DNA from: Paracoccaceae bacterium
GTDB taxonomy: Bacteria > Pseudomonadota > Alphaproteobacteria > Rhodobacterales > Rhodobacteraceae
Length of the DNA: 64,000 bases
Assembly (NCBI GenBank): GCA_030750975.1
Contig: JASMHC010000015.1
Coordinates: 372,001-436,000, forward strand
Reading direction: 5' to 3'
Shown: positions 1 to 64,000 of the stretch, in pieces
How positions within the stretch are numbered: the stretch's first letter is position 1
Layout: the number at the start of each line of letters is the position of its first letter
Made by a program: the position numbers and the translations under genes
Notes under the pieces: model-generated
What the model was told of the DNA's origin: nothing
The model's database searches: none
Seen by the model: only the letters and a program-made list of their open reading frames with translations

Positions 1-302
1 ACAACCAGTTCGTCGTGCCGGTTGTGGCAGACGGGCTGGTCAAATCGCTGGTCGTATTGTCGCTGAGCGTCGAAGCCACGGAAGGGCAGGCCGCCAGGGT
101 GTTCGAAGTCGAGCCGCGCCTTCGTGACAGTTTTTTACAGGTATTATTCGATTTTGCGAACCTCGGTGGGTTCGATGGGGCGTTCACGAATTCCAACAAC
201 CTGATCGCCCTGAAAACCCAGCTATACGAGGCCGCCTATGGCATTATCGGTGAGGATGCGAGAAGCGTGTTGATTGTCGATATCGTCCGTCAGGATATCT
301 GA
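1..302 (+). CDS. fliL: Flagellar basal body-associated protein FliL, 3' part
   Basis: The reading frame is open from the window edge, so only the C-terminal roughly 100 residues are seen; the GTG at 15 is internal rather than the start. The segment from NQFVVPVV through SLVVLSLSVE, then FEVEPRLRDSFLQVLFD and the ending VLIVDIVRQDI match the periplasmic C-terminal domain of the FliL proteins of Rhodobacteraceae. FliL sits in the inner membrane around the flagellar motor and stabilises stator or motor function. The N-terminal membrane anchor would lie outside the window. Function is inferred from family resemblance of the C-terminal part only. Confidence 0.75.
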   Translation, partial: NQFVVPVVADGLVKSLVVLSLSVEATEGQAARVFEVEPRLRDSFLQVLFDFANLGGFDGAFTNSNNLIALKTQLYEAAYGIIGEDARSVLIVDIVRQDI

Positions 303-405
303 TCGGCAAAACCGGCTATTGGCGCTGGTGGCCATTTGATGATAACCGCCCGTTTGCGGCCGGAAATAACATGCAAACGGGTCAGGAACAGTGTCAGCGG
401 ACAAA

Positions 406-1419
406 ATGACAGCACAGGGCGCTTCGCCCACGCACGCGGCCGATCTTGGCCGCGCCGCCCGTCTGTCGGTTGCCCCGATGATGGACTGGACCGATCGGCA
501 TTGCCGGTATTTCCATCGGTTGCTGTCCAGGGAAACACTGCTTTACACCGAAATGGTGACATCTCCGGCCTTGGTGCGGGGCAAGGCCCTGCATCTGCTT
601 AACTATAATGCCGAAGAGCATCCGGTCGCGCTTCAGCTCGGGGGCAGCGATCCGGCAGAACTGGCCGAAGCGACAAAGCTTGGCAATCAATATGGCTATG
701 ACGAGATCAACCTGAATGTCGGCTGCCCGTCCGACCGCGTGCAGTCCGGAACCTTCGGCGCTGTTTTGATGCGGCAGCCCGATCTGGTGGCGGATTGCAT
801 CAAGGCGATGCAGGATGCCAGCGACGCCGAGGTAACAGTGAAATGCCGGATCGGTGTGGACGGGCAAACCCCCGAAAAGGTTCTGCCCGCTTTCATTGAC
901 ATTCTGCAAGCCGCCGGGTTGCGGCGCCTCATAATCCATGCCCGAAAAGCCTGGCTTGAGGGGCTAAGCCCTAAGGAAAACCGCGATATCCCGCCTCTGA
1001 ATTATGATCTGGTCAAGCGTATGAAGGCCGAGTTTTCCGACATGCACATATCGATCAACGGTGGCATCACCTCGCTGGATCAGGCCGAGGATTTGCTGGC
1101 CGCCGGGCTTGACGGGGTCATGATCGGCCGCGCGGCATATCATGACCCGGCCGAAATCCTGCTTTCGGCGGATCGCAGGATTTACGGATCGGATCACGCA
1201 ATCACACGGCGTCAGGCCGTCAAGCTGATGGAACCCTATATCGACCGGCATATTGCCGACGGTGGAAAGCTACACCAGATCACAAAGCACATGCTCGGGT
1301 TGTTCTCGGGCCAGGCCGGTGCCCGATACTGGCGCAGATACCTGTCGGAAAACGCCCATCGCGCGGGCGCGGATTTTCGGATTGTTGAAGAGGCCCTTGG
1401 TCAGATCGGGGCAGAATAG
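406..1419 (+). CDS. dusA: tRNA-dihydrouridine(20/20a) synthase DusA
   Basis: This FMN-dependent flavoenzyme reduces uridines in the D-loop of tRNA to dihydrouridine using NADPH. The N-terminal SVAPMMDWTDRHCR is the DusA hallmark. NLNVGCPSDRVQSG carries the catalytic cysteine, and the TIM-barrel phosphate-binding part INGGITS...GVMIGRAAY follows. The C-terminal helical domain containing ITKHMLGLF binds tRNA. Length, about 337 residues, is normal. Two starts are possible: GTG at 391 with AGGA three bases upstream, and ATG at 406. I prefer the ATG, but five extra residues are possible. It reads alone, downstream of fliL. Confidence 0.93.
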   Translation: MTAQGASPTHAADLGRAARLSVAPMMDWTDRHCRYFHRLLSRETLLYTEMVTSPALVRGKALHLLNYNAEEHPVALQLGGSDPAELAEATKLGNQYGYDEINLNVGCPSDRVQSGTFGAVLMRQPDLVADCIKAMQDASDAEVTVKCRIGVDGQTPEKVLPAFIDILQAAGLRRLIIHARKAWLEGLSPKENRDIPPLNYDLVKRMKAEFSDMHISINGGITSLDQAEDLLAAGLDGVMIGRAAYHDPAEILLSADRRIYGSDHAITRRQAVKLMEPYIDRHIADGGKLHQITKHMLGLFSGQAGARYWRRYLSENAHRAGADFRIVEEALGQIGAE

Positions 1420-1694
1420 CGCCCGGTTCACCGTGTCGCTTTATTGGCGCTGAGTGTCGGTTCTCTGGACCCTCGCGCAAGAATTGATCAAAATTCCGAG
1501 TCAGTTTTTTCTTGAATTACCGAAAAATGCGGTGCCACTATCAGTGACCAAGCGTGACGCGACGACATGTGCCGAATGCTCTGGATATAATGATCAAATT
1601 TGACTGATACTCTTCAGTACCAGAGTTTCGGGGACTCTTTTAGGAACAGATATCCCCTGAAATTCTAAATCAACAACAGGAGGAAGGATTAGAA
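1420..1694. other. Intergenic leader of the oligopeptide transporter operon
   Basis: This 275-base gap between dusA and the binding-protein gene is AT-richer than its neighbours and contains no plausible gene. It should hold the operon promoter, but I cannot pick a sigma-70 box with confidence. A strong Shine-Dalgarno sequence AGGAGGAAGG (1679-1688) lies seven bases before the ATG at 1695, consistent with high expression of the binding protein. Confidence 0.5.
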
Positions 1695-3320
1695 ATGACT
1701 TCTAAATCTTTATTGGGTGCGTTGCTTGCAACCACCGTTTTGGCGACCCCGGTTTTTGCTGCGGACAAGCAGCATCCTACGACCGGTGAGGCATTGGCCC
1801 ACGATCAAACATTCACCTACCGCGTCCTTGACGAACAAAGTTCAGTCGATCCGCAGGTTGTGGAAGATGTTTCGGGTTCGGAAATTGTACGCGACCTGTT
1901 CGAAGGTCTGATGAACCAGGATGCCGATGGCAACCTGATTCCGGGTGTTGCGACCGGTTACACCACCAATGCCGAAAAGACGGTATATACCTTTACCCTT
2001 CGCAAAGATGCAAAGTGGTCGAACGGTGATCCTGTCACAGCAAATGACTTTGTCTATGCATGGCGCCGCGCAACTGACCCCGAGCTGGCATCGCCCTATT
2101 CGTGGTTCATGGAGATCATGTCGATCCAGAATGTCAGCGAAATTCTGGCGGGTGAAATGCCAACCTCGGAACTGGGTGTTCGGGCGGTTGACGATTATAC
2201 CTTCGAAGTAACGCTCAGCGCGGCCCTGCCATATTTTGCGCAGATGACGACCCATGCGACCACCTTCCCGACCCATCAGGCGACCGTGGAAAAGTACGGC
2301 AAGGAATGGACACGGCCCGAGAATATCGTTTCGAACGGTGCTTATGTTCTTACCGAGCATCTGCCGAACGAACGGTCGGTTCGTGAACGCAATACCATGT
2401 ACTGGAACAATGATGCGACCATCGTTGACAAGGTTGTGGCGTTGGTGATCAACGACGAAAACGTCGCCTTCACCCGCTTCCAGGCGGGCGAGCTTGATCG
2501 CACCGAAATCCCGTCGGGTCAGTATCCGCGTTTGTCGGAAGAAATGCCTGACAAGGTGCTCGTCGCGCCGCGTCTGTGTTCGTATTACTATAACGTCAAC
2601 CTGACCGAGACTGGCAACCCGGCGCTTCAGGATGTGCGTGTGCGTCAGGCGCTGTCGCTTGCGCTGGATCGTGACATCATCACGCAGAACGTCACCGCCG
2701 GCGGACAGATCCCAGCCTATACCTTTACCCCGGGTGCGACCGCGGGCTTTGAGGTGCCAGATTCCGAGGCGGCTGGCATGACCCAGGCCGAGCGTGACGC
2801 GAAGGCGATGGCGCTGATGGCCGAAGCCGGTTACGGCAAGGACAATCCGCTGGATCTGTCGCTGGTCTACAACACGTCGGAAGGCCATAAGAAGATCGCA
2901 ATCGCGGCAAGCCAGATGTGGAAGCAGAAACTTGGCGTGAATGTCGAACTGTCCAACCAGGAATGGCAGGTCTTCCTGCAAACCCGCAGCAATGCCGAAT
3001 ATGAAGTCGCGCGCGCCGGTTGGTGTGGTGACTACAACGAGGCATCGACCTTCCTTGATCTGGTTCAGTCCGGCAGCGGCTACAACGACTCGAAGTACAA
3101 CAACCCCGAGGTTGATGCGCTTCTGGCCGAAGCCAAGACAATGGATGACCCAACTGCCAACTATACCGCGGTTGAGGCCATCATCGAACGCGATGTGCCG
3201 ATCATCCCGATCTACCACTACACAATCAACTATATGATGGACACCGACCTTGGTGGCTGGCCCGTCAACAATGTTGAGCAGAACTGGTACTCACGCGATC
3301 TTTATAAAATCGCCGAGTGA
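1695..3320 (+). CDS. oppA: Oligopeptide ABC transporter, periplasmic substrate-binding protein (OppA type)
   Basis: The protein captures peptides in the periplasm and hands them to the permeases encoded next door. It begins with a Sec signal peptide (residues 1-22, cleavage after PVFA). The rest is an SBP_bac_5 (cluster C) protein: LVRDLFEGL-type start, KWSNGDPVTANDFVYAWRR, and VRQALSLALDRD late in the chain. At 541 residues it has the size of Escherichia coli OppA. It is the first gene of oppA-oppB-oppC-oppDF and is separated from oppB by a GC-rich hairpin, as is common where the binding protein must be made in excess. The peptide range cannot be read from sequence. Confidence 0.9.
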   Translation: MTSKSLLGALLATTVLATPVFAADKQHPTTGEALAHDQTFTYRVLDEQSSVDPQVVEDVSGSEIVRDLFEGLMNQDADGNLIPGVATGYTTNAEKTVYTFTLRKDAKWSNGDPVTANDFVYAWRRATDPELASPYSWFMEIMSIQNVSEILAGEMPTSELGVRAVDDYTFEVTLSAALPYFAQMTTHATTFPTHQATVEKYGKEWTRPENIVSNGAYVLTEHLPNERSVRERNTMYWNNDATIVDKVVALVINDENVAFTRFQAGELDRTEIPSGQYPRLSEEMPDKVLVAPRLCSYYYNVNLTETGNPALQDVRVRQALSLALDRDIITQNVTAGGQIPAYTFTPGATAGFEVPDSEAAGMTQAERDAKAMALMAEAGYGKDNPLDLSLVYNTSEGHKKIAIAASQMWKQKLGVNVELSNQEWQVFLQTRSNAEYEVARAGWCGDYNEASTFLDLVQSGSGYNDSKYNNPEVDALLAEAKTMDDPTANYTAVEAIIERDVPIIPIYHYTINYMMDTDLGGWPVNNVEQNWYSRDLYKIAE

Positions 3321-3339
3321 TCGCTCTGAAAACTCTTGC

Positions 3340-3366
3340 TGCGCCGCCCCCTTGGCGGCGCAGTCC
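3340..3366 (+). terminator. Intercistronic hairpin between oppA and oppB
   Basis: TGCGCCGCC (3340-3348) and GGCGGCGCA (3354-3362) form a perfect 9-bp stem with a 5-base loop, followed by a short run CCTTTT. It lies 20 bases after the oppA stop and 28 bases before the oppB start. Such structures usually protect the binding-protein part of the message or attenuate downstream transcription. Confidence 0.6.
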
Positions 3367-3389
3367 TTTTGCGTATCTGGGGAACACGC

Positions 3390-4313
3390 ATGATATCCTA
3401 TATTATCCGGCGGTTGCTGATCGCCATCCCGACGATTTTCATTCTGATTGTCGCTTCCTGGGCCTTGATGAAAGTCGCCCCCGGCGGACCTTTCGCCAGC
3501 GAACGCCCGATCCCGCCGGTTATTCTGGCAAATCTCGAGGCCCGCTATGGTCTGGACCAGCCCGAATGGAAGCAGCTTTGGGACTATTTTTACAACATTG
3601 TCGTGCATTTCGATTTCGGCCCGTCCTTCAAGTTCAAGGATCGCGACGTCAATGACATCATCGCGCAGGGCTTCCCGATTTCGCTGACCTACGGCTTTCT
3701 GTCCTTCCTTGCCGCATCGATTGTCGGCATCGGCTTGGGCGTCACCGCAGCAATCCGCCACAACAGCTGGGTTGACTATTCGGCGGTCAGCGCCGGTATC
3801 GCCGCTCAGGCATTGCCCAACTTCATCATGGGTCCGATCCTGATCCTGATTTTCACCCTGTATCTGGGCTGGCTGCCGGGCGGTGGCTGGAATGGCGGCC
3901 AGTGGCAATATCTGATCATGCCGGTCATCGCGCTTTCGACCTCGTTCATGGGGTCAATTTCGCGGATCATGCGCTCGTCCATGCTCGAGGTTCTGAATTC
4001 GAATTTCATCCGAACCGCCCGCGCCAAGGGCCTGCCTGAGCGGACGATCATTTGGCGCCATGCGATGAAGCCTGCAATGCTGCCCGTGGTGTCCTATCTG
4101 GGTCCGGTTTTCGTGGCGGTTCTGACTGGTTCGGTGTTTGTCGATATGTATTTCTCGACCGGCGGATTGGGGCAGGCCTATGTGAACTCGGCTTTGCAGC
4201 GCGACTATTCGGTGCTGCTGGGCGTGACAATTCTATACGGAACCCTGACGGTCACGGTGAACCTGATCACTGACCTGGCCTATGCCTGGTTCGACCCGAA
4301 AATCCGGTTCTAA
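3390..4313 (+). CDS. oppB: Oligopeptide ABC transporter permease OppB
   Basis: First inner-membrane permease subunit (307 residues) of the peptide importer. The N-terminal MISYIIRRLLIAIPTIFIL membrane helix is typical of OppB/DppB. The LLGARAKGLPERTIIWRHAMKPA-like segment (here RTARAKGLPERTIIWRHAM) is the EAA coupling loop that contacts the ATPase. The ATG at 3390 is chosen because it opens directly into this first helix; an upstream in-frame start would add 18 residues translated from the intercistronic hairpin. It ends 10 bases before oppC. Confidence 0.9.
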   Translation: MISYIIRRLLIAIPTIFILIVASWALMKVAPGGPFASERPIPPVILANLEARYGLDQPEWKQLWDYFYNIVVHFDFGPSFKFKDRDVNDIIAQGFPISLTYGFLSFLAASIVGIGLGVTAAIRHNSWVDYSAVSAGIAAQALPNFIMGPILILIFTLYLGWLPGGGWNGGQWQYLIMPVIALSTSFMGSISRIMRSSMLEVLNSNFIRTARAKGLPERTIIWRHAMKPAMLPVVSYLGPVFVAVLTGSVFVDMYFSTGGLGQAYVNSALQRDYSVLLGVTILYGTLTVTVNLITDLAYAWFDPKIRF

Positions 4314-4323
4314 GGGTAGGGCA

Positions 4324-5253
4324 ATGTTTGGAAAAAACGTAAAACACCAAGACCTCGCGAACGAGGTCAACGCGGAATTGAACGTCAAGGGGCGTTCGCT
4401 TCTGCGTGACGCGCGCGACCGGTTCGTGCGCAACAAGGCGGCGATGGCATCATTGTTCATCATGATATTCATCGCGTTGTTTACAATCGTCGGACCCTAT
4501 TTTGCGGTCTGGAGCAACGAGGAAATCGATTGGAACCGCATGGGCGATATTGCCCGCCAAGGGGTCCCGAACCTTGAGAACGGGCATTTCTTCGGATTGG
4601 ACGAACTGGGCCGCGATATGTACGCGCGGGTTATTCAGGCCACAACGATATCGCTGTTGGTCGGCCTGATCGGAGCGTTCATGGCTTTGGTCGTCGGCAC
4701 TTTGTACGGCACAATCTCGGGATTTGTCGGCGGACGGGTCGACAGCATCATGATGCGGATCGTCGATATCCTGATGGCCATCCCCGGAACGCTGGTGATT
4801 ATCCTGCTGCTTGTGGTAGCGGGCCGATCCTTCGTCATGCTATTCATCGCGCTGGGCGCGGTCAGCTGGCTGACCATGGCGCGGATCGTGCGGGGGCAGA
4901 CACTGGCCTTGAAAAACCGCGAATTTATCGAAGCGGCCCGGGCGGCGGGGGTGTCTGAAACCGTCATCATGTTCCGCCATATTCTGCCGAATCTGATGGG
5001 TGTGGTGATCGTCTATGCGTCGCTGCTGGTGCCGGATATGATTCTGGCGGAAAGCTTTATCTCGTTCCTCGGCCTTGGCATTTCGGAACCCTATACCTCG
5101 CTCGGGCGTCTGATCGCCGAGGGCGCGGGCACCATGGCCTATGGAACGCTTTGGCAATTGGCCTTCCCGCTGACTTTCTATGTCGCCATCATCATCTCGA
5201 TGTTCTTCATCGGAGATGGATTGCGCGACGCCCTTGATCCGAAGGACCGTTGA
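4324..5253 (+). CDS. oppC: Oligopeptide ABC transporter permease OppC
   Basis: Second permease subunit (309 residues). It has the N-terminal cytoplasmic extension and amphipathic RSLLRDARDRFVRNKAAMASL segment of OppC_N proteins, a first helix, a periplasmic part containing HFFGLDELGRDMYARV, and the coupling loop REFIEAARAAGVSETVI. The start ATG at 4324 has GGGTAGGG just upstream. It probably forms the membrane channel with OppB. Only one base separates its stop from the start of oppDF, suggesting translational coupling. Confidence 0.9.
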   Translation: MFGKNVKHQDLANEVNAELNVKGRSLLRDARDRFVRNKAAMASLFIMIFIALFTIVGPYFAVWSNEEIDWNRMGDIARQGVPNLENGHFFGLDELGRDMYARVIQATTISLLVGLIGAFMALVVGTLYGTISGFVGGRVDSIMMRIVDILMAIPGTLVIILLLVVAGRSFVMLFIALGAVSWLTMARIVRGQTLALKNREFIEAARAAGVSETVIMFRHILPNLMGVVIVYASLLVPDMILAESFISFLGLGISEPYTSLGRLIAEGAGTMAYGTLWQLAFPLTFYVAIIISMFFIGDGLRDALDPKDR

Positions 5254-5254
5254 T

Positions 5255-7084
5255 ATGGCCCTGCTTGAAGCAAAAAACCTGTCTGTCAGCTTTGACACCT
5301 CCGATGGCATTGTCAAAGCGGTCAAGAATATCGACTTTGCCATTGCGCCCGGTGAATGCCTTGGCATCGTCGGCGAAAGCGGGTCGGGCAAAAGCCAGAC
5401 CTTTCTTGCCGCCATGGGCCTTTTGCCCAAAAATGGCCATGCGTCTGGATCGGTAACGCTGAATGGCACCGAGATCCTGAATCTGCCGATCAACAAGCTG
5501 AACAGCATTCGCGGCAGCTCGATGGCGATGATTTTTCAGGATCCGCTGACGGCATTGACGCCTCACCTGAAAGTGGGCGAGCAGATGCAGGAAAGCCTTG
5601 GCATCCACCAGGGTCTTTCGGGCCGCAAGGCGCGCAAGCACTGTCTGGATTGGCTGGATAAGGTTCGCATGCCCGAGGCCGAGCGCCGGTTGGAACAGTA
5701 TCCACACGAATTGTCCGGCGGTATGCGGCAGCGGGTGATGATCGCCATGGCCATGCTGAACAACCCCAAGCTTCTGATTGCGGACGAACCGACAACCGCA
5801 CTGGACGTGACCGTTCAGGCCGAGATCCTTGATCTGATCGCCGATCTTCAAAAGAACGAAGGCACAGCGGTTGCGCTGATCACCCATGACATGGGCGTTG
5901 TCGCGCGGATGTGCGACCGGATCGAAGTGATGCGCTATGGCGCCTATGTGGAAAGCGGTTCGGCCGATGATATATTCTACGCCCCAAAACACGAATACAC
6001 ACAACGCCTTCTAAGCGCGATGCCACGGTTGGACACGGTTCAGGAAGACCGTGTCAAAATCGACGCCGAGAAATTGCTGACCGTGAATGACGTCAAAGTG
6101 CATTTCCCGATTGCCATGTCCAAGGGCCTGTTTCCCAAGAAAGTGCCCCTGAAGGCGGTTGACGGGGTCAGCTTTGACATTATGGCCGGGGAAACTCTGG
6201 GCGTCGTTGGTGAAAGCGGATGCGGCAAGTCAACTTTGGCACGGGCCGTTCTTCAGCTGATCCCGCCGTCATCCGGTGCCGTGTCCTGGCTGGGGCATGA
6301 TCTGGCCTCGATGCCGAAATCCGAGCTGAAACAGTATCGCAAAGACCTGCAAATCGTCTTTCAGGACCCGCTGGCCAGCCTTGATCCGCGGATGACCATT
6401 GCGGATTCGATTGCCGAACCGCTGAAAACCTTCCGTCCGGACATGACGGTGCGCGAACGCAAGCGGAAGGTCGAAGAAATGATGGAGCGTGTCGGCCTCG
6501 AGCAATCCATGATCAACCGCTACCCGCATGAATTGTCAGGCGGCCAGAACCAGCGTGTCGGTGTTGCGCGGGCGATGATCAACAAGCCCAGATTGATCAT
6601 TTGTGACGAAGCGGTTTCGGCCCTTGATGTCTCGATTCAGGCGCAGATCGTCGCGCTGCTGAAAGAGCTTCAGGACGAATTCGGCATGTCGATGATCTTT
6701 ATCAGCCACGACCTGTCGGTGGTGCGGGATGTGTCGGATCGGATCATGGTGCTTTATCTGGGGCGCGTGGTGGAACTGGCCCATGCGGATGCGATCTATA
6801 AGGATGCACGTCACCCCTATACCAAGTCACTGATATCGGCTGTGCCCATTCCTGATCCGAAGATCGAGAAAAGCCGCAGCCGTCTGAAAATCCCGGGCGA
6901 GCTTCCTTCGCCGCTGAACCCACGGGCCGCCTTGCGCTTTCTGCCGTCGAAACTGCGGGCGGGCGAGATGACCTATATCCCGAAATTGCAGGAAACGACG
7001 CCGGGCCATTGGGTGGCCGAACATGATCCGCTGGATGTGATTCTGGCGGGGGACCCGCTGGCCGATCAGGCGTTGGTAAGCTAA
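5255..7084 (+). CDS. Fused double ATPase of the oligopeptide ABC transporter (OppD-OppF)
   Basis: One 609-residue polypeptide carries both nucleotide-binding domains that are separate OppD and OppF in E. coli. Domain 1: Walker A GESGSGKS near residue 40, signature LSGGMRQRV, Walker B LLIADEPTTALD. Domain 2: GESGCGKST near residue 330, signature LSGGQNQRV, Walker B LIICDEAVSALD. It energises the importer by ATP hydrolysis at the inner face of the membrane. The C-terminal oligopeptide-transporter tail is present (IPGELPSPLNP, TPGHWVAEH), but the cysteines usual in that tail are absent. A 12-bp palindrome follows the stop. Confidence 0.9.
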   Translation: MALLEAKNLSVSFDTSDGIVKAVKNIDFAIAPGECLGIVGESGSGKSQTFLAAMGLLPKNGHASGSVTLNGTEILNLPINKLNSIRGSSMAMIFQDPLTALTPHLKVGEQMQESLGIHQGLSGRKARKHCLDWLDKVRMPEAERRLEQYPHELSGGMRQRVMIAMAMLNNPKLLIADEPTTALDVTVQAEILDLIADLQKNEGTAVALITHDMGVVARMCDRIEVMRYGAYVESGSADDIFYAPKHEYTQRLLSAMPRLDTVQEDRVKIDAEKLLTVNDVKVHFPIAMSKGLFPKKVPLKAVDGVSFDIMAGETLGVVGESGCGKSTLARAVLQLIPPSSGAVSWLGHDLASMPKSELKQYRKDLQIVFQDPLASLDPRMTIADSIAEPLKTFRPDMTVRERKRKVEEMMERVGLEQSMINRYPHELSGGQNQRVGVARAMINKPRLIICDEAVSALDVSIQAQIVALLKELQDEFGMSMIFISHDLSVVRDVSDRIMVLYLGRVVELAHADAIYKDARHPYTKSLISAVPIPDPKIEKSRSRLKIPGELPSPLNPRAALRFLPSKLRAGEMTYIPKLQETTPGHWVAEHDPLDVILAGDPLADQALVS

Positions 7085-7089
7085 GCGTT

Positions 7090-7114
7090 ATCGGGGAATG
7101 TGACATTCCCCGAT
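7090..7114 (+). terminator. Palindrome after the opp operon
   Basis: ATCGGGGAATGT (7090-7101) and ACATTCCCCGAT (7103-7114) are perfect inverted arms around a single G. No T-run follows, so it may be a message-stabilising end or a Rho-type end rather than a clean intrinsic terminator. It separates the opp operon from mnmH. Confidence 0.45.
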
Positions 7115-7155
7115 GGACGACCTATAGGGGGGCATAACCTAAAAGGACCCCTCGC

Positions 7156-8208
7156 ATGCCGCTTACGCTGACATCTCTGACACAGATTTCATCGTTGGAT
7201 TTCGATGATATCATCGACGTCCGGTCGCCTGCGGAATTTGCCGAGGATCACATCCCCGGGGCGATAAACCTGCCTGCCCTGTCAAACAGGGAACGCGCGA
7301 TTGTCGGCACGATTTATGTTCAGGAAAGCGCGTTCAAAGCCAGGCGTATCGGTGCCGCGCTGGTTGCCCGCAACGTGGCAGATCACATTGAACAATCGCT
7401 GACCGATCGGGACGGCAGTTGGAAACCTTTGGTCTATTGCTGGCGCGGCGGTCAGCGGTCGGGGTCATTTGCATCGATCCTGTCCCAGATTGGGTGGCGG
7501 GCCGAACTGGTTCAGGGCGGCTATAGGTCATACCGCAGGCTGGTCGTTCAGGCCCTCTACAAACAGTCGCTGAGCCAAAGGATCATCCTGATCGACGGCA
7601 ACACCGGCACCGCCAAGACAGACATCCTGCATGCGCTTGCGAAAGCCGGTGCGCAGGTTGTCGATCTTGAGGCCATGGCCGCCCATCGCGGATCGTTGTT
7701 CGGGGCTGTGCCGGGGGGGCAGCCATCGCAGAAAGCGTTTGAAGGCAGGGTCGCCGTCGCGCTGGCTGCACTGGACACGTCGCAACCGGTGTTTGTCGAA
7801 GCGGAAAGCAACAAAATAGGCGATCTTCTGATCCCGCCCACATTGTGGCATGCGATGATTGCAGCGCCTCGGATCACGATTTCCGTATCGCTTGACGCGC
7901 GGGCGGATTTCCTGATGCGCAGCTATGCCGACCTTGTTGAGGATCAGGAAGAATTGCTGACCCGTATTGGCAAGCTTTCACCCTATCACGCGCGTGACGT
8001 GACCGAGTATTGGCGGGCTTTGGCAATCGGGCGGAACTATCGCGCCTTGGCCCGCGAATTGATGGCGCAGCACTATGATCCGCGCTATGCTAAGACCTAT
8101 GCGAAACGCGACCACGAGGATTTGGGTCAGGTTTGCTTGCCCTCACTGGACCCTGATACGCTGGCTTTGGTGGCGGTGCCTCAAATCCTGAAGCTGGCCG
8201 GCCTCTAG
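7156..8208 (+). CDS. mnmH: tRNA 2-selenouridine synthase (MnmH/SelU)
   Basis: This enzyme replaces sulfur by selenium at the wobble 2-thiouridine of tRNAs for Lys, Glu and Gln, through a geranylated intermediate, using selenophosphate. The 350-residue protein has the two expected parts: an N-terminal rhodanese domain with active-site cysteine 95 in VYCWRGGQRS, and a P-loop domain with GNTGTAKT at about 148-155. Its selenium donor would be made by the convergently encoded SelD 76 bases away, so the pair forms a complete selenouridine branch. No selenocysteine machinery (selA, selB, selC) is in the window. Confidence 0.93.
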   Translation: MPLTLTSLTQISSLDFDDIIDVRSPAEFAEDHIPGAINLPALSNRERAIVGTIYVQESAFKARRIGAALVARNVADHIEQSLTDRDGSWKPLVYCWRGGQRSGSFASILSQIGWRAELVQGGYRSYRRLVVQALYKQSLSQRIILIDGNTGTAKTDILHALAKAGAQVVDLEAMAAHRGSLFGAVPGGQPSQKAFEGRVAVALAALDTSQPVFVEAESNKIGDLLIPPTLWHAMIAAPRITISVSLDARADFLMRSYADLVEDQEELLTRIGKLSPYHARDVTEYWRALAIGRNYRALARELMAQHYDPRYAKTYAKRDHEDLGQVCLPSLDPDTLALVAVPQILKLAGL

Positions 8209-8284
8209 GGCGCAACGCGCGAAACCTTTTGATGATGCGTGCGATGCAAAACCCCCTCGTGTCTCAAGGTAGGCTCGAAACGTA

Positions 8285-10465
8285 TTAACCGCAGGTGATC
8301 CGGCCCGCGTCATTCGTAACGCTGCCAATGATCGCAGCGGTGTATCCCGCAGCCGACAGCTTGCTGACAGCCCTGACGGCCTGTTGCGTATCGACCGCAG
8401 CCAAAAGACCGCCGGATGTTTGCGGATCGAACAGCAAATGGCCGACCGGGCCGGAATGTCCCTCGAACGCCTCTGCTGCTTTGGCGTTTTCCGGATAGAT
8501 ACTGGACCGCACCCCTTGTTCGGCCAGGGCTAACGCCCCGTCAAACACCGGAACCGCATTCATGCGCAACGTGGCCCCGACCCCGGACGCCCGGCACATC
8601 GCCAGCAAATGCCCGCCAAGCCCGAAACCCGTGACATCGGTCATGGCGTGCGCATCTTTCAAAATGTCCGCGGCACTGTCCAAGGGTTTCTGCATCTCGT
8701 CCAAGAGCGCCACGATATCCTGCCCCATGGCCTTGCCCTGCATTTCAGCGGCCAACAATGTGCCCGACCCGATAGGTCGTGTCAGGATCAGCGCATCCCC
8801 CGGAAGCGCACCGTCAAGGGTGATCGCCCGCTGGCCCGGTTCAAGAAGCCCTGTAACCGTCAACCCGATGGTGGTTTCCGCACCAAGGCTCGTATGCCCG
8901 CCGACAATCTCGGCTCCGCAGGCATGGGCAATGCTTTGGACCCCATCCATGATTTCCGTAAGCGTGCGCTGCTGAAGATGGTGATCCATCCGTTGCAGGG
9001 TCAGGCTGACCAAAACGGATTGCACTCTGGCGCCCATTGCCCAGATATCCCCAAGCGCATGTACCGTCGCGATCCGCGCCATGCGCCACGGGTCGTTGTC
9101 AAGGGCGCGAAGGTGATCGACACTGACCACTTGTTGGGTGTCGCCAAACCCCAACACGGCAGCGTCGTCCCCCGGGCGGCTAAGAATATCTTGGCGCTGT
9201 GTCCCGGGCAAAGACTTCAGCACCTGCCCCAGAACATCCGGCCCAACCTTGGCCCCGCAGCCGCCGCACAGTGGGGCGTCACCCAAAGCGGTATCGACGC
9301 CCAATGCCCGTTCTGGCAAAGGATCCTGCGCCATTGCGGGCAAATGGCGGAACCGATCCATGAATTTCTGATCGATCTGGTCTTTCCAGCGCCACAGCAC
9401 ATCGCCCTGCAGCGAAAACCCTGCTTTTTCGCCAATCGCGCTTTTTCGTCCCAGCGAGATAAGCTTGAGAAAGCTTTTCTGAGGGCGGAACGCTTTGGCC
9501 GCACCGCCTGTCAACCTGGCCTTCAGATTGTGCAAAAGCACCGGCGCGGCCCGCACGGCATAGACACCGGCCTTCGGGCGGGGAAAAGCCGTCAGGTGGG
9601 CGCAGTCACCGGCGGCAAATAGATCGGGGTCATCAATGCAGGCCAGGGTCTCATCAACCTTGATGTACCCGTCCTGCAAAGGCAGGTCCGTTCCGGCCAG
9701 CCAGTCATGGGGCCGCGCCCCGGCCGAGCCGCATGTGAAACCGGATCGTATCTGTCGACCATCCGATAAAGTGACCGCGCGGTCAGTCACCAAAGTTACC
9801 CCGGTGTCAAACAGCACCTTCACCCCGTTATCCGCCAATCCCCGCAGCATCTGCCGATGCAGTCGCCCGCGCATCCCGCCAAGCCTGGATGACGTTTCGA
9901 TCAAGGACACCTCTGGCGTCACACCTTTGGAGCGCAGCGCGTGGGCCATCGCCATCGCAACCTCGGCCCCGCCGACGCCTCCGCCGATCACGGCCACTTC
10001 AGGTGCGATACCACCGGCCTCGGCACGGTCCAGAAAGGCCGCCCATTGCGCGGCGAACCCCCCCAAAGGCTTTACCGGAACGCCATGGGCTGCAAACCCC
10101 TCAAGCTCGGGCATTTGGGTATGAATGCCAATATCCACCGACACCACATCATACCCGATTGGCGGACGCCCCGGCACATGAACCGTTTTGGCCTTTCGGT
10201 CGATATGCGCGGCCTCGCCCACGATCAGTCGCGCACCGGCGAAACGGCACAGGCGAACCAGATCAATATCCAACGCCTCGCGCGAATAGTGTCCGGCGAT
10301 ATGGCCGGGCAACATCCCCGAATAGGGCGCGGTGGGACCGGGGTTGATCACCGTCAGGCGCACGCCTGCCAGCGGCTTCATCCCCCACATCCGCAGCACC
10401 AGCGCATGGGCGTGGCCGCCACCGATCAGAACAAGATCGCGTGTCAAAGGGATAAGCGGGGTCAT
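8285..10465 (-). CDS. selD: Selenide, water dikinase fused to an FAD/NAD(P)-dependent oxidoreductase
   Basis: A 726-residue fusion. Residues 1 to about 370 are a pyridine nucleotide-disulfide oxidoreductase of the NADH dehydrogenase type: FAD motif VLIGGGHAH at about 12-20, NAD motif [11 protein letters not shown] at about 158-168, and second FAD site [10 protein letters not shown]. From about residue 385 it is SelD, with the catalytic Cys403 and Lys406 in LCGGCGAKV and the ATP-binding RPGDDAAV. SelD makes selenophosphate from selenide and ATP; the attached oxidoreductase probably supplies reduced selenium. I chose ATG at 10465; a GTG three codons earlier would also work. It converges on mnmH, which uses its product. 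Confidence 0.92.
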
Positions 10466-10560
10466 GCCAGTCACCTGTGTTCCATCGTCAGACCTTTGGG
10501 CAGGGGGGCTGGACGCTTCCCCAACTCTGGTGTCTTCTGCTCCTATCGGAGGGGGCCGCC

Positions 10561-12261
10561 ATGAGCAACGCAACACTTGAAACCCGGATTGCCCAAGGCA
10601 AGGGCGACCAGCCTTGCGACCTGCTTTTGGCAGGTGGTCAAGTGCTGGATGTCGTAACCGGCCAGATCCTGACCGCGGATGTGGCCATCTGCGGTGACAC
10701 GATTGTCGGGGTCGGCCGGGGGTATCGGGGTCTGCGGGTGATGGATGTCTCCGGGCAGACATTGGTTCCGGGATTTATTGACACGCATCTGCATGTCGAA
10801 AGCTCGTTGGTTACGCCGTATGAATTTGACCGCTGCGTGTTGCCGCATGGCGTGACCACCGCCATTTGCGACCCGCACGAGATTGCCAACGTGCTGGGCG
10901 TGCCGGGGATCGAGTATTTCCTGACCGCAACGGGCCATACGCTGATGGATATCCGCGTACAGCTTTCCAGCTGTGTGCCGTCGTCGCATATGGAAACCTC
11001 GGGCGCGCGTATTCTGGCGGCGGATCTTGCGCCGCTTATGGATCACCCCAGGGTGATCGGTTTGGCCGAGTTCATGAATTTCCCCGGTGTGATCCAGCGC
11101 GACCCCGAAGCGATGGACAAGCTGAACCTGTTCAGCGGTCGCCATATCGACGGTCACGCGCCGCAATTGTCCGGCAATGATCTGAACGCCTATATCACCG
11201 CAGGTATCCGTACCGAGCATGAAGCGACCACCGCCGAAGAAGCGATTGAGAAGCTGCAAAAGGGAATGCGCATTCTGATCCGCGAAGGGTCGGTGTCCAA
11301 GGACCTGCACGCGCTGCAACCGGTGCTGAATGATGTGACCTCGGCCTATATGTGCCTGTGCACGGACGACCGGAACCCGCTGGACATCGCCGAGCAGGGG
11401 CATCTGGATTACCTGATCCGCACCCTGATCGCGCTTGGCTCGCCCGTGCTGGCGGCCTATCGCGCCGCCAGCCTTTCGGGGGCCGAGGCGTTCGGGCTGA
11501 AAGATCGCGGTCAGATCGCCCCGGGGAAACGGGCGGATATTGTGGCGGTGGGAAAGCTGGAAGATTGCGACGTACAATCGGTCATTGCGGGTGGGGTCGA
11601 GGTGACAGCCACGGCTTTCGCCACCCGCGACCATATCCCGCCCATCGGTCTGCAAAGCGTTACCACCCGTGAAATCAAGGCCGAGGATTTCCGCTCAACC
11701 TCGAACCAGATGGCGACGGACGTGATCGGCATTGTCGAAGGCAAGATCATCACCGAACATCTGACCAGGGACATCCCGATTGTCGAGGGCGACAAAGCCC
11801 CTGATCCCAGCCGTGATCTGGCCCGAATCACGGTGATCGAACGCCATGGCCGCAACGGCAATATCGCCAACGGTACCGTTCAAGGGTTCCAGATCAAACG
11901 CGGGGCCATCGGCTCGACCGTTTGTCACGATCACCACAATATCGTCGCGGTCGGGGTGGATTACGCGGATATGGCGATTGCCGCGAACCGCTTGCATGAA
12001 ATCAACGGAGGCTTCGTCGTTGTTTCAGACGGCCAGGTGCTGGCCGAGCTGGCCTTGCCCGTTGCCGGCTTGATGAGCGATCTGCCCTATGAACAGGTCC
12101 ATGACCACCTGATCGACCTGCGCCGGGCTGCGCAGGATATCGGCGTCACGCTGAACGAACCGTTTCTTCAATTGGCGTTTCTAGCCCTGCCAGTCATTCC
12201 CGCGCTGAAGATCACCGACCGGGGCATGGTTGATGTGAACAGGTTCGAAATCATCAGCTGA
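10561..12261 (+). CDS. ade: Adenine deaminase
   Basis: Hydrolyses adenine to hypoxanthine and ammonia in purine salvage. The 566-residue length and the amidohydrolase fold fit the bacterial Ade/AdeC family. The metal-binding [13 protein letters not shown] is at about residue 75-87, with [10 protein letters not shown] and the [10 protein letters not shown] motif near residue 460. The ATG at 10561 is preferred over an upstream TTG-type start, with GGAGGGGGCC just before it. It diverges from the selD fusion across 95 bases and meets the 2-hydroxyacid dehydrogenase gene tail to tail with no gap. Confidence 0.93.
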
Positions 12262-13248
12262 TCACAGCATGGACGGTATCACCTGATCCGGCGGGCGGTG
12301 GCCATCGGCGAAGGTTTTGACGTTGATCAAGACTTTCTCGCCCATCTCGATCCGCCCCTCGACCGTGGCCGACCCCATATGCGGCAAAAGCACCACGTTA
12401 TCCAATTCCCGCAGGCGCGGATTGATCTGGTGGCTGCGTTCCAACACATCCAAACCGGCCCCCTGAATTTCTCGGGCGCGAAGCATGCGCGTCAGCGCAT
12501 TTTCGTCGATCACTTCCCCGCGCGAGGTGTTCACGATCACCGCATCCGGTTTCATCAGTTTCAACCGGCGGGCATTCATCAGGTGGAAGGTTGACGGCGT
12601 GTGCGGACAATTGACCGAAATGATGTCCATACGGGCCACCATCTGATCAAGGCTTTCCCAATAGGTTGCCTGCAAATCCTGTTCGGTCTCGCTCCGAAGC
12701 CGGTGGCGGTTGTGGTAATGCACCTGCATTCCGAACGCATGGGCGCGGCGCGCAACGGCCTGTCCGATACGCCCCATGCCCAGAATGCCCAGACGCCGAC
12801 CGGCCAGACGGCCCCCCATCAACGCGGTTGGCGCCCAGCCATCCCAATTGCCCGATTGCATCACCGCCAATCCTTCGGGAATGCGGCGCACAACGGCGAG
12901 AATCAACGCCATGGTCATGTCGGCTGTGTCTTCTGTGACAACATCAGGTGTGTTCGAAACCAGCACCCCGCGCTGGCGGGCCGTGTGCACGTCGATATGA
13001 TCCACTCCGGCCCCGAAATTGGCGATCAGTTTCAACCGGTCGCCGGCGGCAGCGATCATCGCCGCGTCAATCGTATCGGTCAGCGTCGGCACCAGCACAT
13101 CCGCGCCTTTCATGACCTCTACAAGCTCTTCGCGGGTCATCGGCGTGTCGGTGTCGCGCAGGCTGACATCGAAAAGCTCGGCCATCCGGGCCTCGATGGG
13201 TTCGGGCAATCGGCGGGTAACGGCGACTTTCAATCGTTGCGAAGGCAT
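12262..13248 (-). CDS. D-2-hydroxyacid dehydrogenase (glyoxylate/hydroxypyruvate reductase-like)
   Basis: A 328-residue NAD(P)-dependent dehydrogenase of the D-isomer-specific 2-hydroxyacid family. It shows the Rossmann motif LGILGMGRIGQAVARR at about 150-165, the substrate-binding arginine segment VNTSRGEVID, and the catalytic histidine in LLPHMGSAT. The insert ERSHQINPRLRELDNV before that histidine resembles GhrB/GyaR glyoxylate reductases, so reduction of glyoxylate or hydroxypyruvate is likely; other 2-oxoacids remain possible. Its stop codon abuts that of the adenine deaminase gene (TGA|TCA at 12259-12264). Confidence 0.85.
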   Translation of the reverse strand: MPSQRLKVAVTRRLPEPIEARMAELFDVSLRDTDTPMTREELVEVMKGADVLVPTLTDTIDAAMIAAAGDRLKLIANFGAGVDHIDVHTARQRGVLVSNTPDVVTEDTADMTMALILAVVRRIPEGLAVMQSGNWDGWAPTALMGGRLAGRRLGILGMGRIGQAVARRAHAFGMQVHYHNRHRLRSETEQDLQATYWESLDQMVARMDIISVNCPHTPSTFHLMNARRLKLMKPDAVIVNTSRGEVIDENALTRMLRAREIQGAGLDVLERSHQINPRLRELDNVVLLPHMGSATVEGRIEMGEKVLINVKTFADGHRPPDQVIPSML

Positions 13249-13360
13249 CCAAAGCTCCTTTGGCTTCCCTTTTGCTTTTACTTGAAGTCAAAGTGACCCA
13301 TAGAATGCGCGGGGACAAGCACCCTTTGAAACAATATTATCGGGCAACGGAGTACCGACC

Positions 13361-13858
13361 TTGAGACGAGGCTTTCTGGCGATCCTTCTAGTCACCTTGG
13401 TGTCAGCCACGGGCGTTGCTTGGGCGCAGGAACGTGGCTCGGTCACGAACCTGCCGATCCCGAGATTCGCCTCGATCAAGGCCCATGAAGCGAATGTCCG
13501 GCGCGGCCCGAACCTGACCTATCGCGTGGATTGGGTGTTCAAGGCCCGCGAACTGCCGGTCGAGATCATCGGGGAATACGGGCTTTGGCGGCGTATACGG
13601 GACAAGGACGGTGTCGGCGGCTGGATTCACCACGCGCTTTTGTCGGGCGTGCGGACAGGGATTGTCGAAGGCGAATCCGTGGCTCTGCGCACCCGACCCG
13701 AAGTTGACGCCCCGATGCGGGCCGTGCTCGAACGCGACGTGATCGGGCGGATCCAGTCCTGTAATGGAACCTGGTGCCGCTTTTCGGCAGGCGGGTATCG
13801 CGGCTGGATCCTGCAAACCGAGATCTGGGGCACCGCACCGGGCGAGGTGATTGAATAG
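13361..13858 (+). CDS. Exported SH3-domain protein
   Basis: A 165-residue protein with a TTG start at 13361 followed directly by a signal peptide (MRRGFLAILLVTLVSATGVAWA, cut before QERG). The mature part contains bacterial SH3-like repeats: ASIKAHEANVRRGPNLTYRVDWVF is the N-terminal SH3b repeat (about residues 40-100) and VALRTRPEVDAPMRAVLE begins a second (about 105-155). Such proteins occur throughout Alphaproteobacteria and probably bind peptidoglycan or other envelope components; the exact role is unknown. It diverges from the hydroxyacid dehydrogenase gene. Confidence 0.8.
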   Translation: MRRGFLAILLVTLVSATGVAWAQERGSVTNLPIPRFASIKAHEANVRRGPNLTYRVDWVFKARELPVEIIGEYGLWRRIRDKDGVGGWIHHALLSGVRTGIVEGESVALRTRPEVDAPMRAVLERDVIGRIQSCNGTWCRFSAGGYRGWILQTEIWGTAPGEVIE

Positions 13859-13869
13859 GCCCTAAAGCG

Positions 13870-13896
13870 TTCTGCATTGCAGAAATTGCATTGCGG
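13870..13896. promoter_or_regulatory. TGC-rich palindrome upstream of the DUF1127 gene (PhaR-like site)
   Basis: TTCTGCATTGCAGAA (13870-13884) is a perfect palindrome around a central T and contains CTGC-N3-GCAG, the pattern described for the polyhydroxybutyrate regulator PhaR in Rhodobacter and Paracoccus. A second element TTGCATTGCGG (13886-13896) follows and resembles sites before mdh, mcl2 and ecm in this window. It lies about 85 bases before the ATG at 13979. Binding by PhaR is inference. Confidence 0.45.
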
Positions 13897-13978
13897 TATT
13901 GCGCCAAATGGCGCTACTCGTCACCGACGGGCTGTCCTATCTTATTATCAAGAAAAACAGATAGATAAGGATAGTCCA

Positions 13979-14191
13979 ATGGCTTCCATTGAAATGAACG
14001 CCGCCCAACCGAAAGCGCATTCGGGGATTTTCGCAAAAATCGCCTCGGTCTTCGTGTCGCTGACCGAAAACAACGCGCGTGCCCGCAAGCTGGCGTATCT
14101 GTCAAGCCTGACCGACGAACAACTGGCCAGCAAAGGCATCAAGCGCGACGAGATCGCCCAGCATGTCTTTCGCGACGTGCTTTATATCTGA
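13979..14191 (+). CDS. DUF1127 family small protein
   Basis: A 70-residue basic protein. Its C-terminal half ARARKLAYLSSLTDEQLASKG followed by IKRDEIAQHVF is the DUF1127 (YjiS-like) domain. DUF1127 proteins are short, often induced by stress or nutrient shifts, and in several Alphaproteobacteria act in phosphate/carbon uptake and RNA turnover. The ATG at 13979 follows GATAAGGATAG. Upstream lies a TGC-rich palindrome; downstream lies a 9-bp hairpin. Confidence 0.8.
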   Translation: MASIEMNAAQPKAHSGIFAKIASVFVSLTENNARARKLAYLSSLTDEQLASKGIKRDEIAQHVFRDVLYI

Positions 14192-14211
14192 TCTGTCAAA
14201 AAGATTGCAAA

Positions 14212-14235
14212 AGAAAGGGCGTCTCGGCCCTTTCT
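14212..14235 (+). terminator. Hairpin after the DUF1127 gene
   Basis: AGAAAGGGC (14212-14220) and GCCCTTTCT (14227-14235) form a perfect 9-bp stem with a 6-base loop, 20 bases after the DUF1127 stop. No long T-run follows, but position and stability suggest a terminator before the ABC exporter genes. Confidence 0.55.
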
Positions 14236-14285
14236 GAACGCGGCATTCCGCACTACATTCACCTGATGCGTGAATGGGGAATGCC

Positions 14286-15215
14286 ATGTCAGAAATTCTT
14301 TCAGTCAAAAATCTCGGTAAGTCATACGACACCGGATTTACGGCCTTAAAAAACGTCAATCTTGACATTGAAGAGGGTGAAATCCTCGCCCTTCTCGGCC
14401 CGAATGGTGCCGGGAAAACCACCTTGATTTCAATCATTTGCGGTATCGCGAATATCACCTCGGGTTCGGTGACGGTCGGCGGCTATGATATCGGCCGGGA
14501 CTATCGCAAAGCCCGCAACCTGATCGGTCTGGTGCCGCAGGAAATCAATCTCGAACCGTTCGAAAAAGTCATCAACACGGTCCGCTTTTCGCGCGGGTTG
14601 TTCGGCAAGAAACCCGACGATGCGTTTATTGAAAAGATTTTGCGAAAGCTTTCGCTTTGGGACAAACGCAACAACCGCACGATGGAATTGTCAGGCGGTA
14701 TGCGCCGCCGGGTGCTGATCGCCAAGGCGCTGTGTCACGAACCCCGCATCCTGTTTCTTGATGAACCCACCGCCGGTGTGGACGTGGAATTGCGCAAGGA
14801 CATGTGGGAAGTGGTTGCCGAGCTGAAAAAGGACGGCGTAACGATCATCCTGACCACGCACTATATTGAAGAGGCCGAAGCCATCGCTGATCGCATCGCT
14901 GTGATCAACAAGGGCGAGATTCTGCTGGTGGAAGGCAAAGACAGCCTGATGCAGCGCATGGGGCAGAAATGCATGACCATCGAATTGCACGAACCGATCC
15001 CGGCGGTGCCAGACAGCCTGTCGGCCTATGGGCTAGAGCTTGGGTCGGACGGCACATCCCTTGTTTACACCTATGACACCCGCGCCGAACGGACAGGCAT
15101 CACCAAGCTTCTGTCCGACCTGTCCGAGGCGGGTCTTGTGCTGAAAGACCTGCAAACGCAGCAAAACTCGCTCGAGGATATTTTCGTCGGGCTGGTAAAG
15201 GAGAACGCGGCATGA
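14286..15215 (+). CDS. ABC-2 exporter ATP-binding protein (YadG-like)
   Basis: ATPase subunit (309 residues) of a two-component exporter. Walker [10 protein letters not shown] is near residue 38-46, the signature LSGGMRRRV near 135-143, and Walker [13 protein letters not shown] follows. The C-terminal extension after residue 220 is typical of the DrrA/NodI/YadG class. The ATG at 14286 has GGGGAA about five bases upstream and is preferred to an ATG four codons earlier. It overlaps the permease gene by four bases (ATGA). The exported substrate is unknown. Confidence 0.87.
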
Positions 15216-15973
15216 ATTTACAGGCAGTCAGATCCATCTACCTATATGAAATGGCGCGGTTTTTCCGCTCGATGATCCAAAGCTTCGTGTCGCCGGTGAT
15301 TTCGACCTCGCTGTATTTTATCGTCTTCGGCGCGGCCATCGGATCGCGCATTCAAGAGGTTGAGGGCATCAGCTATGGTGCGTTCATCGTGCCGGGGCTG
15401 ATCATGCTGTCGGTCATCACCCAGGCCATCTCGAACGGTTCGTTCGGGATTTATTTCCCGAAATTTGTCGGCACGGTGTTCGAGATTCTTTCGGCACCGG
15501 TGAATTATTTCGAGATTATTCTGGGCTATGTCGGGGCAGCGGCCACCAAGGCGCTGTTCATCGGTGTCGTCATCCTTGGAACGTCGTTTTTCTTTGTCGA
15601 CATCACCATAGCCCATCCGCTGGCGATGGTGTTGTTCCTTGTGCTGACCAGCGTGTCCTTCAGCTTGCTGGGGTTCATACTTGGTATCTGGGCCAAAAGC
15701 TTTGAGCAGCTTCAACTGGTGCCGCTTTTGATTGTCACCCCGCTGATTTTCCTTGGCGGATCGTTTTATTCGATAACCATGCTGCCGCCGTTCTGGCAGA
15801 CGGTCACATTGTTCAACCCCGTGGTCTATCTGATCTCGGGCTTCCGTTGGGCGTTTTTTGGTGTCGCGGACGTGCCGGTGCTGATCAGCCTCGTGGCGAT
15901 CTCGGGCTTTCTTGGGGTTTGCCTTTTGTTCGTGGCCTGGATTTTCCGCAGCGGCTGGCGTTTGCGCAGCTAA
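15212..15973 (+). CDS. ABC-2 type permease (YadH-like)
   Basis: A 253-residue inner-membrane protein with about six hydrophobic segments, including [35 protein letters not shown] and [17 protein letters not shown], typical of the ABC-2 membrane family. Size and partner match E. coli YadH. It overlaps the ATPase gene by ATGA and so is translationally coupled. The substrate cannot be deduced; related pairs export polysaccharides, drugs or lipids. Confidence 0.87.
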
Positions 15974-15995
15974 GGCGATTTCAGGATTAGCCTGC

Positions 15996-16050
15996 GACGC
16001 GAAGTTGAGTTTGAAACGCGCAATACCTCATCGGGTTTTGCGCGTTTCGC
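15996..16050. repeat. Dispersed intergenic repeat, copy A
   Basis: Contains AAGTTGAGTTTGAAACG (16002-16018), 15 of 17 bases identical to the core found at 39538-39554 and 60056-60072. GAAACGCGCAA (16013-16023) pairs perfectly with TTGCGCGTTTC (16038-16048). It lies between the exporter permease gene and the S49 peptidase gene and could form a hairpin on either strand. Confidence 0.6.
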
Positions 16051-16173
16051 TTTGGTGTCTGCGACATAGAAAATTTGGTGAAACGGATTTATCTGTTGCG
16101 CACGGGCATGGGATGCAAATCTTATGCCCGTCCGCCCTTGTGTGCAGGGGGTTGCGTCTCTAAATCGCTCATT

Positions 16174-16971
16174 ATGAAAAGATGGATCCCCTTCATGAAG
16201 GCCGAACCGGTCGTGTCGGTTCTGCGGCTTTCCGGCGCAATCGGCGCTGGTTCACGTACCCCCCTTTCAGATCTGGCCATGACCCCTCTGATCGAGCGGG
16301 CATTCAAGCGCGGCAAGCCCGCTGCGGTGGCGCTGCTGATCAACTCGCCGGGCGGTTCGCCCGTGCAGTCGTCTCTGATCGCCGCGCGTATTCGGCGGTT
16401 GGCGGATGAAAAGAACATCCCCGTCTACGCCTTTGTCGAAGACGTGGCCGCATCGGGCGGATATTGGCTGGCCGCTGCCGCGGATGAAATCTGGGCCGAC
16501 CGCGGATCGATCCTCGGCTCAATCGGCGTGATCAGCGGCGGCTTCGGTCTGGCCGAATTCATGGAACGCCACGGGATCGAACGCCGCATTTACACGGCGG
16601 GCAAAAGCAAAAGCCAGCTTGACCCCTTCCTGCCAGAGAAAACCGAAGACGTGGCCCGCCTGAAAGTGCTGCTGGACGATATTCATGACGTGTTCAAAAC
16701 CCACGTCACAACCCGCCGTGGTGATCGGTTGGATGCCGATAGTGATCTGTTTACCGGCGAATACTGGCTGGGCGACAAGGCGGTCCAGCTGGGCCTAGCC
16801 GACGGTATTGGCCATCTGGTGCCCAAGATGAAAGAGGTGTTCGGCGACAAGGTGAAACTGGTGCCCTATGGGGTCAAACGATCATGGATGCAGCGCATCG
16901 GCATGAGCATGGCCGAAGACGTGATGTTCGGCATTGAAGAACGCGCGGCCTATGCACGGTTCGGTCTGTAA
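16174..16971 (+). CDS. S49 family peptidase (short SppA type)
   Basis: A 265-residue Ser/Lys protease of the short SppA class, thought to degrade cleaved signal peptides or membrane fragments. LLINSPGGSPVQSS is the oxyanion/ClpP-like segment (about 54-67), Ser94 in AASGGYW is the nucleophile, GSILGSIGVI follows, and Lys144 or Lys146 in TAGKSKSQ is the likely general base. There is no clear N-terminal membrane helix at the chosen ATG (16174); a longer in-frame reading exists but runs through a non-coding-looking leader. The 55-residue gene follows after two bases. Confidence 0.87.
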   Translation: MKRWIPFMKAEPVVSVLRLSGAIGAGSRTPLSDLAMTPLIERAFKRGKPAAVALLINSPGGSPVQSSLIAARIRRLADEKNIPVYAFVEDVAASGGYWLAAAADEIWADRGSILGSIGVISGGFGLAEFMERHGIERRIYTAGKSKSQLDPFLPEKTEDVARLKVLLDDIHDVFKTHVTTRRGDRLDADSDLFTGEYWLGDKAVQLGLADGIGHLVPKMKEVFGDKVKLVPYGVKRSWMQRIGMSMAEDVMFGIEERAAYARFGL

Positions 16972-16973
16972 CC

Positions 16974-17141
16974 ATGCTGGTCAAGATCGTCACATTCTTT
17001 CTGATCGGCATGGTCATTCTGGCCATGTTCGGCAAGCTGCGCTTTCCCGGTCAAAACCGGCTGAACGCGGCCCGTTGCCCGAAATGCGGCCGCTTTCAGA
17101 TCGGCAAAGGCCCGTGCCGCTGCCAGTCAGGTCAGGGTTAG
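16974..17141 (+). CDS. 55-residue membrane-anchored zinc-ribbon peptide
   Basis: A short gene set tightly between the peptidase (2-base gap) and the antiporter (1-base gap). The product starts with one hydrophobic helix (residues 2-20, VKIVTFFLIGMVILAMF), then a basic linker, then two CxxC-like pairs CPKCG and CRC separated by FQIGKGP, a miniature zinc ribbon. No function can be named. The tight packing and intact frame argue that it is real and co-translated with its neighbours. I infer an inner-membrane peptide with a metal-binding cytoplasmic tail. Confidence 0.75.
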   Translation: MLVKIVTFFLIGMVILAMFGKLRFPGQNRLNAARCPKCGRFQIGKGPCRCQSGQG

Positions 17142-17142
17142 C

Positions 17143-18090
17143 ATGGTCTGGTTGCTGGCGGCCCTTGGTCTGGTCATCCTGTTGCTTGCCGGCGATGCGC
17201 TGGTCAAGGGGGCGGTGAATCTCAGCCTCAGGCTGGGGGTTCCGGCAGTGATCGTCAGCCTGACCATCGTCGCCTTCGGCACATCCGCGCCCGAGCTTCT
17301 GATTGCCGTCAGCGCGGTTCTCGATCACGCACCGGGCATCGCCATGGGCAATGTGGTTGGATCAAACACGGCCAATATCCTGCTGGTCCTTGGGGTTCCG
17401 GCCCTTCTGTCGACGATGCGCACAAGCGATTGTGACGCCAAGAAGAATTATTTCTACATGATCGCAGGCTCGGTCCTGTTTATCGTTCTGGCGCATTTCG
17501 GTGTGTTTACCTGGGTTCAGGGCCTGATCCTGTTGGCCGCCCTTTCTTTCGTCTTGCTGGATTCGGCCCGCGAGGCGCGCAACCACCGCAAGGCCTGCAA
17601 GGATCAGCGTCTCAACGAAGAGATCGAGGAAGCCGATCCCGAAATGTCGGGCATCATGATCGCCTTTTACATGATCCTCGGCCTGATCGGTTTGCCGCTT
17701 GGGGCCGATATTCTAGTCGAAAGCTCGGTCGAGATTGCCCGCCGTTTTCATGTAAGCGAAACGGTGATCGGTTTGACACTGGTCGCAATCGGCACATCCC
17801 TGCCCGAACTGGCAACAACCGTTATGGCAGCCTTGCGCCGTCAGGCGGATGTGGCGATGGGCAATGTCATCGGGTCGAACATGTTCAATCTTCTGGCGAT
17901 CATTGGCGTGGCCAGCTTTGTCGGCCCGATCCCGGTATCCGAAGGTATCCTGAATTTCGATCTGTGGATCATGCTGGGCGCGTCGCTTTTGCTGATCCCC
18001 TTTGTTTACTTCGGCCGCGACCTGACCCGCCGCTGGGGTGTCGTGTTTTGTGCCTTATATGCGGCCTATATCGCGACTGTGATTGCCTGA
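17143..18090 (+). CDS. Calcium/sodium antiporter (CaCA family, YrbG-like)
   Basis: A 315-residue membrane protein made of two homologous halves. Each half carries the ion-binding alpha repeat: GTSAPELLIAVSA with GNVVGSNTANILLVLG in the first, GTSLPELATTVMA with GNVIGSNMFNLLAIIG in the second. It probably exports Ca2+ in exchange for Na+ or H+ across the inner membrane. The acidic, charged stretch around residues 145-170 is the cytoplasmic loop joining the halves. It is the last gene of the peptidase/zinc-ribbon/antiporter run. Confidence 0.9.
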   Translation: MVWLLAALGLVILLLAGDALVKGAVNLSLRLGVPAVIVSLTIVAFGTSAPELLIAVSAVLDHAPGIAMGNVVGSNTANILLVLGVPALLSTMRTSDCDAKKNYFYMIAGSVLFIVLAHFGVFTWVQGLILLAALSFVLLDSAREARNHRKACKDQRLNEEIEEADPEMSGIMIAFYMILGLIGLPLGADILVESSVEIARRFHVSETVIGLTLVAIGTSLPELATTVMAALRRQADVAMGNVIGSNMFNLLAIIGVASFVGPIPVSEGILNFDLWIMLGASLLLIPFVYFGRDLTRRWGVVFCALYAAYIATVIA

Positions 18091-18475
18091 TTTTCAGGTG
18101 CTTTGACCCAAGTTAAGCCGTTGGTTTTGCTTGGTCACACCGCCGAAACATCCGGTCAAAAACATGACCCTCGGATATAGAAATTCGTGGATACTTTTGA
18201 AAGTTGTGCACTTCTTACCAACTCGTTAATGACCCGTTCCAAAAACGTAATGTTTTCAATAATTTGGCGAATTTTCATTAATTTTTCGTTGAAAATCAAC
18301 ATCTTACAAAAACGCCTAAAAATTAGGCAAATCAGCGAAGCCCCCATAAAACAATGGAAAATCCCCTGTTTCGCCAGTTTGCCCCCAAACTTATCCACAG
18401 AAACGGTGGAAAGGTTTAGTCTTGTAAACACACCTTAATCCGTGCAGCCACTAAGGGAATCACCGGGCAACAGGC
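18091..18475. promoter_or_regulatory. AT-rich region upstream of uvrC with DnaA and CtrA-like boxes
   Basis: This 385-base gap is much AT-richer than the rest of the window, especially 18200-18370. It holds a perfect DnaA box TTATCCACA (18391-18399), a weaker inverted one CGTGGATAC (18186-18194), a CtrA-like TTAA-N7-TTGA (18278-18292), and two small palindromes, GTTGA-AAA-TCAAC (18288-18300) and GCCTAA-AAA-TTAGGC (18314-18328). Short ORFs exist on both strands but lack ribosome binding sites and recognisable content. Its role is open: a uvrC promoter region, DnaA control or an origin-like element. Confidence 0.5.
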
Positions 18476-20341
18476 ATGAGCAGCGAAAACACCAACAAAC
18501 AGACCGGACATCAGGTGATCCGGGACTACCTGAAATCCCTCGACGGGTCTCCGGGTGTGTACCGGATGCTCGATGAAAAGGCGCGGGTTCTTTATGTTGG
18601 CAAGGCCCGCAATCTCAAGGCGCGTGTTTCGAATTACAGCCGTTCGACGGGCCATTCACCACGGATTTCGCGGATGATCGCGGAAACCGCCTCGATGATG
18701 TTCCTGACCACCCGGACCGAGACCGAAGCCCTGCTGTTGGAACAGAACCTGATCAAGCAGCTCAAGCCCGTCTACAACGTGTTGCTGCGCGACGACAAAA
18801 GCTTTCCCAATATCCTGCTGACGGGCAATCACCCTTTTCCAATGATCCGCAAACATCGCGGAGCGCGGAAGGAAAAGGGCAGCTATTTCGGGCCTTTCGC
18901 CAGCGCAGGCGCGGTCAACCGGACGCTGAACCAGCTGCAAAAAGTGTTTCTGTTGCGCAATTGTTCGGATTCGATATTTGAAAGCCGCACACGGCCCTGC
19001 CTGCTTTTCCAGATCAAGCGTTGCTCGGGGCCATGTGTCGGGCGCATTTCCGAACAGGATTACGCCAACGCGGTCGCCGATGCCGGGCGTTTTCTGTCGG
19101 GTCGTTCGACCGAGATACAAGAGCGTCTGGCCACCGAGATGCAATCGGCCTCGGAAGCCATGGAGTTTGAACGCGCCGCCGCCCTGCGCGACAGGATCAA
19201 GGCGCTGACGCAAGTGCAAACCAGTCAGGGCATCAACCCCCGCACGGTCAGCGAAGCGGATGTGGTTGCCCTGCATGTGGACAAAGGACAGGCCTGCGTT
19301 CAGGTCTTCTTTGTCCGAGCCAACCAGAACTGGGGCAATCATGATTATTACCCCCGCCTGTCCGCGGATGTGGAAGAGCCTGAAATCCTGCAAGCGTTCC
19401 TCGGCCAGTTTTACCAGACCAAGGAACCGCCCAGACAGATCATTCTGTCCCATCCGGTTGAAGAACCGGAATTGCTGGCCCGCGCCCTTGGCGAACGGGC
19501 GGGCCGCAAGGTTGAAATCATCGTCCCACAACGCGGCGAAAAGGCCGAGCTGATTGAAGGCGCCCTTCGAAACGCCCGCGAAAGCCTCGCCCGGAAAATG
19601 TCGGAAAGCGCGACCCAGGCGAAACTGCTGAAAGGTCTGGCTGATGCGTTCGGTCTGGAAGGTCCGCCCAGCCGGATCGAGGTTTACGACAACAGCCATA
19701 TTCAGGGCACCAATGCCGTAGGCGCGATGATCGTGGCCGGGCCGGACGGGTTCATGAAGAACCAGTACCGAAAATTCAACATCAAGGGCGACAGCATCAC
19801 CCCCGGCGATGATTTCGGCATGATGAAAGAGGTTCTGACCCGCCGCTTCAAACGCCTTCTTAAAGAAGACCCCGAACGTCAGGAAGGCATGTGGCCTGAT
19901 CTTCTGCTGATCGACGGCGGGGCCGGACAGGTCAGCGCCGTGGCCGAGATCATGGGCGAAATGGGCGTGCAGGACATCCCCATGGTCGGTGTGGCCAAGG
20001 GCGTGGATCGCGACGCAGGGAAAGAGGAATTCTACCGCAAAGGCCAGCGCCCCTTCGCCCTGCGCCACAACGATCCGGTGCTGTACTTCGTCCAGCGGAT
20101 GCGGGACGAGGCCCACCGTTTCGCCATCGGCACCCACCGCGCCAAACGCGCCAAGGCCGTGGGGGCCACGCCGCTGGATGACGTCCCCGGCGTCGGAGCC
20201 ACCCGCAAACGAGCCCTGCTGCAACATTTCGGCTCCGCCAAAGCCGTCAGCCGCGCCAATCTAGCCGACCTGAAAGCGGTGGACGGCGTGTCAGACGCCT
20301 TGGCTGAAACGATCTATGCCTTTTTCCACGAAGGCTCATAG
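18476..20341 (+). CDS. uvrC: UvrABC excinuclease subunit C
   Basis: Makes both incisions around bulky DNA lesions in nucleotide excision repair. The 621-residue protein has all parts in order: GIY-YIG nuclease (PGVYRM to [14 protein letters not shown], residues 25-55), the cysteine segment [15 protein letters not shown], a UVR motif [12 protein letters not shown], the RNase H-like UvrC domain ([26 protein letters not shown]), and C-terminal helix-hairpin-helix motifs ([18 protein letters not shown]). The ATG at 18476 gives the usual N-terminus. In relatives pgsA-moaD-moaE follow closely, while here they begin 8.9 kb downstream. Confidence 0.96.
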
Positions 20342-20536
20342 GGGAACGACACGAGCGATAAGGACGAAGAAGAAACCAGCCTCAGCATTGGCGTTGTCGT
20401 CGCTCTCGGCGCAGGAATAGGCTCGGCCATAGGCGTTGTGATTGGCAATATCTCAGTCGGCATAGGCGTCGGGATCGCCATAGGTGTCGCTTTAGGCGCG
20501 GCCTATTCGCAAATGAATTGCAGCGGCGACGAATAA
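20342..20536 (+). pseudogene. Headless glycine-zipper ORF in frame behind uvrC
   Basis: Directly after the uvrC TAG (20339-20341) the same frame stays open for 64 codons to TAA (20534-20536). It encodes an acidic head (DTSDKDEEETS), then a glycine-zipper membrane segment (IGVVVALGAGIGSAIG; GIGVGIAIGVALGAA) and a short polar tail. This resembles small glycine-zipper membrane proteins of Rhodobacteraceae. No ATG, GTG or TTG precedes the zipper, so it looks like a gene that lost its start at the edge of the inserted block. Alternatives are a rare start codon or read-through of the uvrC stop. The clean coding character is what I see; the decay is inferred. Confidence 0.55.
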
Positions 20537-20540
20537 GCTC

Positions 20541-21242
20541 TTAGGCCAACTGCAAAACCTGCCCTTCCTCTCCTGCCTTGCTACGATAGAACCAGCGATC
20601 AATCGTTTTGATCAACAGATTGTCCCCGCTGAGAAAAATCCGCCCCTCATCCACCTCTCGCGCAAATGTACTGCGATTCAGAAGAATGGCACTCAAGGAA
20701 ACGCGGTTTGTTTCGATATAAAGATCGACGTCAAAGTCCGGGATCGACGAACAAATCTCGATCTGTTTTCCGGGTCGGATGAGCGCCCAATAGGTGTCGT
20801 AATCCAAGCCTTCGTCATTAAAATGGAACCGGATGACGATCTGTCGGTTCGGCAACTGATCCGTGAAAATGTATCGAGGCATTTTCCACATCAACGTTGA
20901 GACATCAGAATCTTCAAGCGCGACACGAGCTTCGATGTTGCACTGCGCCCAATCCGACAGAGCATTCAAGGCTGGCTCAAGATCAATTGCGCGCTGGGTT
21001 CGCAGATAATCCACCTGACCTGTTGCGGGATCTTCGATCCGCTCAACCAGCCCCTGAAGCTCCAATTCTTTCAGTCGTTTGGACAGCAAAGCAGGCGAGA
21101 TATTCCCAACACCGCGCCGAATGTCGTTAAACCGCGTCGATCCGCACCACATCTCTGAAAGGATCGGTATGGTCCAGCGTGGTTCAAGAACTTCGCAGGC
21201 ATGGGTTAGGGCGCAAACTATTCCATAGGACTTCGTTGACAT
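20541..21242 (-). CDS. HxlR-type winged-helix regulator with C-terminal SCP2-like domain
   Basis: A 233-residue protein. The N-terminal HxlR winged helix (residues 1-100) is recognised by CALTHACEVLEPRWTIPIL, FNDIRRGVGNISPALLSKRL and LEEQGLVER-like LELQGLVERIEDP. The C-terminal 120 residues (DTYWALIRPGKQIEIC...VDLYIETN) match the SCP2-like ligand domain found on some HxlR regulators, so a small hydrophobic or organic ligand may control it. It diverges from a 63-residue membrane peptide gene, with 150 bases between, and lies beside a peptide transporter and hydrolase that it may regulate. Confidence 0.8.
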   Translation of the reverse strand: MSTKSYGIVCALTHACEVLEPRWTIPILSEMWCGSTRFNDIRRGVGNISPALLSKRLKELELQGLVERIEDPATGQVDYLRTQRAIDLEPALNALSDWAQCNIEARVALEDSDVSTLMWKMPRYIFTDQLPNRQIVIRFHFNDEGLDYDTYWALIRPGKQIEICSSIPDFDVDLYIETNRVSLSAILLNRSTFAREVDEGRIFLSGDNLLIKTIDRWFYRSKAGEEGQVLQLA

Positions 21243-21392
21243 GGGCTCCTCCTATGAGTTTCAGCATACCCGTCCCAGTCGAATTCGGTCTAGTTCAGAA
21301 TTTGTAGCGGTTCGCTTCATGTCCGGCACTACCCCGTTCCAACGGCCTTCTGGCAGGTTGGGTTCATAACCAATTTGGAAAGGACCAAACCC

Positions 21393-21584
21393 ATGCAAGA
21401 CCCAAACATGATCCAGCACGCTGCATATCTGAACGACCTTGAAGCGATGGTCGCCAAAAGCCGCAGCCCGCATAAGAACGACACCAACCATTTTGACTAC
21501 GGCCTACAACTCCGCGCCATGGCGGTTGTTCTCGCCGTTGTTGTTACCATCGCGGTATTCCCGTCCTCAGGCGTCGGCATCTAA
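21393..21584 (+). CDS. 63-residue single-helix membrane peptide
   Basis: A small gene with a good ribosome binding site (GGAAAGGA at 21377-21384) and a strong terminator behind it. The product has a polar N-terminus with MIQHAAYLNDLEAMVAKSR and KNDTNHFDYGLQLR, then one hydrophobic helix (residues about 42-58, MAVVLAVVVTIAVF). I do not recognise a family. It is divergent from the HxlR-SCP2 regulator, so it may be the regulator's direct target. Confidence 0.6.
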   Translation: MQDPNMIQHAAYLNDLEAMVAKSRSPHKNDTNHFDYGLQLRAMAVVLAVVVTIAVFPSSGVGI

Positions 21585-21606
21585 ATTGTTATCCCGCCAA
21601 ATGAAT

Positions 21607-21640
21607 AAGGCCACCGAATTCGGTGGCCTTGTCTGTTTTT
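21607..21640 (+). terminator. Intrinsic terminator behind the 63-residue gene
   Basis: AAGGCCACCGAA (21607-21618) and TTCGGTGGCCTT (21619-21630) are fully self-complementary, followed by GTCTGTTTTT. This is a classic Rho-independent terminator for rightward transcription. The fused ATPase gene arriving from the right ends 15 bases away and may share it. Confidence 0.8.
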
Positions 21641-21654
21641 ATGGTAGGGACTTT

Positions 21655-23283
21655 TTACCCCATCGCCGCCCGTTTCTCGCCAAGCGTAGTGAGGGTCTTT
21701 TCCAACCATCCGATCTCCATTTCGGGCACCGAGGCCAGCAGTAGCTCGGTATAGGGCGGATGCGGTTCGCTAAAGATTTCCTGCTTGCCGCCCTGCTCAA
21801 CCACCTCGCCCTGATACATCACCACAACCTCGTCGCTGATCGCGCGGACGGTTGCGATGTCATGGGTGATGAAGATGTAAGACACGCCCAGCTCTTCCTG
21901 CAAATGCATCAGCAGCTTCAGGATACCTTCCTGAACAATCTGGTCCAGCGCCGACGTCACCTCATCACAAATGATCAGTTCAGGCTCTGCCGCCAAGGCC
22001 CGCGCGATACAGATACGCTGTTTCTGCCCGCCCGACAGCTCGCCCGGCAGACGATCCATAAAGCTTTCATCCAGCTCGATCATTTCAAGCAGTTCTTTCA
22101 CCCGCTGATCCACGGCCTTGCCGCGCTTGCCGGTGTAAAACTCGACCGGCCGGCCGATGATTTCGCGCACCGTCTGACGCGGGTTCATCGCTGTATCGGC
22201 CATCTGATAGATCATCTGGATGCGCTGCAACTGATCGCGCGAACGATCCTTCAGCTTGGGCGGCAGAGGATCGCCGTTAAACAGAACGTCGCCCTCAAGC
22301 TGGGGCAACAGCCCTGTCACCACGCGGGCTGTTGTTGACTTGCCCGAACCGGATTCGCCCACGATAGACACGGTTTTGCCGCGCGACACAGCTATGTCGA
22401 CGTTCTTCAAAACCGGAACCTTGCCATAAGCCGCGGTGATGTTCCTGATCTCAAGGATCTTGTCATCCGCGCTTTCGGCCTCTTTTTCAATCGAGCGGAC
22501 CGACCACAGCGACTTGGTGTATTCTTCCTTGGGATCGGTCAGCATGGTCTGGGTGTCGGCCTCTTCCACCTCAACCCCATAGCGCAGCACTTTGATCCGG
22601 TCCGCCATCTGCGCCACCACCGCCAGATCGTGGGTGATATAGATCGCCGCCGTGTGGAACTGTTCCACCGCGTTGCGCATGGCGGCCAGCACGTTAACTT
22701 GCGTCGTCACGTCCAAAGCGGTTGTCGGTTCGTCAAAAATAATCAGATCGGGGCGCGAGGCCATGGCCATCGCCGTCATCGCCCGCTGCAATTGGCCGCC
22801 CGACACCTGATGCGGAAACCTGTCTCCGATATTGTTCGGGTCCGGCAGATCCATCGCCGCGAACAGTTTCTTGGCATCTTCACGCGCTTCGTCCGGCGAA
22901 GACAGCCCGTGGCGCACACCGGCCTCGATGGTTTGCTCCATCAGCGTATGCGCCGGGTTGAACGCCGCCGCCGCCGATTGGGCAACATAGGCAATCCGCG
23001 CACCGCGCAGCTTTTGCTTGGCGGCTTCGGATTCTTTCATCAGGTCCACACCGTCGAACCAGATTTCACCGCTGGTCAGCCGGCAGCCGGGGCGGGCAAA
23101 GCCCATGGCGGCCAGACCAAGGGTTGACTTCCCAGCCCCCGATTCGCCGATCAGGCCCAGAACCTCGCCCTTGTGCAGGGTCAGATCCACGCCTTTGATG
23201 ATTTCGTGCCATTTTTCGTCAGAGAAACCGTCAATGCGCATATCGCGCATTTTCAGCAGAACTTCTTTGCTATCAGTGCTCAT
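21655..23283 (-). CDS. Fused double ATPase of a second peptide ABC transporter (DppD-DppF type)
   Basis: A 542-residue protein with two nucleotide-binding domains. Domain 1: GESGAGKST near residue 43, signature VSGGQLQRA, Walker B LIIFDEPTTALD. Domain 2: GESGSGKST near residue 313, signature LSGGQKQRI, Walker B LIICDEVTSALD. It would power uptake of peptides or similar solutes. Unlike the first fused ATPase of the window it lacks the C-terminal oligopeptide tail. It overlaps the permease gene by 11 bases and is last in the leftward operon permease B-permease C-ATPase. Confidence 0.88.
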   Translation of the reverse strand: MSTDSKEVLLKMRDMRIDGFSDEKWHEIIKGVDLTLHKGEVLGLIGESGAGKSTLGLAAMGFARPGCRLTSGEIWFDGVDLMKESEAAKQKLRGARIAYVAQSAAAAFNPAHTLMEQTIEAGVRHGLSSPDEAREDAKKLFAAMDLPDPNNIGDRFPHQVSGGQLQRAMTAMAMASRPDLIIFDEPTTALDVTTQVNVLAAMRNAVEQFHTAAIYITHDLAVVAQMADRIKVLRYGVEVEEADTQTMLTDPKEEYTKSLWSVRSIEKEAESADDKILEIRNITAAYGKVPVLKNVDIAVSRGKTVSIVGESGSGKSTTARVVTGLLPQLEGDVLFNGDPLPPKLKDRSRDQLQRIQMIYQMADTAMNPRQTVREIIGRPVEFYTGKRGKAVDQRVKELLEMIELDESFMDRLPGELSGGQKQRICIARALAAEPELIICDEVTSALDQIVQEGILKLLMHLQEELGVSYIFITHDIATVRAISDEVVVMYQGEVVEQGGKQEIFSEPHPPYTELLLASVPEMEIGWLEKTLTTLGEKRAAMG

Positions 23284-24190
23284 CGCGCAGACCGCTCGTT
23301 TTCATCAGGAACCAATCCACCACGAAGTTGACCGCGATGGTGAGGATGGCAATCGCTGCCGCAGGCAGCAGCGGGGTAATGCCGGCTTTCAGGTCGAACT
23401 GGGCGAACTGGATCAGCGAAGCGTTTTCACGCACCATCGATCCCCAGTCGGCGGTGGGGGGCTGAATGCCCACGCCAAGAAAGCTGAGCGCCGCAATCGT
23501 CAGGAAGACAAAGCAGAACCGCAGGCCAAATTCCGCCACCAGCGGGGGCATGATGTTCGGCAGGATTTCGCGGCGCATCACCCAGCCAAGGCCCTCGCCG
23601 CGCAGCTTGGCCGCCTCGACATATTCCATCACCACGACATTCATCGCCACCGCGCGGGTCAGACGGAACACGCGGGTTGAATCCAGAACCGCGATGATGA
23701 TGATCAGCGAGGTGATGTTCGATCCGAAGATCGACAGCAGCATCAGCGCGAAAATCAGGCTGGGAATGGCCATCAGAACATCGACGAATCGCGACAGTAT
23801 CTGATCGACCCACCCGCGCGAGATTGCGGCAACCAAGGCCAGACCACCGCCGATCAGGAAGGCAAGAAAGGTGGTCGCCAGCGCGATGCCAATCGTGTTT
23901 CGCGCACCGAAAATCAGGCGCGACAGGATATCCCGCCCGATCTGGTCGGTGCCGAACACATGTTCCGCGCCCCAGGGGGCATAGGGGATCGGGGTGATCT
24001 CGGCCTCGCCATAAGGGGCGATCAGCGGGGCGAACAGGGCGACGATCAGATAGATCGCAATCACCACCATTCCGACCCATGCGGTAAAGGGCGCCTTTTT
24101 CAGCTCGATCCAGGCGCGTTGGCGCCATGTGCGGCGCGTGCGGACCTGACCGACCTCGTCTTTAGCAGAGTAACCTTCAGAAGTGCTCAT
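23273..24190 (-). CDS. Peptide ABC transporter permease (DppC type)
   Basis: A 305-residue permease. It has the N-terminal RQRAWIELKKAPFTAWVGMVVIA segment of OppC_N proteins, a periplasmic loop with HVFGTDQIGRDILSRLIFG, and the coupling loop YVEAAKLRGEGLGWVMRREILPN. About six membrane helices are visible. It overlaps the DppB-type gene by four bases (ATGA) and the ATPase gene by 11 bases, so the three are translated as a unit. Confidence 0.88.
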   Translation of the reverse strand: MSTSEGYSAKDEVGQVRTRRTWRQRAWIELKKAPFTAWVGMVVIAIYLIVALFAPLIAPYGEAEITPIPYAPWGAEHVFGTDQIGRDILSRLIFGARNTIGIALATTFLAFLIGGGLALVAAISRGWVDQILSRFVDVLMAIPSLIFALMLLSIFGSNITSLIIIIAVLDSTRVFRLTRAVAMNVVVMEYVEAAKLRGEGLGWVMRREILPNIMPPLVAEFGLRFCFVFLTIAALSFLGVGIQPPTADWGSMVRENASLIQFAQFDLKAGITPLLPAAAIAILTIAVNFVVDWFLMKTSGLRDEH

Positions 24191-25173
24191 CTTGGATGCA
24201 GAAGCCTCGGGTTGGTGACGATTGAAATAATATCGGCCAGCAAGTTCAGCACGATATAGGTGGCGGCGAAGATCAGGGCACAGGCCTGAACCACCGGAAT
24301 GTCACGGGTTGTCACGGCGTCCACCATCAACTGCCCGATGCCGGGATAGACAAACACCACCTCAACCACGACCACGCCGACGACAAGGTAGGCAAGGTTA
24401 AAGGCGATCACGTTGACAATCGGCGCCCAGGCGTTGGGCAGGGCGTGGAACAGGATCACGCGGGTCGATGACAGCCCTTTCAGGCGCGCCATTTCGATAT
24501 AGGGGCTGGCCAGCAGATTGATGATCGCGGCCCGGGTCATCCGCATCATATGCGCGATGATGACAAGCGCGAGGGTCATCGCGGGCAGGGCGCTGCGATA
24601 GATTCGCTCGCTCAACTCGGTGTCGGGCGACACATTGGCCAGCGACGGAAAGATCGGGTTCAGCGCCGCGAGGAACAGAATCAGGATATAGGCCACGAAG
24701 AATTCAGGGGTCGAGATCGTCGCCAGGGTCGTGGCATTCACTACACGGTCATATACCGAGTTGCGGTAAAGCGCGGCGGTAATACCCAAGAACAGCGCCA
24801 GAGGAACCGCCACAATCGCGGTCATCGACGCCAGAAACAGCGTGTTCCACAAACGCGGCCCGATAAGATCGACCACGTCGCGCGACCGGTCGATGCCCGA
24901 TGCGGCACGGCCCGAGAACGAGGTGCCGAAATCGCCGGTAACAACGCCGCCGATCCAGTCGAAATAGCGTATATATGCAGGCTGATCGAGACCAAGCTCG
25001 CGCCGGAAGGCGGCCACTGTTTCCTCGGTTGCGGCCTGTCCGAGAACCGCCTGAGTAAAGTCCCCCGGCAGCATTTCCACGCCGCTGAAGATTACGATAG
25101 AAACGAAGAACAAGGTCATCACGCCTAAGGCAAGGCGCTGCAGGACCGTCCTGATAACCGGATGCACGGTCAT
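24187..25173 (-). CDS. Peptide ABC transporter permease (DppB type)
   Basis: A 328-residue permease with the N-terminal helix VLQRLALGVMTLFFVSIVIF, the periplasmic LGLDQPAYIRYFDWIGGVVTGDFGTSF and the coupling loop YIEMARLKGLSSTRVILFHALPN. Two adjacent ATG codons (25176 and 25173) follow AAAAAGGGGG; I prefer the second for spacing. It is first in the leftward operon. The divergent binding-protein gene starts 261 bases away, so both transcripts leave from the same gap. Confidence 0.87.
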   Translation of the reverse strand: MTVHPVIRTVLQRLALGVMTLFFVSIVIFSGVEMLPGDFTQAVLGQAATEETVAAFRRELGLDQPAYIRYFDWIGGVVTGDFGTSFSGRAASGIDRSRDVVDLIGPRLWNTLFLASMTAIVAVPLALFLGITAALYRNSVYDRVVNATTLATISTPEFFVAYILILFLAALNPIFPSLANVSPDTELSERIYRSALPAMTLALVIIAHMMRMTRAAIINLLASPYIEMARLKGLSSTRVILFHALPNAWAPIVNVIAFNLAYLVVGVVVVEVVFVYPGIGQLMVDAVTTRDIPVVQACALIFAATYIVLNLLADIISIVTNPRLLHPR

Positions 25174-25434
25174 CATCCCCCTTTTTGTTTTATCAGGTAA
25201 GGCGACACTGTTTTTATGCGTGTCGTTATTTGACCTTCCCGATCTCCCTGTCCCGAAAGGGTAGGCGAAACCTTGCAAAAAAGTAAACGGGCTTTGTGAA
25301 AGAAATTTGCTTTAAGGGACAATCTGTTGTTACGATCCGTCTGTACCGGAAAAGGTATGCCCTATCGGAAGAGTTCGGGAGACGTTTTCGGGGGGCAATA
25401 AAAACGACATTCACAACAGGAAGGCAAAAGCCAA

Positions 25435-27045
25435 ATGAAAGATCGTAAATCTCTGTTCATGGATGAACAGAAAGCCAAATTTTCTGCCGGACATATCAAC
25501 CGCCGAACCTTTGTACGTTCGATGGTCGCGGCAGGTGTTGCTGTTCCGTCTGCTCTTGGTATGGCGACGCAAGTCATGGCCTCGGTCCCTAAAAAGGGCG
25601 GCCATTATCGTCTTGGTCTTGGCCACGGTTCAACCACCGACAGCCTTGATCCGGCGACCTATGAAAACGGGTTCACCAACAACATGGTGAACACGGTATT
25701 CAACCACCTGACCGAAGTTGCCCCCGACGGGTCGCTGCGCGGCGATATGGCGGAATCCTATGAAGCCGATAACGGAGGCGCGACCTGGGTCTTCAATCTG
25801 CGCAAGGGCGTTGAATTCCATAACGGCAAATCGCTGCATGCCGATGATGTGGTTGCATCGATCAACTATCACCGCGGCGAAGATTCGAAATCGGCCGCCA
25901 AAGGCCTGCTGAGCGCTGTCACTGATATTCGCTCGGACGGGGCGAACCGCGTGATCGTCGATCTGGCCGAAGCCAATGCGGACTTCCCCTTTGTGATCGG
26001 CGATTATCACCTGGCCATCATGCCGTCCGAGGATGGCATGATCGATCCGACATCCGGCATCGGCACCGGCGGCTATTCGCTGGACAACTTTGAACCCGGT
26101 GTGCGCGTGGAAATGACCCGCAACCCGAACTACTTCAAAGAGACCTATTTTGACGAGGTCACGATCCTGTCGATCATCGACATCACCGCCCGCCAGAACG
26201 CGCTTCTGTCCGGTCAGGTTGACGTCATCGATCGCCTTGATCCAAAGACGGTTGGTCTTCTGGCGCGGTCGCCCGCTGTCAATATCCTCGAATCAACGGG
26301 ATATCTGCACTACACCTTCCCGATGCGTCTGGACACGGCACCGTTTGACAATGCCCATCTGCGGATGGCGCTGAAACTGGCGGTCAACCGTCAGGAAATG
26401 GTCGACAAGATCCTGCTGGGTCACGGTGCGCTTGGCAACGACCACCCGATTTCGACCGCGGTGCCGTTCCATGCCGGTGATCTGCCCCAGCGCGAGTATG
26501 ATCCCGAGCAGGCGGCGTTCCACTATCAAAAGTCGGGCCATAGCGGCACCATCCAGCTGTCGGCTTCGGAAGCGGCCTTTGCGGGCGCGGTTGACGCGGC
26601 GCAGCTTATTCAGGCCTCGGCGGCGGCTGCGGGCATCGACATCGAAGTTGTGCGCGAGCCTTCGGATGGCTATTGGTCCAACGTCTGGAACAAAAAGGGC
26701 TGGTCGGCAGCCTATTGGGGCGGTCGCCCGACCCAGGACTGGATGTACACCGCGGCCTATACCAACGATACCGAGTGGAACGATACCGCTTGGAAAGGCA
26801 CCGAGGCATCGGCCAAGTTCAACGATATCGTGGTTGCGGCCCGCTCGGAGCTGGACAACACCAAGCGTGCAGCGATGTATGCCGAAGCGCAGATGCTTAT
26901 CCGCGACGATGGCGGCGCGATTGTTCCGATGTTCGCGAACTACATCATGGGTCTGTCGAACAAGATCGGCCACGCCGACGACGTTGCGGCCAACTGGTCG
27001 CTGGACGGGTCGCACTCGGCCGAACGCTGGTGGTTCGACTCGTAA
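25435..27045 (+). CDS. Peptide ABC transporter substrate-binding protein with Tat signal
   Basis: A 536-residue periplasmic binding protein (SBP_bac_5 family). A twin-arginine signal is visible: NRRTFVRSMVAAGVAVPSAL at about residues 22-41, so it is probably exported folded. Mature-domain features include TWVFNLRKGVEFHNGKSLHADDVV and LRMALKLAVNRQEMVDKILLG. It diverges from its permease/ATPase operon. The solute may be a peptide or another amide-containing compound; the nearby S15/CocE hydrolase suggests intracellular cleavage after uptake, which is inference. Confidence 0.88.
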   Translation: MKDRKSLFMDEQKAKFSAGHINRRTFVRSMVAAGVAVPSALGMATQVMASVPKKGGHYRLGLGHGSTTDSLDPATYENGFTNNMVNTVFNHLTEVAPDGSLRGDMAESYEADNGGATWVFNLRKGVEFHNGKSLHADDVVASINYHRGEDSKSAAKGLLSAVTDIRSDGANRVIVDLAEANADFPFVIGDYHLAIMPSEDGMIDPTSGIGTGGYSLDNFEPGVRVEMTRNPNYFKETYFDEVTILSIIDITARQNALLSGQVDVIDRLDPKTVGLLARSPAVNILESTGYLHYTFPMRLDTAPFDNAHLRMALKLAVNRQEMVDKILLGHGALGNDHPISTAVPFHAGDLPQREYDPEQAAFHYQKSGHSGTIQLSASEAAFAGAVDAAQLIQASAAAAGIDIEVVREPSDGYWSNVWNKKGWSAAYWGGRPTQDWMYTAAYTNDTEWNDTAWKGTEASAKFNDIVVAARSELDNTKRAAMYAEAQMLIRDDGGAIVPMFANYIMGLSNKIGHADDVAANWSLDGSHSAERWWFDS

Positions 27046-27068
27046 GGGTCCGTCACTCAGGAATGGAA

Positions 27069-27094
27069 ACGGCGCCTCTCGGGGCGCCGTATTT
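27069..27094 (+). terminator. Terminator behind the Tat-exported binding protein
   Basis: ACGGCGCC (27069-27076) and GGCGCCGT (27083-27090) form an 8-bp stem with a 6-base loop, followed by ATTTCG. The U-tract is weak, but the hairpin sits between two convergent genes and probably ends the rightward transcript. Confidence 0.55.
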
Positions 27095-27117
27095 CGTTCG
27101 GTGAACCGGCAACGGGG

Positions 27118-29115
27118 CTACATCCCGTTTCGCGGGATCGTTTTCTTCCATGTGCGGTCACTGACCAGATCATCACCGTCCCAGGTTTTCAACTCGGCGC
27201 TGATATGGAAGCTTTCCTTATCCGCCGTCATCGTGGTCTGCGCTTCCGTGGTGATCTGCCAGTCTCCGCGTCCCATCGTCTTGAACCACCGGATATCGGC
27301 GCGGGCCGACAGGGGATCATCCGCCGTGATGTGCCATTCCTCGCGCGTTTCGGACGAGGTGAACAACCCGTGGGTCAGGTCGGTCACATGGCCGCTGTCA
27401 TTGGTCATGCGCATAACCGATTGACCGGTCTCCAGATCAATATCGCGCATTCGGGTACAGCCCGCTTCGCGATGGGTTTCGATCGCCCACGGGGCTGATC
27501 CCTCGGGCGCTTCGAATTCCCATTCCGGCCCCTCTGCGGTCGGGCGGATCGGGATGGTCAGGCAGCCTTGGGTAATGGTCACGGTTGCCAGTTCGGGCGC
27601 GGGCCACAGGAAGGGCCAATAGTTGGTCTGAACCGCCAGCCGCAGCTTATGGCCCTTGGGCACACGATAGCCGCATTGGTCGAGGTCGAATTTGACCTCG
27701 AATGCCGCGCCCGGCACCAGCGGCTCGGGGGCCTCGTGGCTGTCGCGATGTTGCAGGTTCAGCATCCCGTGGCTGATCAGCGCCGAGGTGCCATCCGGGA
27801 ACACATCACACAGCCGCACGGCGATCTGCGCCGCCGGTTTGTCGGCCGACAGGGTCAGCCGGATACGCGGCCCGCCAACGATGTCGGTATCCTGCGTCAG
27901 AACCTCGCCGTCGAAACAGGCCGACAGGGCGTCATCCGCGCGCTGGTCAATCGGAAACTCAGGCCCATAGGCAAAGGGGAAATACTCGCCCCCCGTTGAT
28001 CCGCAATCGGCGGGCGAGCAGACCGAGACGTCACATTCGCCGCCAACCCCAAGCCCTGCTTTGGAAAGCGCCATGTCCCGCCACTCGGTATCCGGCGCGG
28101 GCCATTCCGCATCCGCCACCCAACGACCGGGGCGTTCGGGCAGCCAGGCCTTGGGCTTGACCGCGTCCATCACGTAAATCCGCATGTCGGGGTCTTTGTC
28201 CACGCCGGTATCAATGCCTTTCAGCCAATGATCCCACCAGCGCTTGCTTTCCTGAAGAAAGCCAATCGCCGGCTGTGGCCCCGCCATATGCGGATATTTG
28301 TGGATCCAAGGCCCGACAATCCCCTTCACGGGCGCCTGAACATGGCTAACCAGATGGTTGATCGTATTGCGATACCCGTCATGCCAGCCGCCGACCGACA
28401 GAACGGCCGCCTTGATTTTCGAATAATCCTCGCAGACCGAGCCGTGTTTCCAGAACTCGTCGCGCGTTTGGTGATCCAGCCAGGTCTCCAGCAGATACGG
28501 CTGGTTGCGCAAACGGTTCTCCCACATCTCGCGCCAGGAATTCGGCGCAAGCGCGGGATCGGGCGGGCGCGAGGAATAGGCCAGCATCTGCGTGGCCCAG
28601 CCTTGGTTTTCGCCCAGCAAACACCCGCCCTTATAGTGGATATCATCGGCATAGCGGTCGGTGGTCGACATCATCGAGATCACGGCCTTCAACCCCTCGG
28701 GCTGAAGGGCGGCCACCTGCAAGCAGTTGAACCCGCCCCAGCTGATCCCCTGCATTCCCACATTGCCGCTGCACCACGGCTGTGCCCGTGCCCAGGCGAT
28801 CACCGCGCAGGCATCATCCCATTCCTGCCGGGTGTATTCATCCTCCATCAACCCGTCGCTGTCGCCATTGCCGCGCATATCGACGCGCATATAGGCATAG
28901 CCATGCCCCGCCATCCAGGGATGCGAAACCTCGTCGCGGGCAATCGTTCCGTCGCGTTTGCGATAGGGCAGATGTTCCAGGATCATCGGCACCGGATCGT
29001 CCCCGGCATCCTCGGGCAGCCAGATGCGGGCCGACAGGCGGCATCCGTCGGGCATGATGATATGCTGGTCTTCAATGACCGTCACTTGGCGGGGGAAGTC
29101 GGTTCTGATCTGCAT
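27118..29115 (-). CDS. CocE/NonD family hydrolase (X-Pro dipeptidyl-peptidase S15-like)
   Basis: A 665-residue alpha/beta hydrolase with a C-terminal jelly-roll domain (PepX_C). The triad is visible: Ser125 in GISWGGF, Asp246 in GGWHDGY and His272 in GPWIHKY; VDMRGNGDSDG is the typical strand after the lid. Members cleave X-Pro dipeptides, cocaine-type esters or acyl side chains, so the substrate is undefined. There is no signal peptide at the chosen ATG (29115), suggesting a cytoplasmic enzyme acting on imported compounds. A start six codons upstream is possible. It lies beside a peptide transporter and directly upstream, divergently, of pgsA. Confidence 0.87.
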   Translation of the reverse strand: MQIRTDFPRQVTVIEDQHIIMPDGCRLSARIWLPEDAGDDPVPMILEHLPYRKRDGTIARDEVSHPWMAGHGYAYMRVDMRGNGDSDGLMEDEYTRQEWDDACAVIAWARAQPWCSGNVGMQGISWGGFNCLQVAALQPEGLKAVISMMSTTDRYADDIHYKGGCLLGENQGWATQMLAYSSRPPDPALAPNSWREMWENRLRNQPYLLETWLDHQTRDEFWKHGSVCEDYSKIKAAVLSVGGWHDGYRNTINHLVSHVQAPVKGIVGPWIHKYPHMAGPQPAIGFLQESKRWWDHWLKGIDTGVDKDPDMRIYVMDAVKPKAWLPERPGRWVADAEWPAPDTEWRDMALSKAGLGVGGECDVSVCSPADCGSTGGEYFPFAYGPEFPIDQRADDALSACFDGEVLTQDTDIVGGPRIRLTLSADKPAAQIAVRLCDVFPDGTSALISHGMLNLQHRDSHEAPEPLVPGAAFEVKFDLDQCGYRVPKGHKLRLAVQTNYWPFLWPAPELATVTITQGCLTIPIRPTAEGPEWEFEAPEGSAPWAIETHREAGCTRMRDIDLETGQSVMRMTNDSGHVTDLTHGLFTSSETREEWHITADDPLSARADIRWFKTMGRGDWQITTEAQTTMTADKESFHISAELKTWDGDDLVSDRTWKKTIPRNGM

Positions 29116-29213
29116 GGCACAGGTTAGGCACATCGCGGCCCCCGCACCAAGCCTATTCGCGACAAATCCACTTCGGCCCTTTTCTAATCGCTGGCCAAAA
29201 GCTAGGAAGACGT

Positions 29214-29873
29214 ATGATCTTTAACCTGCCCAATACCCTGACAATCATCCGCCTGATCGCCGCGCCGGTCGTTCCGCTGGTTTTCCTGTTCGTCACGCGC
29301 CCCTATGCCGACTGGATCGCGCTGGTCCTGTTTGCCGGGGCCTCGGCCACCGACTGGTTTGACGGCTATCTTGCGCGGCGCTGGCAGCAGATGACCAAGA
29401 TCGGCACCATGCTGGATCCGATTGCCGACAAGGCGATGGTCGTCTCGGCGCTGGTGGCGCTTGCGGCGCTGTTCGGAATCACCTTCTGGATTCTCGTCCC
29501 CGCCGCGGTGATCCTGTTCCGCGAAACCTTTGTGTCGGGATTGCGCGAATATCTGGGTGACACCGCCGGTACGTTGAAGGTGACAAAGCTGGCCAAGTGG
29601 AAAACCACCGTGCAGATGGTGGCCATTTCGGTGCTGTTTGCCAATGGCATATTCGAGCATGAGGTCGGCATGTCCTCGTTCGGCATGGATGGCGAGACAT
29701 TCTATGGAATTGTCTCGGGCGAGATGGAAGACATGCTGGGACTGCGCTGGAAATACGCGGGCTTTTTGTGGAGCTATAATATCGGTATTGTCCTGCTTTG
29801 GCTGGCGGCGTTGCTGACGCTGGTCACAGGCTGGGATTACTTCCGCAAGGCCACCCCACATCTGAAGGATTGA
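29214..29873 (+). CDS. pgsA: CDP-diacylglycerol-glycerol-3-phosphate 3-phosphatidyltransferase
   Basis: Makes phosphatidylglycerol phosphate at the inner membrane, the committed step to phosphatidylglycerol and cardiolipin. The CDP-alcohol phosphotransferase signature is complete: Asp47, D50-G51-xx-A54-R55, Gly64, Asp68 and Asp72 in DWFDGYLARR ... GTMLDPIADK. The chain has about five to six membrane helices and, at 219 residues, is slightly longer than E. coli PgsA. It begins the pgsA-moaD-moaE run, with a 5-base gap to moaD. Confidence 0.93.
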   Translation: MIFNLPNTLTIIRLIAAPVVPLVFLFVTRPYADWIALVLFAGASATDWFDGYLARRWQQMTKIGTMLDPIADKAMVVSALVALAALFGITFWILVPAAVILFRETFVSGLREYLGDTAGTLKVTKLAKWKTTVQMVAISVLFANGIFEHEVGMSSFGMDGETFYGIVSGEMEDMLGLRWKYAGFLWSYNIGIVLLWLAALLTLVTGWDYFRKATPHLKD

Positions 29874-29878
29874 TCGCT

Positions 29879-30124
29879 ATGGATGTTCTGTATTTCGCAT
29901 GGGTGCGCGAACGTATCGGCCTGCCGAAAGAGCGGGTGGACACCAACGCCACCACGGTGGCCGAACTGGTGGCCGAGCTGCGCGCCCGCGAAGACCGATA
30001 TGAGGCCGCGTTTGCCGATCTGTCGGCGTTAAGGGTGGCCGTGGATCAGGACCTGACCGATTTTGATGCGCCGATCACGAATGCCCGCGAGGTCGCGTTC
30101 TTTCCGCCGATGACCGGGGGCTAG
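29879..30124 (+). CDS. moaD: Molybdopterin synthase small subunit (MoaD)
   Basis: An 81-residue ubiquitin-fold sulfur carrier. It starts MDVLYFAWVRERIG and ends in the required Gly-Gly (FFPPMTGG), whose C-terminus is thiocarboxylated to deliver sulfur to precursor Z in molybdenum cofactor synthesis. It is followed after three bases by moaE, its catalytic partner. Confidence 0.93.
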   Translation: MDVLYFAWVRERIGLPKERVDTNATTVAELVAELRAREDRYEAAFADLSALRVAVDQDLTDFDAPITNAREVAFFPPMTGG

Positions 30125-30127
30125 GCG

Positions 30128-30574
30128 ATGAAGATCGCCGTTCAGTCCGAACCGTTCGATTTCGGCGCCGAGGCCGCGGGTTTCGCCAGCGGACATGATG
30201 ATCAGGGCGCGGTTGTCACCTTTACCGGCATCGTGCGCAACACGGCCGACGGTACGCTAAAGCAGATGCGGATCGAGCATTATCCCGGCATGACCGAAAA
30301 GGCCTTGGCGGCGATTGCCGAACAAGCCCTGTCGCGCTGGTCGCTGGGGGATGTGTTGGTCATTCACCGCTTTGGGGATCTGGCCCCGGGCGAGATGATC
30401 ATGATGGTCGCCACAGCCGCCCGGCACCGGAAGAATGCGTTCGAGGCGGCAGAATTCCTGATGGACTATCTGAAATCCCGCGCCCCTTTCTGGAAGAAAG
30501 AAATCCTGTCAAACGGGGCCGAATGGGTGGCCGCGAAAGAGGAAGACGAAAACAGCCTGAAACGCTGGCAGTGA
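30128..30574 (+). CDS. moaE: Molybdopterin synthase catalytic subunit (MoaE)
   Basis: A 148-residue subunit that inserts two sulfurs from MoaD into cyclic pyranopterin monophosphate. Typical features are GAVVTFTGIVR, LKQMRIEHYPGMTEK, VIHRFGDLAPGE, and the lysine-rich catalytic end SRAPFWKKEILSNGAEWV. Length and order with moaD are normal. Confidence 0.94.
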   Translation: MKIAVQSEPFDFGAEAAGFASGHDDQGAVVTFTGIVRNTADGTLKQMRIEHYPGMTEKALAAIAEQALSRWSLGDVLVIHRFGDLAPGEMIMMVATAARHRKNAFEAAEFLMDYLKSRAPFWKKEILSNGAEWVAAKEEDENSLKRWQ

Positions 30575-30640
30575 CCTGTGCACCGTTCGCAAGCGCTACC
30601 GGATGTTAACGCCCGCTCTGCATCTTCCCACGTGTCGACA

Positions 30641-30769
30641 AAAGTGGCTCCGTGTCTTTTCGGGGTAATACCCAAAAGGCCACCGAGACCCCCACAGACC
30701 ACCCGGAGGGTGCAGGGGAAACCTTGCGCTCGGTGAGGACACTTCGCCAACAGGCGGGCCCGCCACTTT
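30641..30769 (+). other. Palindrome-rich segment, possible structured RNA
   Basis: The gap 30575-30954 (380 bases) between moaE and the convergent tlpA has no convincing gene but has nested pairing potential. AAAGTGGC (30641-30648) pairs with GCCACTTT (30762-30769), GTGTC (30652-30656) with GACAC (30738-30742), CTTTT (30656-30660) with AAAAG (30674-30678), GGGT (30663-30666) with ACCC (30670-30673), CACCGAG (30681-30687) with CTCGGTG (30729-30735), and CCC (30702-30704) with GGG (30708-30710). All stems are perfect and compatible apart from one shared base. I cannot assign it to a known RNA family; the strand is uncertain. Confidence 0.4.
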
Positions 30770-30846
30770 ATCTCCTGATGGAACAGATACAAACCCTGAA
30801 GATGGGCACCCCGCCGGAAAGCGTTCCGTGTGGGGCGCAAGCTCAC

Positions 30847-30904
30847 GCCCCGGCTCTGAGCCGGGGCCTCGATCGGCAAGTGAGATCCCGGGTCAAGCCC
30901 GGGA
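30847..30904. repeat. Pair of REP-like palindromes between moaE and tlpA
   Basis: Two GC-rich hairpins stand side by side: GCCCCGGCT (30847-30855) with AGCCGGGGC (30859-30867), and TCCCGGG (30886-30892) with CCCGGGA (30898-30904). They are joined by CTCGATCGGCAAGTGAGA. Similar paired palindromes recur in extragenic spaces of Rhodobacteraceae. Placed between convergent genes, they could end transcription from both sides. Confidence 0.6.
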
Positions 30905-30954
30905 CGTGGGAGATTTCGTAGCGCGGTGTGTTCGTGGTGGGTGGTTCCCACTCA

Positions 30955-31539
30955 TCATGACCCGCTCTCAACCAATGCCGTCAATATCGCGATCGCCTCG
31001 GGCGCATCCCAATCTGCATCCCCTGTCAGCCGCGCGATCTCGCGTGCGTCGCGATCCAGAACCACCGTCACCGGCAGGCCCAGCACCGCCATATCCCGCG
31101 CCAGCGCCTGTTTCGGGTCAAGATGCTTGGTCAGGTTTTCGACCCCGATCTCGGTAAAGAACTTGTCAATCGCAGGCGCCGGGTTCCGCCCCGTGGCAAT
31201 CGTCACCACGTCCAGCCCCTTGCCTTCGAACGCCTTGTCCAAAGCTTCGAGCGTCGGCATTTCCTTGCGGCAGGGCGCACACCATGTGGCCCAGAAATTC
31301 AGCACCGTGTATTGCCCCCTGAACGCGCCAAGGGTCATCGGCTGGCCGTCCTCGCCCACAAACACCGTCTCAACCATCGGTTTCGGGGCCGAGAAGATCA
31401 GCTTTTTCATATCGCCTTCGCGCATCGCCTCAAGTACTGCGACATCGGTCTGTGGTTCGTTATCGAAAAACGAAAGGCCAACGAAAATTGCACCCGCCGC
31501 AATGACGATATAAAGGAGCGTCCTGAGACTGAATTTCAT
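30955..31539 (-). CDS. TlpA-like membrane-anchored thiol-disulfide oxidoreductase
   Basis: A 194-residue protein with an N-terminal membrane anchor (residues 5-23, [19 protein letters not shown]) and a periplasmic thioredoxin fold. The redox motif is WCAPC (Cys87, Cys90), and the cis-proline segment is [13 protein letters not shown]. TlpA proteins keep periplasmic cysteines reduced, chiefly for cytochrome oxidase copper-site or cytochrome c assembly. The ATG at 31539 is set by a strong AGGAGGTAAT just upstream. It diverges from argH with only 22 bases between the start codons. Confidence 0.88.
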
Positions 31540-31561
31540 ATTACCTCCTAAGGGCTGCCAG

Positions 31562-32953
31562 ATGACTGACAAATCTTCAAACGCGATGTGGGGCGGACGG
31601 TTTGCCGCCGGGCCTGACGCGATCATGGAAGCTATTAACGCATCGATCGGATTCGACAAGCGTCTGGCCGCGCAGGATATCGCCGGATCGCGTGCCCATG
31701 CGGCCATGCTGGCGGCACAGGGTATTATAACCGATAGCGACGCGGAAGCGATCCGTGAAGGGCTGCTCACGGTCTTGTCAGAGATCGAGACGGGCGCGTT
31801 CCCCTTTTCGACCGCGCTGGAAGACATCCATATGAACGTCGAATCCCGCCTGAAAGAGGTGATTGGCGAACCCGCAGGGCGTCTGCACACAGGCCGGTCG
31901 CGCAATGATCAGGTGGCGACCGATTTCAAGCTATGGGTGCGCGATCAGCTTGACGCGGCCGAGGGCGCGTTGGTGGCGCTGATCCGGGCGCTTCTTGCCC
32001 AGGCCGATTCCGGTGCCGAATGGGTCATGCCGGGTTTTACCCATTTGCAAACCGCCCAGCCTGTCACCTGGGGCCATCACATGATGGCCTATGTCGAAAT
32101 GTTCGGGCGTGACCTGTCCCGCGTTCGCGACGCACGGGCGCGGATGAACGAATCGCCCCTGGGCGCGGCGGCGCTGGCAGGCACATCCTTTCCGATTGAC
32201 CGGCACATGACCGCGCAGGCGCTGGGCTTTGACCGTCCGGCGGCCAATTCGCTGGATGCGGTCAGCGACCGCGATTTCGCGCTTGAGTTCCTATCGGTCG
32301 CCTCGATCTGCGCCATGCATCTTAGCCGGATGGCGGAAGAGCTGGTGATCTGGTCCTCGGCCCAGTTCCGCTTTGTCACGCTGTCAGACCGTTTCAGCAC
32401 CGGCTCGTCGATCATGCCGCAGAAGAAAAACCCCGACGCGGCCGAGCTGATCCGCGCCAAGATCGGCCGGATTTTCGGGGCCAATGTGGCGCTGATGACC
32501 GTGATGAAGGGCCTGCCGCTGGCCTATTCCAAGGACATGCAGGAAGACAAGGAACAGGTTTTCGACGCGGCGGACAACCTGATGCTGGCGCTGGCGGCGA
32601 TGGAAGGCATGGTCAAGGACATGTCCGCGAATGCAGACAGCCTTGAGGCGGCGGCGGGTGCCGGGTTTTCCACCGCGACCGATCTGGCCGACTGGCTGGT
32701 GCGGGCGCTGAACATGCCGTTCCGCGACGCCCACCACGTCACCGGTGCCCTTGTGGCCATGGCGGAAAGCCGCGGATGTGATTTGCCGGACTTGTCATTG
32801 GATGACATGCGCTCGGTTCATACTAGTATTACCCAAGATGTGTTCGGCGTTCTGGGCGTGCACAACTCGGTGGCCAGCCGCACCAGCTATGGCGGCACCG
32901 CCCCGAGCGAAGTGCGCAAACAGATCGCCCGTTGGAAGGACCTTTTGGGATGA
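31562..32953 (+). CDS. argH: Argininosuccinate lyase
   Basis: The last step of arginine synthesis: argininosuccinate to arginine and fumarate. The 463-residue protein shows the family motifs MWGGRF at the start, [13 protein letters not shown] near residue 105, [16 protein letters not shown] near 155, and the flexible signature loop [12 protein letters not shown] with the catalytic serine near residue 280. It forms homotetramers in the cytoplasm. The stop overlaps the start of the small lipoprotein gene (ATGA). Confidence 0.96.
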
Positions 32954-33123
32954 AAAAACTGACGATCGTTCTTGCGCTGGCCGCGCTGTCCGCCTGCGGG
33001 GTGGATGGCGAACCGGTGGCGCCGACGGTGAAAGCCTCGACCACTTTCGGGATGAATTCGGAATCGGGGCCGTTCCAAAGCTCGGCAATCGCGTTCATCT
33101 TCGGCGGCTCGGGGAACGGCTGA
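32950..33123 (+). CDS. 57-residue small lipoprotein
   Basis: Begins [16 protein letters not shown]: a short lipoprotein signal peptide with lipobox LSAC, lipidated at Cys16. The remaining 41 residues are polar and glycine-rich ([20 protein letters not shown], then FIFGGSGNG). It overlaps argH by four bases and the DUF2834 gene by one base, so it is co-translated. The role is unknown; it is a typical orphan small lipoprotein of Rhodobacteraceae. Confidence 0.7.
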
Positions 33124-33437
33124 TGCGGGGCCTGTTTCTGCTGCTTGCTGTCTGGGGGGCGATCCACCCCATGAGCTATTTCCTCACCTGGTTCCGGGCC
33201 AACGGGTTTGACCTTTTGGCCATGGTTGATGCCTGGCATGCCAACGCGGCGTCCTCGGGGCTGGTATGGGATCTGACCATTGCGGCCATTGCCCTGACCG
33301 TCTGGATCCTGATCGAAGCCTATCAGGGCAAGCCCCGTCTGGGATTGCTGGCGATCCCCGCGACCTTCGGTGTCGGGGTCAGTTTCGGGCTGCCGCTGTA
33401 TCTGTTTCTCAGGTCCGCGCCCGGCCGCAAGGCCTGA
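33123..33437 (+). CDS. DUF2834-like small integral membrane protein
   Basis: A 104-residue protein with three hydrophobic helices: LFLLLAVWGAIHPMSYFL, GLVWDLTIAAIALTVWILIEA and LLAIPATFGVGVSFGLPLYLF. The layout and length fit the DUF2834 family of unknown function. The ATG at 33123 overlaps the stop of the lipoprotein gene (TGATG); longer readings run into the argH sequence and are rejected. It sits between argH and lysA. Confidence 0.75.
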   Translation: MRGLFLLLAVWGAIHPMSYFLTWFRANGFDLLAMVDAWHANAASSGLVWDLTIAAIALTVWILIEAYQGKPRLGLLAIPATFGVGVSFGLPLYLFLRSAPGRKA

Positions 33438-33591
33438 CGCCTTTGGCAGGGATATTCAGGGCGCCACAGGCTTTCCGGCTTCACCACACCGCCCGCGTTG
33501 ATCCCGAAACATTTTTCGGCAAAAGAAAATTAGGGGTTTTGTCCCAATGCCGTGCTTTGCTATGACGCCCCGACCTTGAAGGGGATGCGGC

Positions 33592-34860
33592 ATGGACCAT
33601 TTCATTTATCGCAACGGCGCGTTGTTCGCCGAAGATGTGGCCGTGGCCGATATCGCGGCCCAAGTGGGTACGCCGTTTTACCTGTATTCGACAGCGACAT
33701 TCGAGCGGCATTTCCGGCTGTTTGACGAGGCCCTGGAAGGGGTGGACCATCTGGTGTGCTATGCGATGAAGGCGGCCAGCAATCAAGCGATCCTCAAGAC
33801 ATTGGCCGCTTTGGGTGCTGGCATGGACGTCGTCTCGGGCGGAGAATACGCGCGGGCCAAGGCGGCAGGTGTGCCGGGGGACCGGATTGTCTTTTCCGGC
33901 GTCGGCAAGACGGTGGATGAAATTGAAACTGCCCTGACAGGTGGCATTCGCCAGTTCAATGTCGAAAGCGAACCAGAGATGGAAGCGATCAACGCCGTCG
34001 CCTTGCGTCTGGGTGTGGTCGCGCCGATCACCATTCGGGTGAACCCGGATGTAGACGCCAAGACCCATGCGAAAATCGCCACCGGCAAATCCGAGAACAA
34101 ATTCGGCATCCCGATCAGCCGTGCGCGCGAGGTTTATGCCCATGCCGCCCGCCTTGAGGGGCTAAAGGTCGTCGGCATCGACGTGCATATCGGCAGCCAG
34201 TTGACGCAGCTGGAACCTTTCCGGCTGGCCTATGAAAAAGTCGCCGAACTGACCGTACAATTGCGGGCGGACGGGCACGAGATTACCCGCCTCGATCTGG
34301 GCGGCGGGTTGGGTATTCCCTACACCCGCTCAAACGAGGCGCCGCCATTGCCGGTGGAATACGGCGCCATGATCAAGGATACGCTGGGGCATCTTGGCTG
34401 CGAGATCGAAATCGAACCGGGCCGTCTGATTGCCGGAAATGCGGGGATATTGGTCAGCAAGGTGATCTATGTGAAACAGGGCGAGGACCGCCAGTTCATG
34501 ATCGTGGACGCGGCGATGAACGATCTGATCCGGCCGGCCATGTACGAAGCGCATCACGACATCATCGCCGTCACGGAACCACAGGCCGGGACCGAGCAAG
34601 CCGCCTATGACATTGTGGGACCGGTTTGTGAAACCGGAGACACGTTCGCCAAGTCGCGCGTATTGCCACCGGTGGAAGCGGGCGATCTGATCGCGTTCCG
34701 TTCGGCGGGGGCTTATGGCGCGGTGATGGCGAGCGAGTATAACTCGCGCCCGCTGATCCCCGAAGTGTTGGTCAAGGGAGGGGACTATGCGGTGATCCGC
34801 AAACGCCCGAGCGTTGAGGACATGATCAACCGCGATCAGCTGCCGGAATGGTTTGACTGA
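33592..34860 (+). CDS. lysA: Diaminopimelate decarboxylase
   Basis: Converts meso-diaminopimelate to lysine, using pyridoxal phosphate. The PLP lysine is Lys60 in CYAMKAASN; GLDVVSGGE-like GMDVVSGGEYARA, VGIDVHIGSQL and CETGDTFA (the active-site cysteine at the dimer interface) are all present. At 422 residues the length is normal. Its stop abuts the stop of the convergent zinc-ribbon gene exactly (TGA|TCA at 34858-34863). Confidence 0.95.
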   Translation: MDHFIYRNGALFAEDVAVADIAAQVGTPFYLYSTATFERHFRLFDEALEGVDHLVCYAMKAASNQAILKTLAALGAGMDVVSGGEYARAKAAGVPGDRIVFSGVGKTVDEIETALTGGIRQFNVESEPEMEAINAVALRLGVVAPITIRVNPDVDAKTHAKIATGKSENKFGIPISRAREVYAHAARLEGLKVVGIDVHIGSQLTQLEPFRLAYEKVAELTVQLRADGHEITRLDLGGGLGIPYTRSNEAPPLPVEYGAMIKDTLGHLGCEIEIEPGRLIAGNAGILVSKVIYVKQGEDRQFMIVDAAMNDLIRPAMYEAHHDIIAVTEPQAGTEQAAYDIVGPVCETGDTFAKSRVLPPVEAGDLIAFRSAGAYGAVMASEYNSRPLIPEVLVKGGDYAVIRKRPSVEDMINRDQLPEWFD

Positions 34861-35634
34861 TCATCCGCCCTGACGGGCCAGAAGATCGTTCAGCTGGGCC
34901 TGCCAGATCGTCGCCTGCCCATCCAGCCAGAGACGGCCGTCATTCACCCATGCGACAAAGCTTTCAAGAACAGGCTGCGCTACGGGCAAGGCCCTGCCGA
35001 TGTTTTCGTATTGGGTATAAAGCGCCAATCCGACAAGGGCGGTGAAGATCACCAGGGCAAATCCGTTGCGGAACCCCGCGGCGCGGCGCTCTTTCCGGCG
35101 CAGCGCGGCCACGTCGAGCGTTTCGCCCGAATAGGCGGAAACCCCTTCGACATGCAGGCTTGAGTTCAGCTCGTCCACATCAGGAAGGGCGCTTTTGCGC
35201 GACTGGTCCGCAGCTTCGAACGGATCGGCCTCGGCCACGCTGCGCATGCGGGCCATCCGTTCGCGGGCTTCGCGGGCGCGGCGGTCCTGATCGGTTTCAC
35301 CGGGATCGGGGCCGACGAAAGGGTGCGCTGCCGTGTCTTCCCCGGCCTCCGGGCCGGACGGGTCCGGGTCTGCGTCAACCGGATCAGCGGCGGGGGGGTG
35401 TTCTTCGGCGCGGGCGGCGCGCTCAAGCTCGGCTTCTTCCTGAAGGATCGAGGATACTTCCGGCGGAACGGGCGGGCGATCAAACCCCGGTTCGGCCTGC
35501 GCAGGCTGGGCGCTTACGGGTTCCTGAAACCAGGTATTGCCACAGTCCGAACATTGCACATCGCGACCCTCTGCCGGGATCACGTTGTCCGGTACTTCGT
35601 ATTGTGCGTCGCAATTCGGACAGATCAGCCGCAT
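34861..35634 (-). CDS. Zinc-ribbon protein with a central membrane helix
   Basis: A 257-residue protein. The N-terminal MJ0042-type zinc ribbon has two CxxC knuckles, CPNCDAQYEV and CSDCGNTWF (residues 5-36). A long acidic, proline-rich linker follows, then one membrane helix (about 191-208, FALVIFTALVGLALYTQY) and a C-terminal periplasmic segment. Such proteins are found next to ftsEX in Alphaproteobacteria; a role linked to the envelope or division is inferred from position only. It diverges from ftsE. Confidence 0.75.
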   Translation of the reverse strand: MRLICPNCDAQYEVPDNVIPAEGRDVQCSDCGNTWFQEPVSAQPAQAEPGFDRPPVPPEVSSILQEEAELERAARAEEHPPAADPVDADPDPSGPEAGEDTAAHPFVGPDPGETDQDRRAREARERMARMRSVAEADPFEAADQSRKSALPDVDELNSSLHVEGVSAYSGETLDVAALRRKERRAAGFRNGFALVIFTALVGLALYTQYENIGRALPVAQPVLESFVAWVNDGRLWLDGQATIWQAQLNDLLARQGG

Positions 35635-35800
35635 CGTCGTACCTGTTTCGTTGCCTGTCGGGTGGCCAATTTGTTATTGTTGGCTCTTAGCTACTATATG
35701 CTGTAAAGATTTTCAGGCAAAAAACAATCTCGGAACGGGTAAATATCTGCGGACAATCGGCGTATTCGTGTCTGTAACGGGGAAATAAAGGGCAGTCAGG

Positions 35801-36478
35801 GTGATCGAGTTCAAATCGGCAGGCTATTCCTATGGCGGAAAGGCCCTTTTCGGGGGGGTTGATCTTGATTTGGCCAGCGGCTCGTTCCATTTCCTGACCG
35901 GGCCGTCGGGTGTCGGCAAATCGACCCTGCTGAAACTATGCTATGGCGAGCTGCGCCCGACCGAGGGCAACGTCACCCTGTTCGGAAAAGACCTGCACCA
36001 TATGGACCGCGATGAATTGGCGGCCGCACGGCGCCGGATCGGGGTGGTGCATCAGGATTGCCAGTTTCTTGACCATTTGCCGCTGGACGAAAATATCGGC
36101 CTGCCGCTGGCGGTGGCCGAACGCGGTGTGTTGAAGGATGAAAGCAACCTGAAAGAGCTGATCGCCTGGGTCGGACTAAGCCAGCGGGCCAATGCCCTGC
36201 CGCCCGAATTGTCCGGCGGCGAACGCCAAAGGGCGGCGTTGGCGCGGGCGGTGATCATGTCGCCCGATGTCATTCTGGCCGACGAACCGACCGGAAATGT
36301 CGATTGGGAAATGTCGCAAAGGCTGCTGCGCCTGCTGGTCGAGCTGAACCGGATGGGCAAGACGATCCTGGTGGCGACCCATGATCTGCAACTGATCCGC
36401 GCCGCGAAAACCCAGGTTCAGGCGCGGGTGTTGCGGATTTCCGACCGGCAGCTGCAATTGGCGGGGGCGGATTTGTGA
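35801..36478 (+). CDS. ftsE: Cell division ATP-binding protein FtsE
   Basis: ATPase (225 residues) of the FtsEX complex, which regulates peptidoglycan hydrolases at the septum. Walker A GPSGVGKST (34-42), signature LSGGERQRA, Walker B VILADEPTGNVD. The start is GTG at 35801, preceded by GTCAGGG. It overlaps ftsX (TGATG). Length and neighbours ftsX and plsC are usual for the group. Confidence 0.93.
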   Translation: MIEFKSAGYSYGGKALFGGVDLDLASGSFHFLTGPSGVGKSTLLKLCYGELRPTEGNVTLFGKDLHHMDRDELAAARRRIGVVHQDCQFLDHLPLDENIGLPLAVAERGVLKDESNLKELIAWVGLSQRANALPPELSGGERQRAALARAVIMSPDVILADEPTGNVDWEMSQRLLRLLVELNRMGKTILVATHDLQLIRAAKTQVQARVLRISDRQLQLAGADL

Positions 36479-37380
36479 TGTCGGTTGCCGCGGATTTCAT
36501 TGCCGTATTTATTCGCGACGCCCAGTCGGACCGCGTGGTGCCGCCGACGGGCTATACCGCGACGCTGACCCTGTTCACCGCAGGCGCGATGGCGTTTCTG
36601 GCGGTGTTTGCGCTGGCGCTGTCGCTGGCCTCGGGCCGGTTGGCGGATCGCTGGGGCGAGGATCTGGCCAAAAGCGTGACCGTGCGGATCTCGGCCCCGC
36701 TGGATCAGGTGGCGGCCCAGACCGCTGCCGCCGTGCGGGTGCTTGAGACGACCGCGGGGATCGCCTCGGTCCGGGTGCTGACATCGGCCGAGCAACAGGC
36801 GCTTCTGTCGCCCTGGTTCGGGCCGGATGTGCCGATTGACGATCTGCCCATTCCAAAGCTGATCGAGGTGATCGAAACCGACGACGGCTTTGATGCCACC
36901 GGCCTGCGCCTGCGGTTGCAGACCGAGGCCCCTGGGGCGGTGCTGGACGATCACACCCGCTGGCGCAAACCGCTGACCGTGGCGGCAGGGCGTTTGCGCA
37001 GCCTGGGATGGACGTCGATTCTGATCATCGGCGCGGCGACAGCGGCGATGATCACGCTGGCAGCCAATGCCGCATTGGCGGCGAACCTTCAGGTGATCCG
37101 GGTGCTGCGCCTGATTGGCGCGACCGATGGCTATATTGCCCGCGCCTTTATCCGCCGCTTCACCTTGCGCGCCTTGGGCGGTGCCCTGATCGGCGCAACC
37201 ATCGGGATGCTGGCGATCTGGCTGTTGCCCGAAGCCGGCGACGACCGCATCTTTCTGACCGGTTTGGGGTTCCGGCAAAGCCAGTGGTTCCTGCCGCTGA
37301 TCATTCCGGTTCTGGCGGCTGTGGTGGCCTTCTTTGCCACAAGGGCCGCCGCCACCCGCGCCTTGGGAAGGTTGTCGTGA
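36478..37380 (+). CDS. ftsX: Cell division permease FtsX
   Basis: A 300-residue membrane partner of FtsE. The first helix spans about residues 30-50 (LFTAGAMAFLAVFALALSLA), followed by a periplasmic domain that would contact hydrolase activators, then three helices in the C-terminal FtsX/MacB-like part (MITLAANAALAANLQVIRVLRLIGA...). The ATG at 36478 overlaps the ftsE stop. It ends in an overlap with plsC (TGATG pattern again). Confidence 0.9.
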   Translation: MSVAADFIAVFIRDAQSDRVVPPTGYTATLTLFTAGAMAFLAVFALALSLASGRLADRWGEDLAKSVTVRISAPLDQVAAQTAAAVRVLETTAGIASVRVLTSAEQQALLSPWFGPDVPIDDLPIPKLIEVIETDDGFDATGLRLRLQTEAPGAVLDDHTRWRKPLTVAAGRLRSLGWTSILIIGAATAAMITLAANAALAANLQVIRVLRLIGATDGYIARAFIRRFTLRALGGALIGATIGMLAIWLLPEAGDDRIFLTGLGFRQSQWFLPLIIPVLAAVVAFFATRAAATRALGRLS

Positions 37381-38114
37381 TGGGCTATGCTTTCCAATGG
37401 GTCCGTTCGCTGATCTTTGTCGGGCTGATGTATCTGATGATGGCGATCCTGGGGATATTGCTGGCCCCGTTTGCCATCCTGTCGGTCAGGGGCGCGTATT
37501 TCGCCGTTCACCTTTATTGCCGCTGGGTGCGCTGGTCGGCGCGGTGGATCGCCGGTTTGCGCAGTGAAATCCGCGGCACCCCACCAACGGGCGAGGTGCT
37601 GCTGGCCCCGAAACACCAAAGCTTTTTCGACATCATCATGATCGTCTCGGTCATCCCGAAGCCGAAATTCATCATGAAGTCATCCCTTGTCTACGCGCCG
37701 GTTCTTGGCCAGTTTGCCAAGCGTATCGGCTGCATTCCGGTTGACCGGGGCCGGGGGGCCGAAGCGGTTTCGCAGATGGTCAAAGGTGTGATGCGCGAGG
37801 GGGCACCCAAGGGTCAGCTGGTGATCTATCCGCAGGGCACACGGGTGGCTCCGGGCGCGGATAAGCCTTATAAAATAGGCACTTATGTGCTTTATGAGAA
37901 AACCGGCCAGACCGTGGTGCCCGCCGCGACCAATGTCGGCGTCTTCTGGCCGCGCACTGGCATTTACCGCAAGCCAGGTTTGGCGGTGGTTGAATTCCTC
38001 GACCCGATCGAACCGGGTCTGGATCGCGACCGGTTCATGGCCAAACTGGAAGACGTGGTCGAGCGCCATTCCAACGCGCTGATGCGCGAAGCCGGGTTCG
38101 ATCCCGAGGCCTGA
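37380..38114 (+). CDS. plsC: 1-acyl-sn-glycerol-3-phosphate acyltransferase (PlsC)
   Basis: Acylates lysophosphatidic acid to phosphatidic acid in membrane lipid synthesis. The 244-residue protein has an N-terminal hydrophobic helix and the acyltransferase motif HX4D at His79/Asp84 (KHQSFFD). The later substrate-binding motif reads YPQGTRVAPG, a normal variant of PEGTR. The ATG at 37380 overlaps the ftsX stop; longer frames through ftsX are shadows. Confidence 0.9.
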   Translation: MGYAFQWVRSLIFVGLMYLMMAILGILLAPFAILSVRGAYFAVHLYCRWVRWSARWIAGLRSEIRGTPPTGEVLLAPKHQSFFDIIMIVSVIPKPKFIMKSSLVYAPVLGQFAKRIGCIPVDRGRGAEAVSQMVKGVMREGAPKGQLVIYPQGTRVAPGADKPYKIGTYVLYEKTGQTVVPAATNVGVFWPRTGIYRKPGLAVVEFLDPIEPGLDRDRFMAKLEDVVERHSNALMREAGFDPEA

Positions 38115-38240
38115 TTTCGTCAATACTTTGCCGAGCCTCAGGCAAATGACCCCAACTTATCCTTGCTGATTGCGTATTTCGGCCCAATTCGCCGCGTATC
38201 CCTTTGTTGTTTCGAAAACACGACCAAAGGGCAAAAGGCC

Positions 38241-39494
38241 ATGGAAAACGGCGGAAAGCTTCTGATTTACGCTCCGGTTCCTGTCTATCGGCAGGACGCA
38301 ACGCTTTATCTTGAAAATCAGGCCAATGTGGGTGTCGCCCGCTGGGCCGAGAATTTCGGCCATGTCGATGTGATGATGCCGGTGCGCGATCTGCCGCCGC
38401 CCCTTGGATGGTCGGCGATTTCGGATGATGCTCCGTTGCCCCGGAATGTCGATCTGCATCTGCTGCCGACCGCCTATCGCCCCGACCAGTTTCTGCGTGC
38501 CTATGCCGGGACCCGCAGCCGTATTGAAGACCTGATCGACCGCAACGACTATCTGTCCTTCGCAATCGGCGGTTTGTTCGGCGATTGGGGGGCTGTGTCC
38601 GGTTTTGCCGCCAAGGCCAAGGGCCGCCCCTTCGCGGTTTGGGCGGATCGCGTGGAATCCGAGGTGGTCCGCCTGGGCCGCAATGACGGCAACTGGCGCC
38701 GCCGGTTGCAGGCGCATCTTTACCACCGCCCGATGGCGGTGCTGGAACACGCGGTGATCCGCCGGTCGGCGCTGGGCCTGTTCCACGGGATGGAGACGTT
38801 CAATGCCTATGCGCCCTATTCGGACAAGCCGAAAGTGGTGCATGACATCCTGCTTGAAAGATCGGACCATATCCCGACCCAAGACTTGCGCAAAAAGATC
38901 ATGACCAGCGGTCAGGGACCGTTGAAGATCGTCTTTGCAGGTCGGGCCGATCCGATGAAAGGTCCGCTGGAATGGGTGGAAGTGCTGGAAAAGCTGGCCG
39001 CCAACGGGGTGGATTTCCAGGCCACATGGCTGGGCGACGGGGCGCTTCTGGACGACATGAAACAGGCCGTGGAAAGGGCAGGCCTAAGCGGCCGCGTTGC
39101 GCTTCCCGGCTTTGTCACCGACCGCCAGCAGGTGCTGACCGCGTTGCGCAAGGCGCATATTCACATGTTCTGCCACAAAACCCCGGAAAGCCCGCGTAAC
39201 CTGATCGAGGCCCTGATCTCGGGCACGCCGATCATCGGCTATGACGGGGCCTATGCCCGCGATCTGGTGCATGGCCATTCGGGTGGTGCGTTTGTCGAGA
39301 TCGGAGATACCGGCGGCCTTGCGCAGCTGGTCACGGCGATTGACGCCGACCGGTCCCGCTTGGCGCAGCTGATCGAGGACGCCTATAACGATGGCAAGAT
39401 TTTCAGCTCGGACGCGGTGTTCAAACACCGCAGCGATCTGATCAAGGAATACCTGCCGGGTCCGGCAAAAGAAAAAGCCCCGCTTCACGCTTGA
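38241..39494 (+). CDS. Family 1/4-type glycosyltransferase
   Basis: A 417-residue GT-B fold glycosyltransferase. The C-terminal nucleotide-sugar half is recognised from KIVFAGRADPMKGPLEWVEV, the ATWLGDGALLDDM segment and the acidic FCHKTPESPRNLIEALISG, equivalent to the E-x7-E region of GT4 enzymes. The N-terminal half is divergent. It probably builds an exopolysaccharide, lipopolysaccharide or glycolipid; donor and acceptor are unknown. The ATG at 38241 has AAAGGGCAAAAGG upstream. A hairpin overlaps its last codons. Confidence 0.8.
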   Translation: MENGGKLLIYAPVPVYRQDATLYLENQANVGVARWAENFGHVDVMMPVRDLPPPLGWSAISDDAPLPRNVDLHLLPTAYRPDQFLRAYAGTRSRIEDLIDRNDYLSFAIGGLFGDWGAVSGFAAKAKGRPFAVWADRVESEVVRLGRNDGNWRRRLQAHLYHRPMAVLEHAVIRRSALGLFHGMETFNAYAPYSDKPKVVHDILLERSDHIPTQDLRKKIMTSGQGPLKIVFAGRADPMKGPLEWVEVLEKLAANGVDFQATWLGDGALLDDMKQAVERAGLSGRVALPGFVTDRQQVLTALRKAHIHMFCHKTPESPRNLIEALISGTPIIGYDGAYARDLVHGHSGGAFVEIGDTGGLAQLVTAIDADRSRLAQLIEDAYNDGKIFSSDAVFKHRSDLIKEYLPGPAKEKAPLHA

Positions 39495-39508
39495 AGCCGG
39501 GCCTTTAC
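39473..39508 (+). terminator. Hairpin overlapping the end of the glycosyltransferase gene
   Basis: AAAGCCCCGCTTCA pairs, with small bulges, with TTGAAGCCGGGCCTTT around CGC, spanning the stop codon at 39492-39494 and ending TTTACTA. It probably ends the rightward transcript before the convergent lpd gene. Confidence 0.45.
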
Positions 39509-39509
39509 T

Positions 39510-39554
39510 AGAGCGTTTGAGATCAACTTGAGACGTGAAGTTGATTTCGAAACG
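39510..39554. repeat. Dispersed intergenic repeat, copy B
   Basis: Holds the 17-base core AAGTTGATTTCGAAACG (39538-39554), identical to the core in copy C (60056-60072). The arms CGTTT...ATCAACTT (39514-39529) and AAGTTGAT...AAACG (39538-39554) make it an imperfect hairpin. It lies between two convergent genes. Confidence 0.65.
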
Positions 39555-39576
39555 ATTTACGTCTTAGCCAAACCGC

Positions 39577-40968
39577 TTACGCATGGATCGGCCCGTCGCC
39601 GCAGGCCAGCGCCGCTTCGCGTACCGCTTCGGAATAGGTCGGGTGGGCGTGGCAGGTCAGGGCGATATCCTCGGCCGAGGCGCCGAATTCCATCGCAACA
39701 CAAATTTCGTGGATCATGTCACCGGCGGCAGGTCCGATGATCGCGGCCCCCAGCACGCGGTCGGTTTCAGCATCGGCGATGATCTTGACGAACCCTTCGC
39801 TCTGACCGATGGCTTTCGCGCGGGCGTTGCCCATGAAGCTGAACTTGCCGACTTTGGGTTTGGTGCCTGCGGCCTTCAGCGCGTCTTCGGTCTGGCCCAC
39901 CGTGGCAACCTCGGGCGTGGTGTAGACCACGCCGGGGATGACGCCGTAGTTGACATGCCCATGCTTGCCCGCGATCACCTCGGCCACGGCCATGCCTTCG
40001 TCCTCGGCCTTATGCGCCAGCATCGGGCCTTCGATCACGTCGCCGATGGCGTAGACGCCCGCGACGTTGGTGGCCCAATGGGCGTCGGTGGCGATCTGGC
40101 CACGCTCGGTCATTTTCACACCCAGCGCCTCAAGGCCAAGCCCGTCGGTGAACGGCTTGCGCCCCGTTGCGACAAGGACGACATCGGCGTCCAGAACCTC
40201 GGTCGCGTCGGGGGTTTTCTTCAGCGCGTAGCTGACTTTGGCCTTGGTCTTGGTGGTTTCAACGCCCGAGACAGCCGCGCCCATGACAAACTTAAGCCCT
40301 TGTTTTTCAAGGATACGTTTGAAAGTGCGCTGGACGTCCTTGTCCATTCCGGGGGTGATGGCGTCCATGTATTCAACGACCGTGACGTCCGATCCAAGAC
40401 GCGCATAGACCGAGCCAAGTTCAAGCCCGATGACGCCAGCGCCGATCACGACCATTTTCTTCGGAACCTTCGGAAGGTCCAGCGCGCCGGTCGAGGTGAC
40501 GACGATCTTTTCGTCTATTTCAACACCCGGCAATGACGCGGCTTCCGAGCCTGAGGCGATGACGATGTTCTTGGTCTCATAGGTGGTCTCACCGACCTGA
40601 ACCTTGCCCGCCGCCGGAATGGTGGCCCAGCCCTTGATCCAGTCGATCTTGTTCTTCTTGAACAGAAACTCGATGCCGCCGGTATTCTGGCCGACAACCT
40701 CGGATTTATAGGTTTTCATCTGCTCCCAATCGACCGAGGGTGCTTTGCCCTTGAGACCCATGCCTGCGAAATTATGCTGCGCGTCGTGCAGGTTATGCGT
40801 CGCGTGCAGCAGCGCCTTTGACGGGATACAGCCGACGTTGAGGCAAGTGCCGCCGAGGGTGTCGCGGCCTTCGACAACAGCCGTTTTCAGGCCAAGCTGG
40901 GCGCAGCGGATGGCCGAGACATAGCCGCCGGGGCCGGCTCCGATGATGATGACGTCATATTGGGACAT
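39577..40968 (-). CDS. lpdA: Dihydrolipoyl dehydrogenase (E3)
   Basis: A flavoprotein of 463 residues that reoxidises the lipoyl groups of the 2-oxoglutarate dehydrogenase complex and passes electrons to NAD+. FAD motif [10 protein letters not shown] (7-16), redox disulfide Cys42/Cys47 in [16 protein letters not shown] motif [12 protein letters not shown], and catalytic dyad HAHPTYSE near the C-terminus. It is the last gene of the leftward sucC...lpd run, 121 bases after sucB, with a strong inverted-repeat element between them. Confidence 0.95.
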
Positions 40969-41006
40969 GGGTGTCTCCTGTTTTTCAAATGTGTTGCGGA
41001 CTTTTC

Positions 41007-41081
41007 GCCCGGCATCGCCGGGCAGCGCCCGACCCTCCCCATGGGAGGGCGCTTTGCACCCACCCAGGGTCGGGCGCTGCC
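41007..41081. repeat. Nested inverted-repeat element between sucB and lpd
   Basis: GGCAGCGCCCGACCCT (41021-41036) and AGGGTCGGGCGCTGCC (41066-41081) are perfect 16-bp arms. Inside lies CCCTCCC/GGGAGGG (41033-41039 and 41043-41049). Just left lies GCCCGGC/GCCGGGC (41007-41013 and 41017-41023). It has the look of an extragenic palindromic element and could process or attenuate the sucB-lpd message. Confidence 0.7.
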
Positions 41082-41089
41082 CTATGTGG

Positions 41090-42592
41090 TTACAAATCCA
41101 TCAACAAACGGCGCGGATCTTCAAGCGCTTCTTTCACGCGGACGAGGAAGGTCACGGCGCCTTTGCCGTCGACAATCCGGTGGTCATAGGACAGTGCAAG
41201 ATACATCATCGGCCGGATCACCACCTGACCGTTGATCGCGACCGGGCGGTCCTGAATTTTGTGCATCCCAAGGATACCCGACTGTGGCGGGTTCAGGATG
41301 GGCGAGGACATCAGCGAGCCGTAGACGCCGCCGTTCGAGATGGTGAAGGTGCCGCCCTGCATTTCGGCCATCGAAAGTTTGCCGTCACGGGCGCGTTTAC
41401 CTTTTTCCGAGATGGCTTTTTCAATCTCTGCAAAGCTCATGCTGTCGGCGTCGCGGATCACCGGCACGACCAGACCCTGAGGCGTACCAGCCGCGACACC
41501 CATATGGACGAAGTTTTTGTAAACGATGTCGGTGCCGTCGATTTCGGCGTTGACCTCGGGCACTTCTTTCAGCGCGTGGCAGCAGGCCTTGGTGAAGAAA
41601 GACATGAAGCCCAGACGGACGCCGTGTTTTTTCTCAAACAGGTCTTTGTATTCCTTGCGCAACTCCATCGTCGCGGTCATGTCCACCTCGTTATAGGTGG
41701 TCAGCATGGCGGCGGTGTTCTGGCTGTCTTTCAGGCGCTTGGCGATGGTCTGGCGCATCTTGGTCATCTTGACGCGCTCTTCGCGGGCGGCATCGTCGGC
41801 TGGAACCGGTGCCCGTGGGGCAGCGGGTGCGGCGGCCGGGGCCGGGGCTGCGGCGGCGGCTGCGACGGCTTTGGCGACGTCTTCCTTCATAACGCGGCCA
41901 TCGCGGCCGGTGCCGGTGACGGCGTCGCGGCTGATCCCGGCTTCGGCCATCGCCTTTTTGGCGCTGGGGGCGTCTTCGACATCGCCTTTGGCGGGCGCGG
42001 CAGGTGCGGCTGCGGCAGGGGCAGCGGCTGGGGCAGCAGCGGCACCCGAGGCCGAGATGACGCCGAGCTTGCCGCCTGCTTCAACCGTCACGCCATCGGC
42101 GGCGAGGATTTCGGTCAGCACACCGGCGGCGGGGGCGGGCACTTCGACCGAGACTTTATCGGTTTCCAGCTCGCACAGCATTTCGTCTTGGGCAACGGTG
42201 TCGCCTACTTGTTTGAACCAGCTTGAAACGGTGGCCTCGGTGACGCTTTCGCCAAGCGCCGGGACCATCACGTCAACCGCGTCGCTGCCAGCGCTGGCTG
42301 CGGGGGCGGTTTCGGCCGAGGGGCGGGGCTGAACGTCTTCCGCGCCTGCGGCTCCGGCCTCGGCGATGATCGCCAGCAGCGCGTCAACGCCAACGGTTTC
42401 GCCTTCGGCGGCAACGATATCGCCAAGGACGCCTGCAACGGGCGACGGGACTTCGACCGTCACCTTGTCGGTTTCCAGCTCGCAGAGCATTTCGTCAACG
42501 GCGATGCTGTCGCCCGGCTTTTTGAACCATGTGGCGACGGTGGCTTCGGTGACGGATTCGCCAAGGGTTGGGACACGTAGTTCGGTGCTCAT
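41090..42592 (-). CDS. sucB: Dihydrolipoyllysine-residue succinyltransferase (E2o) with two lipoyl domains
   Basis: The core subunit (500 residues) of 2-oxoglutarate dehydrogenase; it transfers the succinyl group to CoA. There are two N-terminal lipoyl domains rather than the usual one: lipoyl-lysines are Lys43 and Lys146, each in an ELETDKV(T/S)VEVP context. Alanine/proline-rich linkers follow, then a peripheral subunit-binding domain (about 215-255, ...[20 protein letters not shown]) and the catalytic domain ending in YDHRIVDG with the active histidine. It starts three bases after the sucA stop. Confidence 0.95.
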
Positions 42593-42595
42593 GGG

Positions 42596-45556
42596 TTATT
42601 TCCCTTCGATGGTCAGCGCTTCGTCAACGAGCGCGGCTTGTTGTGCTTTGTGAGATGAGGCAAGACCGGTGGCAGGCGAGGCCGAGGTTGCGCGGCCGGC
42701 ATAGACCGGACGCGAATGCTTGGCCCCGATGCGGGTCAGCGCCCATTCGATATTGGGTTCGATAAAGGTCCAGGCGCCCTGGTTCTTGGGTTCTTCCTGA
42801 CACCAGACCATTTCGGCGTTTTTGAAACGCTCGAGTTCCTTGATCAGCGACAGGGCCGGGAACGGGTAGTATTGTTCGATCCGCATCAGGTAGACATCGT
42901 CGATACCACGGGCGTCGCGTTCTTCAAGCAGGTCGTAATAGACTTTGCCCGAACACATGACGACACGCTTGATCTTGTCGTCGGCGACAAGGGTGGTGTC
43001 GGAGTTGCCCTTTTGCGCATCATCCCAGAGAACGCGGTGGAAGCTGGAGCCGGTGGCGAAATCCTCGGCGCTGGAAATGGCCAGCTTGTGGCGCAGCAGC
43101 GATTTCGGGGTCATCAGCACCAGCGGCTTGCGGAAGCTGCGGTGCAGCTGGCGGCGCAGGATGTGGAAATAGTTCGCCGGTGTCGTGCAATTGGCGACGA
43201 TCCAGTTGTCTTGCCCACACATTTGCAAAAATCGTTCCAGACGCGCCGAGCTGTGTTCGGGGCCTTGGCCCTCAAAGCCGTGGGGCAGCAGCATCACGAG
43301 GCCCGACATGCGCAGCCATTTGCTTTCGCCCGACGAAATGAACTGGTCGAACATGATCTGAGCGCCGTTGGCAAAGTCGCCGAACTGGGCTTCCCACATC
43401 ACAAGCGCGTTGGGTTCCGCCAGGCTGTAGCCGTATTCAAAGCCCAGAACCGCGTATTCCGACAGCATCGAGTCGATGACTTCATATTGCGCCTGACCCT
43501 GACGGATATTGTTCAGCGGATAGTAGCGTTCCTCGGTTTCCTGATTGATCAGGCCCGAATGGCGCTGGCTGAACGTGCCGCGGGTCGAATCCTGTCCGGC
43601 CAGACGGACGGGGTAGCCTTCGGTCAATAGCGAACCAAAGGCCAGCGCTTCGCCGGTGGCCCAGTCAAAGCCTGTGCCGCTGTCGAACATCTTTGCCTTG
43701 GCTTCGAGAAGGCGGCCAACGGTTTTATGCAGCGGATAGCCTTCGGGGGCGCGGGATAGCGCGGTGCCGATCTCGGCCATGGTTTCCGGCTTGATGGCGG
43801 TTTCGCCGCGCTGGTAGTCATCCTTGTTGCGGTCCAGATGGGACCAGCGGCCATCCAGCCAGTCGGCCTTGTTCGGCTTGAAGTTCTTGCCGGCTTCAAA
43901 CTCGTCATTCAGATGGGCCTGAAAGCCCGCTTTCATATCCTCGATCTCGCCTTCGGGGATCAGGCCGTCCTTGACCAGACGCTCGGTGTAAAGCGACAGG
44001 GTGGTTTTGTGCTTCTTGATCCGCTTGTACATGATCGGGTTGGTGAACATCGGCTCGTCGCCTTCGTTGTGACCGAAGCGGCGATAACAGAAGATGTCGA
44101 GCACCACGTCCTTGTGGAATTTCTGGCGGAACTCGGTGGCGACTTTGGCGGCGTGAACCACGGCTTCGGGGTCGTCGCCGTTGACGTGGAAAATCGGCGC
44201 TTCCACCATCAGGGCGATGTCGGTCGGATAAGGCGACGAGCGCGAGAAATGCGGCGCGGTGGTAAAGCCGATCTGGTTGTTCACCACGATATGCATCGTG
44301 CCGCCGGTCTTGTGCCCGACCAGACCCGACAGGCCAAAGCCTTCGGCGACCACGCCCTGACCGGCAAAAGCCGCGTCACCATGCAGCAGCACGGGAAGAA
44401 CCGAGATGCGATCGGCATCGTTCAGCTGGTCCTGCTTGGCGCGGACCTTGCCCAGCACGACCGGGTTCACCGCTTCCAGATGCGATGGGTTGGCGGTCAG
44501 CGACAGGTGGACCTTGTTGCCGTCAAATTCACGGTCGCTGGACGCGCCGAGGTGGTATTTCACGTCGCCCGATCCGTCCACGTCTTCGGGCTTGAACGAA
44601 CCGCCCTGGAATTCGTTGAAGATCGCGCGGTAGGGTTTGTTCATCACATTGGCCAGAACCGACAGGCGGCCCCGGTGGGGCATGCCGATGACAACCTCTT
44701 TCAGGCCAAGATTGCCGCCGCGTTTGATGATCTGCTCCATCGCGGGAACCAGCGCTTCGCCGCCATCAAGGCCGAAACGCTTGGTGCCCATGTATTTGAC
44801 ATGGAGGAACTTCTCGAAGCCTTCCGCCTCGACCAGCTTGTTGAGGATCGCCTTGCGGCCTTCGCGGGTGAAGGTGATTTCCTTGCCGTAGCCTTCGATC
44901 CGCTCTTTCAGCCAGGCCGATTGTTCGGGGTCCGAGATGTGCATGTATTGCAGCGCGAAAGTGCCGCAATAGGTGCGTTTGACGATATCGACGATCTGGC
45001 GCATCGAGGCGACCTGAAGGCCAAGCACGTTGTCGATGAAAATCGGGCGGTCCATATCGGCTTCGGAGAAGCCGTAGGATTTCGGATCAAGCTCGGGATG
45101 CGGGGTTTGATCGCGCATGCCCAGCGGATCAAGATCGGCCACCAGATGGCCGCGGATGCGGTAAGCGCGGATCAGCATCAGCGCACGGATGGAATCGAGA
45201 ACGGCGCGTTTGATCGCGTCTTCGGAGACCTCAACGCCTTTTTCGGCCGCCTTGGCCTTGATCTTGTCGCCTGCGCCTTTGGCCTCGGGCGCGGCGGCCC
45301 ACATACCGTCAAGCGCGGCGGTCAGATCGTCGTTCGGCTGAGGGGGCCAGTCGGTGCGTGCCCAGGACGGGCCTTCGGCTTCTTTCTTGACGGATACCTC
45401 GTCATCGCCCATCTGGCGGAAGAATTCCTGCCAGGCCTCATCAACCGCGTTCGGGTCGTTGGCATAGCGGGCATACATCTGTTCGAGGTATTCCGCATTA
45501 TGGCCCTGCATGAAACTGGAAGCGTGGAACTGGTCGTTGGGGCTTTGGTCCGTCAT
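42596..45556 (-). CDS. sucA: 2-Oxoglutarate dehydrogenase E1 component
   Basis: The thiamine diphosphate-dependent subunit (986 residues) that decarboxylates 2-oxoglutarate. The N-terminal E2-interaction segment (NAEYLEQMYARYANDP) and the MPHRGRLSVLANV and NNQIGFTT motifs of the E1o family are present, as is the ThDP/Mg site near GDAAFAGQGVVAEG. The ATG at 45556 is preferred over a GTG three codons earlier. It is preceded by a 10-bp hairpin and followed at once by sucB. Confidence 0.96.
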   Translation of the reverse strand: MTDQSPNDQFHASSFMQGHNAEYLEQMYARYANDPNAVDEAWQEFFRQMGDDEVSVKKEAEGPSWARTDWPPQPNDDLTAALDGMWAAAPEAKGAGDKIKAKAAEKGVEVSEDAIKRAVLDSIRALMLIRAYRIRGHLVADLDPLGMRDQTPHPELDPKSYGFSEADMDRPIFIDNVLGLQVASMRQIVDIVKRTYCGTFALQYMHISDPEQSAWLKERIEGYGKEITFTREGRKAILNKLVEAEGFEKFLHVKYMGTKRFGLDGGEALVPAMEQIIKRGGNLGLKEVVIGMPHRGRLSVLANVMNKPYRAIFNEFQGGSFKPEDVDGSGDVKYHLGASSDREFDGNKVHLSLTANPSHLEAVNPVVLGKVRAKQDQLNDADRISVLPVLLHGDAAFAGQGVVAEGFGLSGLVGHKTGGTMHIVVNNQIGFTTAPHFSRSSPYPTDIALMVEAPIFHVNGDDPEAVVHAAKVATEFRQKFHKDVVLDIFCYRRFGHNEGDEPMFTNPIMYKRIKKHKTTLSLYTERLVKDGLIPEGEIEDMKAGFQAHLNDEFEAGKNFKPNKADWLDGRWSHLDRNKDDYQRGETAIKPETMAEIGTALSRAPEGYPLHKTVGRLLEAKAKMFDSGTGFDWATGEALAFGSLLTEGYPVRLAGQDSTRGTFSQRHSGLINQETEERYYPLNNIRQGQAQYEVIDSMLSEYAVLGFEYGYSLAEPNALVMWEAQFGDFANGAQIMFDQFISSGESKWLRMSGLVMLLPHGFEGQGPEHSSARLERFLQMCGQDNWIVANCTTPANYFHILRRQLHRSFRKPLVLMTPKSLLRHKLAISSAEDFATGSSFHRVLWDDAQKGNSDTTLVADDKIKRVVMCSGKVYYDLLEERDARGIDDVYLMRIEQYYPFPALSLIKELERFKNAEMVWCQEEPKNQGAWTFIEPNIEWALTRIGAKHSRPVYAGRATSASPATGLASSHKAQQAALVDEALTIEGK

Positions 45557-45580
45557 TGGATGCACCTGTTGAAAATGGGT

Positions 45581-45610
45581 TTCCGCGCGTAGGCGTCCCC
45601 ACGCGCGGAA
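45581..45610. promoter_or_regulatory. Hairpin between sucD and sucA
   Basis: TTCCGCGCGT (45581-45590) and ACGCGCGGAA (45601-45610) are perfect 10-bp arms in the 64-base gap between sucD and sucA. No T-run follows in the direction of transcription, so it is more likely an RNA-processing or stability element than a terminator. Confidence 0.5.
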
Positions 45611-45620
45611 TGGTTTTTAT

Positions 45621-46502
45621 TTAGCCGATCGCCTTCAGCACAGCCTCGCCCAGTGTCGCGGGGCTGTCTGCCACAACGATACCGGCCGAGCGCATGGCTT
45701 CGATCTTGTCTTCCGCGCCGCCTTTGCCGCCGGCGACGATTGCGCCAGCGTGGCCCATGCGACGGCCCGGAGGGGCGGTGCGGCCGGCAATGAAACCGGC
45801 AACCGGCTTCCAGCGGCCTTTTTTCTTCTGCTCGGCGAGGAATTCCGCGGCTTCTTCTTCGGCAGAGCCACCGATCTCACCGATCATGATGATCGACTGG
45901 GTTTCGTCGTCGTCCAGGAACATGTCCAGCACGTCGATATGCTCGGTGCCTTTGATCGGGTCGCCGCCGATGCCGACCGCTGTCGACTGGCCAAGACCGA
46001 TGTCTGCGGTCTGCTTGACGGCTTCATAGGTCAGGGTGCCAGACCGCGAGACAACGCCAACGCTGCCGCGCTTGTGGATGTGGCCCGGCATGATGCCGAT
46101 TTTGCAGGCGTCTGGGGTGATGATGCCCGGGCAGTTGGGGCCGATCAGGCGACTGTCGCTGTCCATCAGCGCCCGCTTGACGCGCATCATGTCGAGAACC
46201 GGAATGCCTTCGGTGATGCAGACAATCAGTTCCATTTCGGCGTCGATGGCTTCGAGGATCGAGTCCGCAGCAAACGGCGGCGGGACATAGATGACGCTCG
46301 CGTTCGCTTCGGTTTTCGCCTTGGCTTCGTGCACCGAGTTAAAGACCGGCAGGCCGAGATGTTCCTGACCACCTTTGCCGGGGGTCACACCACCAACCAT
46401 TTTGGTGCCGTAAGCGATTGCTTGTTCAGAGTGGAAGGTGCCCTGCGAGCCGGTGAAGCCCTGACAGATGACCTTGGTGTTTTCGTCTACGAGGATGGCC
46501 AT
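45621..46502 (-). CDS. sucD: Succinate-CoA ligase, alpha subunit
   Basis: A 293-residue subunit holding the phosphorylated histidine (His251 in [10 protein letters not shown]) that shuttles phosphate between succinyl phosphate and nucleotide. The N-terminal CoA-binding domain has [12 protein letters not shown], and [10 protein letters not shown] is conserved. It pairs with SucC, but here an exported-protein gene separates them. Its ATG follows that gene's stop with no gap (TAAATG), and its ribosome binding site lies inside that gene. Confidence 0.96.
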
Positions 46503-46958
46503 TTATTTGGTTCCTATCATTTGAAACGGATTTAGGTCAGTGAAGCCGCTGATTTTGCTGTCAGCAACAGACCGCCCGGGGATTGTCCGCAGTCCGGCCA
46601 ATCCAGGAGCGTCAAACTTAAACGCCAATTCCGCGATTACATTCTGCGATGGGACGGCGACGCAGGTCATAGAACCCTTAGCGTCACCAAAACTTGAGTT
46701 GAAACTAACATGAGTATAGCTAGCGATTGAAACCCCGCGCACGTTTGAATCCCATTGATTAGGACTCTGTAGTTCGAGGCCTTCAAAACCTTCCGCTGAG
46801 TTCAACGTTTTCATAGCCATAGCAACGCACGATGCGTCGATCGCAGCCATCGCTGGATCATGAATTTCGTACTGTCGAGAAACGATTGCTTCCTGACTAG
46901 AAACCATTGATCCAATCGCTGCGAAACATGCGATTGCGTATGCTAGTTTATTTCTCAT
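46503..46958 (-). CDS. Exported protein of unknown function set between sucC and sucD
   Basis: A 151-residue protein with a probable signal peptide (MRNKLAYAIACFAAIGSMVS, cut near SSQE). The mature part has two cysteines (SCVAMAM near residue 44, MTCVAVP near residue 97) that could form a disulfide. I recognise no domain. Its base composition is clearly AT-richer than sucC and sucD. Both ends are joined to its neighbours by the same TAAATG with zero spacing, so it must be co-transcribed and translationally coupled with succinyl-CoA synthetase. It looks like a cassette placed exactly between two codons. Confidence 0.75.
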   Translation of the reverse strand: MRNKLAYAIACFAAIGSMVSSQEAIVSRQYEIHDPAMAAIDASCVAMAMKTLNSAEGFEGLELQSPNQWDSNVRGVSIASYTHVSFNSSFGDAKGSMTCVAVPSQNVIAELAFKFDAPGLAGLRTIPGRSVADSKISGFTDLNPFQMIGTK

Positions 46959-48152
46959 TTACCCCTTAACCGCCTTAACGATCTTCTCAGCACCATCTGA
47001 CAGGTTGTCAGCGGCGATGACGTTCAGGCCAGAGGTGTTGATGATCTCTTTGCCTTGCTCGACATTGGTGCCTTCGAGACGGACAACCAGCGGAACCTGA
47101 AGGCCCACTTCCTTGACCGCAGCAACAACGCCTTCGGCGATGACGTCGCAGCGCATGATGCCGCCGAAGATGTTGACCAGAATGCCTTTGACGTTCGGGT
47201 CCGAGGTGATGATCTTGAACGCTTCGGTCACTTTCTCTTTGGTGGCACCGCCACCAACGTCGAGGAAGTTGGCCGGTTCAGCCCCGTAGAGCTTGATGAT
47301 GTCCATCGTCGCCATGGCAAGGCCCGCGCCGTTCACCATGCAGCCGATTTCACCGTCCAGAGCGATGTAATTGAGGTCATACTTGCTGGCCTCAAGCTCT
47401 TTCGGGTCTTCTTCAGTGGTGTCGCGCAGCTCGGCGATGTCGGCGTGGCGGTAGACCGCGTTGCCGTCGAAGCCGACCTTGGCGTCGAGCACTTTCAGAT
47501 CGCCGCCGTCGGTGATGATCAGCGGGTTGATTTCCAGCATTTCCATGTCCTTCTCGGTGAAGGCTTTGTAAAGCTGGCCCATCAGTTTGACGCATTGCTT
47601 GACCTGCGCCCCTTCAAGGCCCAGCGAAAAGGCGATGCGACGGCCGTGATAGGCTTGGTATCCGGTGGCCGGATCGACGCTGAACGACAGGATTTTTTCC
47701 GGTGTTTCGGCGGCGACTTCTTCGATGTCCATGCCGCCCTCGGTCGAGCAGACGAACGAGATGCGCGAGGTCTGGCGATCAACCAGAAGGGCAAGATAAA
47801 GTTCGCGTTCGATGCCCGAGCCGGCCTCGATATAGATGCGGTTGACCTGCTTGCCCGCCGGGCCGGTCTGGTGGGTCACAAGGGTGCGGCCCAGCATCTT
47901 TTTTGCTTCCTCGGCGGCTTCTTCCACCGATTTGGTCAGGCGTACACCGCCCTTTTCACCGGCGTCCGCTTCCTTGAACGACCCTTTGCCACGGCCACCT
48001 GCGTGGATTTGGGCTTTGACAACCCAAAGTGGTCCGTCCAATTCGCCGGCTGCTGTTTTGGCTTCATCTGCTTTCAGGACCACGCGACCATCCGAAACGG
48101 GGGCACCGTAAGTCCGCAGAAGGGCTTTCGCCTGATACTCATGAATGTTCAT
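46959..48152 (-). CDS. sucC: Succinate-CoA ligase, beta subunit
   Basis: A 397-residue ATP-grasp subunit that binds nucleotide and succinate. [20 protein letters not shown] is the classic N-terminus; [14 protein letters not shown] is in the ATP-grasp fold; [14 protein letters not shown] and [13 protein letters not shown] are in the C-terminal ligase domain. It is the first gene of the leftward run and is preceded by the tandem TGTGATCACA sites. Confidence 0.96.
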
Positions 48153-48258
48153 TGAGTTTTCCCATCTTGCTGCGTTTGCACATTCAATGTCATGTCGGGG
48201 CGATGAAACTAAGCGTTTTTTCCCTGATTTGCCGTGTTAGCGCAAAAAAAGCGACATT

Positions 48259-48289
48259 TGTGATCACAGTTTTGAAGGGTGTGATCACA
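48259..48289. promoter_or_regulatory. Tandem TGTGATCACA operators upstream of sucC
   Basis: Two perfect palindromes TGTGATCACA lie at 48259-48268 and 48280-48289, exactly 21 bp centre to centre (two helical turns). They are about 110 bases before the sucC start and also upstream of the rightward glycosyltransferase gene. The same arrangement precedes sdhC at 55661-55691. I infer binding of a dimeric regulator side by side on one face of the helix. Confidence 0.7.
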
Positions 48290-48415
48290 ATTTTCCAATG
48301 ACGATTCGGGATTGGGGGAACGGACGCGTCTGCCGGTTGGCGGGCCTGCCGCGCAAAAGAGTTTACAGCCGAGTCAGCGCTGGGGTAACATTCGTTAAAA
48401 CAATGAGGCTATATA

Positions 48416-49444
48416 TTGAGCAAAGCCCAAGGCAAACCGGCGCAGACCCGGTGGGGCATCGTGACCACCGCGAAAGAAGTGCCCGACCTTCTGCTGGCAT
48501 TCGCCGCGCATCACGCCTCGATCGGCGCGAGCCGGATCCATTTGTATCTTGACGATCCCGACCCCGCGCTGGCGCGGCGGCTTGAGGATATTCCCGGCGT
48601 CGAAGTGACCCAGTGTGACACCACCTATTGGCAGATGATCCGTGGCCAGCGGCCCTCGGCGCAGGAAAACCGCCAGGTCGAGAACGCCATGGACGCCTAT
48701 GGCCGGACCGATGTGGATTGGCTGATCCATATTGATGCGGATGAATTCATCAGCCCGAGGGCGAACATTGTAAACGAGTTGACCTTTGTTCCCAAAGAGT
48801 TCCACTTTGTCGAGCTTGAGGTCAGGGAACGGGTTTATACGCCGGAACATCGGCCCGAGACGATATTCTCGGGTGAGTTCCGTGTGCCGCTGAACCGCCG
48901 AGCGCGGGCGGCGCGGGCGTTGTTCGGGGATATGGCCCCTTTCACCACGCGGGGGTTTTCCGGGCATTGCGCGGGCAAAAGCTTTGTTCGCGTGGGTCTT
49001 GAGCATTTGCTGATGGGCATCCATGTGCCTCGTTTGCGGAAAGTGGGGAACGAGCGGCTGATGTCGCTGATCTCGCACAGCGCCACGTTGCTGCATTTCG
49101 ACGGGCTGACCCCGGCGCATTGGGTAAGCAAGATGGTGCGTTATGGGGCGCAGGACACCTATCTGAAGTCGGACCGGCTGGGCGAGCATCGGCGGCGACA
49201 GCTGGAATATGTGATGGCCCGCAAAGGCGACCGGCAAGCGGTGGAACACTTGCATGATCTGATGAAAGTGGTGAAGGCCGAAGACGCCGCACGGTTGCGG
49301 GCGCTGGGGGTTCTTGAGCCTGCGGATGTGGATCCGTCGCTTGGGCTGCACCTGTTCGGGCTGGCGGATCAGGTGGATTTGTCGGTGGCGTATTTTGATG
49401 GGTATGACGCGCCAGCTGAGGAAGAATTGAAGCGAAGCGCTTAA
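48416..49444 (+). CDS. Family 2/92-like glycosyltransferase
   Basis: A 342-residue GT-A-like protein. The N-terminal WGIVTTAKEVPDLLLAFAAHH and IHLYLDDPDPALA, and the DxD-type HIDADEF (near residue 106), match the glycosyltransferases annotated as family 2 or 92 in Rhodobacteraceae. The start is TTG at 48416. No membrane segment is seen. It points away from sucC and splits the mdh...sucC order. It probably modifies a surface polymer; donor and acceptor are unknown. Confidence 0.7.
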   Translation: MSKAQGKPAQTRWGIVTTAKEVPDLLLAFAAHHASIGASRIHLYLDDPDPALARRLEDIPGVEVTQCDTTYWQMIRGQRPSAQENRQVENAMDAYGRTDVDWLIHIDADEFISPRANIVNELTFVPKEFHFVELEVRERVYTPEHRPETIFSGEFRVPLNRRARAARALFGDMAPFTTRGFSGHCAGKSFVRVGLEHLLMGIHVPRLRKVGNERLMSLISHSATLLHFDGLTPAHWVSKMVRYGAQDTYLKSDRLGEHRRRQLEYVMARKGDRQAVEHLHDLMKVVKAEDAARLRALGVLEPADVDPSLGLHLFGLADQVDLSVAYFDGYDAPAEEELKRSA

Positions 49445-49474
49445 TGGGCTGCGGGGCAAAAAGCTCTAAGAAAC

Positions 49475-49498
49475 AAAAACCCCGCCAGAGGCGGGGTT
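49475..49498 (-). terminator. Intrinsic terminator of the leftward structured RNA
   Basis: AACCCCGCC (49478-49486) and GGCGGGGTT (49490-49498) form a 9-bp stem with a 3-base loop. On the minus strand it is followed by TTTTTGTTT, so it terminates leftward transcription coming from the toxin-like gene and the structured RNA. It may also catch the glycosyltransferase message. Confidence 0.75.
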
Positions 49499-49501
49499 AT
49501 G

Positions 49502-49634
49502 TTGAAAGTGTAACCGGGTCCCAGTTTTCATCTGACAGCACAGCCATCAAAATCCGGTATCTCTTCAGCCTTTCGGCCTAGTTTACCGCCGTTTGGCGGT
49601 GTGTGAGGCGGGTGTTCTCACCTTACACCTTCAA
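49502..49634 (-). ncRNA. Candidate structured RNA, multi-helix junction
   Basis: On the minus strand a 12-bp closing stem (49634-49623 with 49513-49502, one G-U wobble) encloses four hairpins. They are GTGAG/CTCAC (49603-49607 and 49617-49621), ACCGCC/GGCGGT with a 4-base loop (49585-49600), GCC-GAAA-GGC with a GNRA tetraloop (49568-49577), and CCGG/CCGG (49514-49517 and 49554-49557) with an inner AAAA/TTTT and CTG/CAG helix. A terminator hairpin with T-run follows. It starts about 40 bases after the stop of the toxin-like gene. I cannot match it to a known family. Confidence 0.55.
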
Positions 49635-49673
49635 ATTCGTGCCTTACAAAGCTAATGTTGCACGCCCATTTAG

Positions 49674-50123
49674 TCAAGTCATTGACCTTGGCCTTACGAT
49701 CTTAAGAATGCCCTTGTCGCGCTTTTTGTCCAGTTCAGATTGACTGATCAAATAGCTTGAGCAGACATGGTAGAATCCATCTGTTTCGTCTTTCTCAATG
49801 GTAAGCGCGACAAGCGCTGCCCCGGTTACGCCGGGAATTCGGGTGACTATCTCTATCTTTCCCGGATTTCTGAAGTCATCCCCCAGATAGGTAGGAGAAG
49901 AGATGATCTGAGAAAGGTGGGGAACGATCAACGGCACATCATTGGGGTGCCTTTTGTGGGCATGGCGCTGGGCGGGGGCAGAGAATTTGACTTCACCTGG
50001 TTCAAGCTCAATTTCCAAAGTGCGGTAGATTGCATCGTCGGGCATTTGGCCTGGGAAAATGTCGAATAATTTGTTTTTCCCCACCGCGAAAATTGTCCTT
50101 AAATGCAACTTTAGAGTGTACAT
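49674..50123 (-). CDS. Small barnase/PBECR-like putative ribonuclease (toxin-like)
   Basis: A 149-residue protein whose central part (about 60-135: LIVPHLSQIISSPTYLGDD..., KIEIVTRIPG, ALVALTIEKDETDGFYHVCS, SYLIS) looks like the phage-barnase/BECR nuclease fold of small RNase toxins. I infer RNase activity; no catalytic residue is proven. It is AT-richer than its surroundings. The ATG at 50123 lacks a clear ribosome binding site and lies only 30 bases behind the mdh terminator; an internal ATG 26 codons on is an alternative. It is followed on the same strand by a structured RNA and terminator. Confidence 0.5.
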   Translation of the reverse strand: MYTLKLHLRTIFAVGKNKLFDIFPGQMPDDAIYRTLEIELEPGEVKFSAPAQRHAHKRHPNDVPLIVPHLSQIISSPTYLGDDFRNPGKIEIVTRIPGVTGAALVALTIEKDETDGFYHVCSSYLISQSELDKKRDKGILKIVRPRSMT

Positions 50124-50152
50124 TTGGCACTAATTGCCACCTAAGCACAACC

Positions 50153-50180
50153 AAAAAAGCCCGCCGATTGCTCGGCGGGC
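50153..50180 (-). terminator. mdh terminator
   Basis: GCCCGCCGA (50159-50167) and TCGGCGGGC (50172-50180) form a 9-bp stem with a 4-base loop; on the minus strand it is followed by TTTTTT (50158-50153). It ends the mdh transcript 26 bases after its stop and separates mdh from the toxin-like gene. Confidence 0.85.
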
Positions 50181-50205
50181 CTATTCAATTCACAGAGACC
50201 TTTGA

Positions 50206-51186
<981 letters not shown>

Positions 51187-51233
51187 TTAAAATCGGGGCT
51201 ATGGCTAGCGATTTTGAAACGTCAAAGCAAGAG

Positions 51234-51246
51234 CGCTGCATTGCGG
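51234..51246. promoter_or_regulatory. CGCTGCATTGCGG motif upstream of mdh
   Basis: CGCTGCATTGCGG at 51234-51246 lies 66-78 bases upstream of the mdh start and about 85 before the TauE-like gene. It differs by one base from the identical 13-mers upstream of mcl2 (52105-52117) and ecm (62606-62618). A shared regulator of acetyl-CoA/TCA metabolism is inferred. Confidence 0.5.
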
Positions 51247-51329
51247 CAAATGTGCGGATGCGGCTTTTGCATTCGTGCCGTTAACGCTAAACAGGCATTA
51301 ACTCAGGCAATTTACTGCGGAACTTCCGA

Positions 51330-52082
51330 GTGACATTTGATCTAACCTTTTTCGCCCTGGCGATCCCGGCGGTCCTTTTTGCGGGCATTTCAAAGGGGGG
51401 GTTCGGGTCGGGTGCCGCCTTCGCGTCATCGGCGATTCTGGCGATCATCTTCCCGCCGGCGGTGGCGATCGGGGTGATGCTGCCCTTGTTGATCCTGATG
51501 GATGCAGGGGCATTGCGGGCGTTTTGGGGGCAGTGGAACTGGGCGCTTTCCAGGTTCGTGATCCTGGGTGCGCTGCCGGGTGTTGCGCTTGGCGCGGCGT
51601 TCTATCGGGTGGCGAATGCCGACATGATCCGGTTCATCCTCGGGGTGATCAGCATTGGCTTCGTGCTTTGGCAGGTTGCGAATGAAATCGGTTGGGTGAA
51701 GCGGCGCGAAAGACCGGTGACAGCCTTCGGAGGGCTGGTCGGCGGTTTGACCGGCGGTTTCACCAGCTTTATCAGCCATGCGGGGGGACCCCCCGTTGCG
51801 GTTTATCTGCTAAGCCAGAAAATTTCGAAAACGACTTATCAGGCCTGTTCGGTGTTGATTTTCACGGTGATCAACCTGTTCAAGCTTGTGCCCTATACCT
51901 TTCTGGGAATTTTCTCGGCCGATATGATGCTGGCGGGCCTTTACCTGTCGCCATTTGCGCTGATTGGCGTGTGGCTTGGGGTCAAGGCACATCACAGGAT
52001 TCCCGAACGCGCATTTTTCCGGCTGACCTATGGTCTTTTGACCATCACGGGGGGCAAGTTGATCTGGGATTCGCTGGTGTGA
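51330..52082 (+). CDS. TSUP family permease (TauE/SafE-like)
   Basis: A 250-residue membrane protein with about seven to eight helices. The motif GGLVGGLTGGFTSFISHAGGPPVAVYLL (in two parts: GGLVGGLTGG and ISHAGGPPVAVYLL) is the TauE/SafE hallmark. Members export sulfite or sulfoacetate or move other organic anions; the substrate here is unknown. The start is GTG at 51330. It diverges from mdh across 161 bases that hold the CGCTGCATTGCGG motif. Confidence 0.85.
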   Translation: MTFDLTFFALAIPAVLFAGISKGGFGSGAAFASSAILAIIFPPAVAIGVMLPLLILMDAGALRAFWGQWNWALSRFVILGALPGVALGAAFYRVANADMIRFILGVISIGFVLWQVANEIGWVKRRERPVTAFGGLVGGLTGGFTSFISHAGGPPVAVYLLSQKISKTTYQACSVLIFTVINLFKLVPYTFLGIFSADMMLAGLYLSPFALIGVWLGVKAHHRIPERAFFRLTYGLLTITGGKLIWDSLV

Positions 52083-52104
52083 TTGTGCGCTTGCAGCGTT
52101 GCGA

Positions 52105-52117
52105 CGCTGCGTTGCGG
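52105..52117. promoter_or_regulatory. CGCTGCGTTGCGG motif upstream of mcl2
   Basis: CGCTGCGTTGCGG at 52105-52117 is identical to the 13-mer upstream of ecm (62606-62618). A related TTGCAGCGTTGCG lies immediately before it (52091-52103). It is 70 bases from the mcl2 start. Confidence 0.5.
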
Positions 52118-52186
52118 AAATATTTGTGTTGAACTTTTCGTTCAAGTTTGGTCTTTGAGGCGCAACTTTATTGCCATAGGTGGATT

Positions 52187-53041
52187 ATGACACAGGATTC
52201 GCGCCCCTACCGCTCAGTTCTTTATATTCCCGGCTCGAAAGAGCGGGCTTTGGAAAAAGCCCGGACGCTGCCGGTTGATGCGATCATTTTCGACCTGGAA
52301 GACGCGGTTGCGTTTGACGAAAAGGAAAACGCGCGGGCGACGCTGAAAGCGGCGCTTGATCAGGGCGGATACGGGCCGCGGGTGCGGATTGTCCGGATCA
52401 ACGGGCTGGATACCAACTGGGGCGCGGATGATGCGCGCGCGGTTGCCCAAATGCAGGCGGATGCGGTGCTGTTGCCCAAGGTGAACAGCCCTGCCGATGT
52501 AGACGCGCTGGCGGCGCTGATCCCCGATGACATGCCGATCTGGGCGATGATGGAAACCCCCCAGGGGATGCTGAACGCGGCGGCGATTGCGGCCCATCCG
52601 CGGATGGCGGGGTTTGTCATGGGCACCAATGATCTGGCGAAAGAGCTGCAATGCCGGTTCCGGGCGGATCGTTTGCCACTGATTGCGTCCTTGTCGATCT
52701 GCCTTCTGGCGGCTCGGGCCGAGGGGCTGGTGATTGTCGATGGTGTGTATAACGCCTTCAAGGATGACGAAGGGCTGAAGGCCGAGTGTGAACAGGGCCG
52801 TGATATGGGGTTTGACGGCAAGACCCTGATCCATCCGGCGCAGATCGCGGTATGCAACCGGGCCTTCGCCCCGTCCGACGACGAAGTGGCCCTGGCCCGC
52901 CGCCAGATCGTGGCGTTCGAGGAAACAGAAGCCGCCGGAGGGGGCGTGGCTGTGGTGGACGGCAAGATTGTTGAAAATCTGCATGTTGTCACCGCAAAGC
53001 AAATTCTGGCAAAAGCAGAGGCGATTGCAGCCCTAGCTTAA
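52187..53041 (+). CDS. mcl2: (3S)-malyl-CoA thioesterase / CitE-like lyase (Mcl2)
   Basis: A 284-residue HpcH/HpaI-CitE family protein. RSVLYIPGSKERALEKA opens the chain, IIFDLEDAV holds a metal-binding acid, and the MMETPQGMLNA segment holds a metal-binding glutamate. In Rhodobacter sphaeroides, Mcl2 hydrolyses (3S)-malyl-CoA to malate at the end of the ethylmalonyl-CoA pathway. The nearby mesaconyl-CoA hydratase gene, ecm and ccr support this choice over citrate lyase or malyl-CoA lyase. The ATG at 52187 gives the family N-terminus. Confidence 0.82.
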   Translation: MTQDSRPYRSVLYIPGSKERALEKARTLPVDAIIFDLEDAVAFDEKENARATLKAALDQGGYGPRVRIVRINGLDTNWGADDARAVAQMQADAVLLPKVNSPADVDALAALIPDDMPIWAMMETPQGMLNAAAIAAHPRMAGFVMGTNDLAKELQCRFRADRLPLIASLSICLLAARAEGLVIVDGVYNAFKDDEGLKAECEQGRDMGFDGKTLIHPAQIAVCNRAFAPSDDEVALARRQIVAFEETEAAGGGVAVVDGKIVENLHVVTAKQILAKAEAIAALA

Positions 53042-53053
53042 GGATATATCGCC

Positions 53054-53599
53054 ATGACCCTGCTTGTTCTCGGAGTGCTTCTGTGGAGCCTGTCGCATTT
53101 GTTCAAACGTCTGATGCCTTCGCTGCGCGACGGCATGGGAAATGCCGGCAAGGGGCTTGTCGCGCTTGGCTCGTTGGCGGGCATCGTGCTGATGGTGATC
53201 GGATACCGCGCGGCGGAAGGCACCTTTTTTTGGGGCCGTTCGCCGATGACGGTGGGGATCAACAACTTGCTGATGCTAGTGGCGGTCTATCTGTTCGCAG
53301 CTGCGGGGATGAAGACCGGAATTGCCCGTAAAATCCGCCATCCGATGCTGACCGGGATTGGTGTCTGGAGCCTCGCGCATTTGCTGGTGAACGGCGATAT
53401 GCCGTCCTTCGTTCTGTTCGGCGGGCTGTGGGCCTGGGCGATTGTCGAGGTCAAGCTGATCAATGCCGCCCAACCCGAGTGGGAAAAACCCGCGCCGGTG
53501 GCGATGCGAAAAGAGGTGATCGCGGTTGTCGCCTCGGTCGTGGCCTATGCGGCGTTTGCCGGTGTCCATTACCTGCTGGCCGTACCGGTTTTCGGGTAA
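53054..53599 (+). CDS. NnrU family membrane protein
   Basis: A 181-residue protein with five to six helices. LLWSLSHLFKRLMPSLRD near the start, GRSPMTVGINNLLMLVAVYL and the KIRHPMLTGIGVWSLAHLL segment are NnrU features. NnrU proteins are heme-linked-looking membrane proteins first tied to denitrification, but many bacteria without that pathway carry them. No denitrification gene is in the window. It starts 12 bases after mcl2 and precedes mch. Confidence 0.85.
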   Translation: MTLLVLGVLLWSLSHLFKRLMPSLRDGMGNAGKGLVALGSLAGIVLMVIGYRAAEGTFFWGRSPMTVGINNLLMLVAVYLFAAAGMKTGIARKIRHPMLTGIGVWSLAHLLVNGDMPSFVLFGGLWAWAIVEVKLINAAQPEWEKPAPVAMRKEVIAVVASVVAYAAFAGVHYLLAVPVFG

Positions 53600-53683
53600 G
53601 CCATTGAATTTGTGCCGCGGACAGGACGTGGCGCGGGAAGATAGGGGCGTCGGTGCGCCCGAATTGATGCTGGGAGAGCAGTC

Positions 53684-54715
53684 ATGGTGAAAACCAATCC
53701 GGGCCGGTTTTTTGAAGATTATGCCGTCGGGCAAGTGATCAGTCATGCGGTGCCGCGCACTGTGACCACAGGCGAGCGGGCGCTGTACCATGCGCTTTAT
53801 CCGCAGCGGCACGCGCTTTATTCATCGGATGAATTCGCCCGCTCCTGCGGCCTGCCGGAAAGCCCGCTGGATGATCTGGCGGCGTTTCATGTGGTCTTTG
53901 GCAAGACGGTGCCGGATGTGTCGCTGAACGCGGTGGCCAATCTTGGCTATGCGCAGGGGCGCTGGCTGAAGCCGGTTTATGCGGGGGACACGTTGAGGTC
54001 GACCTCGGAAGTGATCGGGGTGAAGCAGAATTCAAACGGCAAATCCGGCGTGGTCTATGTGCGGACGCGCGGCTGGAACCAGCGTGACGAGGTGGTGATC
54101 GACTATGTGCGCTGGGTGATGGTGCGCAAGCGCGATCTGGATGCGCCCGCACCGGACACCGTGATCCCCGAGCTGTCTCGGGTGGTGGACCCTAGGGATC
54201 TGGTGGTGCCTGAAGGGCTGGATTTCTCAGGCTACGACTATGCGCTTGCTGGCGAAGAATATCGCTGGGGCGATTACGCGGTTGGCGAAAAGATCGACCA
54301 TGTGGATGGTGTGACGGTTGAGGAAGCCGAGCATATGATGGCGACGCGGCTGTGGCAGAACACATCAAAAGTGCATTTCGATGCGACGATCCGCGATGGC
54401 GGGCGGCGGCTGATTTACGGCGGTCATGTGATCTCGATGGCGCGGACCCTGTCGTTCAACGGGCTGGCCAATGCGCAGATGATCGTCGGGCTGAATGGCG
54501 GTGCCCATGCCAATCCGTGTTTTTCCGGCACGACCATCCGGGCCTGGAGCGAAGTGTTGGACAAGGCCGATACCCCGGTGCCCGGGGTGGGGGCGATCCG
54601 CCTGCGTCTGGTGGCGACCAAGGGCGGGGCGCCCTTTGCCTTGCGCGGGGAAGACGGGAAGTATTTGCCGGATGTGATGCTGGATCTGGACTATTGGGCG
54701 TTGATGCCGGTTTGA
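53684..54715 (+). CDS. mch: Mesaconyl-CoA hydratase
   Basis: A 343-residue MaoC-like hydratase with two hot-dog halves. It hydrates mesaconyl-CoA to beta-methylmalyl-CoA in the ethylmalonyl-CoA pathway. Features are GRFFEDYAVGQVISHAVPRT at the start and KPVYAGDTLRSTSEV. The second half reads RWGDYAVGEKIDHVDGVTVE, then LIYGGHVISMARTLSFNG. The length matches the Rhodobacter enzyme. It has a GAGAG-type site upstream, and a terminator-like repeat follows its stop. Confidence 0.9.
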   Translation: MVKTNPGRFFEDYAVGQVISHAVPRTVTTGERALYHALYPQRHALYSSDEFARSCGLPESPLDDLAAFHVVFGKTVPDVSLNAVANLGYAQGRWLKPVYAGDTLRSTSEVIGVKQNSNGKSGVVYVRTRGWNQRDEVVIDYVRWVMVRKRDLDAPAPDTVIPELSRVVDPRDLVVPEGLDFSGYDYALAGEEYRWGDYAVGEKIDHVDGVTVEEAEHMMATRLWQNTSKVHFDATIRDGGRRLIYGGHVISMARTLSFNGLANAQMIVGLNGGAHANPCFSGTTIRAWSEVLDKADTPVPGVGAIRLRLVATKGGAPFALRGEDGKYLPDVMLDLDYWALMPV

Positions 54716-54721
54716 TCGGTT

Positions 54722-54826
54722 CGGGCGCTGACGCGCCCGACCGGCAGAGGGGGCTGTCTGCCCCCTCACCAGCCACGATGCGTGGCTGGTTTCACCCCCA
54801 GAGGATATTTGACGACAAAAGAAACC
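54722..54826. repeat. Terminator-like three-hairpin repeat behind mch
   Basis: Three stems in a row: TCGGGCGC/GCGCCCGA (54721-54728 and 54733-54740), GAGGGGGC/GCCCCCTC (54747-54754 and 54760-54767), and ACCAGCCACG/CGTGGCTGGT (54768-54777 and 54781-54790). A tail follows: TTTCACCCCCAGAG, then GATATTTG and an A-rich stretch. The second and third stems and the tail resemble the element behind sdhB at 59214-59290. It probably serves as terminator or message end. Confidence 0.65.
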
Positions 54827-54875
54827 GCGTGGTTTTTTCTTGCCAAAACGGGGCGTATCGGGGCCAATATCGGGC

Positions 54876-55619
54876 ATGATACGCTTTCTTTGTGCCGCCG
54901 CCGCCGTTTTTTCCTTTGCATTGCCTGCAAGGGCTGAATTCCGATACGGCGACGAACAGCTGCAGGGTTATGTGGAAAGCAATCTTTTGAGTGTCTTTTA
55001 TCATGAGTTGGGCCATGCGCTGGTCGATATCATGGAGCTGCCGATTTTCGGCCAGGAAGAAGATGCGGCGGATGTGCTTTCGGTCTTTTTGATCGATGCG
55101 TTCTGGGAAGAGGAAAGCGCGGTTCAGATTGCCTATGACTCGGCCTTTGGGTTTCAGGCCGAGGCGGATGCTTACGACCCGGTGTTCTGGGGGGTGCACG
55201 GGCCGGATCAGCAGCGGTATTACAATCTTGTGTGCATTTTCTATGGCGCCAACCCCGACGAACGCGACGATGTGGCCGAAGAGCTGGGCCTGCCCGAAGA
55301 GCGCGCCGACTATTGCGATTTCGAATATGAGCAGGCGGCGGGAAGCTGGGGGACGGTGCTGGATAGGATCACGACCGAATCCGGTGGCAACAGCATGCGC
55401 ATGGATCGGGTCGAGCGAGATACCGACGGTGCCAGGCTGACGGCGGATTTGATAATCGAAGAGGTGGCGGCGCTGAACAGAGAGTTCAGGCTGCCCGCGC
55501 GGCTGACCATCAGCATCGAAGCCTGTGACGAGGCCAATGCCTGGTATGATCCGGAGTTGCGCGAGATTGTCATGTGTACCGAGTTTGCGGATGACATTGC
55601 GGCAAACGCGCCCTGGTGA
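54876..55619 (+). CDS. DUF4344 family zinc metallopeptidase, exported
   Basis: A 247-residue protein with a signal peptide (MIRFLCAAAAVFSFALPARA) and the zinc-binding HELGH at residues 43-47, followed by the acidic GQEEDAADVLSVF with a possible third ligand. This matches the DUF4344 putative metallopeptidases. Cysteines near residues 125, 150, 220 and 233 suggest disulfides in the periplasm. Substrate and role are unknown. The ATG at 54876 opens directly into the signal peptide. It sits between mch and the sdh operon and faces the same way. Confidence 0.8.
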   Translation: MIRFLCAAAAVFSFALPARAEFRYGDEQLQGYVESNLLSVFYHELGHALVDIMELPIFGQEEDAADVLSVFLIDAFWEEESAVQIAYDSAFGFQAEADAYDPVFWGVHGPDQQRYYNLVCIFYGANPDERDDVAEELGLPEERADYCDFEYEQAAGSWGTVLDRITTESGGNSMRMDRVERDTDGARLTADLIIEEVAALNREFRLPARLTISIEACDEANAWYDPELREIVMCTEFADDIAANAPW

Positions 55620-55660
55620 CTCGGGCCTGGCCGGGCGGGGCAGCATGCTTGGAAAGCGCT

Positions 55661-55691
55661 TGTGATCACGATAGCGATAACTGTGATCACA
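55661..55691. promoter_or_regulatory. Tandem TGTGATCAC(A/G) operators upstream of sdhC
   Basis: TGTGATCACG (55661-55670) and TGTGATCACA (55682-55691) lie 21 bp apart centre to centre, the same spacing as the pair upstream of sucC. They are about 120 bases before the sdhC ATG. A further copy, TGTGATCACA at 55997-56006, lies within sdhC and may be a chance of codon use. Confidence 0.7.
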
Positions 55692-55808
55692 TAATCGAAA
55701 ATTGCGTCAATTCGCGCAAGTTTTCCTAGACTCAGGTTCGATTGAGAGTGTGACAGAGACGTAAAAACCGTTAATACTGTAAGCAACGGTATACCGAAAG
55801 GACAGACT

Positions 55809-56192
55809 ATGGCTGACGTGAACCGGGGCAATCGCCCGCTTTCGCCGCATCTGACAATCTATCGCCTGCCAATAACAGCGATCACCTCAATCCTGGTTCG
55901 GATCACGGGCAATGCCTTGCTGATCTCGGCTGCGCTGGTTGTATGGTGGTTGCTGGCGGCGGCCACGTCGGAAAGCTATTTTGATCTGGCAAACGCTGTG
56001 ATCACAAGCTTCCTTGGCGATCTTGTCATGCTGCTGTCGCTTCTGGGCCTTTGGTATCACACGCTGGGCGGCATTCGGCATTTGATCTGGGATCAGATCA
56101 TTGCGCTGGAAAACGTCCCGGCCGAGAAAATGAGCTGGGCCATGTTGATCGGCTCGGTTGTGCTGACCGCACTTACCGTCGTTTTGGTATAA
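55809..56192 (+). CDS. sdhC: Succinate dehydrogenase cytochrome b556 subunit
   Basis: A 127-residue membrane anchor of complex II. RPLSPHLTIYRLPITAITSILVRITG is the conserved quinone-site N-terminus, and His in WYHTLGGIRHLIWD is the likely heme ligand. Three helices are visible. It carries an internal TGTGATCACA. It is first in the sdhC-sdhD-sdhA-sdhB operon, with 10 bases to sdhD. Confidence 0.94.
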   Translation: MADVNRGNRPLSPHLTIYRLPITAITSILVRITGNALLISAALVVWWLLAAATSESYFDLANAVITSFLGDLVMLLSLLGLWYHTLGGIRHLIWDQIIALENVPAEKMSWAMLIGSVVLTALTVVLV

Positions 56193-56202
56193 GGGGGCTG
56201 AC

Positions 56203-56574
56203 ATGCGTTATTTGACTGATCGTAAACGTGCCATTGGCAACGGATCTGCCCGCGAAGGTACGACCCGCCACTGGAATATGACCGTGTCGTCCTATGGGTT
56301 GCTGGTTCTGGTTCCGCTGTTTCTTATCGCTTTTGCGCCGATGATCGGGGCCAGCTATGCCGAGGTGACGGCGCATTTCGCCAAGCCGTTCCCTGCGATT
56401 GTCACGGCACTGACCTTGTGGATGGGCATGATGCATTTCAAGAACGGATCGCGGACCATGATCGAGGATTATGTCCACGGTTATCAGCGCGAGCTATTCA
56501 TCATTCTGGCAAGTGTCGCGTCCTACGCGATTGCTGCAACCGGCGTTTTCGCCATTCTGAAAATGGCGCTTTAA
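56203..56574 (+). CDS. sdhD: Succinate dehydrogenase hydrophobic membrane anchor
   Basis: A 123-residue partner of SdhC with three helices (SSYGLLVLVPLFLIAFAPM, PAIVTALTLWMGMMHF, ELFIILASVASYAIAATGVF). The MHFKNGSRTMIEDYVHGY segment carries conserved histidines and tyrosine near heme and quinone. It is followed by sdhA after 12 bases. Confidence 0.93.
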   Translation: MRYLTDRKRAIGNGSAREGTTRHWNMTVSSYGLLVLVPLFLIAFAPMIGASYAEVTAHFAKPFPAIVTALTLWMGMMHFKNGSRTMIEDYVHGYQRELFIILASVASYAIAATGVFAILKMAL

Positions 56575-56586
56575 GGACTTCTGAAC

Positions 56587-58392
56587 ATGGCTGCATATGA
56601 ATACGAAACCCACGAATATGACGTGGTGGTTGTGGGCGCCGGTGGCGCGGGTTTGCGGGCAACGCTGGGCATGGCCGAGCAGGGTTTGCGCACCGCTTGC
56701 GTGACCAAGGTTTTCCCAACCCGTTCGCACACCGTGGCGGCGCAGGGGGGCATTGCTGCTTCGCTGAGCAACATGGGACCGGATAACTGGCAGTGGCATA
56801 TGTATGACACGGTCAAGGGGTCGGACTGGCTGGGTGATACGGATGCGATGGAGTATCTGGCGCGTGAGGCGCCAAAGGCGGTGTATGAGCTTGAGCATTA
56901 CGGCGTGCCGTTTTCGCGGACCGAAGAGGGTAAGATTTATCAGCGTCCGTTTGGGGGCCATACCACCGAATTTGGTGAAGGCCCGCCGGTTCAGCGGACC
57001 TGTGCGGCGGCGGACCGGACCGGCCACGCGATCCTGCACACGCTTTATGGTCAGTCACTGAAGAACAACGCCGAGTTTTACATCGAGTATTTCGCCATCG
57101 ATCTGATCATGTCGGAAGACGGCCAGTGTCAGGGTGTTGTGTGCTGGAAGCTCGACGATGGCACCATGCATGTGTTCAACGCCAAGATGGTTGTGCTGGC
57201 AACGGGCGGTTATGGGCGTGCGTATTTCAGCGCGACCTCGGCGCATACTTGTACCGGTGACGGTGGTGGTATGGTGGCGCGGGCTGGGCTTGCGCTTCAG
57301 GACATGGAGTTTGTACAGTTCCACCCGACCGGCATTTACGGCTCGGGCTGCTTGATTACCGAAGGCGCGCGGGGCGAGGGGGGCTATCTGACCAACTCGG
57401 AAGGCGAGCGGTTCATGGAGCGCTATGCGCCGAACTATAAAGACCTGGCACCACGGGATTATGTGTCGCGTTCGATGACGATGGAAATTCGCGAAGGGCG
57501 CGGTGTGGGTGAAGGCGGGGATCACATCCACCTGAACCTGTCGCACCTGCCGCCGGAAGCCTTGGCAGAGCGTCTGCCGGGGATTTCGGAAAGTGCCAAG
57601 ATTTTTGCCGGAGTGGACGTCACCAAGGAACCGATCCCGGTTCTGCCGACGGTGCATTACAATATGGGCGGCATTCCGACCAACTATTGGGGCGAGGTTG
57701 TGAACCCGACGGCGGACGATCCGAACGCCGTTGTGCCGGGTCTGATGGCTGTGGGTGAAGCAGGCTGTGCGTCTGTGCATGGGGCGAACCGGTTGGGTTC
57801 GAACTCGCTGATCGACCTTGTGGTCTTTGGTCGAGCGGCGGCGATCCGCGCCGGTAAGGTTGTCGATGCGGATGCGCCGAACCCGGTGCTGAATCAGGCC
57901 TCGGTCGATGCGGCGTTTGACCGGTTTGACGGGTTGCGCAATGCCAAGGGTGGCATCCCGACCGCTGATCTGCGGCTTGAGATGCAGAAAACCATGCAGT
58001 CAGACGCGGCGGTGTTCCGCGCCTCGGATTCGCTGGCACAGGGTGTGACCAATATGACCGCGATTGCCGACAAGATCGGTGATCTGGCTGTGACTGACCG
58101 TTCGCTGGTCTGGAACAGTGACCTGATGGAAACGCTGGAACTGACCAACCTGATGCCGAATGCTTTGGCGACCATCGTTGGGGCGGAAGCGCGGAAGGAA
58201 AGCCGTGGTGCGCATGCGCATGAGGATTTCAGCGAACGAGATGACGAGAACTGGCGCGTGCATACGACCAGCCGCGTTGACGGCAGCAAGGTGGACCTGA
58301 GCTATCGTTCGGTTGGCACCGATCCGCTGACCAGTGAAGATGAAGGCGGTATCAGCCTTAAGAAAATCGCGCCAAAAGCGCGGACGTTCTAA
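56587..58392 (+). CDS. sdhA: Succinate dehydrogenase flavoprotein subunit
   Basis: A 601-residue subunit that oxidises succinate to fumarate at the inner face of the membrane. The FAD motif [14 protein letters not shown] opens the chain; His48 in [15 protein letters not shown] is the covalent FAD site; QFHPTGIY and the [13 protein letters not shown] region line the active site. It is separated from sdhB by 11 bases. Confidence 0.97.
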
Positions 58393-58403
58393 GGAGAGAG
58401 ATC

Positions 58404-59183
58404 ATGGTAGAATTTGCACTCCCCAAGAATAGCCGCGTTCGAACCGGCAAGACATGGCCCAAGCCCGAGGGTGCGACCAATGTCCGGGCGTTCCGGATTT
58501 ATCGCTGGAACCCGGATGATGGAAAGAACCCGTCGGTCGACACGTATTTTCTGGATATGGATAAATGCGGGCCGATGGTTCTGGATGCGCTGATCAAGAT
58601 CAAGAACGAGATTGATCCGACCCTGACGTTCCGCCGGTCGTGCCGCGAAGGGATTTGTGGCTCTTGCGCGATGAACATCGACGGGATCAACACGCTGGCC
58701 TGTATCTATGGTTTGGATGAGGTGAAGGGGGATGTGAAGATTTATCCGCTGCCGCATATGCCGGTGGTGAAAGACCTGATCCCTGATCTGACGCATTTTT
58801 ATGCGCAGCATGCCAGCATCATGCCGTGGCTGGAGACCAAGACCAACCGTCCGGCGAAAGAGTGGAAGCAGTCGATCGAGGACCGCAAGAAGCTGGATGG
58901 CTTGTATGAATGCGTGATGTGCGCGTCTTGTTCAACCTCGTGCCCGTCCTACTGGTGGAACGGGGATCGGTATTTGGGACCGGCGGCGTTGCTGCATGCC
59001 TATCGCTGGATCATTGATAGCCGCGACGAGGCGACGGGCGAGCGTTTGGATGAGTTGGAAGACCCGTTCAAGCTTTATCGTTGCCACACGATCATGAACT
59101 GCACCAAGACCTGTCCGAAAGGGCTGAATCCGGCGAAGGCGATTGCCGAAATCAAGAAAATGATGGTCGAACGGGTTGTTTGA
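58404..59183 (+). CDS. sdhB: Succinate dehydrogenase iron-sulfur subunit
   Basis: A 259-residue subunit with all three clusters visible: [2Fe-2S] in [16 protein letters not shown], [4Fe-4S] in [15 protein letters not shown], and [3Fe-4S] in [17 protein letters not shown]. It passes electrons from SdhA to quinone. It is the last gene of the operon; a terminator-like repeat follows. Confidence 0.97.
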
Positions 59184-59213
59184 TTTTTGATTTCGCCTGC
59201 ATTGCAGTCGATA

Positions 59214-59290
59214 TGGGCGGGGGCGCTGCCCCCCACCAGCCGCAGAGCTGCGGCTGGTTTCCCCCCGAAGTATTTATTGAAAAGATGAAA
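59214..59290. repeat. Terminator-like repeat behind sdhB
   Basis: GGGGGC/GCCCCC (59219-59224 and 59228-59233) and ACCAGCCGCAG/CTGCGGCTGGT (59235-59245 and 59248-59258), then the tail TTTCCCCCCGAAGTATTTA and an A-rich stretch. Same design and partly the same bases as the element behind mch. It lies between the convergent sdhB and deoD genes. Confidence 0.65.
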
Positions 59291-59312
59291 GAGCCGTCTG
59301 TTTTCGGACGCT

Positions 59313-60017
59313 TTAGCAGAATGCCGCTTGCAGGGCGATGTCCACCATATCGGCGAAACTGCGTTCGCGATCTTCGGGGGGCAGGGCTTCATGTGTGATC
59401 AGATGATCACTGACGGTCAGAACGGCCAAGGCGCGGGCCTTGTGGCGGGCGGCGACGGTGTAAAGCTCAGCGGCCTCCATTTCAACGCCAAGGATGCCGT
59501 GGCGGATCATTTGTTCGTTCAGGTCGGGCCGTTCATCGTAAAACACATCCGAGGAATAGATGCCGCCGACATGGGTCGGGGTGGCTTTTGCCCCGGCCGC
59601 TTTGACGGCGTTGTTCAGCAGGTCCCAATTTGCGCAAGGGGCATAGTTGATTTCGCGCAAGATGCCCCGCGACGGGGTGGAGATGGATGTGGCGGTCATG
59701 GCGATGATCACGTCGCGGATGTTGACGTCTTCCTGCATGGCACCGCATGATCCTATGCGGATCAGGGTTTTCGCCCCGTAGGTAGAGATCAACTCGTTCG
59801 CGTAGATCGAAAGCGATGGCATGCCCATGCCTGATCCGTGGATGGTGACAGGGTTGCCGTTCCACGTGCCGGTGAAACCCAGCATGCCCCGGACATTGTT
59901 CACTTCGCGGGGGTGGTCGAGGAAGGTCTCGGCGGCCCATTTGGCGCGCAGGGGATCGCCCGGCAGAAGGACAGTTTCGGCAATGTCGCCCTTGGCGGCG
60001 TTGATATGGGGGGTCAT
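59313..60017 (-). CDS. deoD: Purine-nucleoside phosphorylase (DeoD type)
   Basis: A 234-residue enzyme that cleaves purine nucleosides with phosphate in salvage. [26 protein letters not shown] is the DeoD N-terminus in two blocks (start to [14 protein letters not shown] binds phosphate). IRIGSCGAM and [13 protein letters not shown] are further signatures, and DHLITHE carries the catalytic aspartate region. The ATG at 60017 is set by this N-terminus; the upstream 71 codons are not coding. It fits functionally with the adenine deaminase elsewhere in the window. Confidence 0.93.
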
Positions 60018-60029
60018 TGGGACCTCATG

Positions 60030-60103
60030 AGCGTTTCGGAATAAATCAGGTACGCAAGTTGATTTCGAAACGCCCGCGACTTCAACAGGTTCCTGGCGTT
60101 TCG
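60030..60103. repeat. Dispersed intergenic repeat, copy C
   Basis: Carries the core AAGTTGATTTCGAAACG (60056-60072), identical to copy B, and the arms GCGTTTCG (60031-60038) and CGAAACGC (60066-60073). A further GGCGTTTCG (60095-60103) can pair with the same CGAAACGCC. It lies between the deoD start and the end of the H-NS-like gene, both on the minus strand. Confidence 0.65.
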
Positions 60104-60148
60104 TCCGATTATTTTGGCCTGAATGCAGACGAAACGCCCCTTGGCGCC

Positions 60149-60460
60149 TTAGATCGCGAAATCTTCCGGTTTTGCACCGGCGGCGATGGCTTCGCGGAAC
60201 CAGACAGGCTGGCGGCCGCGGCCCGACCATGTTTGTGTCGGATCCGAGGGGTTTGCGTATTTCGGCGCGGCTTTTCTGCCGGAAGGTTTTCCGCTTTCGG
60301 TCAGGTCGGCCAGCGAAAATCCGAATTCTCTGGCGGCATCTTGTGCGGCTTTGAGCGCTTCGGCCTTGCGGCGGGTGTCGAGGGATATCAAGGCTTTTTC
60401 AACTTCGCCTTTCAGGGCCAGAAGTTCGTCTTTGGACATGGAATTGAGATCGAGGCTCAT
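60149..60460 (-). CDS. H-NS histone-like family protein
   Basis: A 103-residue nucleoid protein. The N-terminal coiled coil (residues 5-50, [20 protein letters not shown]...) mediates oligomerisation. The C-terminal AT-hook-like domain has [19 protein letters not shown], then VWF, matching the HvrA/Spb and MvaT-like H-NS motif YxNPxDPxxTWSGRGRxP. Such proteins silence AT-rich, acquired DNA; several AT-rich islands occur in this window. AT-rich sequence precedes it. Confidence 0.88.
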
Positions 60461-60560
60461 TTAATTCACTCCTAATATAAATTAGAAGAGAATTAGCGGA
60501 ATTAATTGATCTGTTGCAAGAATTAAAAAGTTAATGACCGGTATTTAATCGGCCATTAAC

Positions 60561-62528
60561 TTATTCAGCAGCGATTTGTTTTGGGTCGGCCAATTCAATA
60601 ATATCCGACATAATCGCGTTTAATTCGAAATCTTTCGGGGTGTAGACGCGGGCAACGCCCATTGCCAAAAGCTTTTCGGCGTCGTCTTCGGGGATGATTC
60701 CGCCGACGATAACCGGAATGTGGCCGAGACCGGCGTCGCGCATCCGTTGCAGGCTTTCTTCGACCAGCGGCAGATGCGAGCCTGACAGGATCGACAGACC
60801 AACCACATGGGCGCCGGATTGCTGTGCAGAGTTGACCAGTTCCTCGGGCGTCATGCGAATGCCGTCATAGTTGATGTCCATGCCGCAATCGCGGGCGCGG
60901 AAGGCGATTTGTTCGGCACCGTTGGAATGGCCGTCGAGGCCCGGCTTGCCGACGAGGAAGTTGAGGCGGCGGCCCAGTTTGTCGCTGACCGTGTCCACGG
61001 CGCTGCGCAGATCGTCGAGACCTTCGGTTTTGTTCGAAACCGAGCGGGATACGCCGGTTGGCCCGCGATACTCGCCATAGGTGGAACGCATTTGGGCGGC
61101 CCATTCGCCGGTGGTGGCCCCGGCCTTGGCGGCTTTGATCGAGGGTTCCATGACGTTTTTGCCCTCGGCGGCGGCTTGGCGGAGTTCGGCCAATGCGGCG
61201 TCAACGGCGGCCTGATCGCGGTTGGCGCGCCAGTCGTTCAGGGTGGCGACCTGTTCGGCCTCAACCGCGGGATCGACGGTCATGATGCCGCCGTCTTCGG
61301 TCATCAGCGGCGAGGGTTCGCCGTTTTGCCATTTGTTGACGCCGACGACGGTGGTCTCGTTGCGTTCGATCCTGTTCAAGCGTTCGGCGTTGGAGTCGAC
61401 CAGACGCGACTTCATGTATTCGATCGAGGAGACCGCGCCGCCCATGCTGTCAAGGTTGGCCAGTTCGTGGCGCGCGCCTTCTTTCAGGGCTTCAACCTTG
61501 GCATCCACGGCGGGGTTGCCGTCAAACAGGTCATCAAATTCCAGAAGATCGGTTTCATAGGCCATGATCTGCTGCATCCGCATCGACCATTGCTGATCCC
61601 ACGGGCGGGGCAGGCCGAGCGCTTCGTTCCATGCGGGCAATTGCACGGCGCGGGCGCGGGCCTTTTTGGAAAGTGTCACGGCCAGCATTTCGATCAGGAT
61701 GCGGTAGACGTTGTTTTCCGGCTGTTGTTCGGTCAGGCCGAGGGAGTTGACCTGAACGCCATAGCGGAAGCGGCGGAATTTGGGGTTTTCGACGCCATAG
61801 CGGTCGCGCAGGATTTCGTCCCAGAGATCGACGAAGGCGCGCATTTTGCACATCTCGGTGACGAAGCGGATGCCGGCGTTGACGAAGAACGAGATGCGGC
61901 CGCAGAGGGCGGGGAAGTCCTCTTCCGGTACGCGCGGGCGGAGTTCATCAAGAACGGCGGTGGCGGTGGCCAAGGCGAAGGCGAGTTCCTGCTCCGGTGT
62001 CGCGCCTGCTTCTTGCAGGTGGTAGGAACAGACGTTCATCGGGTTCCATTTGGGGACGTTGGTATAGCAATACTCGGCCACATCCGCGATCATCTTGAGC
62101 GATGGCTTGGGCGGGCAGACATAGGTGCCGCGCGAAAGATATTCTTTGATCAGGTCGTTTTGCACGGTGCCTTGCAGCTTAGAGATATCCGCGCCTTGTT
62201 CCTCGGCCACTGCGATATAAAGCGCCAGCAGCCAAGGGGCGGTGGCGTTGATGGTCATCGAGGTGTTCATCTGTTCCAGCGGGATCTGGTCAAACAGCGT
62301 GCGCATGTCGCCCAGATGACAGACGGGAACGCCGACCTTGCCTACCTCGCCCCGTGCCAGCGTGTGATCGCTGTCATAGCCTGTCTGGGTGGGCAGATCG
62401 AAGGCGACCGACAGGCCGGTCTGGCCCTTTTCGAGGTTCGAGCGGTAAAGCGCGTTGGATGCCTTGGCGGTCGAGTGGCCGGAATAGGTGCGGATCAGCC
62501 AGGGACGGTCTTTTTGGGTCTCGGTCAT
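60561..62528 (-). CDS. ecm: Ethylmalonyl-CoA mutase (coenzyme B12-dependent, MeaA type)
   Basis: A 655-residue adenosylcobalamin enzyme that converts (2R)-ethylmalonyl-CoA to methylsuccinyl-CoA. The N-terminal RPWLIRTYSGHSTAKASNALYR region and FDLPTQTGYDSDHTLARGEV are typical of Ecm/MeaA. The C-terminal B12 domain has GLDGHSNG (DxHxxG), SILSGSH and VGGIIPEDD. The window also contains mcl2, mch and ccr, so the pathway assignment is firm. The CGCTGCGTTGCGG and CCAATGTCAAT motifs lie upstream. Confidence 0.94.
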   Translation of the reverse strand: MTETQKDRPWLIRTYSGHSTAKASNALYRSNLEKGQTGLSVAFDLPTQTGYDSDHTLARGEVGKVGVPVCHLGDMRTLFDQIPLEQMNTSMTINATAPWLLALYIAVAEEQGADISKLQGTVQNDLIKEYLSRGTYVCPPKPSLKMIADVAEYCYTNVPKWNPMNVCSYHLQEAGATPEQELAFALATATAVLDELRPRVPEEDFPALCGRISFFVNAGIRFVTEMCKMRAFVDLWDEILRDRYGVENPKFRRFRYGVQVNSLGLTEQQPENNVYRILIEMLAVTLSKKARARAVQLPAWNEALGLPRPWDQQWSMRMQQIMAYETDLLEFDDLFDGNPAVDAKVEALKEGARHELANLDSMGGAVSSIEYMKSRLVDSNAERLNRIERNETTVVGVNKWQNGEPSPLMTEDGGIMTVDPAVEAEQVATLNDWRANRDQAAVDAALAELRQAAAEGKNVMEPSIKAAKAGATTGEWAAQMRSTYGEYRGPTGVSRSVSNKTEGLDDLRSAVDTVSDKLGRRLNFLVGKPGLDGHSNGAEQIAFRARDCGMDINYDGIRMTPEELVNSAQQSGAHVVGLSILSGSHLPLVEESLQRMRDAGLGHIPVIVGGIIPEDDAEKLLAMGVARVYTPKDFELNAIMSDIIELADPKQIAAE

Positions 62529-62593
62529 CGGGGCCTCGTGAATCGGGTGCGGTAATTTTCTTTCGTCAGACTGTTGATACGTGGAATATTATG

Positions 62594-62618
62594 CCAATGT
62601 CAATTCGCTGCGTTGCGG
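62594..62618. promoter_or_regulatory. Composite motif upstream of ecm
   Basis: CCAATGTCAAT (62594-62604) is identical to a sequence upstream of ccr (63209-63219), and CGCTGCGTTGCGG (62606-62618) is identical to one upstream of mcl2. Both lie 66-90 bases upstream of the ecm start, on the opposite strand orientation to that at ccr. Confidence 0.5.
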
Positions 62619-62743
62619 CGACCCTGCGTCACTAAGGTGTTACGAATTGAGTGGTGCTTGGGGTCGGAAACAGTTAAAAACCCTGAAGCATAATGATTGG
62701 GCCGGCCGAAACAGCGGGTCCGGGGATATCGGGACGGCGTGAA

Positions 62744-63070
62744 ATGAAAACTGTCGCAAGCGTGTGCAGCACCCTGATTGCAGTTGCCCTGCTAAGTGCC
62801 CCGGCGTTCGCCGAAGGGCGCGAATTGCAAATCGTTAACTACACAGACTTTGAAATTGTTGCTATTTTCGGCATGCGTCAGGGCGCAACTGAATGGGGCG
62901 AAAACGAACTGGCGGGGGATATTATCACTGCCGGTGAAACCCAGACCGTCGATTTCGATGATGGGTCGGGCTATTGCATGTTCAGCATCATGGCTGTTTT
63001 CGATGATGGTGAAGAACTGGTCAGCGAAGATATCAATATCTGCGATCTGCCAGCCTTTACTTACTATTAA
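62744..63070 (+). CDS. Small exported protein of unknown function
   Basis: A 108-residue protein with a signal peptide (MKTVASVCSTLIAVALLSAP, cut after AFA). The mature part ELQIVNYTDFEIVAIFG, TEWGENELAGDIITAGET and VDFDDGSGYCMFSIMAVFDD looks like a compact beta protein with two cysteines, a type repeated in Rhodobacteraceae genomes without known function. The ATG at 62744 is chosen for the signal peptide. It has its own terminator and sits between divergent ecm and ccr. Confidence 0.65.
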   Translation: MKTVASVCSTLIAVALLSAPAFAEGRELQIVNYTDFEIVAIFGMRQGATEWGENELAGDIITAGETQTVDFDDGSGYCMFSIMAVFDDGEELVSEDINICDLPAFTYY

Positions 63071-63095
63071 GCCTTCGCGGCAATCGCGATCTATG

Positions 63096-63117
63096 CCCCG
63101 CCATTGGTGGGGTTTTT
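63096..63117 (+). terminator. Terminator behind the small exported protein gene
   Basis: CCCCGCC (63096-63102) and GGTGGGG (63106-63112) form a stem with a 3-base loop, followed by TTTTT (63113-63117). A standard Rho-independent terminator separating this gene from ccr. Confidence 0.75.
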
Positions 63118-63180
63118 GCATGTGCAGCTAAATTTTCTGCATCTGCTGGGTTATAAAATTACCAAAAACGCCAAACTGTT

Positions 63181-63219
63181 GTTGCATTGTTGCGCAGCGA
63201 AAGATATTCCAATGTCAAT
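63181..63219. promoter_or_regulatory. Composite motif upstream of ccr
   Basis: GTTGCATTGTTGCGCAGCG (63181-63199) is the reverse-strand relative of the TGC-rich motif (its complement begins CGCTGCGCAACA). CCAATGTCAAT (63209-63219) is identical to the ecm-side copy. They lie 47-85 bases before the ccr ATG. Confidence 0.45.
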
Positions 63220-63265
63220 ACGCAACGATTCTGCGCCGCAGCAGACTTTGGAACAGGAGGCCCCT

Positions 63266-64000
63266 ATGGCTTTGGATAACGAGGCAACTTTTGTCGAATA
63301 CGACGCGCCGATCAAAGATCTTTACGAAGTTGGTGAAATGCCGCCGCTGGGCCATGTGCCAAAGCAGATGTACGCATGGGCGATCCGCCGCGAACGGCAC
63401 GGTGATCCGAAGACCAGCTTTCAGGTCGAGGTTGTGGACACCTGGGAATTGGACAGCCATGAGGTTCTGGTTCTCGTGATGGCGGCCGGTGTAAACTATA
63501 ACGGTGTCTGGGCGGGCCGCGGCGTGCCGATTTCGCCGTTTGATGTGCATGGTCAAGAATATCACATCGCCGGATCGGATGCTTCGGGTATCGTTTGGGC
63601 GGTTGGTGACAAGGTGAAGAACTGGAAAGTCGGTGACGAGGTTGTCATTCACTGCAACCAGGATGACGGCGACGACGAGCATTGCAACGGCGGCGATCCG
63701 ATGTTCTCGGACAGCCAGCGCATCTGGGGGTACGAAACCGGTGACGGGTCGTTTGCCCAGTTCACCAAGGTTCAGGCCCAGCAATTGATGCCGCGTCCGA
63801 AGCACCTGACCTGGGAAGAAAGCGCCTGTTATACGCTGACACTGGCGACCGCATACCGCATGCTGTTCGGTCATCACCCGCACGAGCTGAAGCCGGGCCA
63901 GAATGTTCTGGTTTGGGGGGCCTCGGGTGGTCTTGGTTCCTATGCGATCCAATTGGCGAATACGGTCGGTGCGAACGCGATCGGTGTGATCTCGGACGAA
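63266..64000 (+). CDS. ccrA: Crotonyl-CoA carboxylase/reductase, 5' part
   Basis: The first 245 codons; the gene runs off the window. The enzyme reductively carboxylates crotonyl-CoA to (2S)-ethylmalonyl-CoA with NADPH and CO2, the key step of the ethylmalonyl-CoA pathway. MALDNEATFVEYDAPIKDLYE opens a medium-chain dehydrogenase fold; WELDSHEVLVLVMAAGVNYNG and the HCNQDDGDDEHCNGGDPM insertion are typical of Ccr. WGASGGLGSYAIQLA begins the NADPH-binding domain. The ATG at 63266 follows AGGAGG at 63255-63260. The substrate for ecm is produced, after epimerisation, from its product. Confidence 0.94.
   Translation, partial: MALDNEATFVEYDAPIKDLYEVGEMPPLGHVPKQMYAWAIRRERHGDPKTSFQVEVVDTWELDSHEVLVLVMAAGVNYNGVWAGRGVPISPFDVHGQEYHIAGSDASGIVWAVGDKVKNWKVGDEVVIHCNQDDGDDEHCNGGDPMFSDSQRIWGYETGDGSFAQFTKVQAQQLMPRPKHLTWEESACYTLTLATAYRMLFGHHPHELKPGQNVLVWGASGGLGSYAIQLANTVGANAIGVISDE

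Follow-up and report, generated by a model that had tools for sequence, protein, structure and literature searches.

The suc operon and sdhCDAB, two TCA operons of a Paracoccaceae genome, are each preceded by a pair of GTGATCAC palindromes, and we consider it highly probable from the sequence evidence below that these pairs are tandem operators at which the GntR/FCD regulator AkgR would activate both operons, with a single copy of the site limiting expression of akgR itself. Both pairs lie in the 64,000-nucleotide stretch of DNA that was analysed (the window, C15:372001-436000; Table 1). The initial annotation had placed TGTGATCACA at 48259 and 48280, and TGTGATCACG followed by TGTGATCACA at 55661 and 55682; the positions and the 21-bp spacing were confirmed for both promoters. 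Its estimate that the sites lie 110-120 bases before the first gene is fair, the near edge being 107 bp (sucC) and 118 bp (sdhC) from the ATG. The genes behind the two pairs gave Pfam matches to SucC, SucD, SucA, two Sdh_cyt subunits, SdhA, and SdhB. A 151-amino-acid open reading frame lies between sucC and sucD (window 46503-46958, minus strand) and had no Pfam match.

Table 1. Operators, candidate promoter elements, and first genes of the two operons (window coordinates).
Feature	Position	Strand	Basis
sucC distal operator TGTGATCACA	48280..48289	(-)	sequence match; kept in relatives
sucC proximal operator TGTGATCACA	48259..48268	(-)	sequence match; kept in relatives
A/T tracts about every 10 bp, operator to sucC promoter	48214..48258	(-)	46 non-redundant sequences
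candidate sucC -35, CTTAGT	48208..48213	(-)	conserved TT at equal distance in relatives; putative
candidate sucC -10, CATTGA (weak)	48184..48189	(-)	TATA at about this distance in 34/67 relatives; putative
sucC, first gene of suc operon	46959..48152, ATG 48152	(-)	Pfam
sdhC distal operator TGTGATCACG	55661..55670	(+)	sequence match; kept in relatives
sdhC proximal operator TGTGATCACA	55682..55691	(+)	sequence match; kept in relatives
A/T tracts about every 10.5 bp, operator to sdhC promoter	55692..55749	(+)	58 non-redundant sequences
candidate sdhC -35, GTGACA	55750..55755	(+)	consensus in relatives
candidate sdhC -10, TAATAC	55772..55777	(+)	spacing read from sequence; putative
sdhC, first gene of sdhCDAB	55809..56192, ATG 55809	(+)	Pfam

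Single sites were only mildly enriched in the window, with 16 present at up to one mismatch versus a mean of 7.7 expected and 4 of 100 shuffles scoring as high. The pair, rather than the single site, is the rare feature, and its occurrence is far above chance. When the whole 3.19 Mb genome was searched for pairs with up to three mismatches, using the reversed pattern as a control, the exact 21-bp pair was found only before sucC and sdhC (control, 0; expectation under uniform composition, about 1e-4 exact pairs), and four further places resembled it with 2-3 mismatches each. Pairs scattered at random through the genome, an outcome that the initial annotation had named as speaking against its proposal, were thus not seen. 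The sequence TGTGATCACR occurs at ten genome positions, namely four in the two pairs, one before a GntR/FCD gene, and five within long reading frames, such that every copy outside genes either belongs to one of the two pairs or is the akgR self-site described below. The spacing of CRP/FNR sites (TGTGA N6 TCACA or TTGAT N4 ATCAA) was not found in TGTGATCACA, whose half-sites abut without a spacer.

The pair is conserved in relatives at both operons. Among 80 named loci fetched by SdhC, which are the best 80 of 525 confirmed and hence close relatives, 76 of the 79 that could be examined at sdhC have an exact pair upstream of this gene (spaced 21 bp in 64 and 20 bp in 12); for sucC, this holds in 67 of 68 (21 bp in 65 and 20 bp in 2). 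Lack of conservation at these two genes in related species, the other outcome held to be damaging at the outset, therefore did not materialize. None of 73 named loci carried a 21-bp pair before mdh. Across the family, sampled as one genome per genus, pairs with up to two mismatches were present in 105 of 120 genomes and matches to the reversed control in none. Under a rule that asked for at least one exact half and no more than one mismatch in the other, the sdhC regions of 115 genera held a pair at 21 bp in 82 cases, at 20 bp in 9, and at 19 bp in 1, with a single site in 3 and none in 20; in two of the 23 genera without a pair by this rule (G066 and G110), both halves have one mismatch each and lie 21 bp apart. 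A third exact GTGATCAC is found 56-207 bp further upstream of the sdhC pair in 19 of 79 named loci (L059-L138), at distances from the pair that are not clearly whole turns.

Apart from the two pairs, the window contains one exact copy, at 55997 within sdhC, as had been noted by eye and was confirmed by our search; it is one of the five TGTGATCACR positions inside long reading frames. GTGATCAC recurs at the equivalent place within sdhC in 11 of the 80 named loci, and this copy was set aside because conservation of the Val-Ile-Thr codons accounts for its recurrence.

We rejected the notion that the pair is common beyond the family. Of 285 genomes of the class outside the family, 25 had a match with up to two mismatches, a single one of these was exact (G269), and the reversed control matched in 4 of 289 genomes in the class-wide search. 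In G269, which belongs to another family of the same class, three GTGATCAC-type palindromes follow each other at steps of 20 and 21 bp (L354:1-2521) and lie near a GntR/FCD-like gene, which the exact pair precedes (1028-1903, plus strand) whose product is 29% identical to AkgR; by our own reading, an open reading frame on their other side resembles a piece of a TonB-dependent receptor.

The candidate for the regulator is encoded in the same genome but outside the window, at C14:71891-72541 on the minus strand. Its 216-residue product (P0001) matches the GntR (PF00392, 46.4 bits) and FCD (PF07729, 67.1 bits) domains above their cut-offs, and a copy of TGTGATCACA at C14:72549 ends 7 bp before its ATG. 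Ten genes in the genome have GntR-domain matches, eight of them above the family cut-off; the nine other than the C14 gene lack GTGATCAC within 300 bp upstream, one having a copy 872 bp upstream. A search of NCBIfam returned no fitting equivalog, the best match being far below its cut-off. RSP_0981, which we take to be AkgR of Rhodobacter sphaeroides, was reportedly identified as such by Imam and co-workers in 2015. In PMC4344238, RSP_0981 is predicted to control suc, sdh, and 2-oxoglutarate dehydrogenase; in PMC6365646, AkgR is termed an activator and GTGATCAC is given as a motif among its binding sites. The corresponding features were found here, with two GTGATCAC palindromes per promoter and pairs before sucC (followed by sucD and sucA) and sdhC only. 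The akgR gene lies within 25 kb of sdhC on a shared contig in at least 33 other genera, the two are far apart on one contig in at least five genomes (G009, G035, G039, G055, and G075), and in the host genome akgR is on contig C14 and sdh on contig C15; the neighbourhood implied by the RSP numbers appears to agree in part. Based on motif, targets, synteny, and domains, as distinct from a direct comparison with the RSP_0981 sequence, the C14 gene is most likely the orthologue of R. sphaeroides AkgR.

The pair and akgR occur together. Orthologues of AkgR are 61-82% identical to P0001 and paralogues at most 47%, a clean separation, and of the 120 family genomes, 100 have both pair and orthologue, 5 the pair only, 3 the orthologue only, and 12 neither (Fisher 2e-10, with genomes counted without correction for kinship). 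Two of the genomes with an orthologue only carry 20-bp pairs, before both operons in G009 and before sucC in G087; the third (G061) is an assembly without an SdhC match and with SucC as a piece only. The genomes with the pair only are G019, G021, G033 (where a 47% identical relative is present), G096, and G114. The match in G021 has two mismatches, G021, G033, and G096 are less than 80% complete, and G114 is rated complete; all of the five but G114 could be incomplete or divergent cases. One genome (G120, locus L128) has neither an AkgR orthologue nor a pair at either operon. Another (G109, L372, G109:C56:32700-34000) is a natural case of loss, in which decay of akgR accompanies loss of the pair: the akgR frame is broken up, no exact site precedes it, none precedes sdhC, and one half with a single mismatch lies before sucC. 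A SucC tree with 42 rows requires no fewer than 6 changes of the pair and no fewer than 9 of akgR. The well-supported branches yield three independent comparisons, of which an average of 2.7 had both features changing in the same direction and none had them changing in opposite directions; with only three such comparisons, significance is out of reach (p 0.25). The association is thus strong in counts and consistent, short of proof against kinship.

The single site before akgR is likewise conserved. Within 100 bp of the akgR start, an exact GTGATCAC is present in 51 of 60 loci examined and a copy with up to one mismatch in 53, leaving 7 without even a one-mismatch site; these loci include our own genome and are the best 30 per search, roughly 60% of the orthologues found. 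For 43 of the 51 loci with an exact copy, the sequence [TC]TGA[CT], mostly TTGAC, begins exactly 18 bp before the self-site and is likely the -35 element of akgR. With a 17-bp spacer, the -10 element would overlap the palindrome in its right half, an arrangement consistent with repression of akgR by its own product. The same spacer from the fixed TTGAC puts the start point on or beside the ATG (loci L139-L198); the akgR transcript may be leaderless.

The sites before sdhC keep a phased distance to the promoter. In many relatives, the sdhC pair is followed by GTGACA and, after a gap of 16 bp, by a TATNAN-like hexamer, plausibly a promoter, and we called the -35 element by the consensus [GT]TGAC. 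The distance from proximal operator to -35 was 47, 57-60, 69-70, or 78-80 bp in all 73 called named loci (80 minus 2 without a pair and 5 without [GT]TGAC); an alternative first scoring put one named locus at a distance of 14. In 77 genera plus the window, the distance was 36, 48-49, 57-60, 68-71, or 80 bp, the 77 being what remained of 84 after removal of 7 with a weak -10 element, and the 84 also held values of 47, 50, 115, and 214. Of the genera and named loci that carry a pair, 9 of 93 and 5 of 78, respectively, had no [GT]TGAC behind it. Upstream of sdhC in L098, L116, and L129, the pair is kept and [GT]TGAC behind it is missing. All shifted sdhC promoters, in 9 genera and 28 named loci, lie within 2 bp of whole 10.5-bp turns off the main class, where about half of shifts would fit by chance and the loci share ancestry and are not independent. 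Between -35 and ATG, the spacing is unordered in the genera (resultant 0.13 versus 0.88 for operator to -35) and partly ordered in the named loci (0.55 versus 0.88), many of which share one length.

The sucC promoter was placed by TATA position and column conservation, a weaker placement than that for sdhC. In the likely -10 zone, TATA was found in 39 of 67 loci and only at 60-61 bp (5 loci) or 70-72 bp (34 loci) behind the operator, two classes about one turn apart; the window's own sucC promoter has no TATA in this zone. An expectation-maximisation search for the sucC promoter was discarded, as its result mixed a TATA block with a conserved stretch near the start codon. In both operons, A/T content swings with a 10-10.5 bp period over about 45 bp from operator to promoter, with amplitudes at 10.5 bp of 6.2 and 5.4 for 58 and 46 non-redundant sequences, respectively; 2000 random shifts never exceeded 2.4. 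This geometry suggests that the operators and the promoter, together with the linker, are kept on a single face of the helix; curvature of the linker DNA and contact with polymerase would go a step further.

We propose that each pair is a tandem operator on which two AkgR dimers would occupy the same helix face as neighbours, separated by two turns, with operator centres at about -87/-108 (sucC) and -98/-119 (sdhC) from the predicted start points near 48177 and 55784. From there, AkgR would reach RNA polymerase over an intervening stretch of phased, probably curved A/T DNA and thereby activate both operons; this mode of activation would need operators and promoter on a fixed helical face. Given the 20-21 bp spacing, cooperative binding, which the initial annotation had suggested, is plausible. 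At the single operator right behind its own -35 element, AkgR would limit its own synthesis, and its effector would report the carbon state of the TCA cycle. The sites, their conservation, the phasing, the akgR self-site, and the joint occurrence of pair and regulator are seen directly in the sequences, from which we infer binding, the presence of two dimers, cooperativity, activation, curvature, autorepression, and the role of an effector. In its most specific form, the TCA promoters would be a rigid helix-face module, with two dimers, a curved A/T linker, a promoter moved by whole turns only, a long-range activator of the FCD-type GntR class that works through the shape of the DNA, and self-repression at the single site of its own, perhaps leaderless, promoter; we offer this full version tentatively, at slightly less than an even chance.

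Four other readings were weighed. That AkgR binds as two independent operators with no need for cooperativity or phasing, the spacing being kept by descent, we regard as rather unlikely. All our comparisons are inside one family, where shared ancestry explains part of the constancy, and akgR itself is served by a single site; however, the spacing of 20-21 bp is kept although most spacer letters vary, and on an SdhA tree of 78 rows (a quick tree, with 23 of 75 inner branches well supported) the operator-to-promoter classes need at least 8 changes, each by whole turns. The pair might also be bound by a GntR/FCD paralogue in place of the AkgR orthologue, for example by the protein at C15:495445 with 35% identity. 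Such a paralogue is of the same protein family, of which many genomes hold several members, and the 29% identical relative in G269 also lies beside the pair. We give this little probability, as only the C14 gene among the ten GntR-domain genes has the palindrome within 300 bp upstream. Control of the divergent glycosyltransferase-like gene (48416-49444), which starts about 130 bp to the other side of the sucC pair, is an equally improbable role for that pair, since the distal site stays at -126 to -153 from sucC in 65 named loci with a 21-bp pair (-125 to -179, a wider range, in selected distant genera) and the phased A/T tracts and TATA are on the sucC side.

The least credible owner of the pair is the LacI-family protein CceR, which is also known to regulate central carbon metabolism in Rhodobacter. 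In PMC4344238, sdh of R. sphaeroides is among the predicted targets of CceR (RSP_1663), and a later paper places sdh and 2-oxoglutarate dehydrogenase in the R. sphaeroides CceR regulon. The predicted CceR motif, [A/G/T]GTT N6-8 AAC[A/C/T] in PMC4344238, is nevertheless unlike TGTGATCACA and has no match in 48150-48420 or 55600-55812, against 28 in the whole window, and the suc and sdh operons of Paracoccus denitrificans are reported to be outside the CceR regulon. CceR was rejected because its motif is absent from both promoter regions. The proposal of one regulator for both operons gains strong support from the same pair at both, its conservation in the family, the GntR self-site, and the joint presence or absence of akgR and the pair. 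The initial annotation had named AkgR and CceR and left the owner open; motif, targets, and co-occurrence favour AkgR and, on this evidence, the regulator of the pairs appears to be AkgR, not CceR.

Most known FCD-type GntR proteins are repressors, and activation by AkgR from about 90-120 bp upstream would contrast with this mostly repressing family. The proposal assigns a small, widely conserved regulon (suc, sdh, and akgR) to a single regulator gene, which is amenable to deletion. The geometry suggests that selection acts on how operator and promoter are arranged, and test constructs could be modelled on the whole-turn variants that occur naturally.

CRP at class I promoters activates from upstream sites at distances that differ by whole helix turns. 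This whole-turn rule is common to both systems, but CRP is of an unrelated protein family and has half-sites TGTGA/TCACA 6 bp apart, which abut here, and the sites described here are further upstream and paired. CceR has target pathways that overlap those of AkgR and differs in its motif, which is absent here. The GntR regulator of the deoxyribonate cluster of Pseudomonas simiae, PS417_07240, has the same GTGATCAC palindrome, at -47 to -40 relative to its own start codon, and differs in its targets, with no tandem pair mentioned in the available part of the source (PMC6365646); it is 32% identical to AkgR. AkgR of R. sphaeroides is the closest system, being a GntR and FCD protein with the GTGATCAC motif and suc and sdh targets, and with akgR often near sdh. 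The differences here are the fixed tandem spacing, the phasing to the promoter, and the akgR self-site; our literature search found nothing on tandem geometry, so that the strict helix-turn spacing to the promoters is new within the literature searched, although the primary AkgR paper (Imam 2015) may report some of these features. The system is thus one known from R. sphaeroides, which is described here in another genome and traced through the family.
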